A DNA stretch of 64,000 nucleotides, taken from Diprion similis (Eukaryota; Arthropoda; Insecta; Hymenoptera; Diprionidae). A program made the translations under genes and the position numbers. A model generated the notes under the pieces. That model had not been told where the DNA came from. It saw nothing but the letters and a program-made list of their open reading frames with translations, and did no database searches. The stretch spans positions 10,830,493 to 10,894,492 of the forward strand of contig NC_060115.1 of the NCBI RefSeq assembly GCF_021155765.1, written 5' to 3'. Positions 1 through 64,000 of the stretch are shown here, one piece after another; position 1 is the first letter of the stretch; the number at the start of each line of letters is the position of its first letter.

Positions 1-417
1 TCTACTGCAGGTTTACATTTTACAACTAATCCATATTATCAGTATGAAAAGCGTTCACATTTAATTAAATGTATAATGTGACGTTCGACACACGACGTTA
101 GTACTCAAGAGCGAGTAACCAACTTCAGTGTACTTCGGCACAAGCCATGTCGAGCAAAACCTTCCCAACTCGTTCACATCAACCATTGCTAACGTGCCAA
201 CCGACTCCTGGAAATAGGTGGGCATTACTCAACGCAGATGAGTATGTATTAACAAGCCTTGCGAAAAGAAAGATGATCCTCAAAAAAAAAAAAACGAAGG
301 CGGGTGTAGCGGTTTTAGAAGGTCAACGGACGGCGTGGGCGGGAGTAAATTGGCGAAAACCATGATCGTTGATAAGGTGAGAATGAAGCGCGGTTTTCAA
401 AGAAGACTCAAGCCGGC

Positions 418-440
418 GGGGGGGGGGGGGGGGGGGGGGG
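418..440. repeat. Homopolymer run of 23 G
   Basis: Uninterrupted G run directly visible. Such tracts can form G-quadruplex-like structures and are prone to sequencing length error. It lies about 3.6 kb upstream of the LRR-Ig start codon, with no gene assigned. Confidence 0.95.
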
Positions 441-580
441 CAGGAGAAACCAGGAACAAAGGGAATAAACTCGCCGCTCGTTGGCTGGCGTGTTATTATC
501 CGTTCGTCCGCGGAACGGCTGCTCCGCAACCGGGTTCGTCCCCAGACAAGGCTGGTAAATAAAAGCGGTGGGAGACGGTT

Positions 581-656
581 GACTTGGCAGGGTTGCCAAG
601 TCGGCGAGTATTGATCCGCCGGTAGGTATCCCGGGTCACAGAAGAGACTTGGCAAC
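581..656. promoter_or_regulatory. Cluster of three GACTTGGCA motifs, two forming a palindrome
   Basis: GACTTGGCA at 581-589 faces its reverse complement TGCCAAGTC at 594-602 across a 4-base loop, and a third copy (GACTTGGCAAC) sits at 646-656. The core TTGGC-N6-GCCAA resembles the NFI-type dyad (TTGGC-N5-GCCAA) with one extra spacer base. A regulatory role is inference. Confidence 0.35.
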
Positions 657-3520
657 GCCGCGTCTCACACAGCTGATCAAAATTGCCGAGACTGCCGACG
701 CGACGCGACCAGGTCTAACTTTGGCCGAGGAAAGGAAAAAGAGAGCGGGTAAAATAAGAAAAGAAGAACCGAGGTGACGCGGGGAGAGCTAAAGAGCGAA
801 GCGCGGCTTCGGAATTACATTACATTACATACTTCACGGATCATTCCGTTGCCCTCCGTCGTGAACACAGCTGTTCGCCGAATCGAGAGAGTGCGAAATG
901 CCGTTTATCAACGCGTTACGTAACGCAAACTTTGGACGACGATAAACCGCTGGTTGAGGCTCTCTGCAAGCTGAACTTGTACGACCAACCACGTTGTTAC
1001 GTTCGCAACGAAGAGAAATATCAAACTCCTGCCTGTCGAGAGGTTGATTTCATGCCAGTTTATCGATTTGCCGAAATGTTAAACGATGCCGGTGCCGGAT
1101 TTGTTTTTTTTTTTTTTTTTTATTCCCCCTTAGGCGACATCCGTTTTCTTTATTCAACCAAGAAGCTTGTAACGATGCGTCATAAATGAATGAAATTTGC
1201 GAATACGATAACGTCATTCAATACCGGCTGTAGAGAAATTGTAATTCAATAGCGTCTTTGCACGCTTCACAATCGTGTCGAGAGAAATCGCTCCCTCGAT
1301 CAGTGAATTTTCGCGAAAGTTGAAATAGATTTACTCGATGTTGGTTGAGTTGGCGGTGAGGAGAAAATAATAATGCAGAGCGGTAAACGTGAGAATGTAG
1401 AAATTGGCCGACCGAATTTTTTCAACGTCCGTGATTAATTTGGTTAATTTTCGGCAAAACTTCCTGTACGTACAGGATTACCCCCAAGTTAAACCGAGGG
1501 AAACGCCAGCTATAATTACTATGCTTTCCAGACATGCGAAAAATTGATTTTCAACAAGAGGAGACTCATCGTCATTTTGAAAATATACCACAGTCACTTG
1601 TGTTTATTTCGATGAACTTCTAGCGCGATAAGACTGGCGTGATGTTTCAGATGTTCGATAAGGTGACCGATTTAAATGTCATATCTTTCACAGATCTGAC
1701 TATATCCGTGTAGAAATATATTTTGCCACCTTTTAAGAAAATATTCCATGCCAACGAGCTTGCGGAATTGTATAATATACACAAATCGTAAATTTTATTT
1801 GCATACTCTTTTTATGGTACAAGGCGAATGAAGAAATAGATTGTCACTTTGCAGAAAGTTTAAACAATTCCATTAATAATAAAAACAATAATTCTGAAAA
1901 TGAATCACCGCGGCAGATATTTTGTCCAAAAATGGCTGCCACGTGTTTGATTCGCACTCCTATCAAAGGTGGAAATTTAAAAGTATAATTATGCAAAACT
2001 GTGGTGTGATTAAGTAGCTTGAAAGTAACGAAAATAAAAAAATATGATAGATAAAAATTTTGCTCATCAATGCCCCTGTGCAAGCATACCGTAACCAGAA
2101 CGGTAAAATCAAAAAATCTCTATAGAAGTGCAGTTGGTTACACAAAAACGAGAACAACGTCGTACCAGGTACATGTATGTTAAAACGTGTTTAAGGTATC
2201 TCCAAATATCGATGACTAGAAAACAGAAAATCGCAATCACGTGGTTGTTACAAAATCGTATAATTACTTTCATATTTTTGTCCATACGATTACTGAATCA
2301 CGGAGGCATATGGACAGAATGAATTGCATACTGCGTCGAGTTTTGGTATAAAAATTCCAAACATACTAGCCCCTAGATCAAATTCCCCCTGCCTTTTACA
2401 ACCAGATCACAAATTCGCCAATGCAAGTTATTATTCGAAAAAGATCGATAGGAGAGAAGGTCTGCAACGATTGCTAGCACGCTTCCCCTTCTCACAAAGA
2501 AGGTGAAATGCATTCCCATCAGCACGCAAAGGAGATACGGGAAAGACCAGCTGCAGCAGGCTGTTATGCCCCTGAAACGGTAGTTGCTAGCCTAACCCGG
2601 GATCGTTTGCTCGTTTCCTTATCTATATTTATTCTTTCCTTCTTTTCTATCTTCCTATTGCGTCTCTTTCCCTTCTTCTGTCCTCACGCTGTCTATCCCA
2701 TTCGTAATTTATTTTGCAATTCTCTCACTCCCATGCATTCAGAGTTGAACGAACAAACGTGTTGATCGGAAGGAGGCCACGCGTACCTTCGAGTACATTC
2801 GGTCGTTCGTTTCTCCGCGTATAGATACCATCATGCATATACAATCCAACACGTGCACACGTATATATATCCATATACGTATCTATGTACGAATGCTTGT
2901 ACAAGCCGCGCAAGCGAGAGAAGAAGAGAGAAAGAAGACGGCAGGCGGGCCGTCGGCGTCAGCATCAGCGTCGGCTTTTCGAGCGCGTTACAATATCGGC
3001 GTCGTGTCGGCCATGCGCTCGTCGTTCTCGTCGTTCTCGTCGTTCCCACCGTATTCCGAGGGTTCGGCGTCGGCGGCGGTGTTGCCGCCGTGCGAGGCGA
3101 GACCGAAAGACTCGGCAGCCATGATGATCGTATAGTCGGTGCTGCCGCGGGCGCCAGCCGCCGCCGCCGTCGACGTGCAGTCAGTTTTTGATTCGGCTAC
3201 GCGACGCACGTTTAACCGCCGGCTGTTGTCCCCGGCGCAATGAGCGAGAAGCGTGTCATGTGACACGCGCGAGCGACGGTCAGTTCGCACGTAACATACA
3301 TTATAATATAATAATAAAAAGGAGACATATCGCCGTTCGATTGATACATACAATAATAATAATAACAATAATACCCTAGTTTGTATGCACATCCAGTAGT
3401 ATACAACGTATACGATTAAAAGTTTATTTTTATATCACGGGATCTGGACGAACGGAGTTCCTCCTCTTATCACGTCACACAACCTTCGCATTGCACCTGC
3501 GATAAACGTGTTATTGATAT

Positions 3521-3555
3521 GTTACCGGAAGTAAACCCGGTTCCCCCCCGGTAAC
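3521..3555 (+). other. Short hairpin in the presumed 5' leader
   Basis: GTTACCGG (3521-3528) pairs perfectly with CCGGTAAC (3548-3555) around a 19-base loop that itself contains CCCGG and a C run. It lies about 450 bp upstream of the LRR-Ig start codon, where it would be in the transcript if transcription starts upstream. No function is shown. Confidence 0.4.
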
Positions 3556-3698
3556 AGTAACGAAACAGTGAATTTTAATATTACCAACGAACAATCCAAG
3601 TGGAATTAACGTTGTATAGATTCAAGTAAAAAAACGCAAATAAAAGATACCGATTAAAAATAAATTCTAACCAAATACTTACGTCAATATGGAATATC

Positions 3699-3729
<31 letters not shown>

Positions 3730-4008
3730 TCAACAGAATACTCCTAATAACAAAAAAGAATAAAAACAGAACGACGATATAACAAAGAAAAAGCGGGGTT
3801 GCTAGAAGGAGGAGGAGGAGGGGAGAGGGAAGCAACATTTTTTTGCAACACTAAAATATATAAGACGTTCGCGGATCCCGACGACATGTAGCCGCGGTCA
3901 GGGGTTAGAGGGGGTGACGTAGAGTCAGTAAGCGTCGCCGATAGGAGATGGAAGAGGCGTGTTGCATCGGACACCATCACGTTGCAGGTATCAGGAGAAG
4001 AATAGACG

Positions 4009-7000
4009 ATGTCGCGGCTGATGGTTTGGGGTTGGCTGATGACGGTTATCTCGATGTCCGTCATCGTCGGCACCGTCGATGCAGCAGCATCGACGAGAAT
4101 TTGCGCGGAGGGTTGCGTGTGCGGCAACGGAGGAACGCCGGATTTGTCGTGTTCGGATCGAAGTTTCAGCGGTTTGGAATTGTCGGAGGATGTGGCATTT
4201 GTTTCCCTCGTGAATGTTTCATCGTCGAGTATAACGGCGACGATATTATCGCCGGCGAAGCGACTGCGGATGTTGACGTGGAGGAAAAGCGACGTAGAGA
4301 GTTTAGAAACGGGAGCATTTCAAGGCGCCACGCTTCTACAGCGATTGGATCTAGGTGACAACAAGCTCGCATCGTTGACCGGCGACGTGTTTAGATCGTT
4401 GGTGAATTTGACATTTTTAAATCTAACGCACAACAGACTCGTCCACATCGACAAATACTGTTTTCAGGATCTCGTATCGCTCGACGAACTTCACATATCT
4501 AACAACAAACTTAGCTTCATACCTTATCAGCTATTCTCACCGGCGAAAAATCTCCGCTACCTCAACGTCGCCGGGAATCGTCTAGTCTCTCTACCCGATA
4601 ACAGCTTCGCGCCCAACAAAGCTTTACGGGAATTGATATTGTCGAATAACCGGCTGACCAAGCTGCCTTCAAACTTGTTTTCCGGTCTTCGTCAGCTCCG
4701 CTTCCTCGCTCTTGACGGTAACGTGATCCACCATATTCCCCGGAGCTTCTTCGCCGACCTGGAGAACCTGGAGAGTCTCGATCTCGGCGATAATCCGATC
4801 GCCAATCTTTCGAACGTCGCGTTTCAAGGGCTTGCCAATCTCCGTTGGCTAAGTCTGGCAAGGACTCAGATATCCTCGATACCTCGTGACATATGGAAGC
4901 CGATCAGCGGTCTGGAATCGCTGATATTGTCCGGGACGAAAATCGAGGAGATACGGGACGGGAATTTCGCCGGTTTGTCGAGCCTCCGAAGCATCGATAT
5001 AAGCAACGCCTCGCTCCGTGATTTCGCCTCAAGGGCGCTCGAGGACACGCCGCTTCTTCGTAAACTCGACATGCAGCAGAACAACCTCGCCTTTCTCCCA
5101 GCCTCCCTTGCCTCCCTTCCTCTGGAAGAACTGAACCTTGCGAATAACTCGTGGGCGTGCGACTGTCGCATGTTTTGGTTCATAAAATGGGCCGAGAGCC
5201 AGGAGTACCCGGGCGCCTTCGAAACGGGATTGAAATGCGGGACCGTCGACAACGGCGACACCCTCTTCACCCTTCGTTACCTCAATTGCACAGCCCCTTC
5301 GTTGGCCTTCGCCACTTCCACGGCCGAGTACGTTCTTCTCAGTTCCGTGCTCCTCGAGTGCGAATTCAACGGCAACCCGGCTCCCTCGATAACCTGGGTC
5401 ACCCCGAGCCTACGGATACTCCACTGGAACCCGGATCCTTCGTTCCCCGACGCCTTCGTCGGACATCCCGCCTCGCACAGGGCCGACGTTAAGACCGTCG
5501 ACGACAGGGTCAGGGTGCTCGATAACGGCTCGTTATACATCGAAAGGCTGCTGCGCGAGGACGTCGGCATCTACAAATGCTTCGCGGTCAATCCCATAGC
5601 CAACGCTACAACCTACGTCACTCTGCACATGGACCGGATCACCTACTACCATACAAAAATACTCAGCATCGCTGTCGGCGCTGCGTGCGCGGCCGGATTT
5701 CTCCTCATCACTTTGTTCGTACAGTTTCTTCGTTACCTTTTCAACAAGTGAGTAAACGACGATTCGGTGACGCTGTATACATCCATTTTAAAACCGGATA
5801 TATTATATACATATGCATGTAAGAGAACTGCCGTGGAGTGCAAGTTTCATTTTCAGAGATAGGTAAAAACCAACAAGGGTAATATATGCGTGTATGAAAC
5901 ACAGGAGAATCGGTGATTAGACAAAAGTATATATGAAATAAATGGCGATTTAGAACATCGGTTGCTCGGATACTGTCAATACCGATTAACTTTCAAATCT
6001 CAAGTATATTCGACTTTCAATGATGGATGAATCTGATTCACGAATGTTAAGAATCAATGCTGGGATATCGTTAACCTGCACTGAAAGATAACGTTGATAT
6101 TTTTTTGCCAACACCTAATCAGTGTGCATTGAGATATATCCTTTGTACCGAGTCTCATGCTTCACATTAAAATTCATTCCTGACGTGCATTGTTACAAAG
6201 GAGACTGGATGTAGGCTATTGGGCAAAAAATCGCGGACCACAATGTTTCTCCATATTGATGATAAAATGTCACATGCGACTAGGACTTGACTGATATTAC
6301 CGAATTCAAAGGGCAATGGAATTACATCAATTTGGTTTCTAACCTTTCAAATGCGGGAGAGTTTTTACGTTAGTTTCAACTCAGGTTATACCGTATAAAT
6401 GTTATTGTATACTTTCGGTTATTGAACCTCACGAAAGCTTGATTTTATCCTGTAATATATGACAAAAAGCAGTGATATCGTTTTATCTATTTCTACTACA
6501 TTCAAAGTTATTTAACTTTCATAGAAAAATTGAATTTTCTCGGTTATTAAAACCACGCCTGCTGGTTGGTCGAGTAAATAGTCACAGCGTGAAGTTGAAA
6601 AAACATACTTTACTTTCAAATCTGGCAAGCCTTTTAACTCATACACGGACTGTTCAACGTTTTACTTGCAATATTCTATCATCGTAACTAATTTTACCGA
6701 TCGTTCCCGAGTCCGCACTAACTCCGCATGTAAAAAACGTAGTATAATTTAAGAATGGCCAAAAAAAAAAAAATTTACTTTTTAATAACTGATTGTCCTT
6801 TTTCTGTCGTTTGTTTGTTAGATGCGGATGTGAGCGTTGGTGCTGCTGCTGCAAGAAGGTGGGTGTTACGCCCCGTGCTAAACAGATACACCAGATGCTC
6901 GACAATATAGAACAGTACAAAAGTCAGCAGTTGGAAAGACTGAGGGAGAATTATACCCAGCAGGTGCACAGAATAAAGGACAATTGCGCCGAGCAGGTCG

Positions 7001-8007
7001 AATGGATACGGGACAGCTACGAGGGACAGATGCGTCACATCAGAGACATTCGCGATTACGGAACCAGCCATCTGACAGCACTTCGCGGACAGTACTACGA
7101 TCAGGCACGTAGACAAAATCGATCAACGTTCATAAAGTTCATTTTCTCTCCTCAGACATACAGTGTGTGTGAGTGTGAGTGTGTGTGCGTGCGTATGAGC
7201 AAAGACTTTAGTTACTGTTTCATGAAAATTGTCGATTATCCAACTCATCATCTCTTTCCTTCTTTAATATGTGTCAATTAATTCGTAAATTCCTTCACAG
7301 AAACCAACTCAAACATCAAACGTTTAACTAAACCCGTTTTATGTGTACAAAATGCGCAGGTGAAACGAGTCCGAGATTATTCGACTGGTCAGCTGAACTG
7401 GGTACGAGAGAACTACGTCTTCCAGCGTAACAAGATACGTAAATTCAGCGCGCACCAAGTGCTCCGTTTCCGGGAGAGCTACAAATACCAACAGCAAACG
7501 TTGAACAAGGTATTGGAAAACCTGCCGAGTCTTTACCTGGACAATTGCAGAAGCGGTTCTTGCGGCAAGAGCGACTCGATAGTATTCGACCCCAACGACA
7601 TTACCGGCATGGACACCTACTTCAAGGCAAAAATAAACAAGCTAGTGGAAGGCGGAGCGAGCCTAGATGACATAAACAGCGTCTACTATACCCCGACAGA
7701 AATATCAGCCTCTACAAGCCCTCAAACCGGAAGTGGATTGCAGGATGGTCTCCATATCAATTACATAGAACACGGTCCCCCACCCCCGTTGGATCCGCCC
7801 CTAGATATCTCGACGTTTTCAACTCCCGTTCGCGGGTTGAGGAAATTCTCGTCGAGCTGCGAACGCGGCGACGGCACCGACGCTCCAGTTTTTCGCGGTG
7901 CTAGTGCGGGGGCGTTGGCCGGGGAGCCGCGCGACATCATCGAGGGTCTTGGACTGTTGTCAAGTGGAACCAGCCTGCCTGACATACCGCGGGAAACTCG
8001 GCTCTAG
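4009..8007 (+). CDS. LRR-Ig single-pass transmembrane protein with 11-residue-repeat cytoplasmic tail (3 exons, 889 aa)
   Basis: Exons 4009-5747, 6822-7104 and 7360-8007 join in frame. An in-frame TAG at 4003-4005 fixes the start. Order of parts: signal peptide (about 1-26); cysteine-rich LRR N-cap; twelve leucine-rich repeats (about residues 107-380); LRR C-cap with the ACDC motif near 384; one Ig domain (cysteines in LLECEFNG and GIYKCFAV, about 440-540); transmembrane helix (about 551-575); then a cysteine cluster [10 protein letters not shown] (581-590), a likely palmitoylation site. Residues 616-728 are about ten tandem 11-residue units with consensus Q-hydrophobic-x-R-hydrophobic-R-D/E-x-Y/S. 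The last 160 residues are Ser/Pro/Gly-rich. The ectodomain resembles insect LRR-Ig receptors such as the Kekkon class, but with more LRRs. I do not recognise the exact orthologue. A cell-surface adhesion or receptor role is inferred. Confidence 0.88.
7105..7359 (+). other. GC-AG intron in the LRR-Ig gene
   Basis: The only junction that keeps the repeat reading frame joins ...TACGATCAG (ending 7104) to GTGAAACGAGTC (from 7360). The intron therefore starts GCACGT and ends GCAG. The nearest GT (7109) would shift the frame. The junction falls inside the repeat array, after the Q that opens a unit. GC-AG introns are a known minor class of U2 introns. The intron contains a GT/GA dinucleotide stretch near 7160-7190. 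Confidence 0.75.
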
Positions 8008-8376
8008 GAGGATCATCCGGGACGACTGAAAAGGGGCGACGTACGTCGTGGAAACGGTAATAATTACATTACCGCAGACGATACGTTCCTCGGGCGGTTA
8101 ATCGGTGCCAAGGTTGTCTCCGGATGGATTTGCAGTAGTAAAGGGAAGAGAAGAGGTCGGAGACTCAGTGATGATTATGATTATATCCGTGATACGAAAA
8201 GGGACTGATAGTATGCTATATATTACTGCTACTTCTTTTTTATTATCTGCTTTTTCAAGTTTTTTCTTTTTCCCATAATGTGCGCGCGGTGTAAGGAATA
8301 TACTTTTAGCTTCGATTTGTATTTTCGTTTGTTTTTTGTTGTTTTTTTTTCCTTGGTCAGTTCATTCCTTGCGTTT

Positions 8377-8378
<2 letters not shown>

Positions 8379-8410
<32 letters not shown>

Positions 8411-8464
8411 AGAGTATGAAAAGTAACGTTTGTAATATTGAGTCTAAAAAAAAAAAAAAAAAAA
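8379..8464 (+). repeat. Paired T-run and A-run in the LRR-Ig 3' flank
   Basis: A run of about 28 T (8379-8406) is followed 39 bases later by a run of 19 A (8446-8464). In a transcript these could form a U:A duplex close to the stop codon. The runs are plain; the duplex is inference. Confidence 0.6.
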
Positions 8465-8801
8465 TATTAGCGGTGAAGTAACAAGTGTGGCAAATCGAAA
8501 AATTAATAAATGAACATGGAAAAACACGGACATAAAATAAAAGAACGAAGGGAGAATGAAGGCTCGGTAATATGTAAAGAAGAATGTAATTCGAGAAGCG
8601 AGAAATGAAGATACTCTTCAAGCAAAGTGTCAGATAATACACTACGAATAATAGGCAGATCTTATATCGTATAAAAACGGATTTTGCATGGAGTGCCATT
8701 GAGAGATCGTGTATTGCAGAAACTGAGGACAAATAGGTGATTAAAGGAAGTATGAAGATTAAATTAATTAACTAATTAATTAATTGAAAACGTCAACACA
8801 A

Positions 8802-8835
<34 letters not shown>

Positions 8836-9132
8836 GAAATTTTAAAACAAGCAGTCGATTCTCGATACACAGAGAACGGTTTGTAATAATAAACTTTACA
8901 TGTGTGATATTTTGTATATAAATGTATGATGGACCTTGGAGTTTTGATCCGAACAATCTTTGAGGTTTGAAGTGGAATACATTTATCTTATTGTTTCTTC
9001 TTCGAAAAGAAATTAAATCAATATGTTAATTTTGTAAATGGAGTGAAAAATGAGAGAGGAAAAAAAAAAAAAAAAAAAAAAAAACTAGCTACGACAAATA
9101 ATTGGTTTTGATCTGTGAACCTGAACTACTTG

Positions 9133-9165
<33 letters not shown>

Positions 9166-9533
9166 GATTACGTGGAAATCATGCGGATTCAAGTATAATA
9201 ACTCTTCAAGATTATTCGAATTGAAACTCCTTATACTTGTGTAGAGTTGAATCGCAATTAAAATACACAATATCCAAGTATCGTTTGTAATCATTCTGCA
9301 TAGAGTCAATGTATCGATTGTAACTATCTATCATCGAGTTCGGAAAAAAAGAAAAAAAAAAAAAAAATACAAACTGACGAATTCAGTATTATTGTTGATG
9401 ACTTGAACTTTTCACTATTAAACGATTTCTACATGAAACCTTTACAGATAACATTGATAATCTATTTGTATCTCATGTATAACAGTGTCAATTTAAAATA
9501 TATATGCATACTTATGGATATATGTAAACATTA

Positions 9534-10070
9534 GGGTGGTCCTTATTTAGAGCTCGAATGAATTATTCATCAGACGCCCCCCAAATCGGCTCCAAATAAT
9601 TAAAAATAAATTTCCTAGGTTTTAGATTTTTATCTCAACTGCAACCTCTGCCCTGTATATATTTTATTGTAAGTAAGAATAATAATTTTCAAAAAAAAAT
9701 CTCTAACTGCGAGAAAAAAAAAAACCACGTCATGCCAGGCAATATAAACAAATTGCACGCCCATTAAATGACAAAAAAAAAGTCAGATTTAAAGGTTGTG
9801 CAATTCGTCTAAATTTCCTGGCATGATGTGAGTTTTTTTTATCTCGTAGTTACAGATTATTTTTAAAATTATTACTCTTGAAATAAAATATCTATTTAGA
9901 CTGTAACCGAAACACGTGTATTTTGAATAGGGAAAACCAGCCTCTTGCAGGAAGGGGTTAGAGTTGAGATAAAAACCTGGAAAAATTGTTGAATTGTTTT
10001 TGAATTATTGTGAATCGATGTGGGGAAGGTCTGATGAAAAATTCATCCGAACCCTAAATCGGGACCAGCC
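9534..10070. mobile_element. Foldback (MITE-like) element, 537 bp, TA-flanked
   Basis: The left end GGGTGGTCCTTATTTAG and the inverted right end (reading inward GGCTGGTCCCGATTTAG) match closely. The internal arms continue to pair: the block ACGTCATGCCAGGCAAT near 9729 faces its inverted copy CATGCCAGGAAATT near 9810-9830. The whole element is an imperfect palindrome centred near 9780. TA dinucleotides flank both ends (9532-9533 and 10071-10072), as expected for Tc1/mariner-type insertion. There is no transposase frame. Arm divergence suggests an old copy. Confidence 0.75.
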
Positions 10071-13000
10071 TAGTATACATGTATGCACACATATACGTAC
10101 ATGCGAGGTCGAAGATTCCTATACACACTCAAGTCTACCGTATATCGATTCCCATGTAAAAACAAACAAAAAGATTAGAAAACGCGAATGTGTGTGGAGC
10201 GAGCTATTGACTTTACACTTTAAACTGTTCGTAATTTCGACGCTACATCGAAATTAATAATATATCTCCTGTATTATACATTCGCGTATTTCGTCTATTT
10301 TACTGCTTTAGTATATGTATATGCATAGGCTAACTTTATTGTGTCAAGTGAGAAAATAGGAATAAAATAATCCCCCGTTGTTTAGTCTACAGGCTTCCAG
10401 AAATTTCAGTCACGCAAATTTGTTGCTGCGTAGTTGGTAAAAACGCGGATTTCTTTTTTTCCCCCCCTCCCCTAGTAGTTCGATGTTTTAAATTTTAATA
10501 ATCGTACGATTACAAATATATAGTAATTCGTATGTTATTCTATCGAATAATGAAATTAGTAAATATAGATTATGTGTATATATATATATATATATTATAG
10601 ATATGATCGATATTCGGAAGTGAAGAGCGGTAAACAAAAAAAAAAAAAAAAAAAAAAAAAGAAAAAAGAAAAGAATTAAAATAATGAAAGGAAATTTAGA
10701 AAACGGAAATAATATATAATATATATACGTACGCATAAATAAATAAAGTGGAAAAAATGATACGGCAAAAGTACCTAAAAAGATTGTTTTTTCACTGCGC
10801 TATGCTATATACAATGAAATAAAGAAGTGAATAAACAATCAATTCAACAAGTGTACCCTTGTAGATGGGTTTTTCTTCAATGCTTTCAAAGAGTGGAGAA
10901 AAAAAAAAAAAAAAAAAAAAACAACTATACTAGATCGAGAAAAAAAATGACAACTTTACAAACGAAATATATTACAGCTTTCAGTATATTCGATATCACG
11001 ATACATTCCACTGTCTGCGACAAAATGATCGTGATATATATTGTGTGATAAATTGATATGGTGAATTTTTTTTTTTTTTTTTTGCATAAAAGGTTTTCAC
11101 AAACATACAAAAACAAGTGTTTCGATATCTCCTCGAAATACTGAAACGCGACGGAATATTGGAATAAAAAAAGAAAAAGAAAAAAAAGATGTCAATTGTT
11201 CGAATATGTACGCGATTATGCGAATTTTTTTTATTTTTCTTTATGGTATATTCTTTTCTACTAGTTATTTTTACAAATTTACCGCATAAAGCATAAAACG
11301 TAATAGTATATACACCGATAAACTTTATCCCCCTGTTATATTTCCGATAAAATGGTTGAGAAGGGGGAGTAAAAAAAAAAAAAAAAAAAATATGAAAAAC
11401 TTTTGTTTAATTGTTGTTATTCCCGTGATATATCGAAAAATAATTCCTGTAAATACGTGCGTTTAAATTCTCATCGTCGTCGTGTTGTCGTGATAAATAC
11501 CGTTTAATGAATATAACCATATAATAGCCATACCTATGTGTGCATGTATAGCGTGATGGAAAGTAGAAAAATTTGTCCAATGTAGTATCGAAAGTTGCGA
11601 TTTATAGTTATACATATGTAGTCAGAAATCAATAATTAAATGATGTAAACTGCGTATACAAGACAAAAAAGTCGCTTTGATAATAATATTATTATTATTA
11701 TTATTATTTTTTCTTTTTGCAAAAATAAAAAATCAATAAATAAACAAACAACAACAAAGTCCAGAAATTGGGTAAAAGTTACTATATACCATATACACGT
11801 GTATACTTAATTAATATAACTGTACAGTGAATTTATTAAAAACGTACACACACACACACACACACACGTATATACAATATAAAAATATTATAAGGACTGT
11901 TCGCGTACCTAAGATTGTTACGTAAAAATAAAGCAAAACGTAAAAGAATAAAAAAAAAAAAAGAAAAAAAAATTTGTTTCAACGTTATACGTTGCGTTAT
12001 AGTTTACTCTAGCGATAATTTCTTCTCTTTCACTCTCTCTCTCTCTCTCTCTCTCTGTTACTAATCCGTTATCAGACTTATCGCCCCGAAGTGTTGGTTT
12101 AGAAATCGAGATTACACAATACTGTAATATCATTTCACCACACAACTTTATCATTTGGTTGGTTTTAGAAGAACGGGTTGAAAAATTAAATAAATTAAAA
12201 ACGATTGTACTGTTTTTGCTAGTACATCGAATCGATAAAAAAAAAGGATCAGCGAGACAAAATCAAATCAAACACGTTATCGAAGCTTAGTTTCCTTCAA
12301 GCAAGTACGCATAACGAGGACTCGAATAATTCTACACAATCTTCATAAGAACCGGTGAAATACGTAATTATTGTTAGTTTTAGAATGAAATTGCAGAGAA
12401 AAATAGTCCTGTACTAAAAATGAAAACAAAAAATCAAGTTCGATTATATTTTACACTGTAAAAACTCGATACACATACACACCGATATTCGAATAGGAAA
12501 AATAAATGGCTACTTGATTAAGAATTCCATTATACCTAGGTAGAAACACCAATTTAATAGAAGATGCGAACTATTTATAAATGAATTAGAAACTTCGCAT
12601 ATGTACGGACTCAATAGCGCATATCGCAATTAACGCAATTATGTACGTTAATTGATATGTTATATATACACAATGATCGTGTGACACGTGCGAATAATAT
12701 CAGAGTGTTACAAGTATCGCAAATATTTGTGCTTACTGGAAACCATATCTACCTCCTTTTAATTTACACGCGAATTCTAAATCAGACATTTTTCATTTTC
12801 CATTTCCAAGATTTTCATGCCGGTACAAGAACTGTCACGTCGAAAAAACACGAATTAGAAAAGAATTTATAAAGATCAGTAGAAAAGTCCAAGCGTGTTT
12901 CCCTTCAGTCTTCAACTTCTTTTAGAATACATAGTGGCTTAGGGTATTTTTAGAAACTTCATTGTTATACGCGCGGTTATAACTTGCGGGAATAGAACGT

Positions 13001-13858
13001 ATTTACGTTAGACATAAAGCTGTTGCATTCACAGCGAGATGAAATTCTGAGAGAATGAAAAACTGAATAAATTCTACATCGAGATCCGATTACAAATCGT
13101 GTTCGAGAATATTCGCAAGAAACTGGATATGCTACCGATTCTCCCCCGGCAAGAAAACAGGAAAGAGAAAAAACGAAAACGAAAACAAAAACAAAGAAAA
13201 TTAATTATCACTATCGCATCACTATATTGCCTGCCATAATGATATATTGTTTTCTGATCACGCCACGCAACGTGCAATAAACGAATCGGAGAGCAATTAT
13301 ATCTTTTGTAAGCCAAATTAGTAAAAATTTTATGAATATTAAAGATAAATGAATAAATATAAATAATACTGTAATATGTAATATTGTATAGGCAACGAAA
13401 CTATTATATGTAGTATTTTACGTAGGAAGTAAAAAACAAAAAAAAAAAAAAAAATTTGAAAAGAAATTATTTATCTCCGACTTGAATGTGAGAACTTAAA
13501 TATATTATGTATAATATTTTTAATAATATATATTTCTTGTTCGTTGCAGTATTAGCAGATGTTTATAGATATATATATATATATATGTATATGGGTTGAT
13601 TGTTTGTATACTTTGTGCTGCGTGCCGAAGAAAATTTGACGTGAAAATTAAAAAGTTAGTCGGAGAAATACGAGGAGACGTGTTGTAAAGAGGAAACAAA
13701 TTCAAGTCCCTCATTCAGACTGCATCTGAATCAAAGCATAATACAAAGTTTAGAAACTTAAGAGAAAAAAGAAATGTTAAAATGAAATTCATATATACTA
13801 TATATTGTTGTAGTTAAATACAGATTAAAGAAAATAAATTAACGACAAAACAGACCTT

Positions 13859-13902
13859 AATTTTTTTTTCGTTAGTCACTGTGAAAATATCGTTCAAGAT
13901 GA

Positions 13903-13942
<40 letters not shown>

Positions 13943-14576
13943 TGGAATTTGATTACTCAACAAGGAATTGGTGTACCGTAAAAAGCAATACATATTTCTG
14001 TAGAAAACTGCACGATCTACAAAAGAGATCTCTTGCGATTTTTTCCGTAAATCTACTGGTTCAAAAGTTGATAAAAATATAAATTTTGTACAATAGTTTT
14101 GGTTAAAAACTTATTTCTTGTCAAGTAATCGGAAATTTTTGGTAAAATTTCGACGTTTCAGTAAAGAAGATAACATAAACTTTAAGAATTGTTATGTTTT
14201 TTCCATTTTTCAACCATTATTTCATAGTGGAAATGAAAAAAAATATGTGAAATTTAACATAACTAATTTTTAACCTTGAATAACTTTTAAACCAGTAGAT
14301 TTACGAAAAATTCGCAAGAGACTTTTTTTTGTAGATGGTTCGATTTCCAACAAAAATATTTATTGCTCTTTACGATACACCAATCCGTTGTTGATCAATA
14401 AAATTCCAAGATAAAAAAAAAAATCCTGTTATTCAAACGGGAATTGGAAAATTGCAAAGATTAATATTAATACTAAGTACTCGAACTTTTATAGAATTTT
14501 TTTTCGTCATCCTGAACGATATTTTCACGGTGGCTAACAAAAATATTAAAAAATGTCATTTTTTTGGCCCACCGTA
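13859..14576. mobile_element. Degraded foldback element related to the ABCB6-intron palindrome
   Basis: Two arms of about 300 bp are inverted copies. For example GAAAATATCGTTCAAGATGA near 13890 faces TCATCCTGAACGATATTTTC near 14510, and GTAAATCTACTGGTTCAAAA near 14048 faces TTTTAAACCAGTAGATTTAC near 14290. The same blocks (CTACAAAA..GTCTCTTG, AAATCTACT..TCAAAAGTTAT, TTCAGGAT) occur in the 42.2-42.9 kb palindrome, so both belong to one family. The right end (near 14576) reads inward as TACGGTGGGCCAAAAAAATG. The left end is eroded and its limit uncertain. No open frame of its own. Confidence 0.7.
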
Positions 14577-16770
14577 ATCAGTAGTGAGATGAGATGTAAA
14601 AAAAAAAAAAAAAAAAAAAAAATGAAAACAGGCTAAAACAGAATTAGGTAGAAGCTACGTGGAAAATAAAATAAGAAAGAATACAAGTCCGTGCAGAATC
14701 CTGAGAACGCAGATCAACAAGTTGAATTTGTTTGTATGTGCGAAAAAGTACGCGATTTGCTGCGAGCGACTTGAAAACATTTTGACCTTTGAGTTTGAGG
14801 AGAAACGGAAAAAAAAAAAAAAAAAAACACCCAACTATCAAAAGAATACACCTACATTACTTGTATAAACGATGCCGCTGAAAAGATACCAAAAGACACT
14901 GCGGTGTAATATTCCGCACGTAGATCTCAGAGATCTCAGTTATCGATGAGGTGAAATTGTATTTAAAAGCAGAAAAAATGACGTACCCGTTGATTTGTTA
15001 CTGAATTACGTTTAAAAAATATCAAATTCGTGAAAGTTGTGATTTTTTGAAAACCAAAAACAAAGGAAATTGAATACATTTTCACGCTATCGTTGTTGTC
15101 GTTGATTTCGATGAAAAAAAAAAAAAACGTGAATTTAATTACCACGATACTTCAGTAGGCGCACACGCATTATACAATTATACAATCTCACCTTATACAT
15201 AAATTCATAAGCATACACACGTACACGTAGTGTCCAAATGTATTGCAAAAGCCAGCCAACGCTTTCAAAGAATGCAAAAAAAAAAAAAAAATCAAAACTA
15301 ACACGTAGTTCCAATAAATAGACAAAATAAAATAATTTCACTCTTGCTGTTCAGGGTCCACTTAAAACAAAAAAAATAATATGATATGTTATATAATGCT
15401 TTGATCAGTCATAAAGAAGATTATAATACATGTAATGTAAACGGCACGGAGATGTAATCTCGTAAATTTACATCGCATGTCCGCTAGCAAAATATTATCA
15501 AAACGACTTGTATCTTCTTTTTTTTTTTTTATACAGGGATTGCACGCATAGTTCGAGGAGAAAAGCTTCACAAGTTTATGCTGCAATGAACAGGAATTAA
15601 AAATACCTGCTGATGTTATATAATTGTAATTAATAAAGAAAAGACCACCGTGCCGCAGTGTGTTGGCAACGAATTTTGAGGCCTGCCATCATGTTAATGA
15701 CATTATTACTTGAGAGATTGATAGATAAATAAATAAATAAATAAATAAATATTACTGTATAATATATATGTGCTACATTGATTTTTTTATTTAACCTCTT
15801 CAAGTTTCTCGAATATGTTGTAAAAGACGTTCCATTAGAGCTTGAATATGTTTTAAACGCCGTAATATTAATTGCAATATATTTTCTATCCTCGATTCTT
15901 TTTTCAAAAATCAATCTATGCGATTTTAGTTTTAAACTCGAATAAAAATCTGATCAAATTAATTCTTTTTTGTTTTTTAGTGATTTTTGTAGTTCTTTTA
16001 TGTAGATCTTACACATAGATTCTATAAAAGTCAGCCATACGACGGTAAATTGAATCATCAAGTACAATAGAAATCAAGACGAAGAGAAAGTTTCCAAAAA
16101 AAATATCACCAAGTGAATTCCAACGTCACTTAAATTCAGAAGATCGTTTTAATGACCAATCGATTGACTGATTCCCTTTCGATGCTCTATAAGTGGAAAT
16201 AATGAATTTCAGATTATCCTTTAAAAACGTACAATTTGAATTAGTATTTTCAAAAACTTTTGGTCCGAAATATTAATTTCATTGCTACTAAATATGAAAT
16301 ACATACATCGTGACCTTTTTATCGATTTGTACATCAGTAATAATAAAATAGGTACTTGAAAACTTTTCCAGATAAACTGAAAGAACAAAAAAAAAAAATA
16401 AATAAAAAAATTACGAGGGCAATAAATAGACAAAAAAAAAAGTCTTAACCCCGAATTGATTCCTATGTAAAATTTCGTCAATACTTAAGTGTTAATAAAT
16501 GATTACGAGTAAATTGTAATTGACCATTGTATAGACGGATGGCAAGTTAGCTGAATTGACATGACCGGAAACGGTTTTGGTAGCGTATAATAAATTAAGT
16601 ACACACGTCGTGTTGGCAAATTCCAACAGCCACCGACGCTGTCAAAACTTTTGATTTTTGTGACAGCGAACAAAAACAACAAACAAAATGTTTTGACCTG
16701 TATTTCGATACCCGGTGGAAATGTTTAAAATCGACATTTTCAATAATTTTATTTTCTTTTCCTTTAGATT

Positions 16771-16797
16771 CCCCCCCCCCCCCCCCCCCCCCCCCCC
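16771..16797. repeat. Homopolymer run of 27 C
   Basis: Uninterrupted C run within AT-rich non-coding DNA. No gene is associated with it. The length is probably polymorphic or error-prone. Confidence 0.95.
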
Positions 16798-19232
16798 GGT
16801 CAGCGATTTTAAATCTTTTATACGAAAATTGCAAGTGTCGGATTTATTCGCGGGCCAACGAACTCGCTGCAGTTTTAAAAAATTGCGAAACGTGCAGTTT
16901 GTCGAATCGAACTGTCTCAACGATAAAACTATTATCCAGAATAAATCAAGAAATGTACATATTTGTCAAGCTAATCGTGAAAAATTATTTGATAATTCAT
17001 TGCAGGTGATGAACGGTCGACTTTGTTCAATGCTTTTATTTCGTACCTAGCCCTTTCGCAACATTTCTAAATTGTATTGCAAAATTCATTTCCCCTCCCC
17101 GTAACACGCAGCAACATGTCGTCTACACCAAGTTTTCAAAACAATTGTTTTCACCGTCTAGAAAGTCGAAGCCGTATTTCCTTCTTAGATGTTTATCCGT
17201 TCGAAGGAATCCAGCGGTTTGTTTACCTACATATATATATATATATATATTATATCTCCAAAATTAAACACTTTCTTCAAAATGACCTACGTCGACGAAC
17301 TCCTTTTATTTCTCAAATCATAATGGTGACAAATTCAACACATGATATATCCAAAAGCTATTGGAAGAAAAGAAAGAGAAAGAGAAGAAGAAAAATTTTT
17401 CCATCATTAAAATTGGCTATCGTTGACAATTTTTTACAATCAGAAATTATAAACTTCAGTGAATTGTAAAGATTCCAAATTACTTTCGCATGTATGCACA
17501 TGTTATTCCGATAATCTTATACAATTGACATGTACTAGTAAGTAGAAGCGCTCCGTTGCTATCTAAGCATACATACACACTCACACACACAGATATACGA
17601 GTATTCGAATAAAGCGGCACGTCGAGGCGTCTATTAATGCGTTTACGTGCATTTATATCTCCATGGTAAGTAGAGTCAGTTTATAGAACGTAACGTTAAG
17701 ATAAAGTTGTATGCGTCCGTGTTTCGGTTTAACGAACGCCTCGCCTTTCCGGTAGGATGCCTCCCAGCCACATCGGAGTAAGGTGAAATAATCTTGTGTA
17801 CTTCACTTACGCTTACGTTACACGGAGTGAAAACGCTACGCGAGTCATTTAACGTAGACACATACGTATATTCATGATATTTCATTATAATTCATTATTT
17901 TTCGCCTGTGTGCTCAAAGAATAATCTTAAGTTAGTTTCGTTGTGATTAGCGGATTCAATACATTTTATTGAAGATTGCCGTAGAACCGGAATTTATTAT
18001 TTCCAGTCATTTGATCATTTGTCACGGTTTACTTTTCCCGTTAATTTTCAAGTTTCGCGGAAAGTTTTTTCGGCCTTTCGTTCGCATGGTATTTTTATTT
18101 TTTTTATTTTTTTTTTTTACTTATACTCCACGTTTACTCGATCAACTCGAATCTGATTTCTTCGTACATTATTAATGATTCTGAATTCCCACTGAGTATT
18201 AATCGTCAATTCTAGTTGGAATTACTAAAAAATTTATCCACTTGCGAGTTTTTTCATCCACATTTTTTATATTCGAAAATGACCGAAACCGTGTTTACTT
18301 AGAAAAAAAAGAAAAATTCAATCAAAACGTGCATCGAAAATCCGAAACGAGAGAGATTGCTTAAAACACTTTTGAGACCTAGTATAAAAATATGCAGTTC
18401 GGTGCATGCATTACTGTAAGGATAATACAATTTTTCAATATTTGTTTTCTTTTTAAAAAATATATCTCCTTATACAATTTTTTCTGACCGTTTTTTAGAT
18501 TCAACTCCGAGTGTTTGTCACCACGATCGTTAAATTTCAACAATCGTCTGTTTCAGATATTTCACACTATTGTTCAACGGTAAGTTCAAATAAAGTATGA
18601 AACTTCCTCTAACGTATAAAATTCCTTTAACTTCTGAGTAATTTTTCTGGTCCTCAGTTGCTTCTAACGACACTGAAGACCGTGATTTAAATATTAAGAA
18701 ACTTATGAAACCACAAGCATTTGGTACAGTACAGATAATCGCGACATAAACAACAAAATCTGAAGGTTGTCACACTAAGAATTGTAGCTATTGTTCAACG
18801 TATGATACGTATTAACTAATGCCGATTCTAGGGGAAAAAAAAACAACGAAAAAACCGAGAAAAAGGGAGCAAAAATAACAACAGAAGAAGAAAAAAACAA
18901 AAAACAAAAAACAAAGAGACAATATATTCGGCACACTTGTATTGCATCCTGTTTTACAGATGGCATTACAGATTGCCTACACATTAATTCAACATCACGC
19001 TCATTACGGTTTGAAACAAGGATAAAGAAACGAAAATTTATTGTTTCCCTTTTTCCTCGCAGAAGATACGGGAAAAGTGCGGTCAAGTTATAAAGACGGA
19101 TCGTTAAATGTGGACAGATGTATTGTTGTCACGGCAAAACAAACGCGAGAAACAAGTTTAGTAAGGAGACTTGAATTTGGTTAGCCTCGAGAAACAATCG
19201 AGGAAATTATTACAATTTACGAAGGTACGTAC

Positions 19233-22200
19233 CTTTTCTTGTGTTCTGTTCCAGACGATCACAGTGTGGCCGCTGTTTATCAAATTCTTGACTATTCCGC
19301 TGCCCATGATTCCTAGCCCAAGGAATCCGAACTTCAACGTCGATGGGAGGATGTTCTTTTCCTTTAAAGTCTGCGAGAGCGTCTCCACATCCAACGGCGG
19401 TGTCACCTGACGGTTTAACGAATTTCGTTAGATAAAGTCGGATTGCGGAAAGCAACGAGAATAAGAAAAATAAAATAATATGTGGGCTCGTTGTTAGGTA
19501 ATTGCGGTAATAATACGCATTTTTTGCAATATTTTCTCCCCAATACGGTAGTATTGCAGTTGCAGGCTTTACTTGATCTACTTTTTAATGATTTTTAAGC
19601 CAGTCTTATTTATATTTTTGAGCAAACGTACTGCGATATAGAGTGCCGCAAACACGGGGAAGGGATTTATTGGATAGAGTAAAGAGTTAATTTGTTTAGT
19701 GAAAATCATTCGCTAAAAGATCATTTTTCATACGTAAGAAATGACTTGGAGAATTTCCATGAAATGTTGGTAAAAAAAAAAAATAAAATAAAAAAAATAA
19801 AAAAAATTTATTTTTTCAGTTACAGACTCGTTGAAATTCTAACCACGACTTATATTTTTAGTTATAAAATAGAAATGGTATTAAAAACCTTGCGCTAAAA
19901 AAATGATAATTACTGCCAAACTTTGAGTAAATCTTCGTGAAATTAAGCTCAATATTTTTATATCAGATAATCGAAACGGCAAAATTACTCAACCGATTTT
20001 AAACGAACTTTATATCTAACAGCGTACTCAATTTATTCGACTTACGATTTTGGTATTTTGTACATTTTTTCGCAATATTAGGGCAATGGCAAGACAAAGT
20101 TTGCAAGTTTAGCGTATTTCGGAGTTGCAGTTTGTCGGTGCACCGTGACATATACGCATCTATTTTTGATCTTTGGTCATCTTCTAATATTTTCTGACAG
20201 TTGTTTTTCTACCGACAAGCATGACTGAGATATCCTCAAGTGACATGTTTTGTTTTGTTGTTTTTTTTTTTTTTCCTCTTCACATCAGCGATTCAGAACC
20301 ATCAATGAATTCTGCACTTGCAGCAAGGAAGAAGTGAAAAATTGACGATCAAATTGAAATTTACGATGCAGAGAAAATCTACTTGCCGTCTCGATAATAG
20401 AAGCGATTTCTGTAAAGCCAATAATAACAACAACAATAATAGTAATAATAGACACCATTGCAGCTGTTCCGAATGTTATAATTCAAATAAAATTTACAAA
20501 CATCTAAACGCGTGTGGAGTGATTGAACGAATCAAGTTATGGCCGTGGTAAAAATTTTTGTTATTTTTTTTTGTACATATAACAGCAAATGTGCATTAAC
20601 TGCTTTTTCAATATGATAGAATAAAATTTAAAGAACGAAACTGCAAAACCCCACAACAAATAAATCCACCTACAGTTATTATAGTTTTATAAAATATCAA
20701 TGTAAAATTCGAGGTGAAATTAGTCCTCATATATTATTACGTACATACACCGCAAAATATTTATTAATGTTTTCAAATTTATTCAAGCAACTATAAAACG
20801 AGATACATCAATTAAATGAATCAATTTTTCACTCGCCTGTATTTACAGTTTCGTAACGATATACAAGGTCGATCAGTACCAAATGCCAAATCCCAGAATA
20901 GGAAAATATACGCGCTGGTCACTACCGGACGGATTTTATTTTTCGCGAGTCAGTATTTTGTTACATCATTTAAATAATTCCCAAAACTGAGTTGATTAAA
21001 AGAAAAAACTTCGAAAAAGTCGACTTATCCGGTTTAAATTGATAACAACAACAACAACAATAATAATAATATTAATATTGTGAACGATTTGATAACTGCA
21101 AATTAGATTTCATACAAAGAAGCAAAAACAAAGTGAACGAAAACCGTGGAAAAAATATAAGAAGATGAGTATCGAACTAGTTAATTTATAGACAAAATGT
21201 GTAAACGATGATGAGAAAATACTTCGACATTACTTGAGTTTTAGAACGTTTAAGATATTCAAACTACTATTTCGAGTTGATGTTAATAGAAAAACTGGAT
21301 TGAATATACGCATACATATGTACTTATACTTGATATGTGTACATACGTGTATGCAGAAATTGAAGAAGAAACTAAGATTATATATTTCAAATATAAAAAA
21401 ACAAACAAGCCGCAGAAGTGATTCCAAATTTTCGAGTAGATACAGATTCTCGAATTCGTAAGTCAGCAGCTCTTATTCAAGTCTACATGCGATTGGAGAG
21501 TTCTTTCATCGTGAGGATTCAATGCTTCGGGGTCCTAGTATTGAGGGTGGAGGGCCAACTCACAATGGTTAGTTCAAGACACAGAGTCACCTTAAGTGAC
21601 TTGCTTCATTATATCCAAACTATACGTTACATTTCAAACAAATTCGTCCAAGTCAATTGTTTATAAACGTAGATGGTGACATGTTATTTTAAAAATAATA
21701 TCCATCAGCGTTGAATTTTAACTCAATTTCATTGCTCTATTCATAGAAATTAACCCAATTTTTGATAATATTTTAAAACGCTATGATTTCAAGAACAACA
21801 GCCATGCAACAACGTGCGCAACGTCTAATTTGAAATTAAAATTTTTTTCATAATTTAGTGATCGGCCCTATGAATTTCATTCGGTCAATTACCTTTGTTG
21901 AAACAGAAGTTTTTTACGCATTTGAAATTTTCTATGCAAGTTTAATATCACATGGAACAAGTAATTTATTTTTTATTCTGTATCAAGTTTAGCAGATATT
22001 TATAACAGAAATCTTGATCGTGAAGATACTTTTTATATTTCAGATCGAACAATAAAATGATATTAGTTTTTTTGAAAACCCGGCCAGCCTTGTTTGGCAA
22101 AATATTTTTTCATTTCTATAGAGTGTAACCCGAATCTTACAAGTTTCGGCGTAACACGCATCCCCTTGCAGCAGTAAAGAAATAATTGACAACTTACAGG

Positions 22201-25200
22201 TCTGGCGATGTTTGCAGGCCTGTCAAGAAGCGTAGAGGCAGACTTCCTGGGAGGTGAAGCATGGTTCAATCCAGGACTAACACTGCCCACTCTGTTACTG
22301 TTGCTGGTGCTCGACTCTCGACGCTGCTTTTTAGCCGATCTGCGTCCATCTCCGCCACTGCTTTCCGATCTTCTGTTCTTTGGTGTCTCCTGAAAAACGT
22401 TATCATTCTATTATCAACGGTATTAGTTACAAGAAATGCGGAACTGATCAACTCCCGATCAATTATACAAGCAACAAAAACATAACACATCAGACTAATT
22501 CGTGTGGAATTTTTGACCAATCTATGACGTATTGGTTAAACAAGCTCTCCATAGAGCTTAATTATATTCTAGCGATTTTTTCATTATATATTAATACGAT
22601 AATATAAACAGTTTTTCAATACATTAAATGTTGGCGTTTTTGTTTCTTTTTTTTTCTACATAATTTTGGGAATAATTAGAACTTTGTGCTGTATCATCGT
22701 CAGCTTGAAACATAAAAATGCAAAATATCAATGTGCATGATGAATTTTCTGCCCAACTAACCTTGCGTAGCTTGATCTTAGGTGTTTTTTTCTCAACCAC
22801 TATCGCCGAGTCTTCTTTAAGCCTATCGAATAAAGAATCTGGATCCAAACCATCTTCAAATACCTGGAACACAAATTAACAAAAATCTTTAAGATGGAAA
22901 TTGATTCGTATGTTTGCAAATAATTCACGTGTTAACTGATTTAAAGCATACTCTTTAAACCCAATCTTCATCTCCTTTTAGGATATAATTAACGAGTGTT
23001 ATGTCAACATTATTGAGTGTACACCTGGACAATTAGATTAAACTTTCTTCAAGTAAGTAACATTCATTACGACAAACATGATTATGTGCTTAGAAAACGA
23101 CTGCACTCACCTCTCCTTTTGCAATAAATTCTTCAATCGCCTCAACAGCGTCTTTAAATGCTCCGGACTTGTTGGATTTGATGAGCGTTTCCTTATACTC
23201 GTGGTATGGTTTAATATTTGCTTCTTCAATCCAAGCACTGGAGAAAATAAGATAATTGATAAAAAAAAAAAAAAAAAAATGTAAGGGTAACGACATCGAT
23301 TTTCAGTGTGTTGGGTGATCGCAGGGATAACTTACTAATTATTTGTTCCGAAGAAAAATATACATTGAACGGCACTCTTCTTGGCGTTAGCTGGTTTCTT
23401 CAAATCCTTCGATGGTATCGATACCTACGGAAAATTATCATTAAGATACCTAACAGTGAAACAAAATTCTTTCCATTTGACAAAAGGACTGATTATATCA
23501 GATTTCAATAAACGAACATCAAATCGATAATTGTCTATCTAGTTGCCAAATGAATTCTACTTACTGATTCTGGGATATATTTTTAAACTGATTATTACTG
23601 TATGCTTTGACTATTGAAAAACAGAAAGAAAAAAACAACCAATGCGACTAACAATATTCGAGAAATAAGCAGATTATATTATATAAGAAGTTTCTAACGC
23701 AAAATCTCACATGTAACTCTGATAAGTGAACTGAATTACTTTTTTCTAGTAATTATTTTTATGTACTTGAAATTCTCCATTATTCAGTTTGGAAGAGTAG
23801 ATGAAACTTCGCAAGCTATCATATCCAAGATTACGGAATGGTGAACTTAAGACTAAATATTCTCTTGATGTAATGAAACTAGCAGGTAATACGTCTGGAA
23901 GGCTTTTAGAGAGTGAGCGAGCAAACGATACAGTATCAAGGAATATATTTGAAAGAGTTCCTTGAATAATCCTGCCAAGTTTCATCGTTTGGTCATCCCC
24001 TGGTACCTTTCCGCCTCTATTACCTGCTAGTTTCAGATTTGACTTTGATTACATTCGTTCGTCATCAGGACTCGACCAAAAGTGAAAAATCGAGTTTCCG
24101 ATAAAATTTGATCGATCGTAAATTCTGATACATTTATTTTCTCTACAATAATACAGTTTTGACTATGCAATCAACTCTCACGAAGAATTTGATTACTTTT
24201 TTTTTAATACAATCATCCAGTTAAAGGCTCTGAATCAGATAACTGAAATTTTTGTGCAAGAGTTAATCGCATAGTTCACATTGTACAATGTGAGTGAGAC
24301 TTTTTAAAACAATAATGTTGAAGTTGGTCATGTTAGTTAGTGCAATGACACATTACAAAATAAATCACTATGTCCCAGTTTCAGAATAACTTTGAAGCGG
24401 TTACATTTACAAAATATGAGCTTTTTAATACCGTATCATGATTTACTGATTTCAAACTATTCTGAAGTTGCGAAATAACAAGTTTTTCTAATGATGCTTC
24501 AACGTGAAGAACTTTAGCCTCATTCAAAAGGTGCAATCTTTGTACAGTTACAGTTTACTTGGATTTGACCATTGTACAAACACAATCTGTTAAATTTCCT
24601 ATACACAAAAACTTTTATAATCACAAAGTTTCAGCAGTGAAACAATAATTTTCAACTATGCTTCGATTGTGGAGACAAAGTAATTCATCACACAGCACCG
24701 GAATCCTGTCCTGAACCAAGAATCTCAATTACATGTACATTTATGAAAATACCAAAGATGAAATATAATGTAGAATTGTCGCACTTATGGTAATGCAATT
24801 TTCTAATTCATTTTAAACCGTTACGTTTTGGATTTGTGTTGAATTATCATCCCAAGGCGTATCCAAATGATGCTGGTATTTGAAAAATGAATTCTCACTA
24901 CTTAGCAAATTGCAATGGGAATCTACGCGAGATACTCCAACTAACTGAATATGATAGTCACTCGAAAGTCATACTAACGTGTTGCAGCAGAGGTTCCAAC
25001 GAGTCTAATCTTTGCTATACCGTCGTTCTAGGTTTTGTGAGTTATTATACTCCGGTTATATCAGAAAAAACAACACACATATGAAGTACAAACAAGGCTG
25101 TGAATGTCTATCGGCAATGGCGGGTTGGAATTGTAATGACATTTTTACGTGACCGAAGTGTGGCTCACATAATCACTCTGTCGCGCAAACAGCAAGAGTC

Positions 25201-26383
25201 AACAAATGCTTGTCAAATTTTTCGGCTTAAAAGGACCGGTAAAAGTGTGTATTATATTTAATTGCATTTGATAATATTATAGTATTTGTAACGAACAAGT
25301 TCCATTTATAATTATAATATTTACCCAGATATTCTGACTCAATGAAGAAAGAAAGCTCGTACTGCGCAAATTTAATGTAACACGAAAGATTCTTTTTATT
25401 TTCGACAAACATTTCAGCGTCACGAAGGTTTTAAAAGCGCAAAGAAAAGAAATACTTTGCATAGTCGGTACTATGCAGTAAAACTTAAGTTAACACATTG
25501 CGCATTTACAACAATATTATCGTCATGTGGAGTCACGCAAGTAGTTACGCAAATATAATTTACGTGTAACTATGATTGAGCAAATGCGACGCTTTATTTA
25601 GTCGAGGCAATTTTGAACTATCATTGCATGCATTAGGCAGTTTAAAAAATCATCGTAAAGATTTTGTGCGACATATTAGGTAAGTTGTAAAAGTTATTCA
25701 TCAAAATACTGAGTAAGAACGAAAGGTTCACGTTGTTTTGTTTTGGACGATCTAGTCAGCAACGGGACACAAAAAGTTTGGTATCTTTAATTATGTTCCG
25801 AAGAGAATACAATGACCAAGGAAATCCAATGCTGTGTTATAACGTGTACTGTAAGTGCTTGAGTAAAAAAAATATCTATACTCCAATTTGGTATCGGAAA
25901 AATATCGTTATATGACTGTAGTCACGATTCAAAGGAAAATTGTGTGAATAGAGGGGCGTAAATAACAGCAAAAGGTTAGAATTGTGAAATTTTGGATTTA
26001 GGTTATATTTTCAATTTTTGCGCGCCAATTTGAAATTTGGTTACGAGTGTGGCGGGAAAAAGATTGAGCATAAAAACAAGTGTCGGGGAAGGAGGAAAAC
26101 GACGGAAGCGCGTTGGGTAAGACGGTTCACCGATATCCCGCCAAAATGCTTGGAATCTAGGAGCGGCGGGGGCCAGCAAGTGAAAGAAATCCGTTAGTAA
26201 TACCCCTGACAACTTACCCGACCCGGCCACGGCGAGAATCCCTTCATCTTTGCCCTGAAATTGAGAAACATTGCAATTATGCACTATTATTTTACGGTTA
26301 CTTGCTATTTTGATAATTATACTTGTATTATCACGAGATTATACACACCATACTAAATCACCGAGTTTGAACACTTCAGCCAT
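19233..26383 (-). CDS. GLYR1: GLYR1/NPAC nucleosome-destabilising factor, N-terminal half (7 exons, 252 aa; 3' part not found)
   Basis: Minus-strand exons 26383-26349, 26254-26218, 23424-23336, 23237-23111, 22863-22762, 22389-22198 and 19406-19233 join in frame. Residues 8-90 form a PWWP domain (GDLVWAKMKGFSPWPGR, later FFFGTNNYAWIEE), which reads methylated H3K36 nucleosomes in this family. A basic, Ser-rich linker follows (about 131-194, KKQRRESS). Exon 7 begins the beta-hydroxyacid-dehydrogenase-like fold with a Rossmann loop FLGLGIMGSG (222-231) and VIVWNRT. The family normally has about 250 further residues. I could not find those exons down to position 1, so they lie beyond a very long intron or outside the window. 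The start is the first ATG ahead of the PWWP. The protein is nuclear and acts in transcription elongation through chromatin. Confidence 0.88.
19407..22197 (-). other. GLYR1 intron 6
   Basis: 2.8-kb intron between the basic linker exon and the dehydrogenase exon. AT-rich, with short AAC/AAT repeats near 20420-20450 and 21045-21070. No additional exon, RNA gene or mobile element recognised on either strand. Confidence 0.6.
23425..26217 (-). other. GLYR1 intron 2
   Basis: 2.8-kb intron splitting the PWWP domain just after SPWPGR. It contains a perfect 16-bp palindrome (CACATTGTACAATGTG, 24277-24292). The 79-residue minus-strand open frame at 23746-23985 has no recognisable domain and no sign of being a GLYR1 exon. 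Nothing else seen. Confidence 0.55.
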
Positions 26384-28057
26384 TTCGACAGTACCTCACT
26401 CTCCACTCACGATCGGCAAGCGACTGAAGGGACAGCGTTGAGCGTCGTTTGTGTATGACGACCAGGTTCAAATTAACACCACCGAACCAAAACTCAAGCG
26501 ATCAACTAAATGTCACATTATTTGGAACTTATTATTTGCTTGCGGCATGTTTATTTTTCCGAGTGGACATAATTTTGAAAATTACTAATTTAAACATAAT
26601 TTTCATATAGTTATCACGGCGTAAGAGATAAAAAGAATAAATACGGATTGATAATTGTGGATGAACTTCCGGCTGCGCTCATTCCTTATGTTCTCCGTCG
26701 AGTCAGCGACTGGGCTCGTTCCGTTATAGCTTCTGCTTCCACAGTGATTATGATTGGTCCAAAAGATGGCCTGAAGTGGGCCGAAAGTATTAACGATAGC
26801 TGAATGGAGGTTGCTGGAACAGATCCAAAAGCTACAAGCGAACAGACCTATTGTTGACATGTTGCGACTAAGAAAATTACTAGTAATTACTGTTTTTTAT
26901 TGTAATAAATAATATGAAGACAGATAAAGCATCCACAGTCATCATAGCTTCATTTACTAGTTAATTTTTGACTTAAAGTTATCGCTTTATGTAATTATAT
27001 ACTAAAATCAACACTGCCGATAACTTATCATACGATCTACGAAATATGCTATAAACTCTGTTGCGGTAGGTAGAACAGTACCAATTTGCTGTATTGGTAA
27101 GAACGAGATAGTCGAAACCACATGCATGTTCATGGAAACTTTCCGAAATAAAGAAGTTGAAAGACCTACTTGATCGGTGAAAGTTTGAAATTATTTTTGA
27201 ATGAGAATATATCCGGCAATCACTGCAGCTAATTAAACCATATCTTCTCGTTGAGAGCGTCTGACTTCATCTATCGACGATCGGTAACGATGTAAGCTAG
27301 TAAAGGTACAACCGGTAACTGAGTCAAGATGAACAGGCATTGCGTGTTTCATTTTCAAGAAGAAACTTGAAGTAAATCAATGATCTAGTATGAAAAAACG
27401 TTAACCCACCAGTTCGATATTCATCTGTTAAACAGCAGTTTATTCCCGTAATATTCTTTTTCGGCATCTGCTCAAGCTGACAACTTTTTAAACATCGGCG
27501 AGGTCGGTTCGTGTGCGTTGACTGCAAAGGTAGCAGCTGAGCCTCGTGCCTGTGACTGCATGTATTGTATGTGACACACGCTCGGCCGATACCTTTTGGC
27601 ACTGTCAACTTTCGTTTGTCGCAAAGTCTAGGATCGCGGGATAAGAAATTTGCTTGAAATTTTGCTGCGTACCGTAAATGGTGAATATTGGAGCGGGCTG
27701 GTTGAAGTTATTCAACGTGCTTCTCTACTATTACAAGTGACAGTAACCTACTTCAAGAATATTTACAATTAGATTGATTCAGGTATGCATACACAATGAG
27801 TCATATGACACCTTATACAACTTCGCTAGTGGCAAATTACCTAGCTCCTGCCATCCTGGGAATGAAATTCTGTTGTCACGCTAAACGAGTCATGTATGAA
27901 GAAAAAAACCTCTGTACACCGTAGGCAATTCCGTGCTTTGAGCCTAGACTCGTTGTGAAAGCGCCGGCGTGGATTTAGCATTTTTCAACCAATTACCGGA
28001 GAAGCAATTTTTGCAGCTGTCAGCCATCGATTGTATGAAGTACTACTACTGCTACTG

Positions 28058-28092
<35 letters not shown>

Positions 28093-28189
28093 ACAAACCC
28101 GAATAACATATCGTCTCGGCACGTTCGACGTTTCATTGAGCAATCGAGAAAATAAATTTGAAAATATCAGTGCGTGTTTCCGCGCTAGG
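26384..28189. other. Divergent intergenic region between GLYR1 and Ndfip
   Basis: The two genes are head to head, about 1.8 kb apart, so promoters of both lie here. The GLYR1-proximal part (26384-26470) is relatively GC-rich and would hold its 5' UTR. The Ndfip-proximal part contains a CTA/CTG triplet run. Small minus-strand frames at 26603-26860 and 27324-27608 show no domain and are probably chance. Confidence 0.5.
28041..28093 (+). repeat. CTA/CTG triplet microsatellite upstream of Ndfip
   Basis: About 17 triplets: a mixed ACT/GCT part followed by nine or more pure CTG units. It ends about 100 bp before the Ndfip start codon and so may lie in its 5' UTR. On the minus strand it reads as a serine run in an otherwise meaningless frame. 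Confidence 0.85.
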
Positions 28190-30568
28190 ATGGATAACAA
28201 CATTCATTACAACATGGTAAATCAAGTGGCTTTTTTGGCTTTTCGCATGTTGCTAATATTTCGCTCCCACATCGTATATGCACAGGATATTCGCACTTGC
28301 TTCTTCTTTATACGTAGCCGTTTATACACTTCCATATTATTAAACCCAATTCAATGATGAATTTTCAGCAGCCGCAGGCCACAAACGACTCTTGTACTGT
28401 CTCATCAGTTCCAAGCGAAGTACCTGCACTTACAGTAGCTCTACCAGCGATCCAAGTACATCCCCATAACAACAGTATTAATCGGGATAGTGTAGTGCCC
28501 GTAGGTCAAGCTGCACCTTCCACTCCAGTCATGGTAAATAATCATCGTTTCTTTGCTTTTGTGTGGGAAAACAGTTCGTATCGGTATTTTGCTGTTTGTG
28601 AAACTGCCTTCGTTCGCACTTTAAGTTTGACGATGTCTTAGATCTCGATCTCTTTCTTAAATGCCTTGAGTTATTTCATATTTACAGGGCATCTAGTGAT
28701 GAGGAGCTGAAATGGATTGCAGTGTTAAATTCCGTGCGATGTAAATTTCTTGTCATGACTCTTTTTAAAATCAGTAAAATGGCTCTTACGGTGAATCATC
28801 TCAAACGCACTGCTGTATTTTTTATGCGAATTCGATTGGTGAATACTAATTCACAGTGGAACGTATTTGAAATGATAACACGACATATTAAGTCATGCTG
28901 GAAATTACACAATTTCAGTAGCAAATGTGTATTGTAACATTTATTATACTGTGCTTACTAAAGTTACATTGTACTCGATGGACTGATCACATGGTATTCA
29001 TACATATACATACAGACGTATTTTTTAATCTTTAGCAATGCCAATGTTTTGCAACTTTAATGTTACCTACATCTGGAAATGTTGAAAAACTCAGTATTTT
29101 TCCTTTATTAGAAATTCTTGGGGAATTTTATTGAAGTAACTGAAACTATAAGTTGTCTTTCTCTTGGAAATTAAATATTAAATTTTATTGTTTTTATTTA
29201 GAATCAATCTAGATCCACACACACACACTTTGTAAGTAAAGCAGTAAAAATATATGTTTACGTTTTCGTATATATATTGGCAAAAAATAGCTTTTTCAGT
29301 TGGAATAGGAAAAAAAAAAACATTGGTTAGTGTGATAAACTTGGATATTTTTCTGGAATATTAAATTGCCATGTACCTGGGATCTGAATATTACAATATA
29401 AATCTTACAGATGAGCGTTGATGAAATACCACCACCAAAGCCAGATTTCTCTGCACCACCGCCGTATGAAGTTGCCACTAAATTACCGAGCTATGAAGAA
29501 GTACAGCGTGAAAAGACTCTGCAGGGTGAGACAACGCCACATGCTCGCCCTCAAATAGTGGTTGGTTGAATGTATATTTCTTCTTTGCCAATTTTTTTTC
29601 AATCATTCGATACGAAGTCAAAGTTAGTTTGGACAATTATTTCAGCCGGGGAGCATGAGACCACCGCAACAACCACTGGCGTTTCTAGCTCTGGACACAG
29701 AAGCAGCAGAAGGTGACTCGGAAAGCGGTTTGCTTGGCACAGACTTCATGTTCTTCACAGCTTTCATGGGTAAAGAAATTATGTTTTGTTTGATCAGTGC
29801 TACTTTCACTGATGACAATATTCTTTAAAACATGTTTGTACATTTCAGTTTAACTCAATTTACCTTTTTCATGTTTTTCAATTTTATCGTCTGAAATTTT
29901 TCAATAAGTACAGTGTTCACCTAACTATGAGGACAGTAACTTGTGTTAAAACTTGAGGTATCAAATATTATCTTCTTTTCTTTCTAACTAATCACGTTTT
30001 TTACATGTTTAAATATGCCTGTATCAGGATTTAATAATTCAATTTTGCGTGAAACAAATTTCTTACAGTTGCATTCCTCTTCAACTGGATTGGATTCCTA
30101 TTGATGATGTGTTTCTGTCACACAATCGCTTCTCGGTATGGAGCATTGTCTGGATTCGGCCTGTCACTGGCTAAATGGACACTCATCGTTAAACATTCCA
30201 CTGATTTAGCTTCACGCGAAAACTCATGGTTATGGTGGCTAATCATGGCATTTGGTATGTAACGTATTACTTATATTAATTATTAGATTAAACCGGCACA
30301 AACAGAGCTTGTTTTCGTACCTAACAGGAAACAGATCTTTTGTGTTCAGAAAATTGCGACTATTTTATGATTGTCACAGCGCGTACAAACAAAATCTTGA
30401 AGAAATAAAAACTTCGAACAAAAATTTCTTACTAGCCTAATTGTCGTTATTGTTGATATTACAGGAGTCCTAATCAGTGTACGCGCCATTATTCAATATC
30501 TGAATATTAAACGGGGATGGAGACTTTTGTCAGGCAGTGCTCAGGAGCGTTTACTATTTTTTTATTGA
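28190..30568 (+). CDS. Ndfip: NEDD4-family-interacting protein (Ndfip), complete, 6 exons, 251 aa
   Basis: Exons 28190-28216, 28369-28533, 29411-29560, 29646-29769, 30069-30254 and 30465-30568 join in frame. The protein has the Ndfip layout: a cytosolic N-terminus with the PPxY motif APPPYEVA and LPSYEEV, which recruit WW domains of Nedd4-type ubiquitin ligases, then a membrane domain with FLFNWIGFLL, SRYGALSGFGLSLAKW and a third segment WLWWLIMAFGVLISV, ending in RLLFFY as vertebrate Ndfip1 ends in RVLFIY. It acts on Golgi and endosomal membranes as a ligase adaptor and activator. The first 64 residues are Ser/Pro/Val-rich and less conserved. The exon 3 donor is uncertain: phase 0 needs GTTGGT at 29561 or GTGGTT at 29558, while the stronger-looking GTGAGA at 29526 would break the frame. 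Confidence 0.9.
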
Positions 30569-33288
30569 TATTTCACACGTCTGCACCGCAACTTACCTGA
30601 TCTTTGGAGGTTGTAATTGTATGAAAGAAAACCTACTCTCATAAAATTATAGATTATCTAATCTACATTATGTGTAGATCGTTGAGTGATTGTAAATGTA
30701 ATAAATAGGAAAGTCAGTCTATAAAGATTATGCTATACTTCATCAACGTTATAATGAAGCAAAAAGTAAATCCGAAGATAAAAAACTGTGGTATCTGTTG
30801 GAACTGCAATGAATGATTTTTAATTTTGAACCGAAAACTGAAGTATATATTTTTATTGCTCAAATAACGTAAAAGTTAAATTGTTTTCTAATTAAAAGTC
30901 ACAACCGAACGCTACTTCTTGCGTTTTAATGTCGTTCAAAAATCAACAGAAATACCAGCATATTGAGGCATTGCTCTATCTATTTCAATTATTCGAATAA
31001 CAAGTACGTATTGAGTTTCAATATATTATCACACACGTGGCCCTTTGCTTTTGGTGCATTAACCCTGCCTAAAGTTGTAAAAAATTCAGCTATTCATGTG
31101 TATAAATATTGAATTCTAACTCTGAGCACGATATATTTTGTAACATTAATGTACGCTAGATGCAAATCCATGTACACACAAATTGGAATATGGATATCCA
31201 GAATTACTTGTGAACACATGATAACTGATTTATATAAATATAAATATATTATACAAAATCCTTAGGCTTAAGCGAATGATATAGTATATGTATTATATTA
31301 TTATTATTATTATTATTAGTAATATTAATAATGTATTGGGTAATGCGATATGTTATATTTTATTTTATTGAAAATGAATCTAACTGTTGTACACTTATAG
31401 TGTATGTCTTGTCCAAGAAAAACGGGCTACGAGCATACAATTGTATATTTTAAACAACCTACAAAGTTGATTAGACATTTGGCTACTCCTGTGCTATAAT
31501 ATACACACATTATTATAAAGCGTGTAAAATAGTTAGTTTAGCTCATTCAATGTGTTGCCCTATGTATTACATGTACACATGCAGATTGAGCTTACAGTTA
31601 GTGAATATCGTACTCTGTACTTTAGATTTCGATAAAAGAGAGAGGGATAAACAAATTACAAATAGAAAAAACATACAAAATATAGTGCTGAATGATCAAC
31701 TGATCACACGTTCGGCTGTTTTCACAAATCAAAAATAGGTGGGCTTAAGCTACTCAAATTTCACGTGTAACTGCGTATACATAATTAATAAATAATAATT
31801 ATCGCATAAGACGTGAAAAGAGAGGAAACAAAAAGAATATTGTATGGATGTAAAAAATATATTGTTTGTAGCGGGTGTTACGGTGTATTTCAAAATTTTC
31901 GCTGTATTATCACCTTGGGCGGGAGTTATGTCCAACTAACAGCCTTCATAGTAACGGTCAACACTGGATAATTATGCAGGATCTCATAGAGTTCAATGCG
32001 ACTTGATTGAAGATATATGGGCTGTGAATGGACACAAGGTCACTGATGATCCCACTATCTGGCTCTGCAAGATTAAATAAGTATGAATTCGGCTATTTAT
32101 TGCCTTTATCGAGGCTTTCATAGTATCAAAATTACATATTTATTATTACCAAAACTGGTAATCCATCTGGTGATCGGTGTGTAAAAAATTCACTTGCGTC
32201 GACACTGTTACAATCAGCATCTGTGCATATATGACAGTGTAGTCAATTCAGACCTCGATTCAGACTGAAATTTTTGTACGTGGTTTCTCTTCACTATTTG
32301 CTGTCTCTAATGAGAATATTGATCACTTATTAACATGACTTATACTTTAAAACATTATTAGAAAGCGAACTGAAAACAACAGGAAATATTGTGCATTCTT
32401 ACAAAAATTCAGGGTTCTTTCACTGATCTTTTTTTTTTAAACTTTCAATCGTAACAAGCCACTTTTTTCTCAACTTTAAAAAACAGATTTTACAGATCTA
32501 CTATTTGATGTCACATTGTAAGCCCAATAGTTTGCCTGAAAATAAGAGGTAACATCGTTTTAGGGTTAATACATGGCTGATAGATTCTAATTAAATATAA
32601 TTACAGTCAAACAGTACCTCCAATTATGCGTTTTTGGTCGTTTTGTCAGTCCAGACCCATATTTTCAACTTTTTCTGTGTATTGATATCAGCATAGTGAT
32701 TTCCCATAGTTCGTCAAGTATTGACGGCTTTTATATTTCTAAAATCAAGATATTTATGAGTCTCAGAATCTAGTTTGTCATTACAGACATTAACAATTAA
32801 TGGAAAATCGATTTTCTTAAAACAGTGCTGTTCTTTCTCAGTATTTTTATTTTAACTGAATTAATATACATCTTGAAACAAAATCATACACAATCAGTGT
32901 TATAATAATTTATTTGAGATTTACCTTGTCGATTTGGTTAAATTCGCTATGAATTAACTGAATTGCATTATTTTTTGTTCTTAACCTAGGACAGTTAGCA
33001 ACTTGATTGCAGAACATGTTGATATTTTTAGTTTCAAGTTGATAGTTTCTTCTGAATTCTGGTTAAAAAATTTGAAATGATGAATTCACATGCCTTGCTA
33101 CTTTATTGCTCTTATATCAAGTTTCTGTAGTAAGACACATTGTTAAATTGTCATTCACGTTTCTTTTCATTGTTGTCTATTACTTTCAAACTCCAGAACG
33201 TAGGAAAATATCCTATTCTTCCATGGTCAACAGCTTTCGTAAGGTCATTTGATAAAATACAGAACTCATTTTCGTGCTTCAGGAACCA
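30569..33288. other. Convergent intergenic region between Ndfip and pelle
   Basis: Both flanking genes end here, so it should hold their 3' UTRs. Plus-strand AATAAA at 30700-30705 is a reasonable Ndfip polyadenylation signal. A small perfect stem (ATCTACA 30661-30667 with TGTAGAT 30673-30679) lies just before it. (ATT)n microsatellite near 31290-31317. No additional gene recognised. Confidence 0.5.
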
Positions 33289-35577
33289 TTACAATCTTTC
33301 AAGCTTGCGGTGAACATCAACCATTTGCGGTCGATCTTTCGGAAATATGTTTGCGCACCATTTTCCTAAAACTATCAGATTGTCGAAAACTTTATCGTTT
33401 TCAGTGCCGGCTTTACTGTCTTTTAATTGAGGTATGTCCTTTACTTCGAAGCTGTCCACATAAGCTTTTAGGAACTTATTTTCTGGTCTTGCGTTACTAT
33501 ACGCTCCTAGCCCAGTGGCTAATTCCAGCAATACGATACCATAGCTATAAGTATCTACTTTTGTTGACAAATTCCTATCTCGCAAAAATTCGTCCGGCAA
33601 ATATGGCCTGGTTCCTTGCACTCGACTTACCTGTAAAACAGTGACAATTGAATGTTAGCGAAATGGTTAAACTTAGCAGTGCAAATGGGGGCAATTCTTT
33701 GTAATAATTAATTTTATAAAATCTGGGTTCAATTATTCAATTAGTGGCCTAAATTTTTACAAAGCAGACTTCGTTATTTTTAAATGCCTGTGTGGCGTAA
33801 ACTGAGCCAACCAAGCATAAGTACCAAACTCACTCTGGTGTACCTATACATATGGAAGTAAAAGTCTAATTACTTACAGGTTTGGACAAAAAAAGTGTCA
33901 CCCGAAGACGTTTTTACTATTTCACTCGAGGTCAACTTTAATTGAAATTGAACACAGAAGATTTTATCACTATGAATATACATGTATTCGATTTTAAATT
34001 TACCTTCATGTAATCCTGTTCAGGTCCATCTCTAGCTAATCCAAAATCACCAATTTTAGGTTCAAAATTTTTATCCAATAGAATGTTGGCACTTTTTATG
34101 TCTCCATGAATGAGCGGCTTGCTGCCAATAGTATGCAGGTATTGTAAACCTCTAGCTGTACCCGTGGCTATATTATGTCGTTGCAACCAATTTAGGGGCT
34201 GAAATCCTTGTCTCAAGGAAAGTCTATCCTCTAATGATCCATTTGGCATGAGTTGATACACCAGGCATGGGGCTTCTCCGCCTATGCTATGACCATACAG
34301 CGGCAGGATATTATCGTGTCTACGGGCGTTCAAAATTTTCAATTCTCTTAACGACTGTTCTACCTGGATCAGGTAGCTTTCCTTAGAATCAGAACCTCGT
34401 TGTTCTATTTTTTTAATGGCTACTGGGGTGCCTTTCCATATACCTAGATTTGAGAAGTGTGAAAATCAGTACCAGTTAACAAATCAATCACATCATTTAT
34501 TTTTTACACTTTTTTGTAAGTTTCTTTGTGAATTAATTCGAAACCCACGCATACGAATTTATTTTCTAGTTAAATTTTCAATTGCCCAGAAATCATTCAC
34601 CAGAGAATTATTTATTTTAAATTTTGCTAGTCAAATAATGGCCAATTTTAAATTGAATTATACCTATATGTAAAAGAAAATACATACTAACCTCGAAAAA
34701 CTGTTCCAAAACCTCCTCTTCCCAGTATGTTATGTTTGCTCCAATTATTCGTAGCTTTAGCTAATTCGTCGTATGCTGGTTGAGGTAGATCAGTATCGAT
34801 AAAGGATATTTTCAATTGATTATTATTTTTAGAACCATCCACTACCGGACTTGGGACTGGAGAAAGATTTTGATTTACACCAGTTCGTACAAGCATATTA
34901 TCTGAATTGCTTGGTACTAGATCTGCATTCGGCAGCGGGGACCTGTTCAATATTTTTGCTACTCTTTCGTGCATTGTTTGATACAAACGAAGTTTCTGCA
35001 CATTCGTCGAAGCTGGTTGAACGTGATTGAAATTGTCAGTACCTATTTTCAGATCTTTTTCTGCTTCAGGCCTTTTACATTTGTTGATAAGGACGTGGTA
35101 CTTGGGATTGACGAAATCTTTCAGCGGTAGCATTGCCTGATGATATTGCATCTTATATAATAAAAAGAACAGTTCACGTACTGTATGATTGTAAGTAGAC
35201 CACATTTCAAGAAGCTTGTCTGACGGATTTTCGGTCTTTTTCAAACGTTGAACAGTCGATATATCATATTTCATCCATTTACCTGAAGAAATATAAATAT
35301 TCTTTTTCACTCTTTATTCACTCCAACTTATAGTACGACATGGTTGACAGTTCAATTTCAAATCGAGTCTAAATTGGTTAAAACACTGGTTTTGACTGTT
35401 GATAAAAAATTAGTCGAACCTTTTTCGGTCCTGATATGTAACAAAATTATGGATAAAAACTCTACCTGCTAGTTCTTCCCATTTATCGTTCTGATTAAGA
35501 AGCCTGCATAATTCCTGTCTTTCAAGCCACGGCAAATTATTGATATACATATTCGTCTGTCCCTGTTGCACAGCCAT
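33289..35577 (-). CDS. pll: Pelle/IRAK-family death-domain kinase, complete, 4 exons, 494 aa
   Basis: Minus-strand exons 35577-35466, 35282-34692, 34443-34004 and 33630-33289 join in frame. An N-terminal death domain (about residues 10-110) includes LPWLERQELCRLL and MWSTYNHTVRELFFLLYKM; this type binds Tube/MyD88 death domains. A linker of about 110 residues leads to the kinase: glycine loop GRGGFG (225-230), lysine K245 in VAIKK, catalytic HGD (347-349), NILLD, DFG (367-369) and activation-loop end GTRPYLPDEF. HGD in place of HRD is characteristic of the IRAK/Pelle family and does not indicate a dead kinase. In insects Pelle acts in the cytoplasm downstream of Toll receptors, leading to degradation of the I-kappa-B protein Cactus. 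The length matches Drosophila Pelle, about 500 aa. Intron 2 splits the glycine-loop region right after VFRG. Confidence 0.96.
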
Positions 35578-38147
35578 TTTCGAATAGTTGTTGACAACTC
35601 CAGAAGCACTAGATCATGAGGAAAACTGCATTAAAGTAAAATGTGTCGGATTGTATTTGGATTAAGAAACTATCCATCTCTGCGGCAACAAGTTACCAGT
35701 GGGAAATTGTTGGAATTTAGAGGCCTCATACGCTCTTAATGTCATGAGCAATATCTGGCGCAAGTTTCTATCGGTTACAGTCGATAAAGCTAAATAAGAT
35801 AAAGGTTGGTTCTTTTGGTTTATTTGCGTTGATTATATATTATTATACAGTGGAAAATCACTTTTCCTCTTGTCCCGTAGAGGCTTTATTGAGAGCGTGC
35901 ACTGTACGATTGAACATTTGAAAATAAACATAATTTCACATTGTCTGTTTGAATTTTACCAAAATCTGATATCTTACATAATATAATATAATTAACGAAA
36001 TTATCCTGGTTTACTCCGAATGTATGTATCCCACGTTTTTGTACCTTCTGACTACACACGACACCTTGACTGAAGACTGTTGGGGTTGTGACGTATGGTG
36101 AAGTCACGTATTGTGCGGAATAGCGTCAGCACCACGGTTTTACATAATGCATTCAAGCCTTGATATTTTGGCTTTATCACGTGTAATGTAGCACGTTGAC
36201 TTACGCCACTGTCAGCTGTTCTTTCAAGCGACCAACACCATCTTAGTCCAATGATGACGTCATAACCCAAATTTTGCAATTTTATAATTTTGACATTTCA
36301 GAAGAAGGGGTTAACTAACAAACAATTCCAACAATGAATTATTGTCCTACAAACGATTCTCTATCGATACGTGCCGGAATTTATTGAAAATATTTAACTT
36401 TATATATGATTGTCGGCCAGATACATGTTAAACTTTTAATTATTTTATTTACAAAAGTCGGTTAACTAACAAACAATTCTAACTGCACTACAATCATTTA
36501 CAGACGAACGTTTTCGAACATTACTTTACCATTAGTGCCGACTAGCGGTAGCGCTGAAAAATAAAAACTGCAGCGTAAGCGTACTTCCCTAAGATAATAT
36601 AGAGTTGTATGTAAGACCGTGGTTGGCATTTTCCTGGCATGACGTCATTGGTACTTTCCCACTGTGATATTTACGGTCCTGATTACTCCTGAGGAAAGAG
36701 ACGACCGCGTGATAAACGGGATAAACCCGTTGTGAAAAACTGCACACTGTATATAGAGTTTACACGGGACCGATAACTACGTCTATGCATGTATGCATGG
36801 GTATTGGAGTTTAATGAAACTGTCCTAACTGTACAGACGACAAAGTAATGACATGAAATGAAAATTATGTATTTAGAACATCAGTTACGGCCACTTAGGG
36901 CCCAGATAAAATGATGAGGATTCGAATTTTTCTTCTATTCTGTCGATCGATTTATTTTCACATTGAAAAAAAGAATGAACGACTTTCGAAATTTCTGCAT
37001 CGGAAAAAATGTAGTTTTGTTTGACCTTTTGTTCCTTATTGGATTATCTATTGGCAGTATGTTTTGTTCTTTCTTCAATGCCGATGTGAAGTATGAAAAA
37101 TAAATTTTTAAACGTTCTCTATTCGTGTACCTATTTTGTGTTAACGCAATAGTGATCTCTTCGGATTATTTCGAAGGTGAACCGAAGCCATGCCGAAAGT
37201 ATTCCATAATTTAACAAAGAATGGACTTTGCATCAAGCGGAAAAAATTACGGAAGCATGCTACCACTGGATAATCGAATAAGAACCAAAAAAGTCCAACA
37301 GTTTTGTTCTCGACGTGATTGTTCAGAAGTTAAAATTTGCTAAAGTTCATTATTGTAGATGCAGAAATCTTGAAGATTATTAACAATTACACGGAATAAC
37401 GTAGCGGACTTCAACATACAAGTTTATTCAATTTTCGGTAATGGAAATCAGTTTATTTAAAGACTTACATCAATATTCAAAATTTGGACTATATTAGGAC
37501 TGTCGTGAAATCGCTGTTTTGATATTGTCAGCTGGCATGGCAACTTCAGAAAAATCTATTCGAAACAAAGGTTTATGTATTTCAAAATTGAAAAATATAG
37601 AGGGATTATCTGGTGATCCGCAGACCATATTTCATCAAAAAATCACCATTCAACTTTACATTCAAATCAATTTCGAGGGGCCTATTGAGAAATGAATATC
37701 ACGAACAAATATCACTTTCCTTCTATAGGATTTGGCTAATATTAGGAGTCCATTAGGAACAGATTTTGGAAAGTGGAAGATCATAATCGTGGTTTGCTAT
37801 GCTACCGTGAGTCATACGTATTCCTTTTAATCATTGATTCTCATTCAATCTGCCAAATAAAAGTTCTGTAGCAAAAGATCTACACGAGGATAATTTTCTT
37901 TACACAAAATTTTAACTGGAATAGAACTTCTTTCAAACAAATGTAGGCAATTGTTCTACGTATACCTCAAGGTGACAAAAAATACAGTTTACAAATGAGA
38001 TACTCAAGAAGTGTTTCTTAAGTATATATTAAGCTCTACAATAAATACGTAAACACAGGCATGACGTAGTTATCGACTTGTACACATATACACACAGAGA
38101 TGTGCATGTGTCAAGTCATGTCATCAATTTTGATCAATTGCTAGGAG
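35578..38147. other. Intergenic region between pelle promoter and ABCB6 3' end
   Basis: Should contain the pelle promoter (near 35600-36300) and the ABCB6 3' UTR (below 38148). A 20-base direct repeat is present at 36309 and 36460. The sequence around 36085-36115 has two GTGACGT/GTCACGT-like boxes in opposite orientation. No coding exon recognised on either strand. Confidence 0.45.
36309..36479. repeat. 20-base direct repeat spaced 151 bp
   Basis: GGTTAACTAACAAACAATTC occurs at 36309-36328 and again at 36460-36479, followed each time by C/T-AAC. The sequence between them is not repeated. It could be a local duplication or the ends of a decayed insertion. Not otherwise identified. Confidence 0.7.
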
Positions 38148-41100
38148 CTAGGATGCCTTTTTATCATCCTCATCTATATCACCATTTTCTACAGCAGCTT
38201 CACCGTTCTGATCGTTCTGCAGTTGCGCTTGCCACATGCTATGATACACTGCGCCGTACGAAATTAATTCGTTGTGTTTACCCCTTTCAATAATTTCACC
38301 ATCTTTCAAAACTAAAATTTCGTCTGCATGAATTATAGTTGATAATCTATGAGCAATTATAATGGTTGTACGATTTGCACAGACGCGATTTAATGCTGCT
38401 TGAATTGTACGCTCTGTCTGTGTGTCCAGAGCACTGGTAGCTTCGTCGAGGAGAACAATCGTAGGTGATTTTAAAATTGTTCGAGCAATTGCGACACGTT
38501 GTTTTTCACCGCCACTCAATCGCAATCCTCTCTCGCCAACCTGTGTCAAAGTAAAAAAACCAAGTAGTCTTACAGTAAAACCCAAGGTTTTTAACGAATA
38601 TCTAAAGATTTTCTCACATAGCAGAATATTATACAGAAATTTTGTTAAAAAGTCTAAAGCTTTTATACAAAGACATTTTATACTTTATATACTAATACTT
38701 TTAACAAGCAATAAAGGGAGCAAACCATTGTTTCGTAAGCGTCAGGGAAACTTAGAATTCTTTCATGAATATCCGCATTCTTAGCTGCTGCAATGACATC
38801 AGCTTCTGGTGCGTCAATTTTTCCATACTGAATGTTATATTTGATCGTGTTATTGAACAATACGGTGTCCTGCGGCACAACACCTAAATGGAACAATACG
38901 CCAATCAAATTACAGAACTAGAATTTTATAATCACTGTATTACAATAACTGAATTAACATGAGTACAATTTTGAAAATTTGTGAAGACAAATATTTCGAC
39001 GATTGTATGAAGGTTTGCGATTCAAAAGTTGTCTAATTGTTGGAAATAGTTACCTATGGCACCTCTCAATGTATCTTGTCGAACAGTTTTCACATTTTGT
39101 CCATCAACTATAACGGCTCCTTGTTCTACGTCATAGAATCTGAACAGTAATCGCATAATTGTTGATTTTCCTGCTCCGGACGGTCCAACGAGTGCTATGG
39201 TTTTACCAGGTGGAGCTACAAAGCTTATATTTCGTAGAACAACCCTTTCAGGTGTATATCCGAATGACACGTTTGAAAATTCTACTCCGCCTCGCTTAAC
39301 AACCAAAGGTCCAGCACCAGGCGCATCGATGACCTCTTGTTCTTCTCTCAAAAGTTCAAACATATTTTCCATGTCCACAAAGTTCTTTTGAATTGCTCTG
39401 CAATTGAAATATTTGAATTAGATCACAATTTTCAGCAACCGTGTAGAATATTTAAAAAAAAATGTTTCTTTTTTAAACCCCTTAAGCTATATTTGATAAT
39501 CCTAAATTACTTTCGTGTTTAAAAATCTTACCGATAGTAGGTACCGAACCAATTCAAAGGAACATATAATTGTATAATGTAACTAGCAAAGAGCACGTAA
39601 TCACCAATAGTCAATCCCTCATGAGCAACAACCTATAACAAATCGAGAACTTTGGTAAATAATAGTGACCCATTAGTAAGATTAATGGTATTAATAAGTG
39701 AAAATTTTTTATAATAGGTAATTTGATTATAATAGAAATTCACATGTCAAGAGAAGTGAAAACAATTACCATGTGCAAACAGAGTAAAGAACCTGCGAGT
39801 AAGCCACTGCAGATAATAACGTTCTGCATTGTGTTCAAAATATTTAAAGTTATCATGGACTTCCATTCTTCAGTTTGAAATTTCAAGATAGCTTCTCTGT
39901 AGCATTTTACTTCGTAAGATTCTGCACCATAATATTTAACAGTTTCAAAATTCAACAGACTATCAACGCTGCGTGCCTTCTGAGCATTATCGGCAAGGTT
40001 CATTCGGCGTTGAAACTTTGTTCGCCATTCCGTCACACCAATTGTCGCAGCTGAAATTTTTATTAATGCCGTTAATAGTCGCGACTTGTGATGTAGCTGC
40101 GATTACTAAAGCAGAATATTTATACAGGTGTGATGTGGTAGAAATTGAGTAAGGTAATTATCAATGGATCAATATGATAATCCAGAAAATCTGAAGTGAA
40201 ACAAAAATCGAAAGATATGCGGAAATGACTGTTGACTTACCAATGTATAACGTCATAGTTACGAAAACAATTATACCGAACCACTTATTAAATGTGCTTA
40301 TAAAAAATACAATAGCTATTACAATGTCAACAATGGTCGGTACAATTGAAAACAGAATGTAGTTCAATAGGTTGTTAATCGAATCTGTTCCACGGTCCAT
40401 AATTCTTAAAACTTCTCCAGTTTTTCTACCCAAATGCCAACGTAAGCTTAAGCTGTGCAAGTGTCTGTAATCGGAAATTATGTGTTCAATAAAAGTATAC
40501 AGTTTATTCAAACTAGAGGAATAGAAAAATTATATTAAGAAAGTCAAGATTACCTGAATAATTCGACCTCAACTTCACGAGTCGTATACTGTTGAATTCG
40601 GATCCATAAAAATGATCTGAGATTATTCAACAAACCCATACCTCCAGTACCACCTCCTTGTAAGAACTTGAATCCAACATATATGAGTACCAAATCCCAT
40701 CTAAAAATGAATGAAAAGGTTTGTATACAAATTTTTCATACCACACATAATTCGTGACTGAAGCGTTACCGAATTATGGAAATAGATTTACCTGATTCAA
40801 AGACATATTGGTTACATTCATGCAATTATTTACATGATAAGTGACTGGTACTTTCATCAGTTTCCATTCTTATAAAGCTTGTTGGTGAACAAGAAGATCA
40901 ATTCTGCATAAGATTGTTCGAGAACACTAACCTGAATGTATCTGGTTCTCCTGCAACACTGTCTACAATTTTTTTGTTGTATATTGGAACGTACAAGTTG
41001 ACCACACGCCCAAAGGTAAGCAACATAAAACAAAACAACACCCTGAATTGTAGAAGAACACTCGTTTTTGGCCACAGAAACGGAGCGAGTGTTTTGATCT

Positions 41101-43417
41101 TGTGCCATGCGTTTTTCCATGTCGATGAGTTGTCATCTAAGCGCTGCGAAGGTACGTTAATTTTACTGATGTTCGTGACGAGAGGAATAATAAGTTGATC
41201 AAATTTAGATTTTTTTTTGAAAACAATACTCTATAATCAATACAGCAAGAGAAAAAAGCATATCTTGTTTCATTTTAATATTTTCACACACAGTATGAGA
41301 GTTAAGAATATCTAATTCACTCCTCTTTCATAAAGTTATTGATAGCGACAATAATATTCGCTGATGACAAAGATTTTGCGTATTTGAAAAACTTACATTT
41401 TGTCGGAATCTGGGTCGTGCATTTGCATTATCATTGATTGTACGATAATCATTTTGAACCATATCAGTTATTCCTGGAGCTTTCAGTCCCAATGCAAAAA
41501 TTAGCAAGCTAGTGACGTACCGTAATACGAATAGAGACATTTCTATTTGGTCTGTCAGCCTGCAAATAAAATGACCTGATCACAACTTGGTACACACTAT
41601 TGTCTTGATTTACGTATACTTTTCATTTTAATTATATTGCCAGTAATCACTGATATCATATTTTTCGACAATACCAACTAAGATGTATTTTATGAAATTT
41701 CATAATAAAATAAACTGTGTAACGTTACATTCATCATTTTTCTGTGTCGGTAATAATCCAAAAGATATCAGAATGATTTTCTTCGAGCATCCCACTCTGT
41801 ACAAATTGATCGATAAAAACCATGCGTGGCGATGTCCCAATATTATTTCAGAATAACAGAATCAATAAAGAAAACCAAAGATGCAAGAAAAATCCAATGA
41901 CATTATGGAACAATAAATTAAAGTAGAACTTTGATGTGTTCAGTGATATGTATGAATACTTACGAATTCAAGTGGAACCACCATTCCAGCCTACCAATAT
42001 TGATGAAGACTAAGTTTTCCGCTACGAAAGCCAGAGTCCAGAATCCTAGTAGTACCAATCCATGACCTCGAGTTGGAACACTGGGTAATAATTTGTGGCG
42101 TTCGACTCTCAGGATATGAACTGAATATGGATAAATTACGACAGTCAGAACTGTGGATAATATCTGAAACATGTATGCCAGTTGAATTTAACAGGTATCT
42201 ACATTACGCAGTAGACTGTATCAAAAAAATTTACTATTTTTTGTTTTCAAAAACATACTGAAAATATTGTTCAGGATAGCGAAAAAAGGCGCCTGTTAAA
42301 ATGGGAGCTCTTAATTTTAATACTAAGAAGTGCCTCATCGCGATTTTCTACTTTCCATAAGAATAACATGGCAAAAATGGTTCTTGCTCCTTGCGATTTT
42401 TATAACTAGATAACGACGCGTCGTACAGAAAATTCATAAACATGTTTTTGTAGGAAATTGAACGTTCTACAAAAAAGGTCTCTTGTCATTTTACGATAAA
42501 TCTACTCCTTCAAAAGTTATTTGAGGTCAAACATCAACAAAGGACCTCAAATAACTTTTGAAGGAGTAGATTTATCGTAAAATGACAAGAGACCTTTTTT
42601 GTAGAACGTTCAATTTCCTACAAAAACATGTTTAGGAATTTTCTGTACGACGCGTCGTTATCTAGTTATAAAAATCGCAAGGAGCAAGAACCATTTTTGC
42701 CATGTTATTCTTATGGAAAGTAGAAAATCGCGATAAAGCACTTCTTAGTATTAAAATTGAGAGCTCCTATTTTAACAGGCGCCTTTTTTCGGTATCCTGA
42801 ACAATATATTCAGTATATTTTTCAAAAAAAAAAAATTGTCAATTTTTTTGATACAGTCTATTACACAGTCAAGATAGAAATTGCAAATACTGAATGTACT
42901 GATCATCTACACGATGGTACAAATTGATTTACCCCATTTTTTTAACTCAAAACTATCACCGATCTCTGGTTTTTTAATTTTTTGTGTATTTATTATGGAT
43001 TTTCGATATAAAGACCCAGTAAAAATCTTAATGAATTGGTATTCGAGTGATAAAATGATTTGGCTATCATTTTTGTGATAACATTAAATATAACTATATT
43101 ATACATACCATGTATCCATATATTGTTTTATCGTCCAACACAGTGGCTTGAAGTATTATTCTAACCACGCTGAGAAACGGTAAGAAGTATAAGGCGAACT
43201 TCTGTATGTTGTACAATGTGCTTTTTCCCAGTAAATTTTCGTTTATTTCTGTCGAATACTTTTTGTACATAAATAATTGAATTGTCCCAAATATTATGAG
43301 ATACGAAGATATAAAACAGGTGCTGACAGTGTCCATGAAGCATTTTGAAGTGCCATGATTTACCCAAATTTCATTGAGGGTAATGTTTGGTGGGCAAAAA
43401 GTCATTGTCGTATTCAT
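38148..43417 (-). CDS. ABCB6: ABCB6/Hmt-1 ATP-binding cassette transporter, complete, 11 exons, 843 aa
   Basis: Minus-strand exons 43417-43109, 42163-41964, 41559-41397, 41143-40932, 40700-40554, 40464-40241, 40050-39770, 39632-39532, 39397-39054, 38883-38726 and 38540-38148 join in frame. Length equals human ABCB6 (842 aa). The N-terminal hydrophobic TMD0 (about 1-200) is followed by the core domain with family blocks [33 protein letters not shown] and [20 protein letters not shown]. The nucleotide-binding domain has Walker A GPSGAGKS (617-624), Q-loop Q665, signature LSGGEKQ (721-727), Walker B ending LLDE (743-746) and switch H777. In animals it functions as a homodimer, reported in mitochondrial, endolysosomal and plasma membranes, in porphyrin/heme handling and heavy-metal tolerance. 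Intron 1 carries a large palindromic insertion. Confidence 0.96.
42214..42858. mobile_element. Near-perfect 645-bp palindromic (foldback) element in ABCB6 intron 1
   Basis: Two arms of about 315 bp are inverted copies around a 14-base spacer (42529-42542). The inner 200 bp of each arm differ at about one base; the outer part carries a handful of mismatches and A/T-run length differences. The ends read GACTGTATC...GATACAGTC, flanked by TA on both sides (42212-42213 and 42859-42860), so a Tc1/mariner-like TA insertion is plausible. No protein is encoded. It is related to the degraded element at 13859-14576. The element stops 50 bp before the exon 2 acceptor of the minus-strand gene. Confidence 0.9.
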
Positions 43418-43560
43418 GATTATATGGAATGTCCTATTTCAGTTGATCCAATGCTGTATTTTGTTGTCTAATTTGTTGTCAATTTTATTCAATCACTCGT
43501 GATAACAGTGAGACTCATTTTGGTGCCATCTGAAAATTAGAAGAAAAAGTTGTACTTATA

Positions 43561-44151
43561 GTAAAGCCTTGATTATCCAAACCAGTTGCGACTAGGTCTA
43601 GTTCTGATAATCGAAAATTTTTAGGGGCGCGCATTTTGCCCACCTCTCCCTAAGTTTTCAATATATATAGTTGATTTTGGGTTTGTAATTTGCTAGAGCA
43701 AGCACATAATGAAATTAAGAGTGTTGATCAAGTTTGAAAAGTTACGAAAAATTTTCATGGATGCCATCACGTTGCCCGACTCTCTCCTAAGGAAGAGGCA
43801 GGCAAAATGGGCCTTAGTTAGCAAAATGGAACCCCTGTACAATCAAATGGGATTTGAAAAAATGTCGATAACACTTAAAATTAATTTTCAGGCAAAAGAC
43901 AAAAAAAGGCTTTGTCGAAATTGGTCTAACGTTATTGCTCCGTTAAGGTGGTCCATTTTGCTCGCCTTTCCTCCATATTATTTATGTAATTGTGCGTGGC
44001 CCTTCGACGTGTACATAAATTTCAAAATTTCACAGTGTCAATAAAACATGAAAAACGCACATATAATTGATAAAAAAAAAAATGAAAATAACGAGTAGAG
44101 GTTCGGATGATAGAGCGTGCAGTTAACCGAAGTTCGAATAACCGAGTATAG
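43561..44151. mobile_element. Decayed pogo/Tigger-like element
   Basis: The left end reads AGCCTTGATTATCCAAACC and the inverted right end ACTCGGTTATTCGAAC. Both resemble the pogo/Tigger terminal motif CCTCGATTATCCGAAC. Second copies lie just inside (GATAATCGAA near 43604, GTTCGGATGATAG near 44101). TA lies at both edges, but limits are approximate because the ends have diverged. A 111-residue open frame inside has no recognisable domain; a degraded transposase is possible but unproven. Confidence 0.45.
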
Positions 44152-44310
44152 TATCTACTATATACGTAAGAAAAAAATATCAATCTTTTCGAATTACATC
44201 ACGCACATAGGTCAGGCTTATCAGTATATTGACTTGCGATTCTAGATGGTCTTCACTGGGAATCAGTGAATTGTATTATAATTTTGTAAGCCAAGTTGAA
44301 GGACAAACTG

Positions 44311-44700
44311 GTAGAGGTAAAAATATAGAAAGATCAAAGAATCAAAGGGCCACAAAATCGAACTTCTAAAGAAATGAAATCTTAATTCATAGAATTTTAA
44401 AATGTTGAAATTCATAGTATGGAAAAGCAGAAGAACAGAAAAGTCAGAGCATACAATGCGAAGCTGTAACATCGTCAGGATTCTTCTAAATGATACAGAT
44501 GGATTCGTATACTGATTCTAGATTTTGCTGTCTTATGTTTTGACTTTTATATTTTCTCTTTCTGTATTGTAACTTTCTATATTTTCAATTTCCTGTACTT
44601 TGACTTTCCACATTTTTAAATTCTATGAATAAGATTTTCGCATTTATGAGAATTCGATATTCTGGTCCTTCTATCAAATGGCAATTCTAGGTTTTTTACC
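44311..44700. repeat. Imperfect inverted repeat
   Basis: The block around 44330-44415 (ATCTTAATTCATAGAATTTT) is inverted around 44610-44670 (AAATTCTATGAATAAGAT), and pairing continues outward through CCTCTAC-type blocks. The spacer has reiterated GACTTT/TATTTTC units. Probably a relic of a foldback element. Limits uncertain. Confidence 0.45.
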
Positions 44701-46983
44701 TCTACTTCAAGTGCAAACTAAATTCTTGGGCATATATACAGATCTTAAGAGGTTTTAAAGATGCTACGATGAAAAATTATAATAATATACATACGAGAGT
44801 GTAGCAATAAAATATATATGACATCAGCAACAGTTTTAAGTTCAAAAGTAATAACAATTTTTTTAGTGATATACTTTACTCGAATTTTTTGATCGTGAAG
44901 TTACACAAGTTAATCAAAGAACACTTTTTTCATCCCTAGTAAAAACTGTTTTTTGCCAACTACCAAATATCTGTTAGCATATACCTATGTACATGTATAC
45001 TTTTGGTTGAAATTCAAAGATCAGATTTGCCCGTAACTTTTGTGCCACGACAAATTATTTCATATGATAAGTGAGATTACAAATTATGCCATGGAAAATA
45101 TCTCTATTTTATCTATAGTATCTAATTTATATGAATTTGAAGACTGCGTGTGATCTGTTTCAAAGATAGGTATGAACGTGACAATTTGAAAGATTAAACC
45201 TGAGTGTAAAATAACAAATTGATAGGCGTCATGACCAAGTATTGAAAAGTAGTAAAGTTTTCTATAATGAGTTGTTATATCTCTTTATCCTCCGTCATAA
45301 TAGGATTAGGCTGTCAGATAACAGATTAGTTAAATGTTGAATTTGATTATAATATTTTAAAAGTAATTAATTCACAAAGTAGAATTCGAATATTTCTATG
45401 TGGGAGACGAATATTGTGCATTATCAATAGTATACATTAATTTCGAACGTACTTTGTATTGTAACGAGTTGTTTCATATCAAACTGAGTGATAAAGAAAT
45501 CGAAATCTGAGTAATTATGTACAAGACCTTTGCTCCATTCAATTGGTTACATTCAACGACTTGTATCATTGCACGTAATTCTTTCCGTGTTCGCATACAT
45601 TCTACAACAAAACCTAGAATAATTCTTTTCGTAATGTAAGTTCAAACAATCGACAGATATAAGATTAGTGTATCATACTTTACAAGGTAGTTATTTTCAA
45701 TATAAAAGTAGTCAGTAACGTTCTCGAGGGGACGACACGGTGATAACTATCCACACAGTTTAAGTCAAGTTTTATCAAAGAGTTGGACGTGCAGAACAAT
45801 CACTGACCACCGATTACGCAACGAGTCTAGACAATTGTGAAGAGGGCAGTGAATTTCGATTGCAGCGATCATGTTGAAAAGAAGATTCGATTATTTTTAT
45901 TAGGTAGAGGTATGTAGGTACAATGACATGTTTCGTTTTGAAAGCTTGTCAATGGATACTAATACCCAATGTGCCTGAATTCTCAAATACTGAGACACCA
46001 GTGATGCATGAATGCAGTAAGTGCATTCTTTGTCAAAGGTTGTTCAATTTATTTCTCTTTTAGTGTATTTATTCACTCGTCTTCTACGACAAAAATTTTC
46101 AATAAGACGTAATTCGGTAGTGCGTAATTATGAAAATAATATGACAATGTTCGAAGTTTACCTTTTCACTCGTTCACTCACGACACTTCAAATGAACGGT
46201 GACCATAGCCTCGCAACTCGCTCTGAAGCACATTCGAATTGTCATCATCTTAGCGATCGCACGTAGGCATGCATCGGTGATGATCACTGATAGTCTGATA
46301 TATATATACACTTGATGTATATCTGTATCAGACGTTCTGCGTGTGAGGCCGTGCTAAAACTGCGTAGGTGGCTATGCTATCCGTTCATCGGTTGGTGCGA
46401 TTTATCGCAGAAGACACCGATTGGACTTATTCATTGGTCCGCCATGTTTACCTGCAATACACATGTAATCACGTGTTCTGATAATCGTTGTGTTGGTATG
46501 ACTGACAGGTATGACTTGAGGTTATCATAGAATTCGCAGATGATAAAGAAGGGTTAGAAACCATTTGAAATTACTCTGATTAAAGTTTTGGTTATTTATT
46601 GGTAACACAGAGGTGGAATCAATATTCGGTCCCGTATTAATTTGTTCAATTGTAATTCACGGTGAATAATCATTTCATAATTCAAAACCTTGCTAAACGT
46701 CGGTGAATATGTATGAGATTGAGATTTAAGAACTTCACTGATTGGTATGTATTGTACATACATACATACATTTGCCGCCAGTTTAATAAGATAACTTGGT
46801 TACGTAACTTGGCTACGAATGTTACAGTAGAAATCAGTGAATTGCAATGCAGCCGATATAACGGTAATTGTCAACGGGAACAATTAACCTCGCATTATTC
46901 AAAATTACATCTCGTGAAAGTATTCCAGCAACTTTCAAATGTGGGAGAATGATTTCGTTCATTCGACGTGAGAGTCGTCCAAT

Positions 46984-47008
46984 CCTAACCTAACCTAACC
47001 TAACCTAA
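46984..47008. repeat. Interstitial telomere-type repeat (CCTAA)5
   Basis: Five perfect CCTAA units, which is TTAGG on the other strand, the ancestral insect telomere unit. They end 116 bp before the TEX10 start codon, so they lie in or next to its promoter. Such short tracts occur near promoters in some insects. The sequence is certain; any role is inference. Confidence 0.9.
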
Positions 47009-47124
47009 CTTTAAGAATCAACATACACCATACACCACGTGTGACGTGTTACACAAGTGTAGCTCTGCTATATTGTTCATATTTTACTTTTGTACATGTA
47101 AGAATTGCAAGTTAATTACAAAAA

Positions 47125-49459
47125 ATGGGAAAAGGCCACAGGCATCAGAAAAATTTGAAGTCAGAAAAGGCGAAAGTTAAATTGAAAACTAAGGCGACTA
47201 AGACTAAGCACCTGCCAAAAGGCCTCAATGTTACTGATACGACATTTAAAGTGAAAAAAATTCTTATTCGGGACCAGTTAAAGACGCAAAATGAAACAGA
47301 TATAGTTAGTCGACGAAACTTGAATATAAAGGTATGCTATAAAATCATATTTACTTTTATCCGTTTCGAGCTATTCCTGTTTATTTTTGACCACTGAAGA
47401 ACGTGTTTCTTATGCATTTTACAGGAACTCATAACACGACTTCATCATTACAACAGTTCTGTTCGTCAGGAGGCAGTAAAGGGATTGAAAGATATTTTGT
47501 CGCATTACTCTTCAAAGATTTTGAGCTCTCAACTCCATTCTTTGCTTCAAAGCATTGCCGCTTTGTCCCTTGACAAAGAGAAAAGCGTTCGAAGAGATGC
47601 TCTGAAAGCTTTGAATTTAATCTTAAATCCGGTATCAAATGATCAGCTAGAACCTTTTTTCGATATATTAATATCGTACCTGAGTTGCGCCATGACTCAT
47701 ATTGATCCGAACATTAAGGAAGATTCTCTCTTGTTCTTGGATGTTTTAGCTGAGAATTGTGGAGTTCTACTCGCTCGTAGCAGTCACAAAGTTTTGCCGA
47801 ATTTCTTGGACATGATTTCCCAATTGCGAACAGAGTCAAGGCTGGAAAGACAGTTGACAACGACTTTAAATTCTAAGCAGACAAGTATCAGGTGGAGAAT
47901 CAACGTCCTTAATAGATTGGGCAACATTCTGACGTCTATGATTACTGTAAAAAAGTGTCAAAAACGACAAAACAATGATTTTACTTATAAATCAGAAGAG
48001 ATAAGCGTTACAAAAAATTTAACACATGTACCGATTTTCCGAAAAAACTACTTGTGGATACACCAGCGAAATCTTAGTAGAGGGCAGGAAATAAATATCC
48101 AGGTTGGCAGTGGCTCGGAGGTTGAAGAGATGAAGAAATTCATTCACGTTTTAATGCTGTTGATGGTTGAAAGCTGGATAGAAGTTGCTCCGAAGCAAAG
48201 TGGAACTGCACAGTCAAATCTCGTCATAACTAATGAAGCTTCAAGTTTATTGAATACAATTATGAAAATAATGGAACTGTTAATTGAATATGTGGATATC
48301 TTTGAAGCAGAATTAGGCAAAAATGCAATCGGAATCTGGTTCAACAATAGCTTCCGTAAGATGTTTGAAAACAGTATTCTTGAGAATTTCCCTTACTGCG
48401 AGACAAGGATATTTACAAAGTTGAAGAAAAGACAAGATGATTTTACACCAGTTTACATAAATACCAAATGTTTGGAACAAAATTTGGCTATTTGTCACGT
48501 ATACGTATGGTTATCGTCAAAAAACTTCACTAACGGTAGCACTCACGCTGCTAAAGGTCCAGCTCTGCGTGTTCTTCAATATATGATTGGTATGTACCAT
48601 AATTGCACCGTTAATTTTGACAATACCTTTATGTCTGTATGGATAAAAGATGAAATGCAATATGAGGTAATCATAAAATCGAGGTAAATGAATTCATTTC
48701 TATCATGTTAACACTTTTTATACCTGGCAGAGAGACTGGAAGATTGGTCGAGCGGGGATAATTTTGCTCTTCAGCAATTGATCAGATCCGTAAAGTGTTT
48801 GCTCCTTCGAGCGAGCAAGATTTGGTATCATAATAAAATCAATTTGGGATCAATATTGCAGGCTATGATCAATGTTCAATCGAAGCATGCAAAAAAAGAT
48901 TTGCGATCTCAGCTTTTTGAAGTTCTTACAAAAATTATTCTGGATCATGATGCTACGGAATTACACAGGTTCTTACTTTAATTATCTTCTGTGCGTATGC
49001 TGTTTAATTCCAAAACCATACACTCATCGCAACTCTTGCTATGCACAATTAGGATGTGTTTAATAGATTTTGTACTTTTGTTGTATTCCAGGGAGGCTGC
49101 ATTTAAGGAGTTTATTGCTTCGCTACCAAATTTTTTGCTCAAACACAGTATTCACGAGGATACATTGAAGATGTTAAACAGAGTTGTACTTCAATACAGA
49201 AAATGGATTGAAAATAGTCTTCGAGATAAACACGAAGAAATTATCGGTGAGAAAACTTTTTTTCAACTCGTTTATTGTGATTAATTTTATTACAGAAAAC
49301 AACACGATCCTCAGTTTAACAACCATTTGAAACCTTTCGAAATTATTCTTTGCAGAAAATGCGAAGAAAATTGAAATCATTGGATCCGATGATGAAAAAC
49401 GTTCCCGTCTTTCAATATGCAACCTTTTTTACTTCATAGATGGACAAGTATATTACTGA
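47125..49459 (+). CDS. TEX10: TEX10/Ipi1-type ribosome-biogenesis protein, complete, 5 exons, 647 aa
   Basis: Exons 47125-47331, 47425-48666, 48733-48968, 49092-49246 and 49356-49459 join in frame. The N-terminus is strongly basic (MGKGHRHQKNLKSEKAKVK), suggesting nucleolar targeting. The Ipi1 block follows (ELITRLHHYNSSVRQEAVKGLKDIL, then DKEKSVRRDALKALNLIL), with helical armadillo/HEAT-like repeats to the end. In yeast and animals this protein is part of the Rix1/PELP1-TEX10-WDR18 complex, which works on pre-60S particles and ITS2 processing. Animal TEX10 is usually longer (human about 930 aa), so this copy is on the short side, although the end SRLSICNLFYFIDGQVYY looks like a genuine C-terminus. 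The exon 3 acceptor reads GGCAGAG; only use of the second AG keeps the frame. The exon 3 donor (GTTCTT) is weak. Confidence 0.88.
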
Positions 49460-49553
49460 AACCCACTTACTGTTATTTTGTCCACATTGATAATCAGTAA
49501 CCGATGTGATATACATTATCTAGGATAAACATTATCATTCTGTACAGATTTTG

Positions 49554-49559
49554 AATAAA
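49554..49559 (+). other. Candidate polyadenylation signal of TEX10
   Basis: AATAAA about 95 bp after the TEX10 stop codon. It is the first canonical hexamer on the plus strand there. It would give a compact 3' UTR and leave the next 1.3 kb free before the convergent ATP13A gene. Confidence 0.5.
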
Positions 49560-49985
49560 AATACTTTGATGCATACTTGTGAACGTCCTGTACAGCTTTC
49601 TTTCTATTGAGTCATTTATGCGAGGACTACAATACAAGAAAAGCTTTATCAAAATTAGCCATTGTGAGTTAATTATATTCCTAGTCTAGTTGATGGCAAG
49701 TATTTGTTTTGGGAGAGAAATTTTCGACGAGTATAAATAAATAGATTTTTATTTTCTAAATATCCTCTGTTCGTCTACTCTTTCCGTATATCTTTACAGT
49801 ATAACCGGAAATATTTTTTACATTATTTACTTGTATAAAAACTACTTCTTAATACAATTTTACAAAAATTACATCGAAATGTATCATTTTTACATTATAA
49901 TTTAGACTGTATATCGTATACGTATATAGTCATTTAAAAAATACTTAATTATCCTTGCTTCTCGTTAAATAATTACTATGATATA

Positions 49986-50559
49986 CCGTGTTGGCCCGAA
50001 TATAACTCGAGGTTTTTGGTAAGCGACCTTACCCTTAAAAACCGGCCTCTACTAATCTTCGGGACTTTTTAGGGATCTGCATTATCAACTGAAAATTCCG
50101 TTACCGACGGATAATTGTAATATTCCCGCGATGCAATATTCGGACACTGCGCATGCGCGTCCAATTTGAAACATCAAACATTCGTACTTCAATTTTTTCA
50201 AAGCATCAGTCTGAAGTTGGAATGAACAAATTGTTGATCAAATGTTTCGTGCGTGCAATAATTGAGAAAATGAATGTTCGGAGTGCAGATAGAATGGAAT
50301 GTAGAGGTTCACCGACAAATTAAGTGAACAAAAACGTTCCTCATAGTTATGACGTGAACTTTAAACTAATAGTTGTGCGGAAAGCCGAAAACACCAACAA
50401 TTCTCGAGCTGCGTTAAAATACGGTACACTAGAAAAAAATGGACGCGATTGGCGTAAAATGAAACAAAAGCTAAAGAAATTCAATTTATATTCGGATCCA
50501 AAAAAGTCCTGAATCGGAGGCCAAAGATTAGGGATCGACTTATATTCGGGCCCACACGG
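49986..50559. mobile_element. Pogo-like non-autonomous DNA transposon, 574 bp
   Basis: Terminal inverted repeats CCGTGTTGGCCCGAATATAA (left) and CCGTGTGGGCCCGAATATAA (right, read inward) differ at one position in 20. TA flanks both ends (49984-49985, 50560-50561), as for the Tc1/mariner/pogo superfamily. The interior keeps a fragment of a transposase N-terminus (50324-50512). The well-kept ends suggest a fairly young insertion. It lies in the gap between the convergent TEX10 and ATP13A genes. Confidence 0.88.
50324..50512 (+). pseudogene. Transposase N-terminal DNA-binding fragment inside the pogo-like element
   Basis: The 62-residue frame reads SYDVNFKLIVVRKAENTNN, then SRAALKYGTLEKNGRDWRK. 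This has the look of the N-terminal helix-turn-helix (Brinker/CENP-B/Psq type) common in pogo-like transposases. It runs straight into the right inverted repeat, so the catalytic domain is deleted and no active enzyme can be made. Confidence 0.6.
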
Positions 50560-50629
50560 TATGTAAACCGACATTAATTACTTTTGAATTATACGTATTT
50601 AGTGCATCTCATTGACAATGTAGACAATA

Positions 50630-50836
50630 ATGTTCGATATTGAAAGGCACAAACTTAAAACCTATCGTTGGAAAGAGCAATCTAATGTTGGCTTAATTAG
50701 ATATGAAAAAAGAATTGGTCGAGTTCATGATGAATTGAAAACGAACTTCAAACAAAATTCTCTCTCTGATAAACTAAAATTACAGTTCAATGAGATCTTA
50801 CATTTGCGTGGCAAAATTGAATCGAGAATAAGATGA
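50630..50836 (+). CDS. Candidate small charged protein, 68 aa
   Basis: Not recognised. The open frame starts at an ATG with A at -3 and an in-frame TAG at 50621-50623, and ends at TGA. The product is rich in Lys/Arg/Glu with a helical pattern (RIGRVHDELKTNFKQN, KLQFNEILHLRGKIESRI) and no membrane segment, so a short coiled coil is plausible. Base use looks more coding-like than the flanks. It sits 70 bp beyond the pogo-like element and 72 bp from the ATP13A stop codon on the other strand. It could be a small gene, a terminal exon or chance. Confidence 0.3.
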   Translation: MFDIERHKLKTYRWKEQSNVGLIRYEKRIGRVHDELKTNFKQNSLSDKLKLQFNEILHLRGKIESRIR

Positions 50837-50908
50837 CTTTTTTTTTTCGTTATTACGTCGTAATAACTTTACTGGATTTTTCCATAATTTGAATAATGAC
50901 AATTGTGC

Positions 50909-53900
50909 TCAGCATTTAGTCATTATATTTTCCTTTTCCTCCTTTTCATCGTCAACAAATGCAATATTTTCTATCCCATTAACACCTTGAACTTGTTCCT
51001 CTTGCGCAGCAGGGATTGCGGTGAAAGCATCAGATTTACCGTTTTCCGTTATCGATTCAATATCGGAAATGCTATGGTTTCCCGGTATATCAGAAATATT
51101 TTCGACGCTGGGAGTAATTTGCAAGACTGGGCACAGTGGACTCAGTCTTGGCCACGTTAACGTGTTCTTAAGATACTGGCCGATGACCAAATACTGTTTC
51201 TTAGACTTTTCGGGTCGGTAAAATCTCGGCCGAAGTTTTTTCTCGATAAGAAATTCGATCACGAATGACTCGAAGAATAAGCAAACGAAAAAGTTTGCGC
51301 ATGCCAGCACCAGTATTCCAAATCGCCATTTGTAATCTGGAGGCAAGATCAATTGTAACGCGCTTACTACCCAGTTAGCCGGATACAGAGTTATGTAAAC
51401 GCATATTCCGATCAGGAGTAATATCGACATTGTGAATGCCGTGTTCGTGTAAATTGGCTTTCTGTAGGGCCGACCACGCGAGAATACAACCGCCATTGTG
51501 ATGTACTGGAACATGGAAACGCAGAAGACCGAATAGTTCTGGTAACACGTGTAGCCAACTTTCTCGGAATACTTGAAAGGAACAAACCACGAGAAGCGTT
51601 GAACCACGTAAAATGCGACACTTTGAAACACGGTCATAACGAACATCAGGAATATCAGAGATAACAACGGTGTAAAACTGAGGAGGCTTGTACTCGGTGG
51701 TACTTTCGCCAGTTTGCCCTCGTAGGCTTGTGTTTTTCCGAAAAAAAATGCAAAGTTCACTACCAAGAAAATGTCGATGAACAAAAATTGCAAATCCGTC
51801 AAATTCGAATCGATCGAATACAGTATTACTACGGACAAGAATTCCGTCAGTGAATAAGCAACCATGAATTTGAAAATCCCAAACGATGTGACTAGCGCTG
51901 CTCTTCCTTGTCTTATCACTTGGAGCATGCATCTTATATCCGGTATGCGTGATGTAAACGGGCTCGCAACGCTGTAAAATCATGGAAATAAAAATTTACT
52001 CTCGTTTCTTCCAGTTGCGAAATAACATTCTCGATCTTAATGTCACGCGGAAAAAATAGGGAGAAAAGTTTGCTCACCTAGACTCAGCTTCCGAAAGAGA
52101 CACTCCTGCATGGGCTGCCTTCAAAGCTCCGCAATCGTTAGCGCCGTCACCACACATTGCTAGAACGAAATATTCTCATATTTTTACAACTCTATGAAAT
52201 AACCAACAGCTTTCAATACCCGGTAAAGTTTTCCTTTGCGTGTATGTAACTATAGTTATAAGTAAAACTGATTTTTTTAAAGACCTCGTACATTGATTAA
52301 TACTCTAAAGTTGAATTTTGCCTGGATATAAAAATTTTTATATTTCAGAGAAATAATTTAACGTAAATCATTGGCATTAAGCAAAGACCATGTAAAGGTG
52401 TTTCTAGCGAAAATGTCCCAAGAAAGATCTCAAGAACTTATCTACTGGAATAAAAAACTTTTTTTAAATATTCTCTGCAGAGTTTTTGCACCAAAATAAT
52501 TAGCGAAATATTGACTTGACTGGAAAATATTCGATTAAGGATAAACTAGTTCTTAAGCACAATATGCACGCGTGCAACGCAATTTGAGTCACCTACCGAC
52601 ATAGTACCCGAGTTGCATCAGTTCCAGAACAAGCTGTTGCTTCTGATCACTAGTCATTCGAGCGAATACCGCACCTCGGACACATATTCGTGACAATATT
52701 TCTGGATAGTGTTCTCGTAGTAGCGCCCAAGTTTGACCAGTCAAAGCGAATCTATAGCCATCAACGTCGATTCCTCGCTCGATTGCTTCCAGTGTCCGTA
52801 TCATCAATTTTCTATTCTGTATTTTCTGTATCCCAAAGAAATAATCCTTGTCTATTAAATGCGTAAATAAACTATTGCATTGTTAACGGTTGGATTGGAA
52901 ATTGGATTGGATTTCACAGCGTACAGTTTCGGTGAATGTTCAACGTTTGTCCGGACTCTTAAAGTATTATTTGTGATTCGAATAAACTCTATGATTATAG
53001 GAAAAACAGAAAGTGCAAACACTTCATCAGCTTTCACCGGAGGCTTTCTCCGAAAACTTAGCGATCTATTTTCTTTTGCTCTAAAATTAGAGACGAAATT
53101 TTTTGCACATGCATTTCTTTCATCACTGAAAATTGCAAAGTACCGAAGAAAATTACATGACATTTCCAAAATTTAGTATTTGTATATACAAAAACCGATA
53201 GTTTTCAGAAATTTGATGTCATGTATGTCAGCAATTTTCCGCGTTTTATTCCGACCTATAATGAGAAGTTCTCGACGTGAGCGAGTTTTTCTTCAGCCGA
53301 CTGAACCGTCTCGGTTGATTCAACAAATCCTTTCACTCGCAACGGCGCAAATGATGCTGCGTTATTTTTGTAGCCTAGCAAGAACTAGCGCAGCTATACG
53401 AATATCGAGAATACGAAAGCTAGCGTTTTTGCGTCAAGTCCACGACGTAAGCATGCAATTATGTCTTCGTATCGCTTGTTCCGTTATTTCTATATAATCT
53501 CAAAGCCAGCAATTACGCATGGAGCAAATTGAGTCGTTTTTTGTTATCGAAGGTATACGCTGGATGAAAAATAACATTATTCTTGCATTACGTCGAACGT
53601 ACATACGTTACTGTAATTATTCTTGTTGAGATATAAGTATTTTCGTTACCATTTTGGCAGGTGCTCCTTGGGCATAGAAAAATATTTCAGGTGGAGATTT
53701 CAAATTTCCTGGTACAACAGTCACGTTAATAACAGTTTCGAAAGACGATAGTATGCCACAGTCTTTCGCAACACTGACAGCAGTTTGGATATTGTCTCCT
53801 GAAAGTTTGTTGAAATTGTCTAAATTACAATTACAGTACTCCACATTCATTCTAACTTAGTACACATTTCACGAGCAAATTGTCGTACATTAATTTTTCA

Positions 53901-56900
53901 ATATCGGTATTTAGAATGAATTTTGGTCATCTAATCGTTGTTTTTCTTGCCATGGCAAATGCGTCACACCAATAAGCAGCATCATAGAAAATCTTAATCT
54001 TTGGATATGAAAATATCTATTTTAAAAGAAAAGGATAACATGAGCTTTGCTCCAGAGGTAAACTGACCTGTTACCATTATGACACTGATATTGGCTTCCC
54101 TCAGCTCTTTTATCACCTCCACAGTCGGTTCTTTCAGACGATTTTCCAGTACGACTAACCCGAGGAATTCCAAATCTTTTTCTACTTGATCTCTCGACAT
54201 TCTCTGAATCTAAAAACCATTGTATAGAAAGTAGAAAAAAAAAATCGAAAGAATCTATGCATGCGATATAAAATTCTTTAAAGATCGATTCTCCTCTTTT
54301 AAACTGGATTAAATTTTTTTTTTTTTTTTTTTTTTTTTTTGCAAAATTCATTTGGAGGCCCAGCAAACTCCGTTCCCTTTCCTGTTTTCCTCTATATTCA
54401 CCTTAGCGTAGTTGCCTCCAACGGAAGTACGAGCAAGAGCAATGACTCTGTACCCCTGTTCGGTATACTGCTGCAAAGCTTCGGTAATATTTCTTGGTAT
54501 AGAGTCGGGTTTACTCAAGCTGAGTATCATCTCGGGTGATCCTTTTGTGTAGGCCAAAAAACGATCGGATCCCAACACCCTGACGATCACCGACATCCTC
54601 TGTAACGTGCTAGAAAAGTGATACTGCTGCACGATCCCTATCTCCGATATGTTGTTTATATTTTCTGTGAAGTTCTCGTTCGTTGGAGGTTTCACAATCG
54701 TTGGTACAAGCAGATCGTACTTGCTGGTGTCCGCTATTTCAGGCTCCTCGAGAATCCATCTTGTGCTTTCGAACATCTGCGAAGAGATTAACGATCAAAC
54801 GATCTTAATCAAGATCTCATAGGCTGGAGCCTGCTTTTTGCGATTCGCGAAGCTGGCTTCGGCATGGTTTTAGGTACCTTGACGTCCAAAGGATCTCCGC
54901 ACAGCTCACCCCCGATCAACGTCAGGCTGTGACACACCAGCATGCCTTCGAATATCGGATGAGTTTTGAGCGATGGCACATCCTTAACGGGTCCTCCGAG
55001 AAGTCCATCGCTACTTGGCACGACTCCCCACATGTCCAATCCATCCTCGGTCAGAGTTCCTGTCTGATCAGAGATGGAGAAGATTGATGTTCATTTGTTC
55101 TGTATCGCACACTCTTATGATTGGATCAAGCATTGGCACGCCATAAGCTGCTCAGCTGACTTCGTTCTTTCCAAACAAAAATCCAAATTCATCTCAGAAG
55201 TGAAAATTAATCTTTATGATTATTTAATACTGTTGTCGAAGGGAGCCTAGACCCTGATGTCTTCCTACCTTATCGAAGCAAACGCAGTTCAAGCTCCCGG
55301 CAACGTTGATGACTCTGCTATTTATGCAATATATTTGCGCACACTTCAATCTCGCTTGAGCGTATAACTTCCCGACTGTCATTGCTGCAGGCAACGCAGG
55401 TGGAATCACAATCGTAATTATGTCCAATGCCTTTATCGCAATATCTCCAGCGGTCGTTCCACGGGATATCTGAATCGAACGACAGACAGCGTAAGGTTTG
55501 CACGTGGTCTCTTCTAAGTTTTTGCAAGTACAGTTATTGATTAAAATGTTGAATATCACACAACCGGTCCTGAGTTAGTGTAAACAATAATAATATAATA
55601 ACGGTCTCGATCGTCAATGATAAAGATACTATCGCAAATCCTTCCAGACCGGTTTACCTTGCTGACAATGGTGTAGGTGAAACCGCATGTTGCTATGACA
55701 GCTAAAATAGCGATGAATTTGTACGAGTCTTGGTCAAATTTGAAATCTGCAGGTGGTGGGTATAAGATAGCCGCTACCAGGGCTCCTCTGCTCGTTTCCA
55801 GTCCAGTTCTCACAACCTTGGCTAAAACCGGTCCGCTGCCGTAGTACCTTTAATAATTGGATCATAGGTTCTCGATGGTTTGTCAATAAACGGAAATTAA
55901 TCCGATGGTCAAAAAATAGCGATCTTATAGACTTCTATACAAAATTTTGCGACAATAAAAAGTCTGATCTCCTATATATAAAATAACCTGCGTGAAGGAG
56001 GGTTAATAGCTGGTATTAGGTCATGGCTATTTACCTTGTCTGTATTATTAACGTTCCACTGTACAGCGTGTGTTGGGCGCAGCTTTTTGGATCGTAGACA
56101 ACTGAGTGCCGAGGCAAAGGTGTTTTTGTAACCGGTATGGATTCACCTGAAGGAAAATCATTGCCATTTTATTTGCATATTTAATTTCTTGAATGCAGTC
56201 ATTCGTTCGTTCTTACTTTCTGCTAATCCGTAAAACGGTGATTGGTGTGAATAACATTTTAAATGAAAATACTTAGTATTGGTATTTTTGAAATTTGGCA
56301 GTTGTGTGAGAATTTTTCGTTTCATTTCACTGTATGTATAACGTTACCACGGATAACTCAACGTTTTATATTAATATATATGGGCAGTTCCACGTCAACT
56401 GTTTCACATGACAAGCGATTTCATTCTTAGAACTTAGTGAGATCGTTGAGTTTTCCCAGAAACCAATTGTTTGCCAAAAGATTTGTAAAAATTTTCACCA
56501 CTGTAGAAGTCACGTGCCTTCAAATTTTCTGTTCGATGAGTTTAAAGAAATTTTTATACCTCCGAAATCATTTGTTATATTATCAATTTTTTTTAATTAC
56601 TTTAACCGAAAAATGTTCAAAGTCTCGGGAGAAAAATATATGTCATTTATGCAAGCTGTAAAAAGTGGCTTGAATCATACATAAATAAAACAAAATAATC
56701 AATTTTTAATGGTGTATTCTCACTTTAAAAATTTGGAAAGAATATATGTTATTTCGTGCGGTTTTATCGTTATTTTGAAGTCTTGATAATTTGGTGTTTC
56801 ATGTAATTTACGGGATATCAACCGTTGGCTGGTACTGTGGGGTCCTAGATGACCCTACTCTCATTCATAAAAAATACTAAAAAAAATGGACTCGATTTCT

Positions 56901-59790
56901 TTGGAGTTTTCGATTTTTTCTGCGTTTAACATTTTTTTTCATGACTAAAACTTCGTCCTTTAAATATTCTGTACTAGATTTAAAATAAATGTTATTCTGA
57001 GCCTTCCATGGACCAACTGGACAAAAATGCGCCTGATACAGACTTCAAAATTTAATATCTTGTAAAATAGATGAGACACCAAACTTTCGAAGCTCTCAAA
57101 ATAAGGGTAAAACCATACAAAATAACATATATTTATTCTAAATTTTATAGAGTGATAGAACACCATTGGAAACTGAATTTTAGTGTATTTGCATGATTCG
57201 GTAAACATTTCACAGCTTGCATCGATAACATATTTTTCTCCTCAAACTTCGGACTTTTATGCATCAAACTAACTCAAGTACCTGACTGAGATTCTGCTAA
57301 ATAGTTTGAGATTTACGAATTTTTTTATTTTACATCATCGAACAAAAATTTTTCATGTAACAACTTTAACAGATCTGAAAATTTTCAGAATTTAAATAAA
57401 ATCGCATGTTTAGATCTGGATACCGTCGAATACCACAGCGATAATATATTTTGTTACCAACATTTAACGTGAAGCAGACACCGGAGTACTCATCTTAGAA
57501 CGCTACGTGATAGTAACTTATTATTATTCTCAAGCGGGACTTTGTGTCATGCGAGAGTGACGTGGAGTTCGGTAAAAAATTGTAATCCATAATTAATCCA
57601 GTCAAAAAGTAAAAAACGACCGGTTCCATAAACAACTTCATTTCCATGAATTCCCGTTCAGTATTGTAGATACGAGACACTTGACACAACGAACATATAT
57701 ATTGATACGTTCGCAATTTTTTCTAGATCGGCATTATCATCATCATCAGATAAAAATAACAAGGTGCTCAATTATCGAAGTGCGAGTTCTCGGTTAAACC
57801 GGAAATTCAAAGTCAACTCGTCAATTATACACATGAATCGATACTTTTTCTACGCGCATTCATTGGTCATTACTCACCTGTCAACATGGACTCGTTCAGT
57901 ATGCATTGTCCTGTGAGAAGGACCGCGTCACAGACAACAATCCCTTGATATTTTGGCAGTTCAATGACATCGCCGGGGACCAGTTCCGAACTTGAAATGG
58001 TCTCGAATACTCCTGGTCCTCTCCAAACTCTGACATTTTCTGAGGAAGCGACGGTACCGTGGAGGTTCTTCTGATTCTGATAACAAATACGCGATTAGAA
58101 GTTCGGGGAAAAAATGTTTATTACCGTCGTTTACAATCATAATTAGCAGGAATTTATGACGATAATTAAAGTATAATAGAAGCAATCAGAATTACAGTAC
58201 TTTTGTGGTAGAAAATGTTTTTTCTTCTCTCTTTAAACTTACCTTGCGAGTCTGTATTATCGAACTGATTATACCGAACAAAGACATGCCGATAATTGCG
58301 ATCGTGTAATAGATATATCCTTCGGCAAACCACACGGCCAAGGTGAATACTTGAAAAATGTAGAACGGGTTTATGCATTCCAACAAGAGTAGAACGCCTA
58401 TACTTTGCACTGGTACTAGTATTTCATTGTTACCGTAAACGATCCTCCTGATTGTGCGGAAAAAAATCTTTGAGCGATGGATAAGCGATTGAATATTGTT
58501 GTTTGAATAGTTAAACATTTTGTCATATCACCTTAGCAATTGTTCCTCTCTGGATAAACCTTTGGCTTCGTGAAGATCGGCGCATAGTACATGCTTGTCT
58601 AAGCCGACGAGCTTTGAGAATTCACTCTTGTTTGTGTCCCAAATATAGCATTGTTTTTTACACCAGAATGCCTTGTACTCGTCGACTTCTCGTAACGTAC
58701 CATTTTCCAATTTTATCGTTAACTTGCGCCCTTCGATTTTTCTTATCAGATCTTCTTCTATTTTACCCAGCATCTCACTCAAAGATTTCTCCCTGTTAAT
58801 GTACAAAAGACAGTATTCTCTCACGTATATATTTATATATTTTTTTCTTTTATACAGTCAGACATCCAGCTCTGTACCAATATTTTCTAAATTTGTTCAA
58901 AATTTTAAACTAATCTTCGGACTAGCTACGTAGAAAAATTATTCATTCGGCTTCGGAATGTAAAAATTGGTACTAAAAGATAAAGAACTAATTAATACAG
59001 ATCATCAAAAGTATGCCAATGGAATTTAAATTTGATTTAAATTAAATTTTTCATCGAGTAATTATTATTAATACAGGCTCTGAATGAAAATTCCAAACTG
59101 TTGAAAACTACGTGTTTTACATTATGATTTTATAATACTTGGGAAACTATAGTTTGGGCACGAATAATTAGTTATCGTGATCTGAAATGTATGGAAATTA
59201 AAATGCCATCATTCGTTACGTTACCTCAAATTCTTCGTAGAGACGGTCCTCACATCTTTGACAAAATACGATTTGTATTTTCCCTGGTAATCGTCCTGGA
59301 AAAACGAGAAAAAAAAGAAGAAAAAAAAAAAAAAAAAAAACTAAATGAGTGAATGAATATAAATTCGGAGATATAAGTTCATGTTTGCGCGTATCACGTG
59401 CTCCTAACGAGTTGCACCTGTTGAAATAGGTGAACATGTTACGGCTAGTTTACGTAATACCGTACTTACGATAATCAACAGTTTCGTAGCTCGGCTCAAA
59501 GGACATTTTCTATGAGTTGCATATAAATACAGCTGTGGATACCAGTGAAAAAATAATCTAACACAACCGGCAGTTAGAATAAACGTCACGTAAGTCAGGA
59601 AGCTCGCCACCGTGCTCCTCTCGAAGCCAAGTACTTGCTGAAAAGGTGAAAAGGAATCTAACGAATATAGTTGACATTTTATTGTTGACTCGTTATTTTT
59701 GAATTTTAACTTTCCTTACCATTTCATCATCATGCCCGCTGATGAGTTTCTGAAGATGAGATTCCGAATGAAATGTAGGTTTTTTCAAGT
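50909..59790 (-). CDS. ATP13A3: P5B-type ATPase (ATP13A2/3 group polyamine transporter), 16 exons, about 1230 aa visible, first exon missing
   Basis: Minus-strand exons 59790-59720, 59637-59470, 59295-59225, 58792-58532, 58447-58243, 58076-57878, 56146-56035, 55847-55658, 55469-55269, 55063-54878, 54776-54402, 54209-54068, 53798-53650, 52816 (or 52825)-52597, 52159-52078 and 51971-50909 join in frame. Motifs in order: NPFYIFQ, actuator LTGES, P5B signature PPALPAAMT, phosphorylation motif [10 protein letters not shown] (visible residue D491), KGSPE in the nucleotide domain, [12 protein letters not shown] hinge, and a C-terminal membrane domain with FQFLFID-like blocks. Length equals human ATP13A3. 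In animals these pumps sit in late endosomes and lysosomes and move polyamines to the cytosol. Introns split both the TGES and DKTGT motifs. The first exon seen starts mid-codon with no ATG, so the true start lies upstream. Confidence 0.95.
52826..53649 (-). other. ATP13A intron between the hinge-side exons
   Basis: 824-bp intron. Its plus strand carries two frames of about 100 codons (52880-53176, 53180-53497) with no recognisable domain. They are probably chance openings in a slightly GC-richer insert; a decayed mobile element cannot be excluded. Confidence 0.4.
56382..57572. mobile_element. Large foldback element (about 1.2 kb) in an ATP13A intron
   Basis: Ends GTTCCACGTCA (56387) and TGACGTGGAGT (57559-57569) are inverted copies. 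The arms continue: AATATATGTTATTTCGTG near 56741 faces ACAAAATAACATATAT near 57117, and ATGCAAGCTGT near 56649 faces ACAGCTTGCAT near 57212. The arms pair imperfectly over several hundred bases around a centre near 56980, with indels, so this is an old copy. No long open frame. It makes up most of the 1.7-kb intron between the exons ending 57878 and starting 56146. Confidence 0.72.
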
Positions 59791-62700
59791 CTATAAAACA
59801 GTAAATCCTTTACATAAATATTAACTGGAACCTGTCGGAGGAGTAAATTTTATTGAATAAAAAGGTCAGACATCGGTGCAGTAAATTGAAAGTAAATTTA
59901 AATATATTGCAATACTGCAAAGTGCTTTGAGCCATGCAGTTGATTGGATGTTGAATAATTATGGAAGAAAAGTCATCGATAATTTGCGAATTTAAAAATC
60001 AAAAGTAAATACCCGGAAGTGGTTGAGAGAGCTTTTATAATCGGCTGAAAGAAACAGCACCGTACAGCTGCTTCAGGCGTAATATGCGAAGCGTAAAGAC
60101 TGAGACATACGCTCCAGGCTTAAAGGTGATAAAATAAGTTTGTTTTCTTGAAATTAGTACACGCGTAATGCGAGCTTCGTGATTTTGCGAAATGATATTC
60201 TTCGTCACGCCGAACAACTGATTCCGCGAGCATTCGAAAGACGTTCGATCCTTTAAGTCCGGGATTTATTTTCTTATCGTGATTTCGCGATTTTTCTCCC
60301 GAACGAATAAACTCGTATAAATTATCTCGACACGCTTCATACGTAACATCGCAGCCCTGAAGCAAACCGCGTTCTATTCATCCGGGTAATTACTCGTGTC
60401 ACGTCGACGCTATCTTGGTGTTGGCTTCACCGTGTATCGCAGACAGCATGCATGCTTGCACATAGTACACGCGTCTATAAATGAGCTTTCATATGTGGGA
60501 AAATGTGGATGATAAATTGTCACACTCCGTTGCGCATCTTGTTGATAAATGGGCAGATAATCAAACAGCTTTACATTAAATAACGAAGAAACTCTACACA
60601 GACGCACAATATGATAAGTACGAAAAAACAGGTTGCTGGCAGATGATCTACATCTATTGAATATTCTTTACTGAACTGAACGGTTTCTATACATCGTTAT
60701 ATCCACGTCCTTTAAAAATGTCCAATTTTTAACGGGGTTGGCAACGTGACGCAAAATGCAAACCCAGTTCGCAGGATAAGGAAAGGAAACTACAACTGCA
60801 GACTGAATTCTAGCCATTCCATAGCGACGTTATAGATAAATGTCAAAAATCGGAAAGAAGTAGGACAGAAAATACTTCGCCTCGAGTGCACGGTGAACCG
60901 GTATAAGAAACAGGTCATTCTGGTTTAATTAATCAACTTTGCGCTACAGGCGTCTGCATAGCCAGGATATACTTTTTGATTAAACGAGGGATTTTCTACT
61001 TGCGCAATGCACTTCTACTTCTGTGATGCAGGTTTTCCATCATGAAATGGTACTGCATTAACTTCGTGCATAGCCGTAGGTACAATCTGCCCAACTATAT
61101 CGACGAACTGCAACTTATATACGCTCATTGTGTAACATCCGGCAATTGCGTTGCGTAATATGTATATTGCGAAAAGTACATAGGAAGTTTGAATTTCTGG
61201 TCAGACAAATGAAACTCATACTCAAGTAACGCGGACGATTAATTAAACAAAAACAAATATTACATAAAGTTATTTAAAAATTGTTTATTACTCGAACCGC
61301 TGAACCGGTTGAACACAAATAATGTGGTGAAGATCTTTAGTAATTCATTAGCGAATCAGCATTGAGTTTTTTGCTGCTCGGTGTTCAGTTTATGATACGT
61401 AAAACCAATAATTTGGTAGCGTAACAAGTGCCTATTATAGCCTCTTGATGGTCAGTTTCCGAGAGACTGTCCTTGAGTATCAGTTCGGTTAATCTCTGAA
61501 CTTCAACCACGCATCTGCAAAGGTCCGATTACACTGTCGTAGAATTCAGGTAAGAATATTTCAGGATTTTGTTCATTAGTTTCATTCAAGGAGATTTGAC
61601 GCAAGCCTATAATCATCCCATTTTTAAGACTTTGACTTCTATGGTTGAACAATGAGAGTTTATCCCATTCAATTGGTTCAAATCATGATTGATTTCGATT
61701 TCAAATTCAGATGCTCGGCGGAAATCGCAACGTTCATAATGTTATAAAACATCCATGTAAAATTCACTCTGCTCTAATATTTCGAACGCAAACTTTCACG
61801 GCCTCAAGTGTCTTATTCACGCCTGATGAAACCGAGGCACAGCAAGTGTACTTGTACTGTAATTGGTTATACACTTGATAGTTGCTCTAAAAGAAAAAAA
61901 AAAAAAGGAATCGTGTGTTTGACAAAAAAATGTTATTCAACGCGTAACGAGGTGCTATAAAAGAAATGTATGTACAAATGGCAAACCATCTGTGTGTTGA
62001 TTCAAGCTCAAGTCATACGCTTGAATACACCTACGTGACATAGAGTTATTTTTTTTTTTTTAGTGAAATCACGTTCCTCGATTACGTGCGAAGCATGCCG
62101 ACACGCAATGATTACGAAGCAAAATAAAGGAAAGAAAGAAAAAGAAATAATAATAATAATAATAATAATAAAAATTGTTCAAAAACGAATTCATCGCGAG
62201 AAATTTCATACAATGAGTTACCGACGAGGTATATAGAATAGCGTTGTATACCAATAATTGGACTATTGGTAGCCGTGTAATTACACTTGACATTATCGTG
62301 AGTGTTGATTGTTGAAACACGCGATGGTGTGTGTATTTACGATATCGACAACACGAGGTGTAAGGTATTATTCGAGGGACATCTGACGAGACATTTTATG
62401 TGTGCACAAAGCAAGGTAGGTCAAGGACCCGATAATACCTAATCTCTATGTACAGCGTGGTTGGAAGGTGGATGAAATATTGAGACATTCCTGCTTCCCA
62501 CAGGAAAAGTGACGGTAAAATAAATGCACTCGCGTATTATGCGAAAAGAAAGTGCATGGCTGATTGATTGTTGAGAAACGGTTCGACAAATCATCGCAAG
62601 TAATATGGTTGCGCTTTCGATGGATATTCAGTTAGTTAGCATCGTTACTTCACACACACACACACACACACACACACTTAGGCGAAAGTAAAAAGTATTT

Positions 62701-64000
62701 ACAAATGTCAAAACATAAATTAATCATTTTTGTTTTACTTTATTTTTTTTTCCTTACCATTTGAGTTGCTCATAACTTCACAGTTACTCGGTAAAAATCT
62801 CCTATGAAGTCGGTGAACCTTCTCTGCAGAAGGGAACCGCCGTGTTCCAGAAGACTTTCACTCGTCGTAAGGCTGTTCAACAAATTATGGTTGTTCAATT
62901 TTTATTTTAAATGGATACATACTATACTGAAAAGAAAAGTATTATCTCATTTTAAACTAGTAATCGTAAATCATGCTGCATTTAATGGAATGGTTATCAC
63001 TCAAATATCTAGCCGATTTATCATCAATTATACTCTACAATCGTAAAATCTTCACTGCGATTGTGAATACGAAATATAAGTCCATACACGAGCCGGTTTT
63101 AACAATCTTTTCGATCTTATCACGCGGCAAAAAATTCTCGGTAATAAATGTCCAAAATAAGTTCGTATTAATATGTGACGAAAAAATTAATCAACACCTC
63201 GATTGCCGCTAGCTATAGTGGAGTTATCTTTTCGCGTGTACGATTATTATACATCACAACTTCAACAACTGGCGCGAAACGTGATTGTAGAGAGACTAAC
63301 AAGCCTAGTACATCGGACACGCCATTCCATGTTATTGTATGTTCTCTTCTACATATCTAACCACATCCACTGTAGGCCGAGTATCCATCTGTTATCACTC
63401 GTCCTGCTCGCAAATCCGGTGAGTAACTAACGGGGATTTTCTTGAATCTTGTTCGATCAGGCCTTACGGTTGGTATGATTCCAGGGTCTGATGCCCCGGA
63501 GAAAGACATCGATCTCTTCATCCGAGATTCGAAGAATGCTTATCGATTAATGATATCAAGTTTTCGACGATTCTTGCTCACAGAAATCTCGAGTTTATTT
63601 ATTATTCTACTACACGGAAATAACGATTCAACGGGATGATTCACCCTCGATAAACAAGCTTCCGTCATAGATCATGGATCACCCTGTACGACACGTATGT
63701 AGTACCGCGTTTCTATAAAGGGTCCTCCGTTATCCGGCTATATGATCACGAGTATAAGGCACGATATACCTGACGAGGTTCAATGGGATTAATTACCGAT
63801 GGGAGTTCCCGCGAGTCGCACTGTCGGGGACCTCGAATTGCACAATAAACTCGATGCATGCACTTCCACTGGAAACATGCTTTCCTTGTGCAACAACAAG
63901 GCTCGGATCCGGTCCCACGCGTGCATTGCAATTTCGAAATGCATCTCGTCTCGGCCAACGCGTTTAATTCTTTGGCGAAGCCCAGATTTTTTACCTATTT
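59791..64000. other. Upstream flank of ATP13A, no gene recognised
   Basis: The missing ATP13A first exon and promoter should lie here or further right, but no ATG exon with a matching donor could be picked out. Contains (AAT)n near 62146-62170 and (CA)n at 62651-62677. The short frames at 60120-60365, 62804-63046 and 63442-63639 carry no recognisable domain. Confidence 0.45.
62651..62677. repeat. (CA)n microsatellite
   Basis: Thirteen uninterrupted CA units in the flank of the ATP13A gene. Likely polymorphic. Confidence 0.9.

Follow-up and report, generated by a model that had tools for sequence, protein, structure and literature searches.

A palindrome in intron 1 of an ABCB6-like gene of Diprion similis is probably a hAT-type fold-back MITE, from a family whose arms appear to exchange sequence

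The long palindrome in intron 1 of an ABCB6-like gene of Diprion similis is very probably a non-autonomous hAT-type fold-back MITE, of a kind whose arms would exchange sequence and which would sometimes be cut at the tip of its hairpin. The window analyzed here is a stretch of 64,000 nucleotides (assembly GCF_021155765.1, contig NC_060115.1, positions 10,830,493 to 10,894,492 of the forward strand), and positions below are those of the window. As a first-pass annotation of the window had reported, the palindrome is long and nearly perfect: it spans 645 bp (42214–42858), and its arms, 315 and 316 nt long and 95.9% alike, enclose a 14-nt spacer. The arms show 13 aligned differences (12 substitutions and 1 indel), of which 10 lie in the outer 100 nt and only 1 in the inner 190, in agreement with the description of the inner arms as almost identical. 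No open frame of at least 70 aa lies wholly within the 649-bp element. The RNA of the palindrome, read on the gene's strand, was predicted to form a single long hairpin with a folding energy of -487.8 kcal/mol, against -120.9 +/- 6.0 for 20 shuffles; since the energy is far below that of the shuffles, the palindrome is not a chance structure. The very long pre-mRNA hairpin expected by the annotation was thus reproduced computationally.

The host gene lies on the minus strand. Its exons 1 and 2 both match the MTABC_N domain, and the best match of a later exon was to PDB chains named ABCB6. Intron 1 has GT..AG ends, and the reading frame is continuous over it. The annotation had also placed the palindrome in ABCB6 intron 1 near the acceptor, and this was confirmed, with 48 nt between the element and exon 2 (Table 1).

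Table 1. Features of the element, its host intron and an old relative, in window coordinates
Feature	Position	Strand
Whole element, 649 bp; probable hAT-type non-autonomous fold-back MITE, A/A type	42212..42860	
Left arm, 315 nt	42214..42528	+
Spacer, 14 nt, AAACATCAACAAAG; asymmetric, which gives the element its orientation	42529..42542	+
Right arm, 316 nt	42543..42858	-
Terminal repeat tip TAGACTGTATC	42212..42222	+
Terminal repeat tip TAGACTGTATC	42850..42860	-
Target site duplication, copy 1, TTACGCAG	42204..42211	
Target site duplication, copy 2, TTACACAG, one mismatch	42861..42868	
Intron 1, ABCB6-like gene, 945 nt, GTATGT...TTTCAG	42164..43108	-
Coding exon 1, ABCB6-like gene, MTABC_N; start set by choice at the first ATG of the frame	43109..43417	-
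Exon 2 (open part), ABCB6-like gene, MTABC_N	41963..42163	-
Old degraded relative, own arms about 69% alike, longer interior; edges from local alignment	13873..14566	

Relatives of the element probably number a few hundred in the genome. Other copies, for which the first-pass annotation had proposed a search, proved to be numerous: with as many as 2 mismatches allowed, the loop pattern matched 280 times (141 + 139) in the 269-Mb assembly, compared with 1 (0 + 1) for the reversed control. As some copies contain two or three loops, these matches are not a count of copies. Exact tip matches numbered 244 (113 + 131; control, 0), and a query with the left arm yielded 71 matches from the 40 candidates that were scored out of 923 in that assembly. 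Arm statistics were based on 47 two-armed copies; a copy was kept when BLAST matched both of its arms from tip to centre, and L111 and L113, which have long centres, were dropped. Because these 47 copies occupy separate places and most of those with readable tips have their own 8-bp duplication, an assembly artefact is unlikely to be the source of the palindrome.

The centre of the element varies within the family. An AT-rich stretch follows the loop in L091, L105, L106, L107, L109, L110, L111, L113 and L131, several of which carry two or three loops, and in L085 (479–1082) the centre is tandemly duplicated to give left arm, partial right arm, partial left arm and right arm. The common 14-nt loop could have been derived from an AT-rich centre via deletion between GACCT repeats. 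The window also contains other repeats. A second hAT-like fold-back element lies at 9532–10072, with arms about 68% alike and, by eye, tips TAGGGTGGTCC / GGACCAGCCTA and an 8-bp duplication GTAAACAT/GTATACAT. Imperfect inverted repeats, 75% alike, were found at 56611–57258 (arms near 210 nt) and 44311–44705.

We classified 96 loci, 56 of which were selected because they resembled the window arm or tip, which biased this set to type A, and 40 because they had an exact loop. A tally designated C1–C5 comprised the 50 loci with the 52 exact-loop matches found among the 100 loop matches listed of the 280, 10 of the 50 having been fetched by likeness; it is a sample of exact-loop copies, and copies with a lost or mismatched loop fall outside it.

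The family is built of interchangeable outer modules (A, B and an older C) on a common inner core. A and B arms differ at 20 diagnostic alignment columns, which lie in columns 38–112, the outer third of the arm, and the inner two thirds have no A/B diagnostic difference by the criterion used. The 47 two-armed copies comprised 24 AA, 12 BB, 10 mixed and 1 CC. All 10 mixed copies came from the likeness-chosen set, in which 31 copies are two-armed. In the C1–C5 sample, none of the 21 A/B-typed two-armed copies (L056 and L112 typed from BLAST alone) was mixed, and 9.9 would be expected under random pairing; L094, a damaged C1–C5 copy outside the 21, combines a B arm with a remnant of type A. Given the 10 mixed copies and L094, the pairing of arm types is not strict.

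The sequences indicate that the two arms of one element have been equalized more than once, and equalization after insertion or in source copies would be compatible with them alike. Five results point to repeated equalization, in addition to the lack of mixed copies among the 21 typed C1–C5 copies. First, the mean within-element distance over the whole arm was 0.047 against 0.062 for A/A copies and 0.043 against 0.053 for B/B copies, lower than in any of 5000 re-pairings; when B/B arms were restricted to their inner part, 1 of 5000 re-pairings reached the within-element value. Second, among 80 variants present on exactly two of the 94 arms (columns at arm positions 10–40 and those with more than 20% gaps left aside), 36 were on both arms of one element, where 0.86 were expected. 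The C-type copy L132 accounts for 15 of the 36, and without it the count was 21 of 65. Third, 14 of 31 tree cherries joined both arms of one element (support, 0.06 to 1.0); shuffles gave a mean of 0.35 and a maximum of 4, or, within types, a mean of 1.5 and a maximum of 5. Fourth, the arms of L059 are 0.3% apart, and every other sampled arm is at least 3.5% away. Finally, the longest identical run exceeded weighted shuffles at p 0.05 in 5 of 24 A/A copies, with 1.2 expected. These patterns would arise if resident arms pair with each other, as a cruciform or hairpin, and exchange sequence by template switching or repair, thereby staying alike. The concert could in part be inheritance from equal-armed sources.

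We consider it rather unlikely that youth and subfamily structure alone, with bursts from equal-armed sources and no conversion after insertion, explain the likeness of the arms. The tree signal is indeed weaker within types, though still there, and seemingly private variants could sit in unsampled sister copies. However, A/A and B/B copies share diagnostic states in both arms, bar scattered changes, which implies at least one equalization per type, and the near identity of the L059 arms, with no sampled arm nearer than 3.5%, also speaks against this explanation. A separate idea, that conversion focused on the centre is a rule of the family, was rejected: the within/between ratio ranged from 0.57 to 0.89 over A/A bins, without a gradient.

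The near identity of the inner arms in the window copy had been attributed to a recent insertion or to arm-to-arm conversion. The first part of this proposal failed. The window copy is not recent, because its arms are 3.8% apart, its duplication has one mismatch, and other arms are nearer than the arm's own partner (left arm, 15 of 92; right arm, 6 of 92). The second part agrees with the arm-to-arm homogenization in the family, and a converted inner tract in the window copy is possible. At arm positions 126–315 this copy has 1 difference (A/A median, 5.5; mean, 7.0), and 2 of the 24 A/A copies, the window copy included, have 1 or fewer; at positions 1–125 it has 11 (median, 7). The boundary at 126 was picked after the data were seen, and a run of 99 identical columns, the longest in this copy, was not unusual relative to weighted shuffles (p 0.245). 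Between-copy divergence per site in the 24 A/A copies was 0.115 at positions 1–35, 0.074 at 36–110, 0.035–0.038 at 111–210 and 0.060–0.065 at 211–315, and the clean inner arms of the window copy are therefore in part due to this position effect between copies.

Damage in the family starts next to the loop. When the 50 C1–C5 loci were sorted by hand, 22 were two-armed with a single loop, the centre was AT-rich or repeated in 8, 7 had an internal deletion but retained the tip, 12 were one-armed and 1 was truncated on both sides. L107 and L131, which are one-armed with an AT-rich centre, were counted among the 8, and in L099 and L108 the tip of the better arm is also absent. One arm is badly damaged in 19 copies; the median distance between the loop and the start of this damage was 10 nt (hand-sorted breakpoints), and 14 of the 19 proximal breakpoints were within 35 nt of it, compared with 2.1 expected if breakpoints were uniform over 315 nt (p 3e-10). 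Several internal junctions share words of 2–6 nt, by eye, and others show none, or filler. The hairpin tip would sometimes be cut and most of one arm lost by end-joining. Hairpin-capped ends are treated in part of a review (PMC7999016), and if such an end were opened close to the tip, the remnant would be one arm with the loop and a short stretch of the second arm.

Nested insertions may explain some of the one-armed copies, since one of five junction flanks is a repeat with 29 matches, another gave weak hits (roughly 80% across about 70 bp), and L091 has a facing tip 1.58 kb away; the other three flanks are single copy. In L108, the flank past the truncated arm is single copy, and from 820 on it resembles, by eye, what we take to be a piece of a Penelope-like element.

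A less probable account of the one-armed copies is aborted gap repair after excision, without breakage of the hairpin tip. Aborted gap repair, too, would leave one arm together with the loop and a small part of the second arm, and some loci fit it: in L107 the truncated end is followed directly by ATATATAT, and in L131 by a near match of that copy's own duplication, though both lie in AT-simple sequence, and L074 has an exact duplication match 578 nt away (1.4 near matches were expected by shuffling). This account, however, predicts a second 8-bp duplication at the junction, and among the 24 truncated copies examined, no copy whose duplication includes a G or C had the second one at that place, bar the near match of L131.

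The element in ABCB6 intron 1 is most likely passive, because 48 nt including the acceptor are outside it. The first-pass annotation had raised the idea that it acts on ABCB6 as a source of siRNA or a brake on splicing. The stable, long hairpin predicted in the RNA 48 nt from the acceptor would suit such a role, but with the acceptor and the 48 nt upstream of exon 2 not within the element we regard it as improbable.

The assignment to hAT was drawn from the target site duplication. In 21 of 25 informative copies, 7–8 of 8 flanking positions matched, whereas different copies agreed at 11.7%; the 25 remain of the 47 copies once 13 with changed or mislocated tips and 9 whose left duplication lacks both G and C are set aside. 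Of the four copies that missed, L068 and L096 look, by eye, a base or two out of register. With AT-simple cases included, 28 of 34 two-armed copies with readable tips have their own 8-bp duplication. Its consensus is nTnnnnAn (T2 in 24 of 25 and A7 in 22 of 25), with T4 (19 of 25) and A5 (21 of 25) also frequent. The agreement of flanks beyond the TA was 0.845 of positions at length 8 and 0.064–0.120 at lengths 5, 7, 9 and 11; the raised values at lengths 6 (0.520) and 10 (0.572) reflect the alternating TA sequence. The TA is part of the tip TAGACTGTATC, and the tip of the older C type (L132) is TAGGGTGTGTC. Both tips, TAGACTG and TAGGGTG, resemble hAT ends, which is a point against a Galileo-like origin.

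The length of the duplication and its form indicate hAT, not Tc1/mariner. Both the form of the Ac group, nTnnnnAn (given in the part of PMC8961557 on that group), and that of the Buster group, nnnTAnnn (likewise in part of PMC3517528), are reflected in the consensus, so that T4 and A5 beside T2 and A7 leave no single hAT group fixed by the duplication. The 315-nt arms depart from the 10–25 bp terminal repeats described for hAT elements in a passage of PMC3942097, a usual rather than a defining trait. The element has the properties of a MITE: it is 649 bp long, non-coding and multicopy (280 loop matches), with terminal repeats and a target duplication.

A P-superfamily, Galileo-like fold-back element, with its long arms and 7–8 bp duplications, is a very improbable alternative: Galileo, as presented in the relevant section of PMC4168063, has long terminal inverted repeats and 7–8 bp duplications with the consensus GTATTAC, so that a length of 8 fits, but the consensus in the window family is nTnTAnAn. 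A Tc1/mariner-type MITE with TA as the target duplication, as the annotation suggested, is scarcely credible although most copies are flanked by TA, because flank agreement continues past the TA to 0.845 at length 8 and L042 and L052 keep all 8 bp intact with one TA mutated. The TA-duplication model was rejected on this agreement; what stands of the proposal is a non-autonomous DNA transposon present in many copies, with a duplication of 8 bp, nTnnnnAn.

In the proposed mechanism, the element would have been inserted into ABCB6 intron 1 by a hAT transposase supplied in trans, which would act on TAGACTG (older: TAGGGTG) tips. We searched the genome for a partner. hAT dimerization domains gave 116 matches, and no hAT element with the tips of the window family was found within 600 bp downstream of 20 of these 116 loci, where the best resemblance to the tip had 3 mismatches (6 loci). 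Inspection by eye of the 100 listed of the 244 exact tips revealed no facing pairs 2–6 kb apart, and a search with the C-type arm returned arms but no candidate partner among 40 scored of 918 candidates.

These results correct the class of the element in the ABCB6 intron from TA-duplicating to hAT-type. With its many near-identical 645-bp palindromes, each carrying its own target duplication, the family should record both arm conversion and the first cut separately in many copies. We tentatively propose, at somewhat less than even confidence, that germline pairing continually re-equalizes the arms, that A, B and C modules spread from arm to arm, and that copies die mainly via cuts at the hairpin tip. 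If re-equalization and hairpin-tip death are true, the family offers a natural, genome-wide assay of how an animal repairs palindromes. To our knowledge, what is known of the persistence and decay of long palindromes in animal germlines comes mostly from engineered loci and a few large palindromes. Such a fold-back family was not named in the titles and abstract openings of the literature searched, a scope with subscription journals mostly outside it.

Known systems share single traits with the family. Mar and other hAT MITEs of Drosophila, in the passages of PMC3517528 that describe them, are like it in being non-coding, about 600 bp long and A+T-rich, with 8-bp duplications. Mar differs in its 11-bp terminal repeats and Buster-type nnnTAnnn duplication (same passages), whereas the window family consists nearly entirely of two 315-nt arms and has its strongest duplication positions in the Ac-type form nTnnnnAn (in the excerpt of PMC8961557 on target sites). 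Galileo and Foldback-like elements, according to sections of PMC4168063 and PMC3169594, share very long inverted arms and variable structure, and the two arms of one Tm1 element average 93.15% identity (in a portion of PMC3169594). These elements differ in being relatives of P or Mutator with 7–9 bp duplications of another form, as those sections of PMC4168063 and PMC3169594 describe, and Tm1 arms, unlike those of the window family, contain tandem repeats (same portion of PMC3169594). Long-palindrome instability, as treated in parts of PMC7999016, shares central breaks, hairpin ends that need opening and arm-to-arm conversion in Y palindromes; those passages concern yeast and human loci and cancer, whereas the window family is a natural transposon with many separate scars.
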